Position numbers and translations under genes: made by a program | The notes under the pieces: generated by a model | Databases searched by the model: none | What the model was told of the DNA's origin: nothing | The model's input: the letters and a program-made list of their open reading frames with translations, nothing else | Shown: positions 1 through 64,000 of the stretch, piece by piece | Layout: the number at the start of each line of letters is the position of its first letter | Position numbering within the stretch: the first letter of the stretch is position 1 | NCBI GenBank assembly: GCA_905221615.1 | Contig: CAJNDT010001013.1 | Location: 434,001-498,000 of the forward strand | Direction: 5' to 3' | Length of the DNA: 64,000 nt | DNA from: Symbiodinium sp. CCMP2592 | Taxonomy: Eukaryota > Sar > Dinophyceae > Suessiales > Symbiodiniaceae

Positions 1-119
1 GAGGAGGCTCGGGAGGAGGAGGAGGAGGAGGAGGAGGAGGAGGCGGGTCACGGATGATGCCGATGCAGACAAGAACGAGGACGTCACACGTGAGCGCAGT
101 TCATAAGGGTGCCAGACAC

Positions 120-440
120 GATCATGATGATGATGGTGATGGTGATGGTGAGGATAGGATGAGGATTGTGATGGTCATGGTGATGATAACGATGCTGGTG
201 GTGTGAGGATGGTCAGAGAGATGGTAATTGTGATGATGAGGATAGTGATGATGGTGATGATGATGTTGATGATGATGATGGTTGATGATGATAATGATGC
301 TGATGATGTTGAAGCTGTTGTTGTTGATGATGATGGTGATGGTGATGGTGATGATGGTGGTGATGGTGATGGTGGTGGTGATGGTAATGGTGTTGATGAC
401 GATGATGGTGACGCTGATGACGATGGTTATCGTTTTGGTT
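120..440. repeat. GAT/GGT trinucleotide-rich low-complexity tract
   Basis: The tract is dominated by GATGAT, GATGGT and GTTGAT units. It yields artificial Asp/Val/Met-rich reading frames on + and His-rich ones on -. It precedes the first recognisable exon of the NHL gene, and no gene is supported inside it. Confidence 0.85.
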
Positions 441-513
441 GTGGTGTTGGTGGCGGTGCTGGTGCTGGAAGTGGTGGTGTCGGTGCAAGTTGCGTCATGG
501 CGCCACGATTCAG

Positions 514-3500
514 GTATACGACCTTGAGCTCAAGCTGCTGCGGGAGACGGTCTTGAAATCTCCTCCAGTGGTGCACCCAAGCCAGATGGCCACCAGACTC
601 CTACTGTAGTTCTTGAGGCCATAAGCAAGCTATATAACGATGCCATATAGCTGCGAGCAGCAGGGGGCAGAGTAGACAACGCAGTATGCCTGGGAACTAC
701 ACATACACCGGACATGCTCGCCCTACATCGATAAGTGCGAAACACTTCAGAAAGGCCCTAAACCCGAGGCTATGGCGCCAAATGGGGAATTGCTCATGGC
801 CTGCTATGATGGCAGTGCTGCTGTGGTCGACTCAGGCCCCTTCGTGTTCGCACAGGCAAGCTTTATTGTTGGTTCTGTGTATGACATTGGTTATGCATCA
901 GGCCTTTTCAAGAATTTGGTTTGCGTATATCAAGAGCCCCCCTAGACTTATTCATGAGTTTCCTGCTGGTTTCAAACGGGGAACATAATGCTAGACGAAC
1001 CGACAGCAGGCGACTACTTCTGGGCGAAAGAATTCAGCTTGGAGGTTCATGGGTAGTTAGAAGTGGGGTTAACGGTTATAAGTCCCCTAATATGGGTTAT
1101 ATCTATAGTTACCCTACTTCTAACCCCTAACTATAGTTACCTTACTTATAGCCCCACTTATAACTACCCATGTGCCTCCAAGTTGACCCTTACTGCAGCT
1201 GAGGCACGCTCGAGCTGGTAAGGATGATTCCTACAACGCAGCGAAACAAAAGCACAGGTGGCCTCGCTGGATGGTTGTCAGAATTAGGGTCCCTTTTCGG
1301 GTCCTTATTAGGGTCGTGTTTTTGGTCATTATTAGGGTTCTTTTTTTGGGTCCTTATTCGGGTCCCTTATTAGGGTCCCTTTTGAAATTTCTTGCTATAG
1401 TACGGCACCCAATGTTTAGAGTGCCCCAAAAGGGTCCATCCTAGTAGTAGCGTAGGTAACCTTTGATTTTTTTGGTAGTACAGTCCCTATAGAATCCCTA
1501 CATAACCAAAAAGGGTAACCTTTAGTTCCCCATGATACCCGACAAGTAGGTTATAGTACAGCACCCCATATTTAGGGTACCCCGAAAGGGACCATGATTT
1601 TGACAACCACCCAGCTGGATTCCAAGAAGATTGTTCCCTACATAGCCCGAAGGCGAGTAAGCGTTACCCTACTACGCAAAGTAGCACTCAGACGGTCATT
1701 ATACCATCTAGGGAGAGAAGTAGCAAACTTTTGGAATACCTGGACCCCAAATACCCTACCTTTGTTAGGGTTCCCTAGTATGATTTCTTTATATAACTCC
1801 TCAAAAAGTTAGGTTGTATAAGTCTTCCAAAAGGTAGGTTATTTGGGGTTAAGGTAAGTCACTAAGGAATATACCTTAAATTATGGCGGGCTTAATATTA
1901 CGATTTAAACAATTTGGGGATATTGGGCATTGGGCTCTCTGAGAGTGATGGTCCCACCAGGTCTCGCCATCCAGGAAGAGGAGCTGTTCGTGTCGCACCT
2001 TGGCTCTGGGCAAATCGACGTCTTCAACCTGCAAACCGGGCAACACCTGCGCAACTCAGCAGGAGAGCAACTAATCTTTTCACCGTTTTGGAGGCTGATT
2101 TGCATTCTCCTTAAACCAGCGTCTGTCGGCATTGATGTGTATTCTCACCGGCTGATGTGAGATCAGTACTATGTCCCCCTGAATTCTGAAAGAGGGGCCT
2201 TCTGCTTGCATGCCCCTGAGAAACTGGACAAGTAATGTGGGGTCCTAAATAACTACCAATACTATTTTCAGGGTTCCTCATTCTTAAATAAATATAGAAT
2301 AATGGGCCCAAAACCCTATTCTAATTACTAAGGCCCCTACATTAGAGTACCCTTCTAGATCCCTTACATAAGCCATAATTTTCGACCCCTTTACAAGGAA
2401 CCCCTGTTCTAATTATTATAGCCCCTGCAGTGAGGCAACTTGGATGGCTTTACCGGGCCATCCGGCCTCTGCACTTTCGATGGTGGTCTTCTCGTGGCAG
2501 ATCGCGGTGCCAACGCAGTATGGCTAGTGGACCATGAGGGAAACCGCACCAAGATTGGCGAGGGTGAGTTGAAGCACCCCAACGATGTTGCAGTGGATCT
2601 GTCCGGGAATATCTTAGTGATGGACACAGGCCTGGAAGGGCTTCTTGAGGTTGAATTTCTAGACGTTTTAGCTTGGGCTGAGATGGAAGCAGACTGAAGA
2701 TTGAGTTGATCCGAAAATGTCCGCACTACGAAGCATCAATCTCCTGGGTTCTGGTCTTTACAAGCTTGAGCTCAGCTTCCGCAAGCTTATGGGTACATAG
2801 CGCCTTGACATGCCAAGGCATCAGCAACACCCGCCACAAACGAGATGGGAGTTGCCGAAAATTAGGGGTACCTCATTTTGGGGTCCTCGTAAGAAGGAGC
2901 CTACTATTCAGGGTACTATATTTGGATCCCCTGTTTTCGGAAACTCCCAGATCTTATCCCTCAGTCATGTCACTTTAACACCCAGACTTTGCATCCTCGT
3001 AGCATTGCCTGTGGCATCCGTACCCTAAAACTCTAAAGACTCGTCATACTTTACGGCTTTTGGGCCTAAGGCTTAAGGACCATATTTATAGAAGGCTTCT
3101 GGCCCATTTTGAGCCTAAGGGGGAGGGAACCCCCAGAGGCAACGAGCGCATTGCTGCTTTTCGACCTGATGGATCGCTCATGTGCAGCATTCTGCCTGGA
3201 ACCTTCACCGACTTTGGCAACACCCACAGCCGCTCGGGTAGGGTTCATTGTGCACGCTACCCTAAACCGAGCTAGCGTTTTGCAGGGTCCTCTGATGAAC
3301 CCGCATATGGACTTGGTAGGCATCCTGCGACAAGTAGGTTCTGGTCGGTCGGGATAGGGTTGAGGGTTGAAGTGAATTGTAGGGCAACAGGCTCCGGGGA
3401 GCAATTGCCTCTTCTCCTTCTTCGGGGGTGGCCAGGGTTCGACGCGCATCAGTTAAAGTCGATCCGGCAAGAAATTGGTTTTGCGAATCTGGTGGTAGTT

Positions 3501-3643
3501 ATTGGTGGGAGGGATGAACGTCAGGGCGAAATGCCCAGCACAAAGGCTACATCTCGGTTAACCCCGTCAATGGTGCGATCTCCGTGTCTATGGACGATGC
3601 ACACCATGTCGCAATCCTGGCGCCGCCCATACAGAGTGATTGA
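514..3643 (+). CDS. NHL-repeat beta-propeller protein, multi-exon, 5' end unresolved
   Basis: Exons read by eye are 514-549, 769-855, about 1944-2050, 2435-2629, 3139-3237 and terminal 3539-3643 (TGA). Possible further exons lie near 990-1044/1183-1219 and 3286-3330. The exons join in phase. 2435-2629 plus 3139-3237 give a classic NHL blade (HPNDVAVDLSGNILVMDT followed by GNERIAAFRPDG). 769-855 (PNGELLMACYDGSAAVVD) and 1944-2050 (GLAIQEEELFVSHLGSGQ) are further blades, and the end reads VAILAPPIQSD. NHL propellers generally mediate protein or ligand binding, so no reaction can be assigned. Donors are often GC (CAG|GCAAGC, G|GCCTGG, C|GCAACT). The introns hold MITE-like elements of families C, E/F, B, A and a partial L. 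The true start and the first exons were not found; the ATG/GAT tract lies upstream. The family call is firmer than the exon borders. Confidence 0.7.
1038..1182. mobile_element. MITE-like element, family C (copy 1)
   Basis: The terminal inverted repeats are about 22 bp, starting CTTGGAGGTTCATGGGTAG and ending TACCCATGTGCCTCCAAG. The interior is a TA/AGGG-rich palindrome. The element lies directly after an open coding stretch (DYFWAKEF). The left terminus offers GGAG|GT and the right one CCAAG|, so it could be spliced as an intron of the NHL gene with the frame kept. Confidence 0.7.
1265..1602. mobile_element. Family F MITE-like element with a nested family E element
   Basis: The outer F element has TCAAAAT..GGTCCCTTTT-type arms and a core repeated on both sides (agtac(g/a)gcaccc). 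Bases 1441-1550 are a separate E element (GTAGGTAACCTTTGA ... GGTAACCTTTAGTTCCCC ... ACCCGACAAGTAGG), also found at 10634, 12683 and 20034. The rest, up to 1940, is AT-rich and includes a right end like that of family L (TATTGGGCTCTCTG) just before the next NHL exon. Confidence 0.6.
2233..2344. mobile_element. MITE-like element, family B (copy 1)
   Basis: The arms are TAATGTGGGGTCCTAAATAA and AAGGCCCCTACATTA. The centre is TACTATTTT..GGGGTTCC..GGGCCC(C)AAAACCC. This is the commonest family in the window, with more than 12 copies. This copy lies in the NHL intron flanked by GCAACT direct repeats. Confidence 0.7.
2846..2949. mobile_element. MITE-like element, family A (copy 1)
   Basis: The termini are TGGGAGTTGCCGAAAATTAG and TTTTCGGAAACTCCCA, about 104 bp overall. 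The flanks are GA/GA, a possible 2-bp target duplication. It lies in an intron of the NHL gene. Confidence 0.75.
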
Positions 3644-4159
3644 CAGAATAGCCGCCTAGACCGCCCCGAGTCCCGAAACGGGACGTCACGGCACGAGCTT
3701 GGTTGTACAGCAACTCAGGCCGAAAGCAAGCCAAAAGACGATTCGTCCATGTCAGTTTTGACCACAGGCCAAAGATATCCTGAACCCCTACAGCATCGAT
3801 ATCGTGTAAGACCGACCCCCTGCTATGCCCATTAGTTAAGCCTCGACAGCAGACCCTAAACATCATACGCCCTATATCTTTGGACCTCAACCCGAGAGCC
3901 CAAGGCCTGTGGATGCTAAAAAGGAAAATATGGTAGCACTGGTAATAATACGTATAACGTATAATGGTGACAGTAGTAATAATGATACATAGTACTCAGA
4001 ATAACTGTCGTAATCACACGTTTGGGAATACTTTCATCCCCAGGGAGGCAAAAGGTTTTTTGATCCTAAACCCTAAACCCTAAACCCTGGTTGGGTGTTG
4101 GCGGAACTGGTCTTCGAAGCTGCCGGAGTTGCGGGAGGTCGTGGGAAGTTGCAGCTTCG

Positions 4160-4221
4160 CCTAGGGATCTAAGGACTCATATATCAAGGCTCTTGGGCCC
4201 AAAGACCATACTATATACTAT

Positions 4222-4261
<40 letters not shown>

Positions 4262-4290
4262 CTGTTCGGGCAATTTTGATGCCCAGGGTT
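4160..4290. mobile_element. MITE-like element, family J (copy 1), with TA expansion
   Basis: It shares GGATCTAAGGACTCATATAT, the core GGGCCCAAAGACCATACTAT and the end TTTTGATGCCCAGGGT with the copy at 35089. The centre is expanded by a (TA)n run of about 50 bp, so microsatellite growth happened inside the element. Confidence 0.65.
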
Positions 4291-5139
4291 TGCCTCCCCA
4301 AATCCCAAATCCGAACTTTCAGCAGTCTGAGCCCGATTCCTTGTAGCACCACACGCTCTGAGCCCCAAGTTAATGGGCTGTAAGGCAAGGGTGCGCAACC
4401 TCGAGATCTCTGGCAGTCTATTGCGGGGTTGCAGGCTTTGGGCCAAAGAACCTGCTGAAAAGTTTCGAGCTATGGACCCCCTAAACCCAAAACCCTGGAC
4501 CCTATCCTTAAACCTTATGCTCCAAAGCCTGAGCCTTCAAAATACCCCTTCTTCTTTCATTTCTTTGCCTCGGCACTCGAAAGTTCCCCATATACATGAA
4601 CAGGCAGCTAGGAGACGAGGTTAAAGAGGCCTTATAGTAGGCTTTGCATAAGGGGATCTTCAACATCAAGAAAGTATCTCCCCCTCACCATCATCATCTT
4701 CATCTTCACCCTCAATCATCGTCATCATCAGCAGCATCATATTCATCTCGTCGTTCGTTATGGCTGTGCCAGGACTGTTCGTTAGATGAATACCAGTGAG
4801 AACAGTGCGTATCAGATTTGCTATGATGATGTTCATGCAGTTGTATGTGTTCTCTACTAAAGTCTGTTGACGGGTCCGCGGCTCTGGCGTCCAATCGAAA
4901 GACTAATGTAGGAACTTGACTAAGAAACCTTGAGCCTTTATCAGGGTTCCTTATATGAATCCTACTGTTTTGGGGTTATAGGCGCGCAGGGTTGCTTAAT
5001 CAGGTTCCTATATTAGCGCGACGCCACAGCAGTCGGGGACTTCAGCTTTTGCGAAATACTTAAGCACCGTTTTCCAAAAGGGCACCGAGCGGCATTTGTG
5101 TTAATACAGCAACCTGATCAAGAAACCTTTGGTCTTTAT

Positions 5140-5216
5140 CAGGGTTATATATATATGTATGTATGTATATCCGTAAGAACATATATATATATATATGTAA
5201 CAACATATACATGTAC

Positions 5217-5268
<52 letters not shown>

Positions 5269-5290
5269 TTTTATATATATTTCATTTTGT
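5140..5290. repeat. (TA)n / TATG microsatellite
   Basis: This is a long alternating TA run with TATG and TACA interruptions. Tyr/Ile-rich reading frames over it are artefacts. Confidence 0.9.
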
Positions 5291-5882
5291 GGTCAGAGAA
5301 CCAGGGTTTCCTAATTATTAATACTGGTTCTTGCCAGCAGCTGAATTCATGTGTAGACCGGTTTAGTAGATGAGCGTGCAAAGCTCTTCGGAGGCAATAT
5401 GACGCACAACGACTAACGAGTATGTCTATGGTACTCGGACTACTAAGCCTTGCCTGTCAGTTTTTTGCCTTAGAGCTTTGTCTCTCCTTCGTTTCTCACA
5501 CCTGCGAACGATCTAAGCCCCAAGCCCTGAATCCGAAACCCAGCTTCTTCGCAGACCTGTGGCCCAAAACGTCAAGTAGTTTGGCTCTTGGCTGAACCAC
5601 AGTGCGTGCACAACATGTCCGCAACGGGGCCGATGACGACCAGGCAGATGCAAGACTTTTCGAGTGATTAGTCCTCTAAAGTGGGGCGTCGAAGAAGGGA
5701 CCCCAGCTTAGAGAACTGCCCATAGGATGTGTCGGGCCTTCAGGTCTGACGTTTTCGCTCTCGGGTTTAAAGGTTTCCGGCTTGGGTTTAGGGTTTAGGG
5801 CCGGGTTTCCGAATGAAGAACCTGCCCCGCAGCCCCGGGTCTGAGAGTGCTGCTTACTAAAGACATGGGGGCCCACTTCTTC

Positions 5883-5981
5883 GGTTGATGATATAAATCC
5901 TGCATTACCCATAATAAGGAATATATCATAATTACCATAGTTTAGGGTCCTTAAGGTAATGCAGGATTTATATCATCAACC
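5883..5981. mobile_element. MITE-like element, family D (copy 1)
   Basis: The inverted repeats are near-perfect over about 25 bp: GGTTGATGATATAAATCCTG at the left and CAGGATTTATATCATCAACC at the right. The total length is 99 bp. A twin lies at 35329 and an expanded copy at 8810. Confidence 0.8.
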
Positions 5982-6324
5982 GTTTCAAAGGCTCCGAAGA
6001 CCAATGATATTCTGGTTTAGAAGCCTGCATACCGTACCCTCCATAGGGTTCCTCCTTCGAGTTACAGTTTAATAACGTATAATATCCCCCAGCCTTTTTT
6101 CTTATGGCCCTTGTAGGCCCTCAGATCGTGAGGTGTATGTTGGTTCCGGGCCCTAAACCGAAAATACCTTACATTATAATAGGATCCCTTGTATGATTTA
6201 AGGTATATTCCTTAATTAAGGGGTTTTGGAGGCTTTGGGTTCAGTCAGGGTCTTGCGTTCGGGGGTCTTGGGCTCGTAGGCGAGGCTTTGGGTTTGTTCT
6301 TTGTGGCTGAGGGCCTTATGCTTA

Positions 6325-6485
6325 GGGCTCAGGGGGTTTAGGGGTTTAGGGCCCTAGGGGTTTAAGGGTTTGGGGTTTTAGGGTTTAGGGTTCATAGAGT
6401 TTAGGGGGTTTAGGGTTTTAGGGTCAAGGGTTTACTATACAGTTGACAGGGTTTAGTGGTTTAAAGTTTAGGGTTGCTTCAGTTC
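6325..6485 (+). repeat. Degenerate interstitial TTTAGGG block
   Basis: Runs of TTTAGGG with GGGGTTTA and TTTTAGGG variants, i.e. plant-type telomere repeats in a non-terminal position. Confidence 0.8.
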
Positions 6486-7206
6486 TTGTTCCTGGCAGAG
6501 ATTTCTATGCTTAGGGTTCCGATGTATGTTCGAGTGCTTCACTTGACCTGTGTCCATCCAGGACAGTTTGAAGACTTACTGTAGTCATGATTTACCGCCC
6601 TGACAATCCCCATGCAGCGCTAGAAAACGTATGCTGTGATATACTGCCCACTCTAACTCGTAAGGCTACTGTATACGGCACTCAGAGGAGGAGGAGGTTT
6701 AGCCTCGGCCAACCAACGCTCCGTGGCATGAGTCCGATACGGAAGCAGACAGCCCCAATGCCCGAACTGCGAAGCCCCATAACCAAAATTCACCTACGGT
6801 AGTTCAAGAGCCTGTCTCAAAAGAGACTTTCGCTGGATTATGCAGACGGAAAAAGGCCCTTAAACAAAAAAAAAAAAATCACCTACAATTTCTGGATCGA
6901 AGGAGGGTTCCAGGTGGGCGGTCACTGTTGTTTTGGTAGAGCAGCCCTGTCCCCGAGTGCTCCCCTACACGAACAGCAAAGATGGTTTGTCCTGGTGGCT
7001 TTTCCTTGGACACTGGGTCCCTAACTCAAACCCCTCCCTTGAAGGTACATCTCGGATCTTGCACAAAGGGTCCCTAACTCAAAGGGGTCCCTCTCTTGAA
7101 GGTACATCTCGGATCGATCAAGCGAGGAGAGCCTCTCGCGCGAGCAGCCGGCACGCTCAGCCGGGCGCAGCCGGTTCCTTTCGCCTGAGCCGCGTCCCCT
7201 TGAGGC

Positions 7207-7400
7207 GCCCAGGAGATAATATAGGGGCCTTGATAATTAGAATAGGGGTCGGTTTTAAAGGGGTCTATAGGACCTACTATAAAGGGTACAAGAAGGGCTC
7301 TATGATATAGGGGCCTTGACAATTAGAATAGGGTTTGGGGTGAGTATTATACTATAACTATAGTCAGGAACCCCGAAAGTCCATCAAAGTTGTGAAGGCC
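7207..7400. mobile_element. Composite of family B-like arms (reverse orientation)
   Basis: Two copies of ATATAGGGGCCTTGA(T/C)AATTAGAATAGGG lie about 90 bp apart, followed by the A-rich half and GGCCCCTACAGTAGG. This looks like two overlapping or nested family B elements. Confidence 0.5.
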
Positions 7401-7711
7401 CCTACAGTAGGGGATGTGGTTTAGGACTTGGTGGTTTCCGAAACCGAAACCGGGAGCTCATCATGAGTACCCGTAGCTACATAACAGGAGGCTTGATGCA
7501 AAGACCGCGAGGGAATAGAACCCCTGTACCCCTGCTAAAAAAAATCCTTATAGCCCAACAAGCCTTATAAAGACTCATTCACCCTAAAGGTCCTTGAACT
7601 CACACTTACCCTTGCGAAGAAATCCGTATAGCCGCCAACAAGCCTTGTAGAGACTCATTCACCCTAAAGGCCCTTGAAAGAGCAGCACATTATAAACAAT
7701 TTGCCCGCCAG

Positions 7712-7807
7712 GAACATCTTCGACGTATCTTTGGACCGGAGGGCGTGCCGCGAGCACCGAGGCCACAGCGTACTCGAAATCCAATGCTCCGAAGCAGCAT
7801 CTTCCAG
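7712..7807 (+). CDS. Orphan internal exon, function unknown
   Basis: This open stretch of 32 codons is bounded by CAG|G and CAG|GTTAGG. It reads EHLRRIFGPEGV, then an Arg/Pro-rich part, then NPMLRSSIFQ. It is GC-rich relative to its flanks and free of repeats. No domain is recognised. A partner exon could be 8221-8270. The rest of the gene was not traced. Confidence 0.4.
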
Positions 7808-8692
7808 GTTAGGGTTTAGGGTTTAGGGTCTGACAGTTAGGGCCTTAGGACCTCTTTAGGTGTCTAGGTTTTCAGGATCACGTTTCTGTATTGAGGGCTT
7901 ATAGGGTCAAACACTGCTTGTAGGGCTTGCAGGGTTCATAAAGTGAAGTATTGTAGAGCACTTACAGCATTTAGGGTTGATGTGGATTTTGGGCTTGCTA
8001 CTGTGAGTTTGTTTGCATCCGGGCTTTGGGCTCAGAGCTTTGGGGGAATTTGGGCTCTTCGGTTGGGTGTGAGTTTTGAGTACACTACTATGTTATGTGT
8101 GTGTATATATATATATATGTATGATATTATGTATGTCTGTATGTACATATATAAACATGCCTCACTGCCTCACTTCAAGGTACACTCCTTAAGTAAAGGG
8201 CTTTAGCACCCAGGGCCTTCTGCGAAGATGCTCAGGCTGAGTCGGTCCGACGACGTGCTCTTCCAGTGGGACTAAGAGGATGACCCAAGCTGAAGCAACT
8301 CCGCTGCCGTCCTGGGACTTTTGCCTTTGGTGTTGTAAGATAGGGTTTAGGGTTTAGGGGGTACAGGGTTTCGGGCTTAAGGTTTAGGGGTTGGGGTTTA
8401 GGGCTTTTAGGAGTCAGGGGCCATTTCAGGGGTTGGGGTTGAGGGCTTCAGGGTTTACGGGTGTAGGGTTGTAGGGTTTCGGCTCAATTGTAATAATTTT
8501 GAGGTCTGTACATGAAGTTGAGCCTGCAACAGGATTGGGGTTCGATCAAATTTAGTGTCCTTGTGTTGGATCCTTAAGTATCATTATGCTGAAAGTCGAG
8601 AAAGGCCTTGTGATCATCTTGCCCAGGGCGGTGGCAGACCGTGCATACCACCTTTGCTCCTTCAGAAAACTCAAACCCTGAGGCTCCAAGTA

Positions 8693-8737
<45 letters not shown>

Positions 8738-8809
8738 ATATTGATATTGTATATACTCAGCCCGTCACTTACAGGGGTTCCTATTATAGGAACTTCATGG
8801 CCGAAGTAT

Positions 8810-9023
8810 GGTTGATGATATAAATCCTGCATTAGCCATAATAAGGAATATACCATAATTCCGATAACTTAGGGTCCTTCAGGTAATGCAGGATATATAT
8901 ATATATATATCATCATCATCATCATCAACAGTATGAGTTTTAAGTTATAACTATAGTTGCCATGCTTATAACCCACCCATGAAGCTCCAAGTAATGCAGG
9001 ATATATATCATCAACAGTATGAT
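8810..9023. mobile_element. Family D element, expanded (copy 2)
   Basis: The left arm GGTTGATGATATAAATCC and the core match copies 1 and 3. The right arm is interrupted by (TA)n and (CAT)n. A second right-arm fragment (ATGCAGGATATATATCATCA) follows a partial family C right end (CCCATGAAGCTCCAAG). Confidence 0.6.
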
Positions 9024-9290
9024 TATACTACACAGGCAAGTTGGAGCTATGATTATACTACAGGGGACTATAGGGGCTCCTTTAAAGGGGGATTATGGGG
9101 GTTCCTTTAAAGGGGATTATAGCCATAGGCACCTTGGAGCGTCGGGGGAAAAACCGATGCCATCGAGTTGCCCAGCGGGGCCTGCAGCGTGCAACACGCT
9201 TCATTGCCCAGGACACATGATACCTCTTCGGGGTTTTGTGTAAAGGGGTCTATAAAGGTTACTATAAGGGATACTACAAAAGATACGATA

Positions 9291-9394
9291 TGGGAGTTTC
9301 CGAAAATTAGGGGGTACCTTATCTTGGGGTCTAATAATAAGGATCCTAGTATTTAGGGTAATATATTAGGGTCCCCTATTTTCGGAAACTCCCA
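9291..9394. mobile_element. MITE-like element, family A (copy 2)
   Basis: Termini are TGGGAGTTTCCGAAAATTAG and ATTTTCGGAAACTCCCA; the core GGATCCTA..TATTTAGGGTA is shared with the other copies. Confidence 0.75.
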
Positions 9395-9909
9395 CACGAT
9401 ACCTCTTTCGGAGACGCGGAGCCCTCTGGTAGGGTCTTTAGTGTTTTGGGGTTTAGGGTTTAGGATCCCTCAAGAGATTGGGGCTTTTAGTGTTTTGGGA
9501 TTTAGGGTTTAGGAGCCCTCAAGAGATTAGGGGTTTTAGCGTTTTGGGGTTTAGGGTTTAGGAGATTGAACCCCAGAGCCTTTAGGTGTTGGGTTACAGG
9601 TTTAACGGTTTAGAGATTTTGGGGCTCTAGTAAGGGCTTTAGTCTATGGAGTTTTGGGTTTGGATCGGCTTCATGCTGTAGGATTCGCACGGGTTCCATC
9701 TATGATCCTGCTATCAACAGGCACAACTCCGCATCATGAGTGTGAATGCCAGGGCTTATGGGTTTAGGGTTTAGGGTTTAGCGTTTAGGGTTTAGGGTTT
9801 AGGGTTGTGCCTTGAATGTACACGAACACTGCATGTATATGTGGCGAGAATAGTACTCTCAGCAGAGAATATGAAGAAGGCAAAGCAACTACATACACGT
9901 ATGATTATA

Positions 9910-10011
9910 TGGGAGTTCCCGAAAGTTATGGGTACTTTTTCTGGGGTCCTTACAAGGAGGATCTTACTGTTTAGGTTACTATATTATTTCCTTTATGTTC
10001 GGAAACTCCCA
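9910..10011. mobile_element. MITE-like element, family A (copy 3)
   Basis: The termini TGGGAGTTCCCGAAAG and TTCGGAAACTCCCA are flanked by TA on both sides, which supports a 2-bp TA target duplication. Confidence 0.75.
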
Positions 10012-10389
10012 TATGCACACACATAGTAGATCAATCGGCAAGATAAACGGTATTCGCTGATACCAACGAGACTCGGTGAGGTATCATAGAGCTGCATCAT
10101 ATGCAGCGCCGAAGGCAAATGTGCAGCGCCCTTCTAGATCCTAGCTAGTATCTTTTGTGACTTCCTCTGCTTCCCTCTGGATGGACCACCATTTAAGGTC
10201 CGCGTGGGTTTTCAGATATAGGACCGACATCGTGGTGCCGACTCAGCACAGATAGTTTCGGAACAGCACAGACATGCTGAACTTCAGCGTGAGATGGTGA
10301 GGTAGGGCCCGATGGGCACGGGCAGTTGAGGCTCTGTTTGTTTCGACTGACTGAACATAACGAGATTCATGATGAAGGAAAGAGCCAAA

Positions 10390-10494
10390 TGGGAGCTTCC
10401 AAAAATTAGGGGTACCTGATTTTGGGGTCCTTCTAATAAGGATCCTACTATCTAGGGTACTATATTTGGGGTCCCCATGTTTCGGAAACTCCCA
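10390..10494. mobile_element. MITE-like element, family A (copy 4)
   Basis: The termini TGGGAGCTTCCAAAAATTAG and TTTCGGAAACTCCCA are flanked by AA on both sides. Confidence 0.75.
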
Positions 10495-10633
10495 AATCGG
10501 GGCAGATGGGGCCTCAAGTCTCAGGACCCGCCCGTCTCCCGGCCCTTCCTCCTGTCGCAACTTAGATGTCCCAGGCCTGCGGACGTGAAGCATTCAGCCC
10601 GGAAGCATCGAGAACTGAAGCGAACTTAGGACT

Positions 10634-10912
10634 ACTATACTTAGTAGTAGAGTAGGTGACCTTTAACCTTTTTTGGAGTAGTATAGTCCCTATATAGTCC
10701 CTTTATATACCCCAAAAAGGTTAACCTTTAGTTCCCCATGTTACCCGACAAGTAAGTATAGGGGCTTAAGTAATTACTAGTTTTGTTTTGGGGGGGTTCA
10801 TTATTTATGAGTGTAGTACAACGGGCCCCAAAACTCAATTCGAATTACTAAGGATCAAGGTATTATGAGTGTAGTATATGGGCCCCAAAACTCAACTCTC
10901 AATATTAAGTTC
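10634..10912. mobile_element. Family E element (copy 2) followed by two family B-like fragments
   Basis: 10634-10756 is an E element (GTAGAGTAGGTGACCTTTAA ... CCCGACAAGTA). 10757-10912 holds a B-type left arm (AGGGGCTTAAGTAATTAC) and two tandem B-type right halves (TGTAGTA..GGGCCCCAAAACTCAA). Confidence 0.55.
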
Positions 10913-10916
10913 CCGA

Positions 10917-11030
10917 CATTACGGCTCAATCGTGTGCCAAGACTGGTGCACTGAAACCTATGTTGATGTGAGTGAATCCTTGGGGCCCGTCGTGTTCTCG
11001 CCTCGGCTTGTGCAAGCAGACGAGCGCTAG
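10917..11030 (+). CDS. Orphan exon-like ORF, function unknown
   Basis: The open frame ends in TAG and reads HYGSIVCQDWCTETYVD then SESLGPVVFSPRLVQADER. It is protein-like and contains no repeats. A GTGAGTG donor lies inside it after TETYVD, so it may instead be an internal exon. No family is recognised. Confidence 0.35.
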   Translation, partial: HYGSIVCQDWCTETYVDVSESLGPVVFSPRLVQADER

Positions 11031-12682
11031 GCCCCACTATACCGAGGCACAAGCAATCACCCGAAAGTCAAGCGCGCGAAGTGGGAGTACTATGCACCTT
11101 GAACAATCAACAAGCAAAGTGTCATCCAACAGCCACAGACATTCGCAGCGTATGTGTTCCCATCACCCTAAACCCTATAAACCCTATGCAGCAGATGCAA
11201 TGTTACCCAAGGCAAGTTGGCTTGGCAGCAGATCGAGCCCTAACATCACCATTCAAAACAGCCGGTGCCCTTGATGTCCATGTTATGTTAGGGTAGCTCC
11301 TATCACTTCATATTCGTATCATATCTTATTCTAGTATGCCATATGCCCTTACACTTACCGGGCTGTGAGGTTCAGCAGCAGGCATCCAAATAGGGCAACC
11401 AAAGACCGAGCCGGAGGCCAGGTCCAACAGTCGCGCACGCGTCTGGGGCTGTGAGAAAAACCTAAGGGTCCAAGGACCTAATGGGCCGCTGGGGAGGGTT
11501 TAGGGTTTATAGGGCATGTCATTCTATCATTTCAAGTGGTTCGGATGTAGGGTTCAGTGGATTCACTACACCCGGCGGCCTCGAGATTTGGTACTTCGGA
11601 CCTTTAGGAGAAGTAGGCTCGAAGCATCCTCAGAAGCCAGTTGTTCTCAGGTGGTGTTTCTGCTCTGCTCTTTGTGCTGCAGAAGCATGATCAAAGACGT
11701 AAGCCCTTTGATGTCAATCGCATTGTTTGTGAGCAGCCCCGGACCTGCGAAGCTGTCTGTACAGGAGGCTGACATTATCCAGTGGCCACTCAAGCCCTTT
11801 ACCCATCTTTCACACTTCAGCGGAAGACATTCTGTACCCAAAGTCTCTGCCTTAAATAGACTGCAGGTTTCTTCAAACAAGGGACACGTATGATGACAGG
11901 CCTTTTTGATGTTGAGGTCGTTTTTTACACCCCCCAAACATCCGCCTACAAGTCGTGTCCTGCAGCGCTTTGGGTTGTGAAGTTTGAAGAGCATACTACC
12001 GTTGTAGACGATGTGCCAGCTGAGTCCTCGACCTAAGGTCTACCATGTTACTTGGGAGTGTCACTATGTAACGTGGATTCCCGGATCATTAGAGTCTAAG
12101 TACAATATTGTCTCGTCCCAAGAGACCGGACACCCAGTGTAGGGGTCTTAATAGTTAGAATAGGGTGGCGTCGGGTTATATTAATTATACAAATAGTTGT
12201 ATTGGGGAGCACCCAAAATTGTATTGGTAATTATTTAGGCCCGTATATTCATGCTGCTTTTTGCGCCATTTGTCTGAAACTACTGCTCGGAGATGGGTTG
12301 TCGGTTTGCCGGCTAGGCAAGAAAAGAGGAATGCAGGAGCTTTGAAAAGAACAAAACGGAATGGATGTGTTTTCAAACAATTCCGGACCTAGCAGCCTGG
12401 ATAATGAAAATCTAGTTCCGCGGTGCATCCAATCCCTTTTCGGTACAGTAAGGGCCCCATAAATCTGTCAGGAGCTCTCTCGAAACCCTTTCTTCACGGA
12501 TCAGGGGTCTCAGTTTGGGAATCGAATTTCGCGCTTTGGTTTGGTTCATTTCGATCCTTTCGCATGCAAACACGCTGGGCCTCTTGATGTCAGCAGATTC
12601 TATTCGGAGATGGGTGCATCCAACTGGACAAGGCTCCCTGCACGACAGTGTCATGTCATCAATAGTCCCAGCTGCACTAACC

Positions 12683-12794
12683 CTAGTAGTAGAGTAGTTA
12701 ACCTTTAACCTCTTGTTGGGTAGTATAGTCCCCACATAATCCCTGTATGACTAAAAGGTTAACCCTAAGTTCCCCATGATACCCGACAAGTAGG
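12683..12794. mobile_element. MITE-like element, family E (copy 3)
   Basis: It begins CTAGTAGTAGAGTAGTTAAC and ends GATACCCGACAAGTAG, with the internal motif AAAGGTTAACC shared with the copies at 1441, 10634 and 20034. Confidence 0.7.
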
Positions 12795-13130
12795 CTAACG
12801 GTAATAAGCATGCCTAGAATCTAGAATCCTTCCCCTGCTCCGAAGAAGAGGGATAGATGGACAGTAATACAATGCGGTTGCTACCATACTGAGAACAGCA
12901 AGTTTCAAGACTCAGCCTGAGAAACAGACGCGGTAAGGTAACCGACCTGGGGATTAGGGTTCAGGATTTAGGCGGGAGGCAGGGTGTGAATTATTATGAG
13001 TATCGGTGACGGTGGATTCGGGGTGGTATGATGAGGCACAGCTATCACTGCCATTGACAACCAGAGTGATGCTAGTCTATGTCGCTGCTATCTCTGGCGT
13101 TACATAGTACCGCATCTTCATCTTCTGACC

Positions 13131-13236
13131 CCTCAGGGGACTTAGTAGGTAGGTAATAAGTAGAGTTAGACCCTAGTTGGGGTTATGGTACTTCTAACCC
13201 GATAAAATAACTACTTAGTAAGTCCCCCGACCCTCC
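13131..13236. mobile_element. MITE-like element, family G (copy 2)
   Basis: The arms are CCCCTCAGGGGACTTAGTAG and CTTAGTAAGTCCCCCGACCC. The shared core TTGGGGTTATGGTACTT also occurs in the better-preserved copy at 41145. Confidence 0.65.
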
Positions 13237-13660
13237 TGCATACCTATGTTCAGGGATGCAAGTAAGGAGCCTTCAGTTGAGACACCTCCGGTCTGGCAGT
13301 GCGAGAAACCATAGGGCTGTAAGCCTCGTCTGGGGAAAGGCGGGGAGTGGCTGGGGACATGGACCAAAGGAGCTTGCAAAGCCAAGGGATCGGGATGTCT
13401 CGGTTTTAGGCGTGATGGAAATGGCACGAAGCCCAATTAGTCGAAAAGGCCGAAGGCCGCAGCAAGTAGGCGTTGGGGTATTGGAGCTAAGGTACGGGGT
13501 ATAGGCTTTACTGGACTGACGCAGACAGTGATGATGGATGCTCGAAAGCCCTAATTCCCCAAGCCCAAAGACGTAACTCCTACGCTTAAGGACCCTCAGT
13601 CTTCAGACCATCAAGAGCAATATGCTCGTAATCCCCAATTGCCGAATCTTTGGACTGTAG

Positions 13661-13811
13661 GGCTCTTTACGGCTTGTTGGTCTCAGAGCTCTTGCGGCAA
13701 ACACTCCGAGCGAGGTTTGCAGAGTCTAGCGCGTACAGGGCTGAGGTGATTGACATGTTGGGATGTTCCAGCGATGCGACTTACGATACTTCAAAACTGG
13801 TTCGTGCCCAG
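13661..13811 (+). CDS. Orphan internal exon, function unknown
   Basis: It is open between GTAG|G and CAG|GTGATT. It reads LYGLLVSELLRQTLRARFAE then SSAYRAEVIDMLGCSSDATY and ends KLVRAQ. The composition is that of a helical protein and it is free of repeats. A family H element begins 26 bp downstream. No domain is recognised. Partner exons may lie in 13972-14208, which is open in one frame. Confidence 0.45.
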
Positions 13812-13836
13812 GTGATTATGTTCCAAGGGTAAAAAG

Positions 13837-13941
13837 AGGGACCCTTAATAAGGACCCCTAGGTATATACCCCTAATAAAGCCATTATATACCCATTATAT
13901 AGCCCATTACAGGGTCCCAGGGGTCCCCATTAAGGGTCCCT
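13837..13941. mobile_element. MITE-like element, family H (copy 1)
   Basis: The arms are AGGGACCCTTAATAAGGACC and CCCCATTAAGGGTCCCT, with TATATAATGG palindromic repeats in the core. It pairs with the copy at 38426. Confidence 0.75.
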
Positions 13942-14390
13942 ACTTGTGAGACCCCTGGCCGACCGGGGGTTGTGGTTTCTACTTCAGCGATTCTCAGGCA
14001 GTTGCTTGCGGCGTCCATGCACCCTCCACCCCAGTCGGACAATTTTCAAGAGGCTCATCAGCCAAAGGTCTCCTGCTTAGACTGGCCTTGGGCGCACCCT
14101 AAAAGATCCTCAGGATTGAAGGCTGCCTTACGGGCGAGAGGTCGTAGTCCTTGTCTCCCAAACCCGAAGGGAGCCCTCGGAAAGATGAGCTCCCAAGGTT
14201 TAGCTTGATTTTTGTTTTGGAAAAGGGGGGAGGGGGTCAGGTTTTATGGTTCGGGGTTTGGGATTCGAGGTGTGTGGTAGAGGCTTCAGGATCTATAGGC
14301 TTTAGGGTTTGATCAGGGTTTTGGATTCCGCGAAACCTTTGCCCTGCAGCCAGAGACATGACAGACTGCACGTCTCCACTGCAGGAGCCT

Positions 14391-14481
14391 CATGTGGGGG
14401 CCCAAATAATTGGGGTTCCTTATTGTAATTATAGTAGAATGCGCCCCCAAACCCCACATGAATTATTAAGGCCCCCATATG
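14391..14481. mobile_element. MITE-like element, family B (copy 4)
   Basis: The arms CATGTGGGGGCCCAAATAAT and ATTATTAAGGCCCCCATATG carry the usual B-type core. Confidence 0.7.
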
Positions 14482-15298
14482 AAACCTCAAGATACAGCAC
14501 TTCCTCGTCAATCTCTTGATGGTGGCATGGCAATTTGTTTTTGAAACCGTAGTCCAACTATGCAGGCGTGATGCCCCGCGGACCCTACACCCTACACCGG
14601 ACGTCAGAGCCTATGTCGGTCTGGCAAGCTCCGGTTCTCCGTGAGGCTTGTGGCTTCAGGGTCTAGGGTTAAAGGTGCTACATATACATATACATATACA
14701 TATACATGTAATATGATGTGTTGGATTGAGGTATCTATTGGGACGTGTCCGCAACATGTAAGGGCTCCTTTCGGTTTGGTATTTGTTGCCTGGCCAGCAG
14801 AGTGTCATTGAGGCACCTGCACTCTTTATAGAGCCCGGAAGCAATCTCCCTGGGCGTTTCGGACATCCAGGCTTAGGGTTCAGCTTTGAGGGCGTGGCTT
14901 GAGTTCGTAAAGTGAACCCTAAACCCTAGGCCCTATACCCTAAACCCTAAACTCTAAACCCTAAGCCCTAAGTTTAGGGTTCCGGTTTGGGTGTCATGGT
15001 GCAGGCTGAGGGATTCTGATTTCTGACTTGGACGGTCAGTGGCTCGGCATGACACCCAGAGTCTGCAAGCCTAGGAAGGCTAAAGCCCATCACCAAGCTG
15101 GCATGTTCGACGTTTCCGTTCTTTGACCACGAAATCGCGAAACTTGAGTATCACCCTTTTCCTACTGAGGTCCTGCTGTTCCAAATCCACCCCCCCCCCC
15201 CCCGAACCTTACCTCGCCCCGTGCCACTTTCCCAAGACGCCCAACCAGAGTAAGTTCGTTTGGGATTCAGTCGATGGCAGAAGAGCCACATGGGTAGT

Positions 15299-15386
15299 TG
15301 TCAAAATGATGGTGGCTTTTTGGGGTCCTTATTGTAATACGGCACCTAATATCTATGGTACCAAAAAAGGGACCATAATTTTGACA
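15299..15386. mobile_element. MITE-like element, family F (copy 2)
   Basis: The arms are TGTCAAAATGATGG and GGGACCATAATTTTGACA; the core TAATACGGCACCTAATAT is shared with 20757 and the split copy at 1265-1602. Confidence 0.75.
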
Positions 15387-16044
15387 GCGACTCACATGAA
15401 CTGGGTGGCAATACAGTAATAGTTGCTTATGTTGCTTATGGTCGCATAGGGACCTATGCAAAGAGTCCCTTATCCAGTATGGGTTCAAGAGGCCATTAGG
15501 CCAACAAGAAGCCTTGTGGCAAGCTTTCGAGTCCGTGAGGGATTTAGGAATCCATAGGACCAGCCCATAAAGGGAAGTTCCCGGGATCGAAGAGTGTCCG
15601 GTTGCAATTCAACCCACCTGCTGGGCCGTGCTGCTGCCACTGCTGCAGATAGGGCTGCAGGCTTCAGGATTTAAGGCGGGTTCCAGGATCTATTCTTGAG
15701 GGGGGTTGGTCTAAGTTGACTGACGGGGCTTTAGGGTTCAGGTTTTACACGCAGCAGCTCTCGTAGCTGTCGTTCCTCGGACACCAATCTTACAGAGTCC
15801 AGCCGGAAGTTTGAGACATCTCCTGCAATGAGATGGATTGGATTTCTGGGTTGACATCACTCAGCCTTACCTGCTTTCTCTGTCTCAAGGCAGTGCAGTG
15901 CAGAACGGTTGCCTGAATCAGGCACGAGGGCGTAGCTAGGCTAAGCTTAGAGGGACTTCCGAGAGGCTTCAGTGATGTGTTTTTAGGGCTGCTGCTCTTG
16001 ACCTGGTGGTAACGAGGACAGCGACGGTGCGGAGTTGAGCGTGG

Positions 16045-16350
16045 TGAGGTGGCGATGACGATGACGATGTGCACAATGATGATGATGATGTATGCGCAGT
16101 GATGATGTCTGTGGTTATGTTGAGACTGATAACGTAAGTTGCTGCTGATGTTGTTGATGCTGCTGCTTATAATGATGAGGGTGCTCGAGGAGAATACGAG
16201 GATGGTGATGGTGATGGTCAGGGTGAGGTCGGAGATGATAGTGATGAAGAAGGTCAAGCAGAGCTCATGCTGCAGACACTAGTGGGTTGAATGACGAAGA
16301 TGAGCTTGATGATGATGATGATGATGATTATGATGATGATGATGATGTCG
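16045..16350. repeat. GAT/ATG trinucleotide-rich tract
   Basis: Long runs of GATGATGAT with CTGCTG patches. The His/Ile-rich minus-strand frames over it are not convincing genes. Confidence 0.8.
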
Positions 16351-16756
16351 ATTAGTTTTCTGGTGCTTGCGATGGTGAGGTAGACTACGGATGCGGAACT
16401 TGAAGAAAATAGGTTATACGGCTAGAGAAGAAAGAAAGGACGACGACGTTGCTGCTGATGATAGCGATGCTGCTCAGCATCGTGATGCAGTGCTTGGTTG
16501 TGGTTGTGGCATGTTGTGATGGTAGTTGCGGTGATTCTATCTGGGCACAAGTGTTGGTGCCTCGGAGTGTGGTAGCAATGGCATCTCCAAGGAGTCAATG
16601 AACATGTGGACCAAGCAGTCAATGAACATGTGGATAGCTCTTAGGGCTGATGGTTCGAGGAGGCCTCTCGAAATCATCCCTTCCTTGTGATTCCAATGCT
16701 CGAGACGAGCATTGAAGCAACTGACCCTTGCAGCTGGATGTGCCGGAAGAAAATCT

Positions 16757-16866
16757 CCCAAAGGGTCCAAAGTACCTTTATGGAAGAACGTAGGGTTCCT
16801 ATATCAGGAAGTACTATGATGATTTGGGGAAGTATCCCCCCATAGCAGTACTTTGGACCCTGTGGG
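16757..16866. mobile_element. MITE-like element, family K (copy 1)
   Basis: The arms CCCAAAGGGTCCAAAGTACC and GTACTTTGGACCCTGTGGG form an inverted repeat. Relatives lie at 23357 and 35487. Confidence 0.7.
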
Positions 16867-17582
16867 TCTGAATTCTAATGCTTCCGGAATCAGAAGGAGG
16901 CCTGAGCCAAGCTACAATCGTCAGATTAGCGTCTAGTGGAGGCTTCAGTCCCAGGTACTACCAGGCCCGAAGCACAGACCTTTGAGACTCTTGGGCTATG
17001 GTCGCATGGCATTGAAGTGAAGCCTTTGCCCTAAATGTGAAGCCTAATTACTCCTAGACTCCGGACGCGAAGCCCAGTAATTATAAGCCTACGCCCCAGA
17101 GTCTGAACCCAAAGTCCTTCAGCCCTTTATGAAATAGTTCCAGCGTCCAGCATAGTTATACCTTGAACTTCGAAATCTACCTTTGTTGTAGGGTCTCTTT
17201 AAAGTCAAATTCGACCTGCAAAAGAGATAGGGTTTGGTAGTTTAATTGGGTTCTTGAGTACCCTGCGTTGATGCTGTTTTGGGACTTGTTCTTCAGAGAA
17301 ACCATGACAACAGTGTATATTTCTACTTCAAAAACCAGTTGAGATAGACCTACTTCGAGCAGAGGCTCGAGGGCCCCGGAGGCGTCATGCACGTATCTTC
17401 TTTCGCGGTGTTGAGGGGGGGTGGGGGGGGTTAGAGTTTGGAGTTTCAGGGTCTTGTCCACCTCCTCCGGCTTTTAGGCTTTTTAGGGCTTCAGCTCAGC
17501 GTTTATTTCAGGATTTTAAGTCCAGTAGTTCAGGCCTTTCGGTTTGGGGTCTCAGGTCTTGCAAGGCAGATGTGTAATACAG

Positions 17583-17890
17583 GGGCCTTAATTACATGTA
17601 TATACACCTGCAGAAGTATATGTATATACATACAAATGTACATATGCATGTGTGTATGTGTATACACACACCATCTACTTATGTGTATCTTCATAGATAC
17701 ATGATTTTTTGTGTCCACATACATACATACATACATACATGCTTCCTTACTTACATGAGTATGTATGTATGTATACATATATATATATATATATATATGT
17801 AAGTATGTATTTGTACATACATCGTACGTGCAGTACATCTATGTGCGCATATGTTTGCGCATGTGTTATTTTGTGTATGTGTTTGTACTA
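17583..17890. repeat. TACA/TATG tetranucleotide and TA microsatellites
   Basis: Arrays of CATA, TATG and TA account for all Tyr/Ile/His-rich ORFs here. Confidence 0.9.
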
Positions 17891-18370
17891 GCTTTATGAC
17901 TGTTCCGTTTTGTACTTTTTACCATATCATATGACCCATGGCCCACGCTTAATACAAAAAAACTCCAATCGTTCACCCCTAATTAACCGTAACCCCCGCT
18001 AAACTAAACCCTCCGAGCACTAAACCCTAAACCCCTAATCCCTAAAGCCCTAAACCTTAAACCCTACATCCCTAAACCGCATGCTTACACCTCTCGGCTT
18101 TGTTGGTCATTTGCAGTTCAAGGCCGCCAAAGTGCAGACCTGAAGAACCACACACCCTATGGCTCCATGTACCATGTATAGTACTATAGTGTATATTGCC
18201 GTAAAATGCAATTTGTTCTCATAGTATAATAGGTTATGGCATATCATCGTGTTTTGCAATATACTACAGTATACGGTGGTATTTTGAAGTGTGTTGAAAT
18301 GTGCTATAATAGGTTATAGTATCTGTATAGTATACATTTAAGCCTTGAAGACCTAGATAGGAACCGTAAG

Positions 18371-18447
18371 CGCCCGAAGTAAAAGCGATGCAGGTCCATT
18401 CAGCGCTGTGCACGCACATTCGTAGGAGGTTCCAGGCCAAATGCCAG
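18371..18447 (+). CDS. Orphan internal exon, function unknown
   Basis: A short open stretch between GTAAG| and TGCCAG|GCGTAA, a GC-type donor like those in the NHL gene. It reads PEVKAMQVHSALCTHIRRRF then QAKCQ. No domain is recognised; it is included because it has flanking splice-like sites and no repeats. Confidence 0.3.
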
Positions 18448-19794
18448 GCGTAATTGCAGGATGAGCATGCAGGTATCCGATGCTTAAGCTTTAGATGTTG
18501 TGAACTGTAGTATTTAAAGTTACAGTTGAAACTGAGCAGCTTTATGCTTCAGCGTGCTCAGAACTTTGCGAGCTAAGTTCAAGGCTTAACCAAGTTTCTT
18601 TATTCATGGTTGCACGACATAGACAGCCTGAGGCCATGTAGTCCGAAGTTAAGTCTACTAGGTGACCCCCAAACTCCCAAACCCTATGCACAGACTTAAA
18701 ACCCCTGGGCACGGCATCCTTCCATAAGGGGTATTGGAGTGGCTAAAACGGCCTTCCCATGACCACTGTTGTATCGCCTGGAGCAGGTTCCAGTTTCTGG
18801 TTTGCTTTGCGGGCGGGCCTTCTACTATAAGGGTTCTTTGAAGGATTCCTTTCAGGGCTCCTCTAGGGGTTCACAGATTTGGGGTTTAGGCCAAACTTCA
18901 GGCGTGGTGGGGACTTTCAGTTTAGAGTGGGGACTTTTGGGGGCCACTGGGCTTAGCGTTACACTTTTTTGTGGGTTCAGGGTGTATAGGTTTTTAGGGT
19001 TCTTGGTTTATTCAGGGGCTTGGGGAAGCTTAGTAGTTGGAGTTTGGGGTGTCGGCTTTTGGTTTTGGTTTGGTGTTGTGGGTTTTGAGGCTTTGGCTTT
19101 AGGATGGGAGGACATGGTTTAGGCGTTTAGGCGTGAGGCGCAGCAGAGTTTCGTCTGCAGCGTCAGGTAGAGACTACGCCCGACTCGTCGGGTTTAGACT
19201 TTTACGGTTTAAGGTTCATTTCGCCCCCCCCCCCCCCCCGGGTTTAGGGTTTAGGGTTTAGGCCCCCCCCCCCCAAGCCTGCACACATAATGTTCGACCT
19301 TGGAGTCCTGAAGCCCCAGAGCCTGACCTGGGGAAAGGGTTTTGGTTTTGAAGCACGCAGGAGCACGTAGACGGATGTTCATACATGCGTGTGTACTTGA
19401 AGTGCCCCCACACACACACACACACACACACACGCAGCACGCAGCACGCGCGCGCACACACACACGGATAGAGGCTAAATGTACATGCATACATACATAC
19501 ATGCATGAGCCCATGGGCCATAGCCCGGAACCCTAGACTGAACCTTTGAAAGGGGGCTAAAAATCGTTACCTGTAGCTCTTAACCCTGAGCCCAAACCTC
19601 CCCTCCAAACCCTTGAATCAAGCGCCGGAAGATGCCACATGGGCTTTGGAGTACCATACTTTAACACTTTTTTTATAAGAACCATTATGAACTGAAAGTT
19701 TCTATTTTTCCTCCCTGGCTACTTAAAGCCCAGCATATGCTGAGTCTGACCGTTGGCCTGAAACCGAAGTCTTGAGCACTGCAGCATGGATTTA

Positions 19795-19902
19795 AATACA
19801 GAGGCCTAAATAATTACCAATACTATATTGGGGATTCCTTATTGCAAATATGGTATACTGGGCACCAAGACCCTATTCTAATTATTAAGGCCCCTGTATA
19901 TT
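19795..19902. mobile_element. MITE-like element, family B (copy 5)
   Basis: The arms TACAGAGGCCTAAATAATTA and TAATTATTAAGGCCCCTGTA are well preserved. Confidence 0.75.
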
Positions 19903-20033
19903 AGGATGATCACCCGTCCTTTGCCTTAATGGCATGAGGAGCTGAGTATCTTTACTGTGCTCCACTGGACCCTCCGGAAACCTGCGACCCAAAACCCCAA
20001 GTCCTCAGCCATCTTCACGCCCTCAATAAACCC

Positions 20034-20145
20034 CTATTAGTCGAGTAGGTAACCTTTAACCTTTTTGGAGTGGTATAGCCCCTATATAATCCCTATATAA
20101 CCAAAAAGGTTAGCCCTTAGTTCCCCATGATACCCGACAAGTAGG
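20034..20145. mobile_element. MITE-like element, family E (copy 4)
   Basis: Shares GAGTAGGTAACCTTTAACCT and TACCCGACAAGTAGG with the other E copies. Confidence 0.7.
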
Positions 20146-20319
20146 AACCCTAAAGCCTGAAACCTCAAAGGCCTAAAACCCAAAACCTTAAAGCCGTAGA
20201 TCCTAAAACCCTGAAGCCGGAAACTCCGAACCTCCAAATCCCAAAACCTTAAGATAAAAAGCCTGAAGCCCGAAACCCCGATACCCCAAATCCCAAAACC
20301 TTAAAAGTCACGAAGCCCA

Positions 20320-20452
20320 AAGCCCCTAAGCCCTAAACCCTAAACCCTAAAACCTTAATCCCTAAACCCTAAACCCTAAGCCCTAAACCCTAAACCCTAA
20401 ACTCTAAACCCTAAACCCTAAACCCTAAACCCTAAACCCTAAACCCAAAGCC
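20320..20452 (-). repeat. CCCTAAA interstitial telomere-repeat block
   Basis: More than a dozen nearly perfect CCCTAAA units, flanked by degenerate units from about 20150 onward. Confidence 0.9.
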
Positions 20453-20542
20453 CTTCGGGGAGGCCGGGCCTTGGGGCGGAGCTCGACCCCTCCTCGCAGC
20501 ACAGTGGCGCCACGATTGCTCCGCCCTGTCCTTGGTGTGTTG

Positions 20543-20631
20543 TTACCCTATCCCTCCAAGGACCTCATAGTTAGGGCCCTAGACCCCCTTAAGGACCCCA
20601 TAATATAAGGTCCCTGGAGGCATAGGGTTAA
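20543..20631. mobile_element. MITE-like element, family I, flanked by 13-bp direct repeats
   Basis: The arms are TTACCCTATCCCTCCAAGG and CCCTGGAGGCATAGGGTTA. TGTGTTGTTACCC occurs at 20536-20548 and again at 20645-20657. TGTGTTGTTAAG recurs after the next element, at about 20842. A second copy of the element lies at 42978. Confidence 0.7.
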
Positions 20632-20693
20632 GATTCTACCTTGATGTGTTGTTACCCAAAGGGTCCTATGTACTGTTATGGGGAAGACTTCCC

Positions 20694-20757
20694 CGCCTGA
20701 TTCAGGAGGAAAAGGTCTGGTCCTGTATGTTTTCTATCTGGGTGGATGTCACAATTA
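20694..20757 (+). CDS. Orphan exon-like island, function unknown
   Basis: This short open stretch, RLIQEEKVWSCMFSIWVDV, lies between a family I and a family F element. It looks protein-like but is very short, and no family is recognised. Confidence 0.3.
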
Positions 20758-20833
20758 TGGTCCCTTTTTGGGTCCCTATTATAATACGGCACCTATTATT
20801 TAGGGTACCCACAAAGGGGCCCTAATTTTGACG
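20757..20833. mobile_element. MITE-like element, family F (copy 3)
   Basis: The arms TGTCACAATTATGGTCCC and GGGGCCCTAATTTTGAC carry the core ATAATACGGCACCTA. Confidence 0.7.
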
Positions 20834-21312
20834 ACCACCCATGTGTTGTTAAGATTCGGGGTTTATGGTTTGAGATTTGAAGTTTAGGGTTTGTGTTTGA
20901 GGGTCTAGGGTTTTAAGGTCTAGTCTAGAGTCTAGAGCTTTACGGACTTTAGAGTATTAGGGTTGGGGTAAGGTGTGGCCCTTCAAGCGTTTAGGAGGTT
21001 CATGTGCCAGCCCGCAGTGAGAAACATAGCATGTTGCACCGCGTTTTTGGACTTGACCCGGCTTGGGATTTGCACGGTTCTCTGACGTGGGAGTTTTTGA
21101 AGCCATGCTGTCGAAAGCGTCAGACACTTAGTGATAGGCTTGTGGCTACACTACGTATAATTGCTGGCAGCAGCTGTTGTAGGAGCAGCCGGCCGCTGCT
21201 AAAGCTACTGCAGCGGCATCTACTAGCTGTGCGCATGTAAGGGCGACTTTCACGACTTGTCCTTAGTATCTCCTCACGGTTGCTCATAATGACTGTCATC
21301 GTCACTGTGACT

Positions 21313-21420
21313 AGCAGCTATTATTACTATATTATTACTATATTATTACTATATTATTACTATTATTACTATTGTTACTATCATTATTATTATTACTATT
21401 ATTACTATTATTACTAATGT
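21313..21420. repeat. (ATT/ACT)n trinucleotide array
   Basis: Runs of TATTATTAC and ATTACTATT. Confidence 0.9.
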
Positions 21421-21543
21421 ATTCAAGTAGCAGCGCCAAACACGAAACAACCCTTGAGGCCCTAAGACAAAACAGCCAATTCCAAAGGAGCTGGCTTGGT
21501 CAGGGCATGTTGTCGCCGTTGATCTGCGACCTTAAAGGGAACT

Positions 21544-21628
21544 CCAGAAAGTTGGAATATGGTTTCAGGGTAGGATACCTCATAATTTACCATAGAAGGG
21601 TTAGGATAGCCATATTCCAACTTTCTGG
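21544..21628. mobile_element. MITE-like element, family N (single copy seen)
   Basis: Perfect 19-bp inverted repeats, CCAGAAAGTTGGAATATGG and its complement, enclose 47 bp. Confidence 0.75.
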
Positions 21629-21945
21629 CTTTTACTCTACCACGAAGCCCAATCCCTGACCCCTGCAACTCATAGGAACAAGCCCTAGCTAGAATATAGT
21701 CTGCGTTGTATTTCCGTGTTGGTTCAACCCCACCAAAGCACCGAATCCTAACAAGCCTTGAAGGCCTCAGCCACAAAGCCCTAAGCCCTGAAGTTCTAAA
21801 CCCCTTAAACCCCGAAGCCCTGCATACCTCCATCCTTGAACCCTCAAGCCTTAAGCCAACCCTAAGCCTAAAGTTGGGCCACACCGGCAAGGCATATGCC
21901 TGGAGGAACGGGTTCTCGGCGGTGTCGAGGCTACCAGAGCACTTG

Positions 21946-22141
21946 CTTGGAGGTTCATGGGTAGTTAAAAATGGAATTATAAATCCACTGATATGGGTTA
22001 TTGCTATAGTTACCCTACTTGTAACTCCACTTATAACTACCCAAGCAGACCCTAACTAGCCCCTATACCCTTATAGAATCGCTATAGACCCCTTTAAAGG
22101 AGCCCTATAACCCCACTTCGAACTACACATGAACCTTCAAG
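21946..22141. mobile_element. MITE-like element, family C (copy 2), enlarged
   Basis: It runs from CTTGGAGGTTCATGGGTAG to CTACACATGAACCTTCAAG. An internal arm TTATAACTACCCAAG at about 22030 suggests a partial duplication or nested insertion. Confidence 0.65.
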
Positions 22142-22640
22142 TGGGTTTCAGGACTAGGCTTTCACGGTTCAGGAAGGATCTCGAGCTTGCAAGCGAGTTT
22201 TAGGCTAAAGTTTTAGATTTTGCGGTTTAGGGGTTTAGGGTCATGAAAGCCGCGGAGCTCTCTGCCAAACGTCTCCACAAGGCGTGATTGGCCTAAGACC
22301 TGGTTTCGGATGCTCAAGTGTCATCATAGGGATTTTAGGGGGTAGGGGGGAAGGGTCAGGGGACTTTGCTTCCTTAACTAGGCCTTATTAGGTCCTTGTG
22401 ATGGGCATTAAGGCCCCTACTCTGCTGCCGTAAGGGTCCCTATGGTGCCATGCTGTAAGGTAGTGAGAGCCGTGTGGCAGGCAGTCGTCGTTTCTGCGCT
22501 GACCCTCAGCAGTTGCCACACAGGTTCTGTGACGAGAAGTTGCACTTCGGAGAGCGGATTTCTGCAAAGTGCTCTGGATACCTGAGTTCGTTTGCTGTGG
22601 ATTTCGAAACTGAAGAAGCCACGACCAGCATCCCAACTGT

Positions 22641-23246
22641 TTAGGAAACTGGAGTTTGATACGTAGAACCCGAATACCAACCCTGAGTAGTCGCTTAAGT
22701 AGCGCTAAACTGAGTTTCCGAAAATAAGGGTACCTTCTTTTGGGGCCTTTATAATAAGGATCCTACTACTTAGGGGACGATGTTAAGGCTCCCCTAACAT
22801 CCCTGTATAGGAAACAGGAGTTTGATATGTAGAATCCGAATACCAACCCTGAATAGTCGCTTAAGAAGCGCTAAACCAGTTTCCTTTAACCCTAACATCC
22901 TAAGGCTCTAACCCACATAAGGGAGTTTCCGAAAATTAGGGGCACCTTCTTTGGGGTCCTTATAATAATAAGTATCCTACGATTGAGGGGACGATGTCAA
23001 GGCTCCCCTAACATGCCAACTGTATAGGAAACAGGAGCTTGATATGTAGAACCCGAATACCAACCTGAATAGTCGCTTAAGAAGCGCTAGACCAGTTTCC
23101 TTTAACCCTAACATCCTAAGGCTCTAACCCACATAAGGGAGTTTCCGAAAATTTGGGGGTACATTCTTTGGGGTCCTTAGAATAAGGATCCCACCATTTA
23201 ATTAGGACACTATATTAAGGCGCCCCCTATTTTCGGAAACTCCCAG
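22641..23246. repeat. Tandem array of roughly 220-bp units containing family A halves
   Basis: The segment GGAGTTTGATATGTAGAA ... TAGTCGCTTAAGAAGCGCTA occurs three times (starting about 22643, 22813 and 23033). Each is followed by GAGTTTCCGAAAAT and a family A left half. Only the last unit (23137-23245) has a complete right arm CGGAAACTCCCA. This suggests unequal exchange or nested insertion amplifying an A element together with its flank. Confidence 0.7.
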
Positions 23247-23356
23247 ATCAAATATACTCAAGCCTTAAAGTACCTATATAGAGACTTCTTCAAGGCCTAA
23301 GTGTAGACTATATAGGTACATGGAGGCTCCCCAATTTTCGGAAACTCGCATGTTCT

Positions 23357-23448
23357 CTGCCCAAAGGGTCCAAGTATTATTAGGGTACATACTTATAGGG
23401 TATTTTGGGGTCTAAGTATATACCATAATGATCCTTGGACCCTAGCCG
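23357..23448. mobile_element. MITE-like element, family K (copy 2)
   Basis: The arms CCCAAAGGGTCCAAGTATTA and ATAATGATCCTTGGACCC are an inverted pair. Confidence 0.65.
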
Positions 23449-23523
23449 CCCTAAACCCTAACTCTAAACCCTAAACCCTAAAACTCTAAACCCTAAACCC
23501 ATTGGGCTAGAAGCCGAATGCAG

Positions 23524-23592
23524 GTCAACGAGGCCTCGACACTGGCAGATGTTCGACAGAGCATCCTGGAAGATGCTCCTTGCCACTCACAG
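23524..23592 (+). CDS. Orphan internal exon, function unknown
   Basis: A stretch of 23 codons lies exactly between CAG| and CAG|GCTGCG (GC donor). It reads VNEASTLADVRQSILED then APCHSQ and is clearly protein-like. Partner exons were not found; 24040-24100 and 24150-24195 are open and may belong. No domain is recognised. Confidence 0.45.
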
Positions 23593-24211
23593 GCTGCGAG
23601 CTGTAGGGTATTAGAAGGATACTATAAGGCGACTGTAAGGGTACTATAAGGCGACTATAAGGGTATATGCTATAAGGCTACTCTAAGGGTATTCGAAGGC
23701 GACTATAAGGGCACTATAAGGCTACTGCACGGCTACTATAGGGATACTGCATTTTCTGTAACAGGTTTAGAGATTCTTAGGGCTTTATAATTAGGGTGAC
23801 TTTGGGGTCTCCCCGCTACGGTTCAGACTTTGGGGTCTCGGCGCTCATCCGCAACTTCCGAACTCAAAACTTTAGCCCTTAAGCCAGAAATCCTTCTAGC
23901 TCTTCACCAGAAGAACGTCTATTTCTACACCCACCGAGCCTGATTCCGAAGCACTAAACCCGGAAAGCCTAAACCCTGAACTCAAAACGTCAAAACCCTT
24001 CAAAAGCATGTGCGAGTAGTTCCAACATCCCCCTTCCAGGTGTGTTTCGGTAGCCCTTTGCTACAGCAACAGCAAAGAGTTGAAGGATCGCCTGAACCCG
24101 AAAAGTGCACACTCTGAACCTCCAACCCTGAACGAACCCTACAACTGAAAAGCCCCATCTAAGGAGATCGACGGAGCGACTCGCATTGCAGTCATCTCTT
24201 GAACTTGAGAG

Positions 24212-24267
24212 GTTTCTTAGGTGTACTTAAAAAATTGAATTTTTGGTTATTATAACACCTAAGAAAC
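24212..24267. repeat. 56-bp perfect-stem hairpin
   Basis: GTTTCTTAGGTGT and ACACCTAAGAAAC are perfect 13-bp inverted repeats enclosing a 30-bp AT-rich loop. This may be a minimal MITE. Confidence 0.7.
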
Positions 24268-24849
24268 AGCTAGAATTGTAATTTGTGCTAGGGTTCCAAG
24301 TTCAGTATAGGTTTCTGTAATAGGGCCTAGAACGAGGTTCCTACGGAAAAAGAACTTATCAGCGTCTCGGGCCTATAATGAGGGTCCTACTGCACTACAA
24401 TTATTATTCTGAGTATTCTTCTTATTCTTATGAATTACTCCTACTATTCCTATTATTATGATGTTGCCTATTCTTCTTCTTACGGTTACCAGACCGAAGA
24501 GGAATCATAATAATAAAAATAGCAAGAATAATGAAAATGTTGAGAACAATCATGGTACGGGCCTTACCATTATGATTGCTATTATGATGATGATAGGTAT
24601 GAAGAATACATATGTAGATATACCTTATGTGCGTACATATATATATATATATATGTATGTATATATATATATATAGGTATATACGAATATATCTTTATGT
24701 ATTAGGGCCTGTACAGGTCGGGTATTTTCGACGTCCCGCCTTACCGAGACCGTGGGGGCGGGGGATTTCAGACATCATCCAGGGAGCCTCTGATCGACAG
24801 TTCTCGAGTAATGCAGGCCTCAGGGATGGCCTAACAGTCGACTCGAGGC

Positions 24850-24964
24850 TATTATAGGGGCTTCAATAATTGCCTATACTGTTTTAGGGGTTCCTTATCA
24901 TACTTACACCATAATGAGCCCCAAAACCCTATTCTGATTTTAAGGCATTAAGGCCCCAATAGTA
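24850..24964. mobile_element. MITE-like element, family B (copy 6)
   Basis: The arms TATTATAGGGGCTTCAATAA and TTAAGGCCCCAATAGTA carry the usual core. Confidence 0.65.
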
Positions 24965-24998
24965 AAGGGGTCGGACTAGTGAGCAGTAACATCCCTCC

Positions 24999-25055
24999 AC
25001 ACATACACACACATACACACACACACACACACACATACACACACACACACACATT

Positions 25056-25089
<34 letters not shown>

Positions 25090-25091
25090 CT
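24999..25091. repeat. (CA)n microsatellite
   Basis: ACACAC runs with a few ACATAC interruptions. Confidence 0.95.
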
Positions 25092-25361
25092 TTTTTTGAA
25101 TACTGTAATATACCGCAACACCTTAGTTTAGTCATTCAGGCCCCTGTAGTGGTGCGCAATCTGCCAAACTGAGGTGCTATGGCAGGTCCTGATGACACAG
25201 AACCTCAACTGCTAAAGCCTATACTGCACGTGTGATTAAATACAGAGCCAAAGCCATAAGGCTACCTGAGGAGGGAGCGCAACTTGCCTGTCTTTGCTCA
25301 AGCTTCGGAGGGTATTGCACACCTTGACACTTAAAAAGAAGTCGACGCTTCTTGTGTCGTC

Positions 25362-26550
25362 ATGGCTTCCCAGAGTCGTTCCTTGCCAGTGCTTGCGGCC
25401 GCTGCATGCTGCGTGGCTCTGCTTCGCAGCCTCTGGACACCAAGCCAGCCGAGCTTTGTGTCTCAGCAGAGCGTGCACATGGGCTGCAAGGCCTTGTCGG
25501 GTGGTGCCTTTGTCTCCGGCAATGTGCCAGCGATCGTTAACACTGTTCCGGCTCGCCCGGGTGTGCCTGCCCACTTCAAGGTGACACTGGAGACTCCTGA
25601 TGGCACCGTGTCCTGCTAGCATTCGGCTAAAACTTCTCGGGCGTGATTCCTACACCATCCTACACCCCAATCTCTGCACCCAGTCGCGTTTCAGGGTTTG
25701 CCTTCGGATGTGGAAGGTCGGGAACAAAGAGCAGCTCAGGAATCTTTCGAGTGTCCTGAAGACGTGTACATCTTGGACCAGGTCTGGCCGTTGAAAGCAC
25801 TACATAGTTTTTGTATGCTGTAGTATTTCAAGCAGGGGCGCAAAGCCCTAAAGCCCAAGGCACAAGCCCTAAACCCTAACCTGCTCTCCAAGAACATTGC
25901 AGGCTGAGGAGGAGGGGCTTGAGCTGCCCTACTCCTGCCGCGCAGGCTCTTGCTCCAGCTGTGCTGGCAAGGTGGGGAAGCTTTAGGGCTCAGGGATCGG
26001 AGCTTAAAGCTATAGGGATTTAACTAGCGGTTTCGGGTATAGCGAGTTCTGAATGCAAGAAACGGGCCTGAGTAAGTTCCATATTACATATGCCCCAAAC
26101 CCTCTTCAATTTCTTCAGGCCTCTATAGTCTATCAGTATGGGTATGGGCTTATAGACCCTGGAAAGTAGGATCCTCGTTGTAAGGGACCTGGGCTTATAA
26201 TGCACCCCTGAGAACTCAAGGTCTTGGAGGGCGAAATCGACCAGAGTGACCAGGCATTCTTGGACGATGACCAGATGGGCGATGGCTTTTGCCTGACTTG
26301 TGTCTAGGATTATTTGTTTCTACGGTTTAGGGTCTTGGGGGTTGGGGTTTTAGATGGTGTTAGGGCTTGCGGTTTTAATTTAGAGTTTAGGATATTTAGG
26401 GCTCGAAAGTATTCTGAAGATTAGCTTCTATCGTCCTAGGACTGACCAAAATGCAGGGTTCGGGCTTGAAAGGAGATCCAAGACCACCCAGGTGTGACGT
26501 ACGCCACCTCCGACGTCACCATCAAGACACACTGCGAGGATGAGTTGTGA
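25362..26550 (+). CDS. petF: Plastid-type [2Fe-2S] ferredoxin, five exons, complete
   Basis: Exons are 25362-25607, 25740-25781, 25903-25971, 26221-26299 and 26492-26550 (TGA), joining in phase to about 164 residues. The leader (residues 1-65) has a hydrophobic segment [14 protein letters not shown] followed by [10 protein letters not shown], consistent with a signal peptide plus plastid transit peptide for peridinin-type plastids. The mature domain starts near [12 protein letters not shown]. It contains [16 protein letters not shown], the iron-sulfur loop [15 protein letters not shown], then DGFCLTC and the typical C-terminus THCEDEL. All four cluster cysteines of the family (C-x4-C-x2-C plus a distal C) are present. 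It would pass electrons from photosystem I to FNR and other acceptors in the stroma. All introns are GT-AG. GG(T) or GTGT is repeated at several junctions, and two introns contain telomere-like TTTAGGG sequence. The product is near certain; exact junctions may slip by 1-4 bases. Confidence 0.93.
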
Positions 26551-27003
26551 GGTTTAGGGTTTAGGGATTCAAGCGGCGTGCATGCCACTGTCCCAAATAT
26601 ATACAGACGGCTGAATGAGAGTGTCAGGGAGTTTTCGTGTACTATGAAAGCCAGAAAAATTGCGCATAGTGTGTCCGAAGCTGCCTTGTCATTACTATAC
26701 TGATTATGACAAGTATGTAGTTGTATGTGTGTATATATAGATATCTATAGATATACATATGTACCAACCAGTAGTATAACAGCCCCGATATAATTTTCGA
26801 CGCTAACCTCTGGCCAAGAGCTGGCGCGCAAAGTCCATCCGACGGAGAAAAGGGGTGTTGATTTTCCTCCACCCCTTTGCCGCTCAGGCATGAGGTTGAG
26901 GAATTAGGGGTTTAGAAGCAAGGCAGTGGTGTCATTACTTTGCTGTTGCCACTTCTTGACACTACATATACGGTTGGGCATCAAGTTCCGGCTACAGCTC
27001 ATA

Positions 27004-27107
27004 TGGGAGTTTCCGAAAATAGGGGACCCTAATATAGTACCCTAAATAGTAGGATCCTTATTATAGGGACCCCAAAATAAGGTACCCCCAATTTTCGGAA
27101 ACTCCCA
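27004..27107. mobile_element. MITE-like element, family A (copy 5, inverted)
   Basis: TGGGAGTTTCCGAAAATAGG and AATTTTCGGAAACTCCCA are flanked by TA on both sides. The core is the reverse of copies 2 and 4. Confidence 0.8.
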
Positions 27108-27689
27108 TACAGGATTCATGCGGGTGTGTACTGCCGCCAAAGCATAGTTTAAACTAGCGATTGCTCCTCACGTCTAGCTCGACGTTGTTCCGCTGGGTCG
27201 AAAGACTGCTGTTTCGCAACTACAGCATAGCACTCCGTGAAATTACTGTCAAAGCCTGGTGTCGCGTGGTACCATCCGATAAACTGCGCTACGGTGTCAC
27301 ATGGTCTGCGGGAGTGTGTTGTAGAAGCGAGGATGGGTGCTGTAGGCTGTGCATCGAACGCGCAAGACGGCTCTTGCAATGCATGATGGTTCACGGGATT
27401 CGGGCTGTGGGCCTGTGGAATTTTGGCGTCAGTGCTGAAGCTTTGATTTTGATCCAAGCAAGATACCTCCCTAAACCCTAATTTACTAATTAACCCTAAG
27501 AAAACCACACGATGAAGTACGCAGGAAGCGAGTCGATGTATGCATTGCCTGCCGACTCGCCCCAGCTTTTTTTTACCAGACCCGGAACAAAGTCCACTAA
27601 GTCCACACCCCCCATACCTGCTTTCAAGTGTCAGTGTCAAGTCCCATGACGCCCGAACTGCCTCAAGGCTTCAGTCCGGAACCAATGCC

Positions 27690-28500
27690 CTGAGCCCTAA
27701 ACCCTAAACCGTAAATCCCCGAACCCCAACCCCTAAACCCCTAAACTCCTAAACCCCTAAACCCTAAACCCTAAACCCCTAAACCCCTAAACCCCCAAAC
27801 CCTAAACCCTAAACCCCTAAACCCCCTCAACCCTAAGCCCCAAACCCTAAACCCCTCAACCCAAAAACCCAAACCCGAAGCTCATGACTCAGCAGAGGTC
27901 CCTTCGAGCCCTGGCCTCAGATCGAAGCTGTGAGCAGAAGATCACTGGGGGCAGTTGAGGGGTTTTTAGGGGTTCTAGGGGTTCTAGGGTTTTTAGGGGT
28001 TTGTAGGGGTTAGGGGTTCTAGGGGTTCTAGGGGTTCTAGGGGTTTTTAGGGGTTCTAGGGGTTCTAGGGGTTCTAGGGGTTTAGGGTTTTAGGGGTTTA
28101 GGGTTTTAGGGGTTCTAGCGGTTCTAGGGGTTTAGGGCTTAGGGGTTCTAGGGGTTCTAGGGGTTTAGGGGTTTAGGGGTTTAGGGGTTTTAGGGGTTTA
28201 GAGTTTAGGGGTTTAGGGTTAGGGCTTAGGGGTTCTAGGGGTTCTAGGGTTTCTAGGGGTTTAGGGCTTTAGGGGTTTAGGGGTTTAGGGGTTCAGGGTT
28301 TTAGGGGTTTAGGGATTTTGGGGTTTAGGGTTTAGGGTTAGGGTTTCGGAATTTAGGGGTTCTAGGGTTCAAGGGTGTAGGGCTTAGGGGTTTGAGGGTT
28401 TAGGGGTGCGGGGTTTAAGGGTTTAGGTTTTATCGGTTTAGCGGCTTAGGGTGTAGGGGTGTTTAGGGGTTGAGGGGTTTAGCCTTATAGGGGCTAGGGT
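27690..28500. repeat. Large two-sided interstitial telomere-repeat block
   Basis: 27690-27862 is CCCTAAA and CCCCTAAA on +. After about 95 bases of unrelated sequence, 27958-28500 is TTTAGGG, TTTAGGGG and TTCTAGGGG. The two halves point in opposite directions, as in a head-to-head telomere arrangement, with an extra-G variant dominating the right half. Confidence 0.85.
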
Positions 28501-28612
28501 TTGAGGGTAAGGAGCTCGAACATGAGTGAAAACATTCTTGCTAGTAGTTGTTCTCTTGAGGTCAGCTTCACTTCCACCCCAGTATGCTCGGTAGTTGGTC
28601 CCGCCCTCGAGC

Positions 28613-28617
28613 TCGCA

Positions 28618-28664
<47 letters not shown>

Positions 28665-28668
28665 CCCT
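28613..28668. repeat. (CT)n microsatellite
   Basis: TCTCTC runs with CCCT interruptions. Confidence 0.9.
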
Positions 28669-28838
28669 CCCCCCTCCCTCCCTTTTTCCCTGAACCCTCT
28701 CCCTGGGTCTCGCTTCACCCCTAAAGGCCCCAAGGCCTCAAGGGTCCCGGGACGAGGCTACAGCTTCCTGTTCGGCGGTGCACCCGTGTCTCGACGCCAG
28801 GAGTCGCGACCAGGGTCAGGTTGCAGCGGTTAGGGGTC

Positions 28839-28943
28839 TAATACCGGGGCCTAAAAAATTACCAATACCATTTAGGGGCTCCTCACTATATCTATAGTAT
28901 AGTATACCCCCAACCCTATTCTAATCATTAAGGCTCCTATATC
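28839..28943. mobile_element. MITE-like element, family B (copy 7)
   Basis: TACCGGGGCCTAAAAAATTA and ATCATTAAGGCTCCTATA form the arms. Confidence 0.65.
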
Positions 28944-29909
28944 AGTGTTCGGGTTTGAGTGTTGAGGGGTTTAAGGGTTCAGGTGGGCTTTGCGGCTGGG
29001 GTTGACCTAGACCTAAACCCTCCAACTACCCCCGATTATACTTGAATGAACAGTGCCGGGCTCTTGGGGCGAGTCCTGGTAGGGTCTTGGGTGTTGGGGC
29101 GTCGCGCGTCGCTATGCGTAGAAGCTCAAACTCTGGACCTCTGCCGGAGCCCAGTACTCTTAGATTCAGGGGTTACGGCTTAGGGCCGAAACCTGAAACC
29201 CTAAACCCCTAACCGGTAAGTTTGGGTGTTTGGTTCATGGAATCTTCGTGAGCATGCCTCAGTAACTTAGTTTCGTAAGCCCAAAAATTTAAGGGTGTTG
29301 GGGCCTAGGTTGGTTGTGAGGTGCAGTTTAAGGTCCAGGGTTCAGTGTAGTTTGCGATTGATTGTGGGAATTGGGAGCTCAGATTGTGACTGACCTTCCT
29401 CTTAGCAAAAGGTTCCGCGCAATGCTTCCATTTGCACGATGGGGCTGGGCGTAATCTTCCGAGGAGAAACTGCTTGACCTTTGCTACTGGTTCCGTATAT
29501 ACCCTGAAACCTATAAGCCTGAACCCCAACGTCGTGATCTTCAGGGAAGCGCCTCGAGATTTTGAATACGGTGACTTCGTCATGCCTTTTTAGTGCTTTC
29601 TGAATTTCTATGCCGCAAAAACCATATGCCACGAGTACAATTGCAAGAGACAGAGACAAGGAGTCTACAACGGTTTATGGATACATAGATACGTAGATAG
29701 ATAGAAAGACGGTTGGATTGCTAGATAGATAGGATAGATTCATCGATCGATCGAGAGATGGCCATAAATTGTGAAAATCCAGCCTGTAAACCAGCTATCC
29801 AAGTCACTGCATCTTTTGCGCAAGATACACTGGACAGAGATCCGGAATTCGGAATTGTCGTCTTTTTGCTGCCCACGTGTTGACCTCCGGACCACAAGCT
29901 CCTGAGAGA

Positions 29910-30018
29910 TACTATAGAGGCCTAAATACTTACCTATACTATTTTGGGAGTTCCTTAATACAATTATAGTATAATGGGCCCCAAAACCCTATTCTAATTA
30001 TGAGGACCCCTATACTAT
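29910..30018. mobile_element. MITE-like element, family B (copy 8)
   Basis: TACTATAGAGGCCTAAATAC and TTATGAGGACCCCTATACTA form the arms. A second right-half fragment follows at 30150-30200. Confidence 0.7.
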
Positions 30019-30297
30019 TGTACCCTTATAGTATATAACCCTTATACAGGCAATGAGAACGTGGTCAACCGCCACTTCTAAAGCCCCCACGTGCCCACGG
30101 TCTCACCATCATGCCAAGAGAGGCAGGAGATCATGGCAATCAAACCCTGATATAGAGCCCCCAAAAAGGAACCCTGTTCCAATGATTAAGGCCCCTATGG
30201 TGTCCCCCCCGGTCTTCCTGAATGGTGCTCGTGTTATCAGGAGAGCCGGAGGAAAGCCACCGACTGCTTTCCTTTCCTGACGATCATCCCCGAGGAT

Positions 30298-30530
30298 GCT
30301 TAGGGTTTAGGGGTTTGGGGTTTAGGGTTTTCTGGTTTAGGGCTTAGGGTTAGGGGTTTAGGGTCTGTCGGAGAAAGCTGTCCTGGGAAAGTTGGGCATT
30401 TGGTAGCTGCTGCGTGCTGGGTCGTGTGCTGGTATTCGGTCCCTAAACCCTAAACCCTAAACCCTAAACCCCTAAACCTTAAACCCCTAAACCCTAAACC
30501 CTAAACCCCTAAACCCCTAAACCTTAAACC
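30298..30530. repeat. Telomere-like repeats in both orientations
   Basis: TTTAGGG units at 30298-30365 and CCCTAAA/CCCCTAAA units at 30440-30530. Confidence 0.85.
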
Positions 30531-31952
30531 GTGGCTGTCCTGGGGACGTTAAAGGTTTGGGGGAATTGCTTGGAACTCGGCAGTTTTCCGCTACAGGAAG
30601 ATTTTTTGTAATATGGTTTCGCATATCCAGTTAGGGGCACATCGATTTTAGGGTTGGGGTGCCATCTGAAATTGACAGTTTAACCGTTTAGAGTTGAATA
30701 CATGGATTTTCCTCGGCCTTAGGCTTTTGGGTATCAGAGTCCTAGGCATTTGGGTGTCGGCGTTGGCCAGCTTTCTGTGGTTGTCGAGGCCATGGTTACC
30801 AACAATGACAAGCAATTTGTATTTGTCTCTTTCTTGAGGGTTTAGGGGTCTAATTAGGGGTTTAGAGTGTAGGGCTTAGGGTCTGCATGCAAAACCCGGT
30901 CATGATTCGTGACTATGAGGGTGATTGGCTTGTGCAGCAGATGGTGATCTCGTCATTTCTCGTTACCACTGCTATTCGTCGTGACATGTCGTATCGCAGT
31001 GATGATTGCACTTCTGCTTCGAGTCAGTAGCAGCTAGCAAGCTAAACTTAAACATTGGGACTGCCAATTTCAGCACTCGTGGGCCCAAGCCCGAACTTTC
31101 AAAACTCCAAAACCGCAAGCACACTCCCAATCAGAGGTCCATGGGGATTGCATTTGGGTTTTAGGGTTACACCACCCAAACCTGACACAAGGACCTGCGA
31201 ATTGCGCGGACAGGCTTCGACGTTTTGGGCTAGGGTCACCGTTTAGCTTCCATGGGTTGAGCAAGCAGGCTGAGGCAGACGGATTTCAGGTTGAGGGATG
31301 AGGGTCACAGATTGAGGGTGAGGGGTTTGGGATTCAGGGTTTTGTTTCAGGTACAAAGTCTGCTAAGGGTTCATGGAATTTGTGATGAATTGAAACCCTA
31401 AACCCGAGCAGAAAAGCCAGCCCAAAGCTTAAAGCGGCTCCGAGACATGAGCCCCAGAGCCTGAACATTTGTAGGCTTAGGGGTTTAAAGTATTTAGGGT
31501 TTAGGCTTAGGGATTTTAGAGTAGTTGGGGTTTAGGGTTAGTGATTTCCTGGTTAGGGCTGTGTGTTATAGGGCTGTTTAGCTCACAAATTTCCCTTGGC
31601 CCTATGCCACGGCAGCCAGGCAGTTTCAACGAGAGGGCACAAAACGCTCTTGCTCATTTGTTGAAGTCCCAGATCGGGCGTTTTCGTCGGACAACGCACA
31701 ACTTATAGCCTAACTCCAAGCCCGTGAGCGATAACCCGTGCCACAAAACACCAGACAGCCCACGCCTCCAACCCAAAGCCCTAAACTGTAAACTCTAAGC
31801 CGCCGTCAAGTTCGAAGGCTCGGGTCCCTCGATCAGCGCTGAGGCCGGCTGGGGGATCGGTTTTGGGTTTAGGGCCTCAAGGGTTTTGTGTTTGCGGGGG
31901 GATAGGGTCTGGGAGTATAGGCCTGAAACTGAGGGTTTAAGGCCATTTTAAG

Positions 31953-32174
31953 CTCTTTGCTGAGCCCTCGGTTTTCGTGGTCGGTGGCATGATCCGATGG
32001 GGTTTCAACGAGAACACGTTGCGCAAGCGGCGCTGCTCGCATTTTTCTGCCATGCAGAGCTTTCGTGGAATCGGTGCCTTCGTCAATGAAAGTGAGCGAG
32101 CGCGCGCTTCTGGCGCAAGTGTTGAAGGGCGTGGCCCTTCGGGAGGTGCGACGCCAGGGATGAGCCAGAGATGA
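31953..32174 (+). CDS. Probable terminal exon, function unknown
   Basis: It is open from an AAG| acceptor-like site to TGA. It reads LFAEPSVFVVGGMIRWGF, then a basic stretch NTLRKRRCSH, then FSAMQSFRGIGAFVNESE and a Gly/Ser-rich tail ending TPGMSQR. GC-rich and repeat-free. No domain is recognised and upstream exons were not traced. A 122-codon minus-strand ORF overlaps it but reads less like a protein. Confidence 0.4.
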   Translation, partial: LFAEPSVFVVGGMIRWGFNENTLRKRRCSHFSAMQSFRGIGAFVNESERARASGASVEGRGPSGGATPGMSQR

Positions 32175-35088
32175 GGATGCCGACCCAGAGAAAGAGGAGC
32201 AGACGCTGCCAAGAAGTTCGCAATGTACTTATCCCCCAAGGAACGAAGGAAGTCAAGTGGAGAGCAAACAACAAGAATCGAAAGAAATAAGCACGAACGA
32301 CTCAAACGGTTTAGGGTTTAGGGCAAGGCAGAGCAGGGCCGAGCAGGGCAGGGCGAGCAGGGCAGGGCAGGGCGGGCAGAGCAAGAGCCTGATTTAGAGA
32401 AACACTGATGCGGTTCATGTGGAAATTGTTGCATTTCCGAATCCTGTGCCTGATTGTGGTTTACCTCATATGAACCTAGACATAAAGCTGCTCAAACCAA
32501 AACAGAACTACAATATTTCATGGAGACTGTCGCAGGTTGCAGGGACTTCCGGTGGAGATGCTGCGCAGCTCGGAGAGTTTCAGTGACGGAACTATAGTAA
32601 GCAGGGTGTAGGTTTTAGGGTTTAGGATTTGTAATCAGCAACTACTTTTAGCAATTTTGGGGCAGCTAACTATAGCAGTTCGGGGGGCTTGGACACATGA
32701 AACAGACTCAAGACAGTAAAGCTGACAGCAGTGTCGAGACAGAACGACCGTTTTGCCCTCAAATACGGCCATGCTTTCATAGGCCCAGATGCCACATCCA
32801 AGCCCTAAGCATCCAGACCCGTGTCCCTGAAGCATCCAGAGCTTGCACCTGAACCTCAAGCCCTGCGCTGCACTCCAAGCCATCTCAAGCCCTAGACCGA
32901 AAATCCTGTGCACCCCAAATGCACAAAACGAAATACCACCAATCCCGAAACCTTAAACGCCCATGCTCCACACAGTCTGCCAAGAAGCACCCAGAAATGA
33001 GCAACCGTAGTCAGCTCGATCATTTAATTCGACCGCAATTCACTACCAGCCCGCTGCAAGTACTCACCCCATTCAGCGACCCAAGCTCACCACAACCCAA
33101 ACACAGACAGACCTTCAGCAGAAATCACAGTTGCCCTATCGCCCAACTGTTGTAGTATTGACACCTGTAAACGGGTAGAGGTTGTTTCTTTGTTTTTATC
33201 TCCTGCACTGTTCGCCCATCTGTGCGTCCTTCAAGAAATCGATTACAGGTCCGCAATGATGAAGCTACACTCACACACCTCCACCGGACAGTTGACCACG
33301 AAGCACGTCGCGCCACATCTGGGAGACCCGGCGGAAGCCCGACTTCGTGACGACATGGCTTCCGGAAGCAACATCGGTCAGAGATGGTTCGCGCGACAAA
33401 CTTCGACGTTTGAAAATGATCAGCCAACTGATGTTCCGTGTTGTGTGGTGCAGCTTCAGATCCTTCCAACCCGTTTGTAGATGAAGCTCTGATTCAACCC
33501 GGTGGTCTCGCTCAGGAGTGTCCCTGCCGAAGACGCGGGCGACGTGGTTGCCCGCGAAGGCCGTGACTGTTGAGCTGGTGTTTTCTGCGGGGCATTCAAG
33601 GTTACAGTTTTGGGGTGTTTAAAGCTTATCAGACTTTTGAAGATCAGGATTAGCGATGTCGGGTTGGCTCCTAAACTCCAGAATCGACATTCCCAAAGCC
33701 TAAATCAGAGACAAGGCAATCACAGCCATTTCGTTAAATCGCCGCAACCAAGGTGCACATACCTCCAACTAATGACAGACGGTTGCAGCGTTGTTGGTCA
33801 ACCAGCGAAACCCTCCGAAATACTTTCAGGCCACGCTGCTGAATTACCATGAGTCGCTTCGGCAACTCCGAGTGCAGGATGTAGAAGTTATTAAGTTTTA
33901 GAACAAAGGCTTGAGAGTAAGCGAGAGAAGGAAACACAGAGAGAGGTGTTGATAGCCTTTCGAGAGTTGGTTGGATGCGCACCGCACGATCGTTGAAGGG
34001 CCCCGTCCTTCCGGAGTCCCTGAACTTCGCGCATCCACCCTTCTGCCACCAAACCGTTCGCTCACACGCTGTGGCCGCACCTGTCCGCTGTTGGCGGAGT
34101 GATGTCTGAGTCTCCGCGTGCGCGCATGAATCTGCATATGATGTTTCTGTAGACTTCACGTTATCATGGTGCTTGCATAGCCTTGCCCAATTGTTCTTTG
34201 TGCCCCGCTGCAACTATGTTTTCATCCACTACGCGCTCACATCTGCAAGGTCCACGACGCCCGCACCGGGACCCACATGCTTCCATGGGCGTGTATGTAC
34301 TCGAATAAGTAATGAATGGTTAGGTAAATCACACATGTGTGCTCATGCAGACAAACTCTTGTACATGGATAGGTCGAACCCGATCTAGTTGAGCTCGTTG
34401 ATTTTGTCAACGGGCAGGGTTCTTTACATGTACACACCATGTATGCCAGCAGGTGTCCGATGAACTTGTTCTAACGGCAGGAGATAAAGACATCTGCGAG
34501 GGTGGGCCTCCCAATCAACCGGGATGGTTTGGTGTTTGTAACATATAAGGCTTCTCCTGTTCAAGGCCTGGGCTGGAAGCCAAGGTCAATGATAGCTTCA
34601 GCTGCCCCACCCACGAGCCGCATGCACGGTTATGCTGCTTTGCTTCGCGGCTGTGGATGCAGCCACGTTCCTTTCTTCGTCTTAGTTGCTCCACCAAGTA
34701 GCCACTGGCACCCATCTGGAATCGGTCGGGGAGATGGCTTGCCAGCCAGACTGACTCGGGCGAAGGGTCGCGAGTCACCAGCGGCGATCGCTCCTTCTTC
34801 GCGCCTCGCAGCATCGCAGCCGCGACGGCTGCAAACGCCAACACTCGCATTTTTCTCTCGTAGTTCAGACGTCTGGCGGTGTTCCGTGTGGTATTTCCCT
34901 AACAAGTCAGTCAGAGAGTATTGGACTGAGCCTCAGTCCACTTCGTGCAGCGGAAAGCTACAGGCGCGTCGACTTTGGAGCTTCAGATTACTGATGGCCC
35001 GCTGCTTGTCTTTACCTTGGGTGTTTAGTTTTGATGTCCGGGATCGCGATGCCGTGAAGAAGGCGACGAGATGTTGTCAAGCACAAGT

Positions 35089-35180
35089 AGCCCTGGGGAT
35101 CTAAGGACTCATATATTAAGGCTTTTGGGCCCAAAGACCATACTATATAAGGCTTTTGGGCTATTTTGATGCCCAGGGTA
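35089..35180. mobile_element. MITE-like element, family J (copy 2)
   Basis: TAGCCCTGGGGATCTAAGGA and TTTTGATGCCCAGGGTA have inverted ends (CCCTGGG/CCCAGGG). The core is shared with the copy at 4160, without the TA expansion. Confidence 0.75.
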
Positions 35181-35328
35181 GCACGTCCGTCACTGAGGTC
35201 AGTGAAGGCCAGGGAGCCCTTCGTAACCACTCGGGTTCTCATGTTCAGGGAGGCTGAAGGTTGCCTTTGATATTGAGAGCTTTCAAGACTGGTTCCTTCT
35301 GGTTTGCTTGGGTCAATGAAGCTACTAC

Positions 35329-35427
35329 GGTTGATGATATAAATCCTGCATGACCTTAATGACCCTAAACTATGGGAATTATGGCATATTCCTTCTTACG
35401 GGTAATGCAGGATTTATATCATCAACC
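35329..35427. mobile_element. MITE-like element, family D (copy 3)
   Basis: Perfect arms GGTTGATGATATAAATCCTG and CAGGATTTATATCATCAACC; 99 bp. CTAC occurs immediately on both sides. Confidence 0.85.
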
Positions 35428-35486
35428 CTACCAGGAAAGATGCGGAACTGTGCCAGCGCTACCATGATCCTGGTGCTGAGGATAAT

Positions 35487-35597
35487 TCCCCAAGGGTCCA
35501 AAGGACCCAATTATTAGGTACTCGGTTTTCGGATAGTAGTTATGTAGGTTAGGATTTTGGAGAGTATATGATTATTGGGTACTTGGACCCTTGGGGA
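35487..35597. mobile_element. MITE-like element, family K (copy 3)
   Basis: TCCCCAAGGGTCCAAAGGAC and GTACTTGGACCCTTGGGGA are inverted arms. Confidence 0.75.
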
Positions 35598-35928
35598 TTT
35601 GTGACCAAGATGCTGTTGTTGCATCAGAGCGGCAGCGAGGATCAGGATGGGATGTTGCTGGTGACCATGACGGTGACAGTAAAAGTTCGGCTTGAATGCT
35701 GCTGTCCAGTGTGACGACGATGCCCGTCGAGCATCGTCAACCTCACGTCGTCATACCACCGTCATCGTAGTTATGATCACCTTAGTCAACAACATCATCC
35801 TCCTTCATTCATGTTCACCCCCGACAACCGCCTTGTGCAGCAGCAGTTACGATAGTTCCTCGCTGCTTATTAATCTGCTCGTGCATAGTCACAAGAAGCA
35901 GTCGTACAGAAACAGGTCGCAGTGCAAG

Positions 35929-36032
35929 TACTATAGGGGCCTAAATAAGTCCCTGTACTATTTTGGGGGTTCCTGGTTATAATTGTAGTATAATGGGTCC
36001 CAAAACCCTATTCTAATTATTAAGGCACCCTT
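35929..36032. mobile_element. MITE-like element, family B (copy 9)
   Basis: TACTATAGGGGCCTAAATAA and AATTATTAAGGCACCC are the arms. It ends just before the first FHA exon and may form part of the preceding intron. Confidence 0.7.
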
Positions 36033-36043
36033 TTTTTGGAGAG

Positions 36044-39000
36044 TTGTTGTCCCCCTGGCCACAAATTTCCACAGCAAGCCGAGGCTGGAGGGTTTGACCG
36101 TGACAGTGGGCGAAGAGGGCGCGCGGTTGGGACGCCACACATCCAACACCCTTGCTGGGGGCCCGGTGGGTTTGGGGGCCCAAAGGTCCGGTGATAGTGC
36201 CGAGATGTAGATGTTGAATAATTAGAGATAGGGTTTTGGGATCAAGTTATATTATACTATAACAATAATTCACCAAAGTACGGTTTAGGACTTACGGTTT
36301 AGGGGTTTAGGGAACTAGAATCCCAAGCCAAAAGGCCTGCAAGATCGTTTATGTGACCTGAGTTCTGTTTGGAGGTTCCTGGGTAGTTGTAAACGGAGTC
36401 ATAAGTCCCCTATAGTATTGGTTAAACACAAGTTACCTTACTTATAACCCCACTTATAAGTACCCATGAACCTCCAAGTGGACAACTCTTTTCCAACTTG
36501 CAGCTCTCGCAACAGAACCATCGCGAGGAGCTGTGCTGGTAGATTATTTTGGAGTCGAAATTTAAATGCTCGGCCGCGATCGGAAGCCCCAAGAGAACCT
36601 GTCTGCCATGTAGGATCCTCAGGACCATGTGGCCCCCTCAAAAAAAGCATCCCTAATTCCAGGAAGCCACCCGTAGACCATGCTTTGTGGAAGGCTTGCT
36701 TGGAGAAGCAGGCATGAGTATGATGCATGTATGATACCATCACCTACCAAGCTCGTAGTAGTACTGTGTTGTGGTCGGTATTTCTGGCTTGAATTTCGCT
36801 GCAGTGCTTCTGTCATTCCAAGCACCGGCACTGCTAGCTTCGCCTACATTTCGGCCACTGAGACATCGCCATTCTATGTCTATGTCTGCCAAGTAGTGCC
36901 GGAGAGCACGGCACTTGTTAATCACGAAACATGTGTTCGAGGCATGTTCCTTAGTTGCAGGGCAGCCGCTTTAGTTTCAAGGGTTTTCACCCTACAGAAG
37001 CGGCAATGCTCTATAAAGTATTATCGAACCCCAAAAAAAGCTTCCATAGAAACCCGAATTATGGACGGGGTAAGTTTTGCGTCTGCGGTTCTACTTTCGA
37101 CGCCGAAGCTCGAAGCCTAATCACTAAACTTCCTGCGATTTGAAGAAAGGTCATTCCCGAAGCTGGAATCAGCAGATTTCATTGCGAAGTTCAGCTCCTT
37201 GTCATTCCAGCGTTTGGGGTTTCAGGGATTCTTGAGTTTAGGGACGTGTAGGGCTGAGGGTTCGGGACCGAGATAAGGGGTTACCAGTATAGTCTCCATG
37301 TCTTTTGGGGTTTCACCCAACATCGCATTTTAGGGTCCTGCAGGGTAGCCCAAAAAAAGGAACTACAATGAAGACTATGCTTGCAGGGTAGCCCCCAAAA
37401 AAGGAACTACAATGAAGACTATACTTTGGGTGCCGAAATAATTCTATGCTATTTTGGGGGTCCTTAACATATTTACGGTTTAACGGGCCCCCAAACACTA
37501 TTCTAATTATTTTTGAGGCCCCTATATTAGGTGGCATCACGGTTTCAGCCTAGGGGAGTGAAGAGTTGGGGAGCTGAGCGACAGGCGCAGGAGGTCAGTA
37601 TGCTTGCAGCACAAGGGGGATGCTCTGAGATTGAGGCAACTTGACACTGCCTGCATGAAGTAATCTAGGGGCCTAAAATAGTTACCAACACTATTTTGGG
37701 GGTCCCTTATTGTAATTATAGTATATCGGGCCCCGAAACCTTATTCTAATTATTGAGGCCAGTATTCCAACACTCAGTTTAGTCGTCAGGAACGAGGAGT
37801 AACCCTCACGACTGGCCAGCATGCGCAGTGATGCATAGCCTTGCTCATGCGCCTAATGCCTAATGTCTGAACACATGGTAGAAGGGAAACGTTGAATTCC
37901 TGCGCAACTCCCGGAGCTGTGAGTTGAAAGCACCATGTCGTGGTGGTACTACATCGTGCTCATGATGATGTGGCTGATGATGATGTCAATGCAGATCGCG
38001 GTGATGTTCGTGACAATGTTCATGACGGTTGTCATAGATTGTCATGTTTATTGCAATGTTAAAGTTGCGACAAAAAGTTGCAAACATGTTTGTTCCTACG
38101 GTCCTGACCGTGATAATTGGCACCGAGAGCGTGCCGTCCGAGGGTTAATTATGTGAAACAGCCATGCGCAAGTGCCTTTCAGCTTCCAGTACTACAACTC
38201 CGAGATTGGCTCTGGCCCGCTTGCAATGCTCAGAGAGCCCAATACCCCTTAATTAAGCAATATGGCTTAGATTATATAGGGCTTGATATGATGATTTTGA
38301 TTTAAGCTGTATTCCTTAATTAAGGGGTATTGGGCTCTCTGGGTGGTTTCGATCTGCGTGGGTGGCCGTGTGGACGGGCGGGTGGACTATGAACCTGCCT
38401 GTCCCAGCCTACGCAGCAGTCGTTCAAAGGGGAGAAGGAGGGACCCTTAATGGGGACCCCTACCCTATAATGGGCTATATAATGGTTATATAATAGCTAT
38501 ATTAAGGGTATATACCTAGGGGTCCTTATTAAGGGTCCCTCCTGTTCCCCTTTGAGTGTAACATGGCCGAGGTTCTTGGATGGCGAGTTCTGCATCAAGG
38601 ATCTGGGTTCCACTACAGGAACCTTCTTCTACCTCAGACCCCAATGATGCTCGGTCGACATAGCAATAATCTAGTATTATAAGTACAGTATCATGGGCAC
38701 CAACACCCTATTCTAATTACCAAGGCCCCTATACTATAGTACCCTTATAGATCCCTTATAGTAGCCCCTATAGACCCCTTTATTTAGGAACCCTAAACCC
38801 TATTCTAATTGTTAAGGCCCCTTAAATTAAGCCTCGAGGAGAAGACACAGTGGAGTCGGAATGTCCAACCCTTGGGACCCTCTTGCCGCCTTCTCCGGAT
38901 CAATTCGTTCGTACTGGTAATAAAGGGGCCTTAATAATTAGAATAGGGTTTAGGGTTCCTAAATAAAGGGGTCTATAGGGGCTACTATAAGGGATCTATA

Positions 39001-40257
39001 AGCGCGTACTATAGTAGAGGGGCCTTGATAATTAGATAAGGGTTCCTTTAAAAGGGTCATGGGAGTCCTACAAGGGTACTATGATATGAGGCCTTAATAG
39101 TTACCTATACTATTTTTGGGGTTCCGGGGGTTCCTGAGTATAGTTATAACATACTATACACCAACACTCTGTCTTAATGACTAAGGCCCCGATATTGCTT
39201 CCAACATGGTTCTTCGATGCTTTTGTAGCCAAACTTCCCTTCATCTGAGCCGTTCATGTGGCGCAGTGATCTCTTCTGTCCGGTCTTCTTAATGGTTTTT
39301 TACAGCAACAGACCGAGACCAGCAGAATGAGATCAGCATCGCCGTGCCCTTCAATGCGCATCATAGGAGGCCAAAAGGGGTTTTAGCCTATGGGGGTGTA
39401 GTAGGGATCAGGGTCCCCATAATAGGGTTCATCTTAAGGAATCCCTACCCCAAGAATCTTAACCCCCCCTTTTTGGCCTTTCATCAGTGCATTTTCCGAC
39501 GCATCGAGACGTTGCATCCGCCAAGCCTGTGCAGGTTCTGCCCTGGCAGACGGAAACCCAAGATCCCGAAAAAAAAGAACCCTAAACCGTCCGAAACACT
39601 AAGCGGCCAATTTCTCCTCCTTCGAGGCCAGTTCCAGATTTTCCCTGGGCTGATGATCAAGCTGGGCGAGACGGAGATGCAGGCCAAACTGACGTGAGGG
39701 TTTAGGGTTTAGAAGGGGGTTTGGGGTTAAGGGTGTAGCGTAGGGTTTGATTAGCATTTCCTGTTATGAGTGTGGCATATCGCTTGCAGGCGCATTGCCA
39801 GATGCTGCCTCATGGGCTAGATTTTGGGTGGGTTCCTCATTATAGCTATAGTTTCACAAGCCCCACATCCCTATTCGTCATATATTGGAAGCACGCCCTA
39901 GTGTCCTTTACAAGGAAACCTTACGGAAAGGAACCCAATGTTCGAGTTATTACAGGTGAGGGTTTGGAGCGCATCCCCGGTCTTGAGCAACATGGGTTAT
40001 GGCTTTCAGGCCCGGGCTTGATAAGGGTTCAGGGGTTTAGGGTTCAGAGGTTTAGGGTGCAGGGTTTAGGGCTTAGGGGCGTATAGGTGCGTGGGGGTTT
40101 GGAGCCTCTGGGTTGAGGGTTTTGGAGTTTTTGGTTTAGGGTTTAGCAGATTTCATCAAGTTGCCTGCGCGAGGTGCTGTCGCAGAATCCCACGCCTCGT
40201 GGTATGGAGCTGTCTGTCATGTTCTACGAGGGACACTCGGCTAAAGTGGCTTTAGCC
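36044..40257 (+). CDS. FHA-domain protein, multi-exon, partly resolved
   Basis: Exons with FHA character are 36044-36153 (RLEGLTVTVGEEGARLGRHT then SNTL, the opening strands and GR motif), 38572-38637 (LDGEFCIKDLGSTTGTFFYL, the conserved GStxGT turn), 39638-39693 (FPGLMIKLGETEMQAKL, the last strands) and 40161-40240 (REVLSQNPTPRGMELSVMFY then EGH). The last resembles the first strand of another FHA domain. 38170-38230 (PFSFQYYNSEIGSGPLAML) and 39312-39367 are probable exons whose place is uncertain. FHA domains bind phosphothreonine peptides in signalling. Introns carry MITE-like families C, B, L, H and P. The exon holding the conserved Ser/His segment was not found, and the donor of 38572-38637 is unclear (possibly non-GT). 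The family call rests on three independent motifs in the right order. Confidence 0.6.
36368..36478. mobile_element. MITE-like element, family C (copy 3)
   Basis: TTTGGAGGTTCCTGGGTAG and TACCCATGAACCTCCAAG are flanked by TG on both sides. Confidence 0.75.
36680..37120 (+). other. 146-codon ATG-initiated ORF, coding status doubtful
   Basis: This is the longest ATG-started frame outside the recognised genes. It reads CMIPSPTKLVVVLCCGRYFW and later TASFAYISATETSPFYVYVC. It lies inside the span of the FHA gene, presumably in an intron, and has no recognisable domain. It may contain a real exon. Confidence 0.25.
37430..37762. mobile_element. Two family B elements (copies 10 and 11)
   Basis: 37430-37533 and 37663-37762 each have GGGGCC(T)AAATAAT-like left arms, the centre TATTTTGGGGGTCC, and right arms TTATTNNTGAGGCC. 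Just before them, 37325-37360 and 37380-37420 hold a 50-bp direct duplication (GGTAGCCCAAAAAAAGGAAC). Confidence 0.65.
38231..38341. mobile_element. MITE-like element, family L
   Basis: Perfect arms CAGAGAGCCCAATACCCCTT and AAGGGGTATTGGGCTCTCTG enclose an AT-rich centre with TTAATTAAG palindromes. It interrupts an open coding stretch (GPLAMLR). A partial right end lies before the NHL exon at 1944. Confidence 0.8.
38426..38553. mobile_element. MITE-like element, family H (copy 2)
   Basis: The arms are about 26 bp with one mismatch: AAAGGGGAGAAGGAGGGACC at the left and GGTCCCTCCTGTTCCCCTTT at the right. It lies between two open stretches of the FHA gene. Confidence 0.85.
38660..39196. mobile_element. 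Cluster of family B elements and fragments
   Basis: It contains a left-truncated copy (38663-38750), an inverted copy (38925-39025) and a complete copy (39089-39196), with extra AGGAACCCTAAACCC and GGGGTCTATAGGGGC pieces. The copies probably inserted into each other. Confidence 0.6.
39368..39479. mobile_element. MITE-like element, family P
   Basis: AGGCCAAAAGGGGTTTTAGC and CTTAACCCCCCCTTTTTGGC are inverted arms. It directly follows an open stretch (ISIAVPFNAHH). Confidence 0.65.
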
Positions 40258-41144
40258 GGATTGCCCAATCTCTGTCTTGCCGCCGGATCTGTCTAGACTC
40301 TAGACTTCAGGGTTCATCCTAAAACCCGCACCTCTGCAAGCTGAAAGCTGACTCACTGAATAAATGAATGACGAGGTATCTGACAATCTGAACTAAGTAG
40401 CTAGCTAGCTGTTTGCTTGTCTGGCTGACTGACTCACCTCACTAGCCGACTAGCTGGCTGACTGACCAACTAACAGGCTAAATTACTTCGGTACCTAACC
40501 AAATAAGCTACGACGATGACAACGTAGCGACTACAGTTTCCCTCATGTTCTTCATTGCAATGAACCTGTTTGTGTTCACGGACATCTCCAAAAATGTGGG
40601 AACACAGGCGTAACTAAGTTCATGCTGAGGTTGTCAAGTTCTCGCAACAGCGGTCCACAGGAATTATGTTGTTGCTGAGCGGTACCATCATGGTAACTGT
40701 TCTGTCCCAGGGATTGGCGACTTGAAACGGCCAATCCGATCTCCACCCTAAACCGCTTGAGCCCTGAACCCTAAGCCTTCAGCGTGATTCGAGGGTATGC
40801 AGACTATGTTGAAGGATGGTGCTGGAGTGAGGGTTGACTTTTGTTGGGTATCGCAACGATGCCTCGTCCCCTGACCATGCTGTGGATGTCAGCTGCAGGT
40901 GCAAACAGCGGTTCAGAAAACGAAGCACTCCTTCTGAACCCTAAATCCCGAAACCCTTTTCCGAGCTAGGTCCATTTGCCGGACACAAGGCCGCGCTTCT
41001 GAATGCGGGCTGAAATGGCTCTCTCCAGTCGTTCCGCAGTGGATGTTGTCTGCATGTACGTTAAACTACCATAACCCACTTTTTTGGGTAGGTGCTCATA
41101 ATGCTCATATTATGAACCCGGATATAGAATATAGTATAGCCCTA

Positions 41145-41276
41145 CTTGGAGGGTCGCGGGACTTAGTAAGTAGGTAGGAAGTAGACTTATAAGTACCCTA
41201 CAAGGGACTCTAATTGGGGTTATGGTACTTAAAAGTCCCTAAAGTAACCAGTTACTAAGTCCCCCGACCCTCCAAG
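41145..41276. mobile_element. MITE-like element, family G (copy 1)
   Basis: CTTGGAGGGTCGCGGGACTT and AGTCCCCCGACCCTCCAAG are flanked by TA on both sides. The terminal CTTGGAGG/CCTCCAAG is shared with family C. Confidence 0.85.
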
Positions 41277-41340
41277 TACAAAAACCTGGGTGTTGGTTCG
41301 AGAAGGTAAGCTGGTGAAGCTGCGGGCTTCCTCAACTATT

Positions 41341-41445
41341 TGGGAGTTTCCGAAAATTAGGGGTACCTTATTTGTGGGGTCCTTGGAACGAGGATTCTAC
41401 TATTTAGGGTACTCTATTAGGGTCCCCTATTTTCGGAAACTCCCA
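41341..41445. mobile_element. MITE-like element, family A (copy 6)
   Basis: TGGGAGTTTCCGAAAATTAG and ATTTTCGGAAACTCCCA are perfect arms of at least 16 bp. Confidence 0.8.
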
Positions 41446-41655
41446 CTTGTGGCCTGTACTGGATGAGGGCTTTACGCCAACCTGCTGAAGATTGAACCCC
41501 CGGAGCCCGGCATCGTAGCCTTGTACATACATTCTATGTCATAGACGTGTATATTTACACACATTCAATATTCTATGTTGTTGTATTATCATCATTATTG
41601 CTTTTGTTAGTGTTGTTGCTTTTATAGTTATTATTGCTATTATTATTGCTATATA

Positions 41656-41661
41656 TATGTA

Positions 41662-41732
<71 letters not shown>

Positions 41733-41790
41733 ATGTATGTATGTATGTATGTATGTATGTATGTATGTATGTATATATATATATATGTAC
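41656..41790. repeat. (GTCT)n-(GTAT)n tetranucleotide microsatellite
   Basis: About 18 GTCT units followed by about 10 GTAT units and a short TA run. Confidence 0.95.
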
Positions 41791-42058
41791 ATATTGATAA
41801 TCTGATAGTAGATCTAGTGCTCTCGGGTCCTTGCAACACTGGCAGGAACCGATTGGCTTGATGCTGAGGCTGCGTGCTAAACCGCCGTGGCAAATCGCAG
41901 CTATTAGCATCAGAGCGAATCGCTAACACGTGCTTTTCAAGTTCACGTGGTAATTTGTGGTATAGAATTTCAGAGCGAAGTTCAGAAAACTTGTGTATCA
42001 CCTTCTCGTGATCAAGCTCCAAGCCTCATTGATGTTGGCATAGCCATCCGGTGTGGCC

Positions 42059-42579
42059 ATGGCATCTGCAGGCAAAGGCAAAGGCAAAGGTGCGTCGAAC
42101 CCTCCCAGCGAGGAGCTTTTCGTGACTGGTCTCCCCATGGACTGTAGTGATGAGCTTCTCAAAGAGATCTTCAGCCAGTATGGAACCGTCAAGGACGTGA
42201 AGGTTCTTCCGCCGGCTGCGGGCAAGAAGGCTCGTGCGGGATTCGTGGATATGGCATCTGTGGATGATGCCAAGTGGGTCGTCCAACACGTCCATACCAA
42301 CGTCCCTTGGCTGACTTCTGAACCCCTCTTAAAAGTTAAACTTTTAGCCTCCTTAGTATGGCTCATATAGAAAGCCAAAACGTTAAAGTCCTAAGAGCCA
42401 ACCAGAAGAACGCCAAGGTCCCCCAGGGCTTGTCGTCTCCCGTGGAGGTGAGCTACGCGATCCCGAGATCCCAGCGCAACAGCGCCAAGGGGAAGGGCAA
42501 GGGAAAAGGCATGCCACCGGAAATGATGATGCAAATGATGGCGATGATGATGTCCAGCATGGCCGGCTGGGGGAAGTAG
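42059..42579 (+). CDS. Single-RRM RNA-binding protein, two exons
   Basis: Exons 42059-42301 and 42418-42579 (TAG) join to 134 residues. The start is the ATG in GGCCATGGCA; an in-frame GTG two codons upstream is not needed. The order is: a basic KGKGKG leader (residues 6-11); one RRM with RNP2 LFVTGLP, helix DELLKEIFSQYG, strand VKDVKVL, RNP1 KARAGFVDM and last strand PVEVSYA; a second KGKGKGKG tract; then a Met-rich tail (MMMQMMAMMMSSMAGW). It would bind single-stranded RNA and is likely a small splicing- or mRNA-associated protein. The 116-bp intron has GTCCC directly repeated at both ends. The gene lies between two sets of FHA exons. Confidence 0.88.
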
Positions 42580-42751
42580 CGAGTCAGCACAGCACAAGAC
42601 TGTGCTGTGCAGGATTATTGCTTGCCCGGGAGCTGCCACGCGCCACAGAGGCTGAAGCCTTGCTCAGATATGGTGAGAAGGTTGCCAACCCCGGTATTGT
42701 CATCGGCAGAATGAAAACAGAGGAGTCAGCAGCGCATACATCTCCAGCCTG

Positions 42752-42859
42752 TGGGAGTTTCCGAAAATAGGGGACCCTAATATAGTACCCTGCATAGTAG
42801 GATCGTTGTTACAAGGACCCCAAAATAAGTTGCCCCTAATTAATTTTTGGAAACTCCCT
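42752..42859. mobile_element. MITE-like element, family A (copy 7, inverted)
   Basis: TGGGAGTTTCCGAAAATAGG and TTTTTGGAAACTCCC; core orientation as in the copy at 27004. Confidence 0.75.
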
Positions 42860-42977
42860 AGAACGGCCAGGCTTGCCAGTAAGTGTGATTCAAGGGATGT
42901 GGCACTGCTATCCACTGAATGCACCCGAAACCCTACAGCCGAAATTCTGAAAGCGTACATTTCTTTAACCCTAGAGC

Positions 42978-43064
42978 TTTAACCCTATCCCTCCAAGGCC
43001 CTCATAGTTAGGGCCCTAGACCCCTTAAGGACCCCATAATAAGGTCCCTGGAGGCATAGGGTAA
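42978..43064. mobile_element. MITE-like element, family I (copy 2)
   Basis: TTTAACCCTATCCCTCCAAGG and CCCTGGAGGCATAGGGTAA; about 90% like the copy at 20543. Confidence 0.75.
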
Positions 43065-43233
43065 GTCCTCGAGAATCCCCACTTATAGACCCCGGAGCCC
43101 CTCTTTAAGGAACCCCTAAACACTAAACTCTAAACCCTTCTTGAGGGCTCCTTTTAAGGGTTCGAAAAGGTGCCCTTAAAGAAAAAAAAAGGTTCTAAAC
43201 CCTTCTTGAGGACCCCTTTTAAGGAACCCGCAG

Positions 43234-44071
43234 GTGACGGTGCCGGCAGCCGGAATTACTATCGGCCGTGTGTCTGACAACACCTTGGTCCTCCTGCAAG
43301 ATGGCCTCTTGGCTATGGTTTAGGTTTAGGGTTTAGATTTATGGCTTAGGGTTTAGATTTATGGTTTAGGGTTTAGATTTATGTATATTGCAAAACATCA
43401 TGGTATCATCTGCAACAAAAGCAACATTATATGATTGATTATAGTATGACATAGCACAAGGACAAGCAGCAACGGCGCTGACAGAACGTACTGACCTGTC
43501 CGCTGCTTCTGCCCGATTTGTAAGGAGCAATTTTAGGCGTTGCATGAGAAACTAGCATGTTTTTTGGTGCAGGGTTCAGATCTCGAATAGCATGTTTGGC
43601 TCGCGAGGGCGTTGTGAGGTGTTAACGGGCATCCTTGCATTCGGGATGTGGGGGCGGTTTGGGGCTCTTGCGGTGTTCGGGAAAGCTTATCTCAGCTAGG
43701 GTTGCGAACTGAGCGCTCTAAACGTTTAAACCTGCGCTGTAGACCCACATAAACCCCAAATCGTCACACTCTCGTCCTACAGCCCTTGACCCCAGTGCGC
43801 TGAACCGTTTGTGGAGAGTTCCAGGAACTGTCTCAGCGCATCACGCCATGCTCTTCCACGAGAACGGCAGCTTCTTTATCCAAGCATCCTGGCAAGCTGG
43901 AGGGCTTAGGGGCTTCATGGACTGTAGGGTTTTGGGGCACAGTACAGGATATGCATAAAATGTTCATATATGGGGTATGTTATAGTGTAGGGGTTTTATA
44001 GGGACTCTGGGGATATGGATTCTCCTCGTGGCTGTAGCGTCTTCACAGACTTTAACAACAAACCTTGCCAG
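43234..44071 (+). CDS. FHA domain, three exons (second FHA in the region)
   Basis: Exons 43234-43303, 43825 to about 43895, and 44002-44071. They read VPAAGITIGRVSDNTLVLLQ, then DGTVSAHHAMLFHENGSFFI, then DMDSPRGCSVFTDFN. This gives the GR motif, the conserved Ser-x-x-His helix turn and the final loop of an FHA phosphothreonine-binding domain, in order. The first donor is G|GCCTCT (GC type) with acceptor CAG|GAACT. 40161-40240 (GMELSVMFYEG) would be a natural first strand for this domain, so it may belong to the same gene as the upstream FHA exons, with the RRM gene nested in between. Exons after 44071 were not resolved; 44374-44492 is open. No kinase or other partner domain was seen. Confidence 0.68.
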
Positions 44072-44492
44072 GTGATGTTGACACCCCTAGAACTGTCGCT
44101 ACTGGTATGCTGCCTTAAGACCGACGCTGACATGAGTGTCTTGCACAGGAGGGATGCGGCAACCGAACGGCCTGTGTTGAGCGCTGTAGTTTCAGCTATG
44201 TCTTCTATATAATATGAATCTGTTTTTGCAACGAACGGTAGAGCTCGTATCACTTTTGAAAGCCACTGGTCGGCGCTCACGCGTAAGATCGTAAGATTGC
44301 AGCTACCCCTCTGCCCCTTGGCCCAGCAGTAACCTGTCCGGGCCGTACTCAACAGGACCTGGGCAGTTGCAACGGCACCTGTGTGCGGTTGAGCCCCGAG
44401 CGAGCCAGCAGTGATTGGCATCCCATCATCGATGGTGATGTGCCTTGCCTCAACGATTCGGCATTTTTTGCACGGAGCAGCGTCATGCTAGC

Positions 44493-44533
<41 letters not shown>

Positions 44534-45592
44534 CATACATACATATGTGTGTGTGTGTGTGCGCCTCTTTGTATAGATATACATATGTAGGCATGCCTGT
44601 ATGTAATTATGTATGTATGTAAGTATCCATGTAACGACTTGCCGTGTATGTGAAACTGTGAAACATACATCTATAGTATGCAGTCCGCGTAAGTGGTGCA
44701 CAGAGGCACCATATCGCTGATGCGTATCTTTCTTTTTGTTGACTGCTTTGGGCACAGGTTAGGAGATCAGCTTCTGCATGATGGCGTGGGTTGAGGGTTC
44801 TAGTGTTCGACCAGCTGAGGTTGGGTTCGGGGTATAGAGTTTGCAGTCATCCCAGTATGTTCCAGCTCTCAGTACACAGATTAGTATGAGTCTAGTATGA
44901 GTCTGATATGAGTCCGATACTGCTGTTCTCCATTACGTAAAAGGAATCACACTCCCTGGATGGCATGCTGCACTCCGAGATTGCTAGCGTAGGTACCTGA
45001 TGAGACCCGGATCCTTCAACCAATCCTAAACCCTAGGCCCCGTAAGAGCCCCGATCACTTGTTGATCAAAACCATAGGCCTATTCTAAGCTGCTTGAGGA
45101 GGTTTTAATGATTTTAGTGTCTGAGGTGTTTGGGTTTAGGGTTAGGGTGTGGAGTGTATATAGGGTTTTAGGACCTTGCTTTTTTAGATTTTATGGGTTC
45201 GCTTGTAGGTGCTTGCACCGACAAGCAAACCCGAACCCCCAAACACTGCACCCTCAAACCCTAAACCCTCCCAGGGTTTAGGGCTTAAGGCTGAAGCCCT
45301 AAAACCTGAATTTTGAACCCCCGCTTTTGACCTGAGGTCCTGGGTGCTGGCTGTACAAAGATCCGGTGCAGAGTGTGCCATCCGTAAAAAAGCCGGATCT
45401 TAGGATCCAGGATTTGCCTGTGCATCCAATACGTAAGCTGCTACTTCAGTAGGATGGCTATAGCCTGTCTCCATCTATCTATCTACCCGTCCATTTGTCT
45501 GCATATGTGTCTATCTGTCCGTGTATCTGCCTATCTCTCTATCGATCTATCTATCCATACGCTTATCTACTGATCTCTCTCTATGTATATAA

Positions 45593-45627
<35 letters not shown>

Positions 45628-45907
45628 AGATATAATATGATATGTACATATACATATATGTGTGTTTATACACATATTTGCCCACACATATCTCCCTCTC
45701 TGTCTATCTGTATTTCGTTATATTTATTTATCTACCTACCCAGCTTTCTAGTTATCTACCTACCTACCTACCTATCTATCTGTTTGCCTGTCTATCTGCC
45801 TATCTGTCTAACCATCTGTTTGTCTATTTTATCTATCTGTTTGTCTGTCCAGCACTCTACGGATCCATCGAACTGTTTATCTATGTATTTGTTAGTCGAT
45901 CCTTCTC
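44072..45907. other. Stretch with microsatellites, no confident gene
   Basis: GT/TA runs lie at 44494-44556, a TATG run at 44600-44630, a telomere-like tract at 45130-45290, and a degenerate CTAT/CTAC/CTGT array at 45470-45880 with a TA core. ORFs across these are artefacts. Confidence 0.65.
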
Positions 45908-46165
45908 TTGGGCGTTCATTCCTCAAACAGTGTGCTCCCGAAACTCCTGGTGGTATCCTTGTTCCTCAATGTCCTGATCGTACCTGTCGTCCTTGTCCTC
46001 GTGGTCCTGGTGGTGGCGGTGATCTTGGTCATCGCGGGCGTCGAGGTGCTCTACTACTGCCTGCGATCTGGGCTAGCATGGTTCTTTGTTCGTCTATGTT
46101 TACCATCGGCAACCTGTGGTGATCTAGTGGCAACCCACCACAGAGGCAGCTGGCGTTTGCAGCAG
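45908..46165 (+). CDS. Exon of a predicted membrane protein
   Basis: It is open in one frame after the CTAT array. The stretch from about codon 12 is strongly hydrophobic (LLVVSLFLNVLIVPVVLVLV continuing for about 20 more residues to VIAGVEVLYYCL). It is followed by a basic segment ending GSWRLQ at a CAG boundary. This predicts one long or two short transmembrane helices. No family is recognised and flanking exons were not found. No ATG lies in frame before the hydrophobic part, so it is not a first exon as seen. Confidence 0.4.
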
Positions 46166-46477
46166 GCTGCAGTAGTTGGGAATGCGTAAGAAGAATACCT
46201 GAATACCCACAACACCCTATCGGAAGCTTTTATAATCTGTAAAGACAATGCTATACTCCTGTATTCCAGAAGGCTTTGACCCATGAGAAGTCATGCCGTA
46301 TAGAACCGCATCGTCTAGACTTCATTTTGTGATCCTCAAGCCAACTGGTGATCCACCCAGCACTGCTAAAACCTGCTCGTACACTGTTTCAGCCATTTGG
46401 GGCAGCTTGTCAGACCTCCCGGCACGGAACTTCCTTCCGTAGAAGCAGAAAGACCCAATACATCCGACGAATGGTTA

Positions 46478-46720
46478 GGGCTTAAGGCTTAGGGTTTAGG
46501 GTTTAGGTTTTAGGGGCAATTCTCAAGGAAAGGCACTCTGGCAAACTTCAGGGCTTCACGGAAGACTCTTCGAAGCTGACCGAGCCAAGCTTCCTCGCAC
46601 AAGCCGTAGGAGTTTAGGGTTTAGGGTTTAGGGTTTAGGGTTTATACTAGGGATTAGGGTTTAGGGATTAGGGTTTAGGGTTGAGGGATTAGGGATTAGG
46701 GTTTCGGGCTTGGTCAAGGG
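46478..46720 (+). repeat. TTTAGGG interstitial block
   Basis: Two runs, 46478-46510 and 46612-46720, with GATTAGGG variants in the second. Confidence 0.85.
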
Positions 46721-46756
46721 TTTAGGGTTCTTGTTCCGGCGTGTGGTGTCGGCGCC

Positions 46757-47770
46757 ATGGTCCCGCGACGGGCCGGCCGTCTTCTCGTTGCCATTGCTGC
46801 CGCCATGCTATTTGGATCCCGGAAGTACTAATTAAGTAGCTTTTCTGCGTATGGGTGTGCTTCTTCGGCAGGATTTATTTTCATGAAGTTCTCACTAGTT
46901 TTCACTCGTTCTCGTCAGTGCACGCAGCATTTGTGCGACCTACTGTTTGATTGCATGCAGCTCCGCGGAAACTTCGATCCCAAACCCCTGAACCTTGTCT
47001 AAATCTTATCCTTACGGTGCCAGAACCCCACATCCAGGTACCTTCAACCCCCAAACCCTCAACCCTTAAACCCTTGAACCCAAAACCCTATAAACCCTTC
47101 AACCCGATTTAAGCCTTTCAAACCTAAACCCCCAAGCCCTCAACCCCTAAACCCTCAACCCCCAACCCTCAACCCCTAACCCAAAACCCCAAACCCTAAA
47201 CCCTTCAACCCGAAATAAACACTTCAACCCTAAACCCCCAAGCCCCAAGCCAGCAACCACTAAACCGTAAAATCCTAAACTCCAAGCCCTCAACTACTAA
47301 ACCCATCAGCCCTAAACCCCCCATTAACTCCACGAGGTTTGCGTCGCCGCCTTTGCTTTGTCCGCCAGCTGGGCGATGTGTGGCACCGATCTGCGGCACG
47401 ATGAGCATGGGAGGCTCGGGTTTTATGGCGTTTTTTCAGGTTAGGGGGGGCTTAGGGGTTTGGGGTTTAGGGGATTGGGCTTGGGTTTTGGGGTTTGGGG
47501 TTGAGGGGTTTAGGGCTATAGGGGTTTTGAGGTTCTGGAGTTCTGGAGATAGGGGTTTAGGGGTTCAGGGTTGCGCACATGTGGATTCCGCATAAAACCA
47601 GAACTTGGAGTTGTCACTTGGTACACACGTCAAAGCATGCTGCCCAAGATTCTTGTTTTGAAGCGATGTCCGTCCGGAGCAAAAATAGGCTTCGGCGCCA
47701 GCGGCAACGCAAATTCTTGCAGATTGCTCATTGTGTGGACCGAAGGAGCTGCTGTCGCAGTTGAGAACAC
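46757..47770 (+). CDS. Gene with plastid-type bipartite leader, product unknown
   Basis: Exon 1 (46757-46824) encodes MVPRRAGRLLVAIAAAMLFG then SR and ends in |GTACTA. Exon 2 (47337-47439) continues in phase with FASPPLLCPPAGRCVAPICG and ends MAFFQ|GTTAGG. A positively charged, hydrophobic signal peptide immediately followed by Phe-Ala-Ser-Pro is the arrangement known for nucleus-encoded plastid proteins in secondary plastids, so import to the plastid is inferred. A third open stretch, about 47605-47770 (ILVLKRCPSGAKIGFGASGN then ANSCRLLIVWTEGAAVAVEN), is protein-like and could be the next exon, but its borders are unresolved. The intron between exons 1 and 2 contains a CCCTAAA-rich block. 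The mature function cannot be named. Confidence 0.55.
47030..47330 (-). repeat. Degenerate CCCTAAA/CCCTCAA block within an intron
   Basis: Many AACCCTCAACCC, AACCCTAAACCC and AACCCCC variants; lies between the two leader exons. Confidence 0.8.
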
Positions 47771-48573
47771 GAAACCCCAAACCCTAAACCCTGATTCAAG
47801 AAATCCCAACTAAACTCTGTGCAATTAAATCCTAAAACCCTTAAGTGCTAAACCCTGGATCGTAACCCCTGTTATGTCGGCTTCAAACCTTGCTTGCGCA
47901 CACACAATGACGGAAGAAACCCCAGCTCAGAACGACACTAGGGTTGCGGAAGACTGCACTCTAAGACCCTAGTTCGAAATCGTTTTAAACCCTACGAAAT
48001 CCTCGACACCGAAGTGGACCTCCCGTGGCAACTGCTGTTAGAACCGCTTTGGATCTGGATTCCCTAAACTACTAAACCCTAACCCTCAACCCTCAACTCC
48101 TAAACCCTACACGGTTTAGGGATTGGCTTTCATGGCGCGGTTATCAGGCTTTTACCCTGCGTCCGCCAAGCCTCGACCTGTTGAACTTAGCCCGACTTGG
48201 CCTTCCTCTTGTCGGCCTGACCATGGCTATCATCGTCATCAGAATCAGTCATGTACATCAGCCCCAATGCAATCATCACCCCGGTTCTTCTGAAGCTACA
48301 TTGTTGCTGCTGTCGCTGGCTATGCCTATTTGTCACTGCTCACAACAGCAAGTATAAAATAACACCAGCAATCATGCACAATTCTCGTTCCGAGTTTCCT
48401 GTCATTGTTACTGGAGAACCATTGTGTCGATTGTGAGTACCACACCGATCAATCCGAAACCCCTCAAAAATCGAAAAAGCCAAACCCTAACCGTGAACAG
48501 TAAACCCTCAACTGTGACCTCAAGCCCTTGATTGTTGTCTTTGCGCTCCCTTCCGTCCTGGACCTCCCAGCGA
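47771..48573. other. Stretch without a recognised gene
   Basis: Scattered CCCTAAA fragments. 48120-48230 is GC-rich and partly open on +, with no domain recognised. Confidence 0.5.
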
Positions 48574-48655
48574 GTACCGTATTTTGGGGTCCGTTATAAT
48601 GATGATCCCACTATTTAGGGTACTATATTAGGGTCCCCTCTTCTCGGAAACTCCA
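48574..48655. mobile_element. Family A element, left arm lost
   Basis: It has the core GTATTTTGGGGTCC..TATTTAGGGTACT and the right arm TTCTCGGAAACTCC, but no left GGGAGTTTCCG. It sits directly before a coding exon at 48663. Confidence 0.65.
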
Positions 48656-48662
48656 TCTGCAG

Positions 48663-49625
48663 ATTCCCGCGCTGCCGGGAAGTCGAAGAAGAAGGAGCGC
48701 CCCGTGAACATCGAGAGGGGTGCCCTGAATGTCGGGGCCCCATGGGTCCAATGTGAGCTTACTTGGAGGTTCATTATGGGAGTTATAGTCATAATCCATA
48801 TCAGAGGACTCATCCCTCCATATATAACTACCCATGAACCTCGAAGTAGGGTTGAAGGTATCAGGGGTGCTGGAAGAAGTCACGATAGATTCTGAAAGGG
48901 GGCGTCCGATTTGGGTTTTCTTCGTGTTTGCTGCTTGGTTTCGAGAGCAGGAAGTCGTCAAAAGCAGGGGTAGATTTCGCCAGCCCAAGGAATGTATTCA
49001 GAACCTTGCTTCAACACGCTTCAGGAGTCGTTGAACAGAATCTCCCCCACCGTAAGCACCCATCGAAGCATACCTTAAACTGCACCCTTGACCCACATCG
49101 TCAGGGTTCTTGTTCCCACGGGACACACTGGCAGCCAGTAGTAAGACAACTGATTCGTTTAAACTTTATTTTTTTTGTTTTGAGTGACTTGCACAGCTGT
49201 AGCATTCATGAGTCGATGTCGAAGCGGGATATCTAACAAGGTGGGCAAGTAGCATGTCCGAAGAAACTGACCAAACCCGGAACCCTAAGCCAAAGCCCTA
49301 AATCCAAGAACCGTAACCCCTAAATCCTGAATCACCTCAACAGTGTGTTGAGGCCAAGTGGACGCCGGTCCGGCAGGTTCTTCACATTGGGCGGTACCTG
49401 GCAATGTGGAAGGAGCCAACATGTCTCCGTGTGTGTATGTCTGTGGTAGGTTTCGGAGTTTGATCTTCGTTCATCTCATAGGATTTGCTGGGTCGAGGTC
49501 TAGTTCTGGCTGCAGGTGTCGGCGCAAACCCGGTCACTCGGGCCCCGATCCCTAAACCTGTCCTTTGCAAGAAGCCCCTGTTCTCCCAACATGTCTTTGA
49601 AGCAGGTGGATGCTATTTATTGTAA
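48663..49625 (+). CDS. Five-exon gene, function unknown
   Basis: Exons 48663-48752, 48850-48903, 48968-49051, 49353-49430 and 49516-49625 (TAA) are phase-compatible. Junctions are CAA T|GTGAGC, C|GTCCG, C|GTAAGC and T|GTGTGT. The text includes GKSKKKERPVNIERGALNVG, GVLEEVTIDSERG, DFASPRNVFRTLLQHASGVV, GSSHWAVPGNVEGANMSP and PVTRAPIPKPVLCKKPLFSQ. There are no repeats and the composition is normal, so it is probably a real protein of over 110 residues in this part. No domain is recognised. The first intron consists almost wholly of a family C element (48762-48846), whose right end plus target TA supplies the acceptor region. The start lies upstream and was not found. A further terminal exon at 49909 may replace the end given here. 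Confidence 0.5.
48762..48846. mobile_element. MITE-like element, family C (copy 4), filling an intron
   Basis: CTTGGAGGTTCATTATGGG and TACCCATGAACCTCGAAG are flanked by TA on both sides (48760-48761 and 48847-48848). A GTGAGC donor lies 9 bp to the left, and AAG or GTAG at its right edge can act as the acceptor. Confidence 0.8.
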
Positions 49626-49797
49626 GTTTTAGGTTTTGTACACCCCGCCTGCAAAGCAAGTAAGCAGCCCTAGATCCCACACCTCAACTCTAAACCCAAA
49701 ACTTTACAGAACCACCAACCTATAAGTGCTGAAGGGCAGAAGAATCAGCCTTATAAGCCCTCACATCCTACAGCTTCAAACCTTAAATGCAAGAGAA

Positions 49798-49905
49798 TCA
49801 AACCCTAAACCCTAAACCAACCCTGAACCCCTAAACCCCTAAATCCTAAACCCTGAACCCCTAAACCCCAATCCCTAAACCCCTGAACCCCTCAACCCCT
49901 AAATC
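49798..49905 (-). repeat. CCCTAAA/CCCCTAAA block
   Basis: About a dozen units, several with an extra C, ending right before the exon at 49909. Confidence 0.85.
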
Positions 49906-49908
49906 CAG

Positions 49909-49977
49909 GAGAAGTGGGTCGGACCAGCCAACTTGGACCGTGCAAGCCTCCGAATCACTGGCATGGACCGCTCCTGA
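49909..49977 (+). CDS. Probable terminal exon, function unknown
   Basis: CAG| acceptor, then EKWVGPANLDRASLRITGMD, RS and TGA. The text is clearly protein-like and follows a telomere-repeat intron. It may be the true 3' end of the gene at 48663 or of another gene. Confidence 0.4.
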   Translation, partial: EKWVGPANLDRASLRITGMDRS

Positions 49978-50108
49978 GGGGCTCCTATTAGGGACCCAAA
50001 AAGAATGATTTCCTTACTATGGTAACTTAAACTAAACCCCCACACCCTTAAAGGAACCCTTATAGATCCCTTCAAGGAACCCGTATAGATCCCTTTTAGG
50101 AACCCTTA

Positions 50109-50214
50109 AAGCACATAAGCATAAGCATTCTATGGGGATAGCCCTACCTTATTGGGCTTCATGATGAGGGGGTTGATATGGCTTATGTCTATCCTTATTT
50201 TTGCTTATGTGCTT
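50109..50214. mobile_element. MITE-like element, family M (single copy seen)
   Basis: Inverted arms AAGCACATAAGCA and TGCTTATGTGCTT with a second inner pair (GATAGCC/GGCTTATGTC-like); 106 bp. Confidence 0.75.
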
Positions 50215-52229
50215 TTTTGGGGGCCCTATTCTAAGGTTTGCAGATTGGGGCCTTAGGGTTTTCGGCTATAGGGTACTATAGGGGTACCATAAGGGTACTT
50301 GAAGGGCTTCTAAGGCTTGGAGATTAGGGTTTGAGGTGTTCTTTTGTTTATGGGCTTTTAGGGTTTCTTTAGGATTTGGAGTTTAGGTTTTAGGGTTTAG
50401 GTTTTTAGGGTCTTAGGGTTTAGCGTCTAGTATAATAGGATTTTCTGGTGTGTCTATTGTGATTATGATGTCACCCTATTCTGATAACTCCCACTACATG
50501 AGCTGCATTTTTGTCTCGAACTGGTGAACGATGCACGAAGTCCCTGTGCCACATCTGCGAAGAAGGGGCGGGCAGTCCTCGCACTCTTTGCAGCTGCAGT
50601 CCAGCCCAGCATCGAGTATAAAGGGCCCTTACAAATGAGAAGCAGTAGTATTATGTTCCTTTGGACTTTCTAGTCTGTATGTGAGTATACCACCGATTAC
50701 AAATTTGGAGGCCCCCATGTTGCAAACTCATACTCGTTTGCCCAGACCTTGCCTGTTAGCGTGAGATTCGTTGTTCGTGGATGGTACTGCATCACAGTAC
50801 AGTGACATATACTTATAGAAAGATGTTCGAAGCAGAATGTGGGATATCTATATCACTAATGCATAACGAAACCTCAAGCCCCGAGCACGCCATGTCGGCC
50901 GGTCTCCATGCACCGGCTGCAGGACACCTATGCCCTGGTGGCTGCAGTGTTGCTGCAAGTAATCACAGGGCATCTTGTCTGCAGGTCGGGTTGACAACGA
51001 AACTTACTCAACCAGATTAAGCTCTAATTACTCAAGGGATCAGGCGATCTTGAGTACGCCGGCACAATGGTTACAGGGGTTAGTAGCAAGAGATCCCTAT
51101 TAGAGCTCTTCAGTAATAGCATGGGTGCGAATTCACCCCTGAGACGGCGAAGCCCCCACAATCCCTGCGACCTATGTATGGGCCTTTCACCGGAGCCCAT
51201 GCATACCAACAGAGAAAACTCGAGAAATGTTTCACACCAACCGTGTAATTGAAACGAAAACCCTGTTTTACTGACTACTAGGGCATATAGTCATGTATAC
51301 CTAGTCCCTAGACCTTATGCCGTAAAACCCTACTCCCAAAACCCTAGACTCTGAACCCTATATTTAGGGGCTGCGCCCAGGTGCGGGCAGCGCGAGCTGT
51401 TGTCAGAAACCCGCGGTATATAGATAAGTGCAACGTAGGCCCGAAGTGCGCAACTTGTGGGTGATCGTAGGCTCTCAGCCCCCGTCGGCCCTGCATGTAG
51501 CCCGCACCCCCCGTCCGCCGGACCCCGCTGATGCTCATGATGCGCGCCCTTTGGCGGCTTCCGCAACCCACTCAAAAACTTGGGAGTTATGACTTCGCGC
51601 CCACGTCGCGCCGCCGGCGCCGGTTGCGGGCGCCCGAGGGCTCATGATGCTCGCCGGCTCGCCTCCTGGGGTCGTCCACGGCGGCCTCGAAACCCGCCAC
51701 ACCGCGGGGAATGGCTGCAAAACGCGTGCGCGTTCCGAGACGCCTTCGGGCCAGGCCCCGCGCGGCCCGAGGGAGAAACGAGGGTCCGATGATGCGGGGT
51801 CCGGGGCGGGTCGGCGGCACTGTCGGTCGTGGCTTCTGCTTCGCAGACGAAGCTCATTCGTCTGAGCCATAGCTCAGTCCATACAGGGCAGCGAAGCGCT
51901 GCCCGATTTAAGAGCCTCCGGCTCAAGCCGCCGACCCCGTGGGCGACAGACCAGAAGCCGAATGCACTTGTACAGGCAAAGTCGTTTGGTGTCCGCGAGG
52001 CCCGTAGGTTTAGTTCTCGAAGGAGACGCCAAGATGGGAAGTGCAAACAAAGCCTTACCGCAGGACCTAAACCCGAAACCTAAACCGTCCCGAAACCCTA
52101 TGTTCAACACCTTTAGAACCGTTTAGGGTTAGGGTTTCAGGAACATCTTAACCTTTTAATTGTGGTAGGATCATGTAGGATCGGCTCCGGGCGCCTCCGT
52201 CTGCCACGGTTCAGGACCCTCTTGGGATT
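50215..52229. other. Mixed stretch: weak exon island and a GC-rich island
   Basis: 50515-50616 is open (LVNDARSPCATSAKKGRAVL then ALFAAAVQPSIE) and could be an exon. 51540-52080 is markedly GC-rich, with long overlapping open frames on both strands (134 codons on minus at 51642-52046), as expected from GC-rich sequence alone. Telomere-like repeats lie at 50260-50430 and 51310-51360. Confidence 0.45.
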
Positions 52230-52342
52230 TAATGTAGGGGCCTCCATAGTTTCCTAAAGTAGTGTGGGGGTTCCTTATGATAAGTATAGTGTAATATACC
52301 CCCACCAAAACCTTATCCTAGTCATCAAGGCCCCTATAGTAG
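52230..52342. mobile_element. MITE-like element, family B (copy 14)
   Basis: TAATGTAGGGGCCTCCATAG and CATCAAGGCCCCTATAGTA form the arms. Confidence 0.65.
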
Positions 52343-52494
52343 GGTCTTCGGGTTTGGGGTTTGGGGGTCAGGGTTAAGCTGGTGCGCTTCTAAGAGATTG
52401 TGAGACACAACGGGGGGAAGAGGCGGCGAGGCTGCGCGACGATCACGCGAAGTAGGAACAAGGAGCACTTTGGAGCGGAGATGCCAAGGTTGAA

Positions 52495-52540
52495 GAGGAA
52501 GGGGGGGAAAGGGGGCGGAAGGGGGAGGGGGGGAGGGGTG
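52495..52540 (+). repeat. Poly-G/purine tract, G-quadruplex-prone
   Basis: Repeated runs of 4-7 G separated by A or GA, immediately upstream of the retroelement's left region. Confidence 0.75.
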
Positions 52541-52742
52541 AAACCATAAACCTCTAAAGGGGTAGCTCTAACAGGTACCTACAGCAATGGCTGCATGCTC
52601 ATACATATACATTCCGCTGCCCATTGGCTCACAGTGGTTTTACCATATTGAGACAAGACAAGCTCTCCTTGCGTAGCAAGACAAAACAACTACTGTCCGT
52701 GTGCAGGGCGCTGCCCTTTGATCCTTAGGGAATAACTGGTCA

Positions 52743-52778
52743 TACACCTCCTAACAAGGAGTATTCCTTGTGGGTGTA
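52743..52778 (+). promoter_or_regulatory. Strong hairpin in the retroelement leader
   Basis: TACACC..GGTGTA encloses ACAAGGA-GTAT-TCCTTGT, a nested perfect stem. It lies 15 bases before the candidate primer-binding site. It may belong to the 3' part of the left LTR or the packaging leader; LTR borders could not be set because the right LTR is outside the window. Confidence 0.45.
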
Positions 52779-52792
52779 TCGGCACAGTTTTC

Positions 52793-52808
52793 TGGTAGCG
52801 GAGCCCGG
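52793..52808 (+). promoter_or_regulatory. Candidate primer-binding site (tRNA-iMet type)
   Basis: TGGTAGCGGAGCCCGG resembles the complement of the 3' end of eukaryotic initiator tRNA-Met, the usual primer for copia elements (plant copia sites read TGGTATCAGAGC). It lies 81-96 bases before the gag ATG. The upstream sequence GGCACAGTTTTC could contain the LTR end (CA). Confidence 0.5.
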
Positions 52809-52888
52809 AAAGGGCCGCCCGCCTCACAAAGTCCGCTACAGCGGTCGGCCTCGCCGAACGCTTGACCAAGCGGATAAGAGGCAGCACA

Positions 52889-54700
52889 ATGTCGAGCTCG
52901 CATAGCGAAGCCGACGGCAGTTCCCAATCCTCCGGGGGATATGAGAACGAAGAGACCTCCCAAGGTCCAGCCACTTATGTCGCACAGTCATATGCAACAT
53001 CTGACCGCATGCTTGCATCATTAGGCATAACGCCCAAGATCGCGCCTGCCTATGATGGCACCACCTCGTGGTTTGAGTATGAACAGTTGATTGACGACTG
53101 GTGCGACATAACAACGCTGGATGACACCAAAAGAGGTCCGTCTCTCAAGACGAGGCTCTCCGGATTGGCCGCAGTACAAAAAGAATCACTTAACCGAGAA
53201 AGGCTTGCAGCCCCAGATGGAGTAGATTACTTCAAGAAGAAGATGCGTCCATTTTTCGTGAAAGGAGAACAGTACGTTTTCCTGTGGCGTTTCCTCGGCC
53301 TATTCAAGGCATGGAAGGGCAACCAAGACTTTGTGACTTGGATTGCTAAGTTTGAGATCGTGCTACAGCGCGTGAAAAACTCATGGATGGATCTCTTACC
53401 AGAGATAGCTCTGGAAGATGCCCATCCAGATTTCATGCAAGCTGTGCAGGCAGACCGAACCTTCCTGGGCCTACAGGAAGCAGCCGAGAGAGACACATAC
53501 GCCGCACGCTATTTCGAAACATGGAACAAGGAACGCCTTGACAATCATCGAAGAGCGTTTCCTCTGAATGATAATCTCCTAGCTCTTCTCTTCCTAGTGC
53601 AGTCCGACCTAAATGAGATGCAACGTGAGAGGTTGGTAACAGCATTGACCAACCAAGGTCACCGAATTGAGACCTACACGTACCCTGTGGTACGGCAGAC
53701 CATGTTCGATCAGTTCTCAACGACCAGAACTGGTCTGCAGGATCCCAACATTCGGCACTCTTCTCACAAGAAGGACCGCCATGGAAGGAGAGACCAACGC
53801 CGCAAACGCGGAGGTCGAAACTTCCTCATCCTCGATCAGGGTGAATACGATGGAGTCGATGGATTCTGGCTCCAAGACGAAGACACCCTTGAGGAAGGCT
53901 TTCTTGCCGCCGAGGATGAAGAAGCTGTCTTCTGGACAGTTGACGACCATGAAGCCTTCGTTGCAAGGAGATTCAAAAAGGGAAGAAGACCAAGAATGCG
54001 TCCCGGATCACCGGGAAGAGCAAAGGGTGGCAAGCGAAAAGGACGTGGCCGTTTTAGGTCATACCGCGGAAAAGGGAGAGCCAACCAGGCAGAACATGAT
54101 CCAACTGATTCCAGCTATTTCGGTAAAGGTAAAGGAAAGGAAAAAGGAAAAGGTGGAAAAGGCAAAGGAAAAGGAAAGGACAAAGGAGATAAAGGAAGCT
54201 CCTTCAAGGGCGCAAAGGCAAAAGGCAAAGGTAAGGATACAGCTAAGTCTGCCTCCTTACAAGGAGACCAAACTGGATCTCCACAGGCCTATGAAAGTTC
54301 CACCGCACCGAGCTGGGATTCATGGTATGAGGACAGTTATTATACTGACTCCAGTTGGAATTATGCCGCTTATGACGATCAAACGTCTTATACATACTAT
54401 GCATCACAAGCCTCACGAAGAAAAACACGGAGAAAGAAGAGAAGAAATCAAGCAGGATCATCAGGTAGAGGCACAGATCCGAGCGCGCACCAAGAACCCG
54501 TGTTCAACTCATCAGTGAGTTACGTGCCCCAGGTCTCTGAACCATCCGAGGGGCAAGGTGTTGAACTGCAACAGCGGTGTTTCCGTTGCAGCACACCGTC
54601 CTATCTGCTCTCACAGAGCGGATCAATCTTGATAAGAGCCCTACCTTTGTCATACTTGACTCTGGTTGTACTAGGGCTATGGGTTCCCGCTATGCGGTGA
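52889..54700 (+). CDS. gag: Gag-like protein of a copia-type retroelement
   Basis: It has 603 codons from the ATG in GCACAATGTCGAGC; an in-frame TTG lies further upstream at 52862. The first 30 residues are Ser/Glu-rich. Residues about 60-270 form the capsid-like helical region (KIAPAYDGTTSWFEYEQLID, then FLWRFLGLFKAWKGNQDFVT), as in UBN2/retrotrans-gag folds. This is followed by a basic part with long KGKGKGKGKDKGDKG tracts and a Tyr/Ser-rich segment. It ends near a half zinc knuckle, CFRC, without the His and last Cys of CCHC. It overlaps pol by about 136 bases; pol is in the -1 frame and no canonical slippery heptamer was found at the overlap, so the junction may be a mutation rather than programmed. 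It would form the virus-like particle around the element RNA. Confidence 0.82.
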   Translation: MSSSHSEADGSSQSSGGYENEETSQGPATYVAQSYATSDRMLASLGITPKIAPAYDGTTSWFEYEQLIDDWCDITTLDDTKRGPSLKTRLSGLAAVQKESLNRERLAAPDGVDYFKKKMRPFFVKGEQYVFLWRFLGLFKAWKGNQDFVTWIAKFEIVLQRVKNSWMDLLPEIALEDAHPDFMQAVQADRTFLGLQEAAERDTYAARYFETWNKERLDNHRRAFPLNDNLLALLFLVQSDLNEMQRERLVTALTNQGHRIETYTYPVVRQTMFDQFSTTRTGLQDPNIRHSSHKKDRHGRRDQRRKRGGRNFLILDQGEYDGVDGFWLQDEDTLEEGFLAAEDEEAVFWTVDDHEAFVARRFKKGRRPRMRPGSPGRAKGGKRKGRGRFRSYRGKGRANQAEHDPTDSSYFGKGKGKEKGKGGKGKGKGKDKGDKGSSFKGAKAKGKGKDTAKSASLQGDQTGSPQAYESSTAPSWDSWYEDSYYTDSSWNYAAYDDQTSYTYYASQASRRKTRRKKRRNQAGSSGRGTDPSAHQEPVFNSSVSYVPQVSEPSEGQGVELQQRCFRCSTPSYLLSQSGSILIRALPLSYLTLVVLGLWVPAMR

Positions 54701-57700
54701 ACAGGCTTATCAAGGCCGTGAAGCAACATGCCCCAGGCATGATTGATTTCACTTTTTCACCTTCGAACACGAAGTTCTCTTTCGCAGATAGTGAAACAGC
54801 TCTTATCAAGGAGCGTGTAACTCTATGGTTCAACACAACTCCAAGAAGAGATACAACCATAGAAGTTTTGGATCAGGGGAGAGTCCCCATTTTGTTTTCC
54901 ATCGAACAGATGAGGAATTTAAGAATGACCCTCGAGTGTAGTCCCACAGCTGACCTAGCAACGTGTGAAGCTTTCGGTTTGTATAAAACCCCTCTTCCGA
55001 TTAGTACCAATAACCATTTGGTATTGGACCTTCTAGGCTTCACTTCCACCAGGAAGTATCTCCCTAAGTCAGGTACGTCGTTCAGTGCGACGGAGACTGC
55101 TCTAGGAGCCAAGAAGCCTTATACTAGGATACCGGAAGGTCGCTGTCCAGCCTGTGCCGGACAGAAAAGGGCTCACACGTACCTCAAGGGTTGCGACAAA
55201 GCACCTGAGGGAGCAGCTGATCCACCACCGAAGAGGATTTCAGGTAAAAAGAAGCCTCTTCCATCTGATCCGGCAGAATCATCTGCCAAGAAACTTGATC
55301 CACCAGAACCATCTGGTGATGCTCCTGAGCCTTCCGGACCATCGGAACCATCATCAGGCTCTAGGGACAAACCTGCAGAATCCTCTGCACCACATGAACC
55401 TCCAGAAGAAGAAAGACTTGAGGTCCCACCTGCGAAGATAAAGACTCCAAAGGGTCTTAAAAACCTTCTGAAGAAATCCCGCAAATATGCGGTTAAACCT
55501 CCTGTTGAAGAGAAGTCTAAGGTCCCAGGAGCTGATGACGGGACGGAGGTAAGACCACTTGAGTCAAGAGAATACCCGGCTCCTGGTACAGACTCACCTA
55601 CAGGTGAAGAGATTGTCGCGGAACCATCGCCATCTCTTCCCATTGCTCTTCGCAGGATTCATGAGAAGCTTAAGGACCCTGTAGAACTCTATAAGCTTCA
55701 CCTTAAGCACCGTCATATGAGTACGGATCAGTTCAAGCGACGCACAAAAGCCTTACAGATCCCAAAGGAGATATACGAGCTATATGACCAACTGGTCAAA
55801 AAGTGTTCAGCCTGCCAGGAACATGTGAGAGCTCCTTCAAGAGCGAAGATTTCTGGTTTAAGATCAGAGACTTTCGGTGATCTCACCTTCGTAGATCACG
55901 GTGAGCTTCCAATTCCCGGCAAGGATAGTCGCTTAGTATTTCTTATTCTCTATGATGGAGCAACAAACTTGTTGACTGCCGAAGTAGTCCAGGATAAAGA
56001 AGAACATACTACAATGTCGATTATGAATGACTACTTTGAGAAATTTCAGATCAACCCAAAGGTTGTAGTTGGAGATCAAGCATTCATGACTCCAAAAATG
56101 GAGGCTTATTACAATCGGCAGAATATCAAGCCTGTGGCAACAGGACCTGGAACACCATGGCCCAACAGGGCCGAAGCTGCTGTAAGATTGCTGAAGCATC
56201 AGATTAAGCTCATACTTCAGATCCTGAAGGATGGTGACCCGCAGTATAACGGAATCACCATGAAGTATGGCAACCTCGTTCGCCAAGCATGTTTGGCAAG
56301 AAACTCTTCGATTACCTACGGAGGAGTTACTCCTTTAGAAATGGCCTTTGGAAGGCGTCCTCGAGATGTTATAACACCAGAGAACGCTGATCCCAATCAG
56401 TTGACAGGTAATCCAACTGATACGGAAGTCACTGCGAGAGCCATTAAGGAGCTTGCCAACAGGGCTTACCAAGAGGCACGCCAATCTGATGATCTGCGTA
56501 GAGATCTTGCAGCCAGACTGTCAATGACCCAAGGACCTTTCTCTTTGGGAGATAAGGTTTTCTACTGGTCAGAAGATAAGTCTAAGATTGGATCCACTGG
56601 GTCCAAACATGGATCTTGGCTAAAAGGAAAGGTGATCTCCGAACTCGGAGGATCCATGGTAGGTGTGGATCTTGGAACACGCATCGTCCGCGTCAATATC
56701 TCAAAACTGAGGAAAAATTATGACATAACATCTGATGTGGAGATTCCTCTCGCGCCTGATGAGGAAACTCTGACGTCAGAAGGTTCTGACCACGCAAGTT
56801 GCATGGTCACCTTCGATGCTTCCCTGCAGTCGACAGACCTAACGGTTCCACATCAAGAGTGTCACTGGCAGGTCACCAGCACTGGGAAGATTGACTTCCT
56901 AGAACTCTACGGCGGATCTCCCCGCATGAGTCACAAGGCTGCCCTGTCAGGTCTGCGAGTAGGTCAGCCAGTCGATTTGCGTAGCGGTCTAGATCTTGAG
57001 CAACCGCAAGGTCGCTCCAATCTTCTTAGGATCATCAAGGAACAAGAACCTACTATTATTGTTATGTCACCGGACCATTCTCAGTGGTCTAGCTGGTACT
57101 CACAGTGGAAGAAAGGCTCTGCCAAGAGACTTTCTGTTTTAAAATTCTGTGAATCGGTCGCAGACCACCAAATGAAGCTCGGACGTTACTTTGTTCTTGA
57201 GAACCCATACTACAGCAGGCTCTGGTCTTCACCAGAAGCAAAACGCCTGTTTTCTAATCATAAGATCAGCTATGAGGTCTGTAACCTACAGGCCTATGGC
57301 ATGAAAGATCCAAAAGGATACTATGAATCGAAATCCTCGATTTTTATGCACAACCTGCCACCGCAAGTTTTAATTCCTCTCCAGAGGCATTCTGCCAAAA
57401 CGAAATCTCCAACATCTCCACCAGGAGACGAAAAGGGTATTCAAGGCTACGGTCTTAAAACGAAACTCGCACAAGTGTATCCTTATGAATTCTGTGAGAC
57501 CTTTGCCTCGTGTTTGGCAAGATTCCTGAAGCGAGATGCGTATGCATCTCATCTGTCTTTGGTCACAGACATACTAGAATACTCTGGAGATGAATGCCTC
57601 CAGGGACTTTCGGAACTTCTTGATCAGGAGTATTCACTTTTGACAACAAATCCTCTCAAGGATTCAAAACTCCTGCAAGATCCGAAAATCAGATCACTTG

Positions 57701-59400
57701 TTGCTAGAGTAAATTCCTTATCGAGTAAAACTGAATTACCATTGCATCATTCCAAACCATCACCGTCCCTTGATGCCTTGGTGTCAGACATTACTCGCCT
57801 TAGATCAAGACTCTTACCAGGGTCTGGTTTCGAACAGTGTACTCTATACAGAGGTACATTTGGAACAGTCAAAGCACTCACCAGTGTAACTGATGGCGTT
57901 CTTGTCTTTTGGAACAAGAAGAAGCCCAATTCGACTATGACGTGTTGCTTGCCGCACCAGGTTTCCTGGAACAAGGTACACCCATCAACCTTCTCGGGGG
58001 TGCTATTCCAGATGACAGGCGGCAAGACTTCACCGTCCGTGCGAACACCGCCGGATGTAATCATGTCGGACGAAGAGGTTTCGCCGTCAGACCCGTCAGA
58101 ACCAATGAGCACTAATCGCTCACGGATCACATCTGACGATGTCTCTATGCCGGAACCAGATCAGCCGATGCCTCCCGGCACACCGCCGTCGCGTCCTCCT
58201 CCTCCCATACCTCCACCGCGACTACCGGCAGTTTCCTCCGATGAGCCCGTGGCTCCTGCTCGGGCTAAGCCTCGCGTGCATCCGCCTCCTCGCGTTCCGT
58301 CTCCTCGGCGTCTGGGGGGTGATGTGTCGCCAAGGTCTTCATCGGAAAGGAAAGTTTCGCCGCACAAACAGAAATCACCTTCACAGGTGCCGACACCAAA
58401 ACCTAAACCGAAGGCACATCCACAGGGACCCATTCTTCCGTTACAACAAGATGAAGAAGACACTGAAGAAGAACTGGTCCCAGACGACCCCGGACAACCG
58501 TCCGCTCCTCCTCACACTTCTGGTTCACCAGAACCGGAGAGCGATGCCGAGTCAGAAAACACAAGGTATTACTCTGATGAGGAAGGTGACTTGGTCGTAG
58601 ATGAGAAGGACTGGGTCCTTCTCACAGAAGAACAGAAACTGTGCAGTAACACAGGTTCTTTCTCCATGCCTCGGTACATGCATGGCGGACCCGTAGACAT
58701 CAGAGAGGTAACATCAAGAGTGAGGTCAGACCGAACACGGTATAAACCCACCAAAAGGTTCCGATCTGACATCCGTGAAGAGTATGATCTTCTCACGGAA
58801 GAGGACAAGGCCTTATCCCTAAGTTCCCCCAGGAACTCAGCGAATCTGACCCAGAAGGCACAACGGAAGGAGGCAACCGCCAAGGAAAAGCGTGAGATGA
58901 AGAAACAGTTTGATGAAGCGAAAGCAGCAGAATATCAGAGCTGGCTAGACAATGATGTCTTTGAGCTCGTCGATACACGGAAACTCGGAAACATCCGAAA
59001 TTATGTCACTGGTCGATGGGTCCTGACTCTAAAAAGAGACAAGGACGGAAACTTCCTTAAGTGCAAGGCCCGATGGGTCCTGAGAGGTTTCCAGGATCGA
59101 CAGAAGGACATTCAGCAAACTGATAGTCCTGCTGCGAGTCGCCCAGGTTTCCGCTTAGCGATTCAACTAGCAGCTAACAAGCTGTGGAATCTGACACACA
59201 TCGACCTAAAGACTGCTTTTCTGCAGGGTGAAGCCTATGATGAGTCGAGAGACATAATCTGTCAGATTCCTCCTGAAGCAGGTTATCCTCCCTACATTGC
59301 AGCGAGGATGAAGAAACCCGCTTATGGACTTAACGATGCACCTCGAAGATGGTGGAACATCGTTGATAAGGCACTCCTGTCTTATGGCCTGGTGCCAACC
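54577..59400 (+). CDS. pol: Pol of a copia-type retroelement: protease, integrase, methyltransferase-like, RT (interrupted)
   Basis: The frame opens at 54565 with no ATG; the first possible start is GTG. Protease: VILDSGCTRAM (residues 25-35). Integrase: HLKHRH..CSACQEH zinc site (about 374-414), then TFVDHG, VVGDQAFM and NRAEAAV as the DDE residues (about 440, 499, 531). Next, an unusual domain at about 770-960 with FLELYGGSPRMS, IIVMSPDHSQWSSW and RYFVLENP, resembling motifs I, IV and VI of DNA cytosine methyltransferases, but with no Cys after the Pro in the IV-like motif. Then a Pro-rich linker and RT (YVTGRWVLTLKRDKDG to NDAPRRWW, about 1476-1595). Integrase before RT defines Ty1/copia order. 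Near 59398 the RT continues in the -1 frame, and the original frame runs unrelated to 59511. One lost base explains this, so this copy is probably defective unless it is a sequencing error. Confidence 0.9.
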
Positions 59401-60755
59401 GTGCGGATCGCTGTACATATGTTCTGTATGGTAAGAAGTCTGCAACAGCAGATGCTGAGCTCAAGAAGTCTCAGCCAAAAACCATGGAATCAGCGATTGA
59501 CTACCTCCTAGATCCCATAGCAGGCAACAATGCCAAGGGTAGACAGGTACATGGAGTAGTCTGTTTGCATGTAGATGACCTGTGCATGGCCGGTGATGAC
59601 ACCTTTCGTAAGGCCGTGATTGAATCGATCAAAAAGGAGTTTGCAGTAGGTTCTGAGGACACGAATGATATCATGTTTGTAGGACAGAGATTAGTCTGGA
59701 AGGATGCTACAGCATCAGTGCCAGCACATATCTCAGTAAATCAGAACCTAGCTGTTGAAGCTCTAGAAGAAATTGTTTTTGATAAGAAGCTCAACAATGA
59801 GCAACAATGCACACCACAGCAGCACACTGCCTATAGAAGTGTTTTAGGACAGATCAACTGGCTACAAAGCCGGACTCAAGCTCACATCTGTTATCGCTTC
59901 AGTCGGTGTGCGAGCAAGGCTGCCAAGCCTACTATCGGTGCTATTCGAGAATTGAACAAGCTTGTTAGGATTTTGAAGTCTACCGAAGTAGAATTGCGTT
60001 TTTGGCCGCTGAAAGGAAATCTCAGAATCCTCGGTTACCCTGATGCTTCCTACAGGAACAATGTTGACAAATCATCTCAGAGAGCACATGTTATTTTCCT
60101 TGCTGAAGATCGAAATCCAAAGCTAAAGGGAATGAAACAATCAGCAGCAGCTGCTTCTTCCAATAAGAACGATTTCTCTGAATCCTCTATTAAGGAAACA
60201 TCCTCGAGAGGTAGCCTGGTGGAGTATGAGTCTCACAAGATTACGACAACCACAATGTCCACAACAGTGGCAGAGCTTAACGCACTGATGCGTTGCTTTG
60301 GTACCTGCATGTTCCTCAAGGGACTTTGGGCAGATCTCTCATCAGAGACCGTACCTATACATATCAGAACAGATGCGAACAATCTTGTGACAACAGCAGG
60401 CACGACACACCTTCCAGAGCAGCAGGAAACTCACCATCTTATACAGATGCTTCGTAAGGAATCCAACTCTGGATCTTTAGATGACCTAGCTCATGTAAGC
60501 TCGAAGTACTGCCTAGCTGATGCATTAACAAAGGATTCGGCGCAACCTGATGAGCTTATCAAGGCTCTGGAAACAGGAAATTTACCAGAAACAGACATTC
60601 ATCCACCCTTCCGTGAACTTCTTCAACATAAAGCTTTCACTGTTCGGTGGATCATAGACAACCTTAAGAATGCCGCTACAGCGGTAGCATTCCTTGGAAT
60701 TGATGTCTCAACAGAGATTTACCGATTATTTTACTGCCAAGGAACATGGTGGTAG
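59400..60755 (+). CDS. pol: Pol continuation: RT C-terminal half and RNase H
   Basis: The frame is open from at least 59400, with a first ATG at 59484, and ends TGGTGGTAG. It starts with the RT text that should follow PRRWW (DRCTYVLYGKK), reaches the catalytic VCLHVDDLCMAGDD and continues through the thumb (QCTPQQHTAYRSVLGQINWL). It ends with RNase H: LRILGYPDASYRNN, then STTVAELNALM and IRTDANNLV. The domain is complete, so only the frame break separates it from the upstream part. A 224-base gap without repeats follows, and then the next ORF on the same strand. Confidence 0.9.
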   Translation, partial: RADRCTYVLYGKKSATADAELKKSQPKTMESAIDYLLDPIAGNNAKGRQVHGVVCLHVDDLCMAGDDTFRKAVIESIKKEFAVGSEDTNDIMFVGQRLVWKDATASVPAHISVNQNLAVEALEEIVFDKKLNNEQQCTPQQHTAYRSVLGQINWLQSRTQAHICYRFSRCASKAAKPTIGAIRELNKLVRILKSTEVELRFWPLKGNLRILGYPDASYRNNVDKSSQRAHVIFLAEDRNPKLKGMKQSAAAASSNKNDFSESSIKETSSRGSLVEYESHKITTTTMSTTVAELNALMRCFGTCMFLKGLWADLSSETVPIHIRTDANNLVTTAGTTHLPEQQETHHLIQMLRKESNSGSLDDLAHVSSKYCLADALTKDSAQPDELIKALETGNLPETDIHPPFRELLQHKAFTVRWIIDNLKNAATAVAFLGIDVSTEIYRLFYCQGTWW

Positions 60756-60979
60756 TCTTGTTTGCTGGTAGCACAACCATGTGCTGGATTTTCTATTTAG
60801 ACTGTTTTTCGTCTAAAAGAAAATTTGTGTCTGCAAGCTGCGTTTTCATCAAGATCGGACATGTTCATGAGAACTATATGTTCTTTATCATCCGCAGCCG
60901 CTTTCAGCCTCGAGCCTCACAGCAATCAGCCTTTTGAGCTAACCAAGCATTCCTGATCCTGTTTGATCATCGTGCCGTA

Positions 60980-63900
60980 ATGAGCACACGATCAAACTTC
61001 CGTAGCCGTGATGGACACGCCCTACCCAGGGCAGTACAGGCGTACCATGAGCGACATCCACACATGGATAGCTCTTACCCCGAGTCTCGTCGGGAAGCAT
61101 CACGTCGACACACCGAACACGGTGGACATCGATTTCACAAACGTGAGAAAAATAACGAGCCTCCATACATTTACATGGGTCACCAACAGGGGTTCAATCC
61201 GCGTCCAAGAGATCTTGCTGACCTGATCTTACGATGTGGCCATGCGAGTCGAGCAAGGCTCACTCCAATCTCCAGACATGGAGTCAGACTCTATGAAGGA
61301 GTCCTCCAAGGACCATGGGACAACAGTCCCCTTTTATACTGGGATAACAACGTGGGTAATCACGCTCGTGATCCACGCCAGTTCTGTACGATGCTTGCAC
61401 ATCACCTTCAGACAGGCCTCCCACCGGAGGTAGAACAATGTGTGAGCCTTGATGGATCCGGAGAATATGACTATTCCTCCTCAGTGCCAAAACTGGCAGA
61501 TGTAACAGGTCTCTCAACAGAGATGTGCTTCCACATTCTTTCCAAGACCAACAGAGTCGGAAGGTGGTTGGCACACTCAACAAGACACCTTCAGAACCAG
61601 CGCCCAGATCTCTTTGCTGGCCAACACAATTATCTTCTGGACATGTCCAAGTTGGCCGATGCAGAGCTCGCACAGTATACACCACAAGAGATCGCGCTAG
61701 GTGTCCTCCTCAACACTAAGTCCAGGTTCGTGGTCACTATGGTTTATAACCAAGATGGCAAGGCCGAAACCACAGATGCCGCCGTTACCATCCCACCGGA
61801 TGCAAATGTGCTGACCATGACCAACGTTTTCCTCTCGGCAGTGGGAGGACACGGTTCACGACGAACTCTACCAAGAGTTGAAGAACCAGATCCTGAAGAA
61901 GAGAGGCCAAGGTCACACATGACCATCTCAGGCTTCATGGCAACGGGCAGCAATCCAGTGCAGTCCCGTGCACAGCGTCTCTCCACTAACGCGCCGAGAC
62001 CCGTAGGCATGGAGGATTTTGTTCGACAGAACAACCCTTGTTACATCATGCATGCCACGGACCTACAGCCATTATCCTCAATCCTGAGGCACGGTCTGGT
62101 ACCATCAAACCTCCTATCGCAGGTGGTTACATCACCAGGTCTTCAAGCTCTCGTGAATGAAAACAGTCGTTCCAACAGGGACACTGTTCAGTGTTCAACG
62201 CTAGACCTGGCGAATCCTAATCCGACCATGTTGCGTGCCAACAAGGCACTGCTTCTAGTATTCGACGCAAATAACGTAGTGAACGAAGTCACAAACATGT
62301 GGCAGTCGCCAGCAGGGATGTTTGCTACACCAGAGGTAGTGCATGCCCGTACTCTTAGCGCCGTATTCGCACCCTCTGAACCACTCTGGGTATCATCGCA
62401 ATACGATGAGCTCAACAGCATCGGACCATGGTGGGCAGACCACTGCTCCGAACAGATGCCGTCAGCGACTTACGAGTCGAAGAAATGGTGCGCAAATTAC
62501 GGCCAAGAGATCGAATCGACACTTCGGAAGGTGTCAAAGCGAAATCTGCCTCCAGAGCCTCCCAAGGCTAGATCTTCTCACAAGAAGTCTTTCCTTCTGC
62601 CAAATACAGAGGCTGACACAGCTACAAACCTGGAGCAAACCGCTTCTGCAGGTGAGGTACCTCCGAAAACGGAGACTACTACAAAGGACATCCATCCGAG
62701 ATCCAAGCTCGCCCGGCAGGCCGAGGCAGACAAGGATCCGGACAGTCTTATGGGACAGCTCTGGAACTCCGACGGCACCAGAAGCGCCACTGAAGGTCTT
62801 AAGATAACGACAGGTCACAAACCTCCAGAACCTGTTCAGGATACTTCTGCCAACGTAGTTCCTCCCAAGGAAGAATCTTCTGGAACAGAGACGGAACCTG
62901 AGGAACCAGATCCTAACCAGGATTGTGACGAAGAATCAGACGTTGAGTCGGCATCAAGCGAAAAGAGCGAAAAGAGCTCAAAATCCTCGTCATCCTCAGA
63001 ACTCCGAGTTGATGTTAATCCGTCTCACAAGACGAACTCTGCACCTGCAGCGTCAGAGGAGAAGAAAGAATCTCCCACGGAAGAGATCACAGAGAAACTT
63101 GAGAAGGTCAAACTTGACCAACCAAAGCCTGAAACAGAATATGTTCAGAGTTCAGACGAAGAGCCAAGGAAACCAAAATCTCCTAAAAAGGAGGAGAAGG
63201 AAAAATTCCTAGTTCTCTTCGATCCTGAAACAGAAACTTATTATCGAGTCAACAGAAGCAAGCTCAACCTCGAATACGAGGAGCCTGCTGATGAGGAAGA
63301 CCTCGTAAGAGAACATGAGCGCATCAGCGCTCGGATTCGAGAAAATACCAAGCACCGAATCTCGAAGTCACCGTCTAACCCGGATATGCAACAGGAAATG
63401 CAAGAGAGAATCTGGGTTAGTCGATGGAATCGAAAAATCCGAAGTCCACTCATGATCAAAGATTCTGAGGCTCCTGACGAAGAGGAGTGGGACAGACCCA
63501 GAGAGTCGGCATCTTCCTCCTCTGCACCTCCTACCAAGGAGAGATTTGTAGGAGTACGCAGGACAGCCATGAGCCTTAACCAAAGGATACGGAGGTTGCC
63601 TCGACCAGACAATCCTCTCTGCGATCTCTGCAAACAGCCTACAGGCTATTTTTGCTATTCCTGTGGTACGATTGTATGTGCAGACTGTCGACTTACCCCA
63701 CAGGGTAAACAACGGATGTGCGAGTGCGTCTTGCCAATCGATTGCCTCGAGAACTCTAAAGTGTCAGCAGGAATGACCTCAGAAGAGCGTCAGTTTTTAT
63801 ACGAGGCCATCCTCACACATGAGGACGTAGAGTTGGCAGTCCAGAAAATCAACATGTATTGCGAACACGCAAGAAGTCTGTTCGAAAAGGACCATCCAGG

Positions 63901-64000
63901 CGTTGATCCATGCAGCCTTGATGATATTAGGAACAATCCTCCGAATACGTATGACAGCTCCACAGAGGCTCCAACCCTGGAGGAATATAAGAGCATTAAC
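60980..64000 (+). CDS. ORF3 of the retroelement: Tpt1/KptA-like and Cys-rich finger protein, open at window end
   Basis: It has 1007 codons from ATG (CCGTAATGAGC) with an in-frame TGA shortly upstream, and is still open at the last base. Residues 1-110 are Arg/His-rich. About 134-218 (TMLAHHLQTGL..CVSLDGSGEYDY..LSTEMCFHILSKTNRVGRW..AGQHNY) follow the helix/wing rhythm of the N-terminal lobe of RNA 2'-phosphotransferase Tpt1/KptA. After about 130 other residues, 355-490 (YIMHATDLQPLSSILRHGLV, then ALLLVFDANNV and SPAGMFATPEVVHARTL) resemble the ADP-ribosyltransferase-fold lobe. The family's Arg-His-Arg-Arg set is not clearly kept (HH in place of RH; no Arg before GQH), so activity is doubtful. 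An acidic Glu/Lys/Ser linker follows. A finger CDLC..CYSC..CADC..CEC (881-916) precedes a helical tail. Codon use and linkers res. Confidence 0.7.
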   Translation, partial: MSTRSNFRSRDGHALPRAVQAYHERHPHMDSSYPESRREASRRHTEHGGHRFHKREKNNEPPYIYMGHQQGFNPRPRDLADLILRCGHASRARLTPISRHGVRLYEGVLQGPWDNSPLLYWDNNVGNHARDPRQFCTMLAHHLQTGLPPEVEQCVSLDGSGEYDYSSSVPKLADVTGLSTEMCFHILSKTNRVGRWLAHSTRHLQNQRPDLFAGQHNYLLDMSKLADAELAQYTPQEIALGVLLNTKSRFVVTMVYNQDGKAETTDAAVTIPPDANVLTMTNVFLSAVGGHGSRRTLPRVEEPDPEEERPRSHMTISGFMATGSNPVQSRAQRLSTNAPRPVGMEDFVRQNNPCYIMHATDLQPLSSILRHGLVPSNLLSQVVTSPGLQALVNENSRSNRDTVQCSTLDLANPNPTMLRANKALLLVFDANNVVNEVTNMWQSPAGMFATPEVVHARTLSAVFAPSEPLWVSSQYDELNSIGPWWADHCSEQMPSATYESKKWCANYGQEIESTLRKVSKRNLPPEPPKARSSHKKSFLLPNTEADTATNLEQTASAGEVPPKTETTTKDIHPRSKLARQAEADKDPDSLMGQLWNSDGTRSATEGLKITTGHKPPEPVQDTSANVVPPKEESSGTETEPEEPDPNQDCDEESDVESASSEKSEKSSKSSSSSELRVDVNPSHKTNSAPAASEEKKESPTEEITEKLEKVKLDQPKPETEYVQSSDEEPRKPKSPKKEEKEKFLVLFDPETETYYRVNRSKLNLEYEEPADEEDLVREHERISARIRENTKHRISKSPSNPDMQQEMQERIWVSRWNRKIRSPLMIKDSEAPDEEEWDRPRESASSSSAPPTKERFVGVRRTAMSLNQRIRRLPRPDNPLCDLCKQPTGYFCYSCGTIVCADCRLTPQGKQRMCECVLPIDCLENSKVSAGMTSEERQFLYEAILTHEDVELAVQKINMYCEHARSLFEKDHPGVDPCSLDDIRNNPPNTYDSSTEAPTLEEYKSIN

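Follow-up and report, generated by a model that had tools for sequence, protein, structure and literature searches.

The end of a 64,000-nt stretch of the Symbiodinium sp. CCMP2592 genome (contig CAJNDT010001013.1, positions 434,001 to 498,000, forward strand; the whole stretch is referred to as the window) raises the question of what a long open reading frame, ORF-X, is doing downstream of a copia-type pol gene, and what its product may do. A sequence-only reading of the window had described an ORF of at least 1007 codons, 224 bases past the pol stop and on the same strand, with a relation to the RNA 2'-phosphotransferase Tpt1/KptA or to other ADP-ribosyltransferase (ART) folds. The ORF is as described, with its own ATG and an open frame of 1007 codons to the window end, and the motifs quoted in that reading are present in it. 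The features of the element are collected in Table 1.

Table 1. Features of the copia element carrying ORF-X, in window coordinates
Feature	Positions	Strand	Basis or remark
5' LTR	52539..52786	+	248 bp, TGAAACC...GGCACA (TG..CA ends); window sequence
Putative primer-binding-site-like TGGTAGCGGAGCCCGG, just inside the LTR	52793..52808	+	Assigned by eye
gag-like ORF, stop to stop, 633 aa	52799..54700	+	Named from position only
pol part 1: integrase-like stretch, then RVT_2	54565..59511	+	ORF list and Pfam
pol part 2: remaining RT and RNase H-like end	59370..60755	+	Position and match to P0004
Spacer between pol and ORF-X	60756..60979	+	Translation matches the N terminus of P0003
Purine-rich near-copy	60812..60835	+	5 of 24 mismatches to the string preceding sibling 3' LTRs
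ORF-X, third ORF of the copia element	60980..>64000	+	Runs off the window end
Tpt1/KptA-homologous region	61556..62338	+	ORF-X residues 193-453
Predicted NAD+ lobe, strongly supported part	62015..62338	+	ORF-X residues 346-453
B-box-type zinc finger	63608..63691	+	ORF-X residues 877-904, Pfam E 2.9e-5

The pol gene codes for an RVT_2 reverse transcriptase (PF07727, at about 58951-59400, Pfam E 3.9e-15), the RT type of copia elements. The integrase-like stretch gives a weak rve match (E 0.026, residues 442-531, ahead of the RT at 1463), and the IS481 transposase model matches residues 426-534 at E 5.1e-4, which is below the cut-off of that model. The two parts of pol are in different frames, and pol is broken in the window copy; neither pol part 2 nor the gag-like ORF has a Pfam match. 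The string just inside the 5' LTR resembles a copia primer-binding site. Direct LTRs are present at both ends of the element, with the 5' LTR in the window and a matching LTR behind ORF-X in two sibling stretches, L025 and L027 (100% and 99.6% identity to the window 5' LTR, respectively, over 249 bp), which bears out the earlier placement of the ORF inside a copia element, with an LTR on each side; the 3' LTR of the window copy sits behind an N-run and is not seen whole, and the two-LTR structure is read from the siblings. A right LTR between 60755 and 60980 was also looked for, and a repeat search of 44-64 kb found no LTR copy there. The purine-rich near-copy in the spacer is the sole match with six or fewer mismatches, on both strands of the window, to the purine string ahead of the sibling 3' LTRs.

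The part of ORF-X inside the window begins the third ORF of a copia LTR retrotransposon that is present in many copies and was active recently; this ORF comes after pol and ahead of the 3' LTR. In two sibling copies it is a single frame of 2304 codons (by coordinates), whose end is ~300 bp short of the corresponding 3' LTR. Database protein P0001 (1477 aa) aligns to residues 38-1007 with about 50-54% identity, the front part also has matches in P0002 and P0003, and the 3-kb ORF-X DNA recurs at 97-98% identity at 39 or more further places in the genome (40 of 815 candidates scored); because of these protein matches and DNA copies, ORF-X is not a chance reading frame. Occurrence of ORF-X apart from a copia element was looked for, and pol is directly upstream at all eight fetched loci, including the window locus and one in pieces. 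Four gene models (P0016, P0051, P0052, and P0061) combine pol and ORF-X pieces, and P0003 (ORF-X) and P0004 (pol, 86%) give the same longest contig, of 251466 bases. Its position relative to the LTRs in two siblings and the upstream pol at the eight loci rule out that ORF-X belongs to the host and only neighbours a copia element. Comparison of recent copies does not reveal selection: dN/dS is 0.74 when 21 pairs, not independent of one another, are pooled, and 0.77 for the Tpt1 region (L018, with an N-run, was left out), and scans of viral contigs and genome contigs for ORF-X relatives led nowhere. In the siblings, the C-terminal part of ORF-X has a hydrophobic stretch, seen by eye.

Profile comparison shows that the stretch of ORF-X from residue ~193 to ~453 shares homology with Tpt1/KptA, the NAD+-dependent RNA 2'-phosphotransferase. 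This homology is carried by the NAD+ lobe, the RNA lobe alone being weak. Alignment of residues 180-500 with 21 Tpt1 sequences by hhalign scores 51.4 (E 2.9e-7 for the single pair), and the maximum of 400 column shuffles is 23.0. The NAD+ lobe scores 40-41 with 15 Tpt1 sequences and 49-51 with 21 or 23; the score is only 26.8 with the six dinoflagellate-type Tpt1 sequences alone, and 23 with P0076/P0080 alone, where just 19 columns are aligned. A search of 340 sequences with the 21-sequence Tpt1 profile (hmmsearch) finds ORF-X frames or pieces of the window, L016, L017, L019, L020, L023, P0001, and P0016 at E-values of 1e-8 to 1e-4, with P0002 at 0.23, the best unrelated sequence at 0.93, and P0003 absent from the matches. 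Pfam PF01885 is the top family for all four pieces cut from ORF-X sequences (window, P0001, L019, and L023), at E 0.00097 for L019 and 0.001 for L023, and no ORF-X sequence reaches its curated cut-off of 26 bits, the best piece having 19.7 bits (E 0.00097) and the window piece 13.5. There is no PF01885 match to the whole 1007-aa window ORF, whole P0001, P0002, or P0003, and sequence searches of the PDB with the window ORF or P0001 found no Tpt1 chain. No DarT or PARP Pfam profile matches the window ORF, its piece, L017, L019, or L023 at E up to 10, in a search whose HMMER filters drop weak matches. The relation first suggested stands for Tpt1/KptA, with a Pfam match that stays below the curated cut-off, and finds no counterpart among the DarT and PARP Pfam profiles. 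It is very improbable that the Tpt1 similarity is accidental and ORF-X an env-like or structural protein: the hydrophobic stretch of the siblings would suit such a protein, as would the B-box being the sole Pfam match over cut-off (it is also found in L017, at E 5.3e-5, just under cut-off), but the real hhalign score is 14 s.d. above the shuffle mean, and PF01885 ranks first for each cut piece (among the short relatives, P0002 gives an unrelated DUF, and P0003 nothing).

The hallmarks of Tpt1 are an HGT motif, a phosphate-binding arginine (Cth R121), and, at the N terminus, an RNA lobe of winged-helix type that carries Arg-His and Lys-x-Arg. Five of the six profile comparisons able to choose a register favour GRW.....TRHL (R202, H203) .. 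NTKSRF (K247, R249) .. SAVGGHGS .. IMHATD (H358, T360) .. NRDTVQ (R400); a rival register exists, and single-segment scans are mixed. The RNA lobe had been assigned to KTNRVGRW..AGQHNY, and the favoured register moves it to GRW.....TRHL .. NTKSRF. Taken alone, the RNA lobe is reached by 21 of 150 shuffles with one Tpt1 set and by 5 of 300 with another; its R202, H203, K247, and R249 fit the favoured register. In that register these four residues, H358, and T360 are identical in all five ORF-X family members, and R400 is present in four, with a gap in P0003. The essential Arg-His-Arg-Arg tetrad, which in Tpt1 engages the 2'-PO4 and 3'-PO4 of the splice junction (PMC6333775), thus appears to be kept in the register favoured by the profile comparisons. 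The catalytic residues had been read as altered; this depends on the register, and since the favoured one keeps the tetrad, the decoy role then considered is not called for by the sequence. A related reading, in which the domain no longer catalyses and a structural ORF3 protein uses it to bind NAD+/ADP-ribose or RNA, or as a decoy, is rather unlikely: strong divergence from Tpt1, a change from HGT to HAT, long inserts, and a changed QGHS motif would fit it, but wherever the five family rows have a letter they agree on the tetrad, on the extra Lys, and on both the His and the Thr of HGT, although the window ORF and P0001 are only about 54% identical. In sum, ORF-X resembles Tpt1/KptA/TRPT1 (PF01885) in the profile homology of the NAD+ lobe and, in the favoured register, in its tetrad and HGT His and Thr, and is unlike them in its large inserts, its HAT, its sub-cut-off score, and its setting in a 2304-codon retroelement protein.

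RNA ligases of the plant/fungal type, on closing a cut made by a nuclease that leaves cyclic phosphates, keep a 2'-phosphate at the joint, and this would hinder reverse transcription. The third-ORF Tpt1 domain may be a working enzyme that clears such 2'-phosphates from the element's own nucleic acids, a proposal that we regard as evenly balanced. The element RNA or its tRNA primer would be cut by a nuclease leaving cyclic phosphates, a plant/fungal-type ligase would reseal the cut and leave a 2'-phosphate blocking reverse transcription, and the Tpt1 domain would remove it with NAD+ to give a copyable template; the B-box may mediate protein contacts or help with positioning in the particle. A somewhat unlikely alternative keeps the homology but changes the chemistry: the domain would add ADP-ribose to the 5'-phosphate ends of element RNA, or of first-strand cDNA, as a cap against nucleases or ligases. 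Prokaryote, eukaryote, and archaeal Tpt1 are reported to ADP-ribosylate 5'-phosphorylated RNA and ssDNA in vitro (PMC8883491), no special host ligase would be required, and capping would suit cDNA-carrying particles, but a kept tetrad that engages splice-junction phosphates fits work on 2'-phosphates at least as well.

Tpt1 is also found in other retroelements. PF01885 has 152 matches in the Symbiodinium sp. CCMP2592 genome, down to E 8.6e-50, and all three loci that were read far enough to tell are LINE-like. L042 codes for Tpt1, EEP, and RVT_1, L043 has the same set, and L041/L046 has Tpt1 downstream of an RT; a database copia polyprotein (P0076) has RVT_2 and PTS_2-RNA (E 1.9e-5). Beside Tpt1, another LINE-type family has a ubiquitin hydrolase (E 5.3e-10) and a PARP-like stretch whose E of 2.6e-4 falls below cut-off. 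This looks like a host-manipulating set and would favour a host-directed role, with the domain acting on host RNA, DNA, or proteins against silencing or defence and not mending element nucleic acids, but Tpt1 is a nucleic-acid end enzyme and ORF-X is tied to no host target, and we consider such a role quite improbable. A tree of 23 Tpt1 sequences (partial row L030 left out) separates the eukaryotic and dinoflagellate sequences from a clade (100/99) that unites those of bacteria, archaea, and phages, although good support is limited to 4 of its 20 inner branches; a scan of viral contigs for KptA led nowhere. An EEP nuclease in the C-terminal part of ORF-X (HFNS..GDLN, by eye) was considered and rejected, with no Pfam EEP match, no PDB profile match, and an hhalign score of 21.7, lower than the best of 120 shuffles at 25.7 (three EEP sequences only); origin of ORF-X from a LINE with Tpt1 and EEP is therefore a guess. 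Judged from its sequence contexts, Tpt1 looks like a retroelement module. We see an even chance that it is a dinoflagellate one, which copia and several LINE-type families would each have acquired, with more than 100 copies in one genome, and for which NAD+-dependent 2'-phosphate removal (or 5'-phosphate ADP-ribosylation) would be a replication step.

Extra enzymatic ORFs in LTR elements are of an already known kind. Bdelloid rotifer LTR elements are described with an enzymatic third ORF, such as a DEDDy exonuclease, of a type common to different retroelement classes, the enzyme being another and the host an animal (PMC5408684). Symbiodinium LINE and DIRS elements are reported to carry DNMT, and thus share with ORF-X the host genus and a nucleic-acid-modifying enzyme in different retroelement classes; that enzyme is a methyltransferase, the Copia superfamily is stated to be without the DNMT domain, and the text has no mention of Tpt1, KptA, or phosphotransferase (PMC5890265). 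Orchid Ty3/gypsy elements with an m6A RNA demethylase are likewise LTR elements with an acquired RNA-modifying enzyme, although of another superfamily and with another enzyme (PMC9289625). A few positive-strand RNA viruses are reported to have KptA domains in their polyproteins; they too are mobile RNA genomes embedding KptA, but are not retroelements; words beginning retrotranspos or retroelement are absent from that text (PMC9503650). Among the matches listed in the open-access literature, no LTR element with a Tpt1-coding ORF was found in print. The earlier reading took a retroelement coding for an RNA- or nucleic-acid-modifying ART to be new; the case is not isolated, as clear Tpt1 domains occur in LINE-type elements of this genome, and Tpt1 occurs in P0076.

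If Tpt1 is such a module in dinoflagellates, the elements that carry it would be the first among retroelements to have an RNA-repair/ADP-ribosyltransferase step. If the enzyme works, it would link retrotransposition with RNA repair or with ADP-ribosylation of nucleic acids, and would give a reason for the abundance of Tpt1 in the Symbiodinium sp. CCMP2592 genome. The element would then also allow a test of whether 2'-phosphate or 5'-phosphate ends impede reverse transcription.

The ORF that the sequence-only reading placed 224 bases beyond the pol stop, starting at 60980 and still open at the window end, is present in the window sequence (ORF-X). The copia-type pol ahead of it contains an RVT_2 reverse transcriptase (Pfam, E 3.9e-15) preceded by a weak integrase match (E 0.026), and a pol relative at 86% identity, P0004, is an uninterrupted frame over 2071 aa.

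Features of the copia element in the window
Feature	Coordinates	Strand	Remarks
5' LTR	52539-52786	+	248-bp, TGAAACC..GGCACA; window sequence
gag-like ORF	52799-54700	+	named by position alone; Pfam without match
pol	54565-59511 and 59370-60755	+	two frames in window copy (broken); ORF reading
ORF-X	60980..>64000	+	own ATG; 224 bases past pol stop (60755); open up to window end

Between integrase and reverse transcriptase (~56980-57700), pol resembles by eye a worn cytosine methyltransferase (FLELYGG.., VLENP..), and Pfam gives no match on 57004-57600. The outer LTR flanks are G-rich simple sequence in all three seen (window 52527-52538 and siblings L025 and L027), a possible insertion preference.

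ORF-X is part of the copia element. Downstream stretches were compared for three sibling copies in the same genome, and in two of these, L025 (contig 779) and L027 (contig 2423), ORF-X is by coordinates a single frame of 2304 codons from ATG to stop, and ~300 bp past the stop the 5' LTR is matched over 249 bp (100% and 99.6% identity). In these two copies ORF-X lies between the LTRs. An LTR match is absent from the third, L026, which is N after its first ~0.6 kb. Past 64000, ORF-X of the window copy continues into an assembly N-run, followed by partial LTR and gag sequence. The pol 3' end stands directly upstream in 8/8 loci (L016 to L023, L016 being the window), in pieces at L021, and ORF-X is open through all 1499-1500 codons covered in seven of them; L018 contains an N-run and its frame ends at 1186. 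A DNA search of the 1.1-Gb genome with a 3001-base ORF-X query (40 scored of 815 candidates) gave matches to the whole query for all 40 scored, the window at 100% and at least 39 others at 97-98%. Over ~4.5 kb, pairs among six siblings are separated by 2 to 20 changes, and 60 to 65 changes separate these siblings from the window copy; such small differences indicate recent activity of the element. In other genomes, the longest contig is 251466 bases for both P0003 (an ORF-X relative) and P0004, and is taken as one contig. Pieces of pol and ORF-X also occur together in gene models P0016, P0051, P0052, and P0061; in P0016 the match covers 22% of the pol query at 99% identity and, at 91%, residues 102-738 of ORF-X. 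P0016 ('BSL3', a public gene model of Symbiodinium sp. CCMP2592) joins copia pol and ORF-X to a metallophosphatase and is probably wrong. The pol/ORF-X spacer contains at 60812 a near-copy of the siblings' purine-rich pre-3'-LTR string (5/24 mismatches), the sole match with six or fewer mismatches on both strands of the 64 kb; given this near-copy, our guess is that ORF-X may have been added behind an older 3' end.

The likeness of ORF-X to the RNA 2'-phosphotransferase Tpt1/KptA (PF01885, PTS_2-RNA) is clearer profile against profile than by Pfam. The whole 1007-aa window ORF matches only zinc-finger families in Pfam and not PF01885, the best of those families at one spot (residues 877-904) being a B-box (E 2.9e-5); the whole relative P0001 matches only weak zinc-finger families, and neither sequence finds a Tpt1 chain in the PDB. 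Cut-out pieces match PF01885 at E 0.075 (window), 0.057 (P0001), 0.00097 (L019), and 0.001 (L023), and uncut L017 (1499 aa) at E 0.052, ranked behind B-box; the match is absent from relatives P0002 and P0003, and no ORF-X sequence searched reaches the 26-bit Pfam cut-off.

With hhalign, the NAD+ lobe scores 40-41 against 15 bacterial, archaeal, and phage Tpt1 sequences (single-pair E 3.4e-5 to 5.8e-6). Against a 21-sequence profile, consisting of these 15 and 6 dinoflagellate-type sequences (5 from the same genome and P0076, a copia polyprotein with Tpt1), residues 180-500 score 51.4 (E 2.9e-7, 163 columns), compared with a mean of 14.2 (s.d. 2.6, maximum 23.0) for 400 column shuffles and 14.3 for the reversed alignment. 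The NAD+ lobe (residues 346-453) accounts for nearly all of this and alone scores 51.1. The score drops to 26.8 with the 6 dinoflagellate-type sequences alone, and against P0076 and P0080 alone only 19 columns near HGT align, with a score of 23.4. An hmmsearch with the 21-sequence profile across 340 sequences recovers ORF-X frames or pieces of the window, L016, L017, L019, L020, L023, P0001, and P0016 at 1e-8 to 1e-4 and P0002 at 0.23, the best unrelated sequence being at 0.93; P0003 is not among these matches.

Two registers are candidates for the RNA lobe: residues 131-198, chosen by the sequence-only reading, and residues 193-293 (TRHL .. NTKSRF .. SAVGGHGS). Of six profile comparisons containing both stretches and aligning one, five pick 193-293; the lone exception, which picks 131-198, compares residues 95-345 with the 15 prokaryotic sequences. 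The Pfam alignment, which begins at residue 233, agrees with 193-293. Single-segment scans are mixed, with the long helix core best in 131-198, the DKKRF segment best in 193-293, and the SK..LRH and IRA.QGHS segments best outside both. The RNA lobe alone is weak, its score being reached by 21/150 shuffles with the 21-sequence set and by 5/300 with a 23-sequence set to which eukaryotic Tpt1 was added. The claim that the catalytic residues are altered holds in register 131-198, where His or Tyr replaces the first tetrad Arg, but not in the register that most comparisons pick, where Arg-His and Lys-x-Arg are kept. In register 193-293, R202, H203, K247, R249, H358, and T360 are identical in 5/5 family members and R400 in 4/5, with a gap in P0003. 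By our own mapping, these residues would correspond to the Arg-His-Arg-Arg tetrad, the conserved Lys, and the HGT His/Thr described for Tpt1 (PMC6333775).

The C-terminal part of ORF-X in L025 and L027 contains a hydrophobic stretch, FSIAWNVFLLLMGLHWMWKQ, followed by a His/Cys-rich motif, and P0016, P0051, and P0052 have a similar stretch; this part is possibly membrane-linked.

Tpt1 is also found in other retroelements of this genome. A PF01885 search (150 scored of 1550 candidates) gives at least 152 matches (best E 8.6e-50); among the matches listed, all are over the cut-off, open frames are between 224 and 1535 aa long, and a 665-aa frame recurs in at least ~85 (counted by eye). ORFs were examined in twelve 3.5-kb loci (L029 to L040, too short for a reverse transcriptase) and five 10-kb stretches (L041 to L045). 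L042 has a single ORF with Tpt1 (E 1.2e-44) and Exo_endo_phos (1.3e-10), with RVT_1 (1.2e-9) next, and L043 has Tpt1 (1.7e-39), Exo_endo_phos (1.2e-5), and RVT_1 (1.3e-18). In L041, Tpt1 (1.4e-39) falls in the 665-aa ORF, which L044 and L045 also have, together with a PARP match below threshold (2.6e-4). This ORF is preceded in L041 by one for a ubiquitin hydrolase (5.3e-10), and a LINE-type reverse transcriptase (tblastn 4e-48) lies farther upstream, in the 7 kb before L041 covered by L046, the first ~4.3 kb of which is N. All three Tpt1 loci read far enough to tell (L041/L046, L042, and L043) are LINE-like. The L042 Tpt1 is nearest among solved structures to eukaryotic tRNA 2'-phosphotransferase 1 (E 1.9e-27), and prokaryotic sequences form their own clade in the Tpt1 tree. 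P0076 (1661 aa, from a database cluster of 336 members) has RVT_2 (1e-17) and a C-terminal PTS_2-RNA match (1.9e-5) that at 25.2 bits is just below the local cut-off, and its record lists PF01885. Searched by itself against the PDB, the P0076 tail has no Tpt1 match and recovers just a Dicer-like chain (E 0.018), and P0076 scores just 25.2 (E 0.004) by hhalign against the 15 prokaryotic Tpt1 sequences.

There is precedent for LTR elements with an enzymatic third ORF (PMC5408684), for DNMTs in Symbiodinium retroelements (PMC5890265), and for KptA in polyproteins of RNA viruses (PMC9503650). No paper joining Tpt1/KptA with retrotransposons was found among those listed in searches of the open-access literature.

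A 2'-phosphate left after ligation of cut RNA would hinder reverse transcription, and the Tpt1-like domain of ORF-X would remove it from the ligated joint, leaving reverse transcription unhindered. The Tpt1 reaction moves an internal 2'-phosphate of RNA onto NAD+ (PMC6333775). ADP-ribosylation of 5'-phosphate ends, in RNA as well as single-stranded DNA, is a further activity of Tpt1 proteins (PMC8883491), and the ORF-X domain could instead provide a 5' cap protecting the element's RNA or cDNA. We favor 2'-phosphate removal over 5' capping with modest confidence, and either chemistry could be useful to a retroelement.
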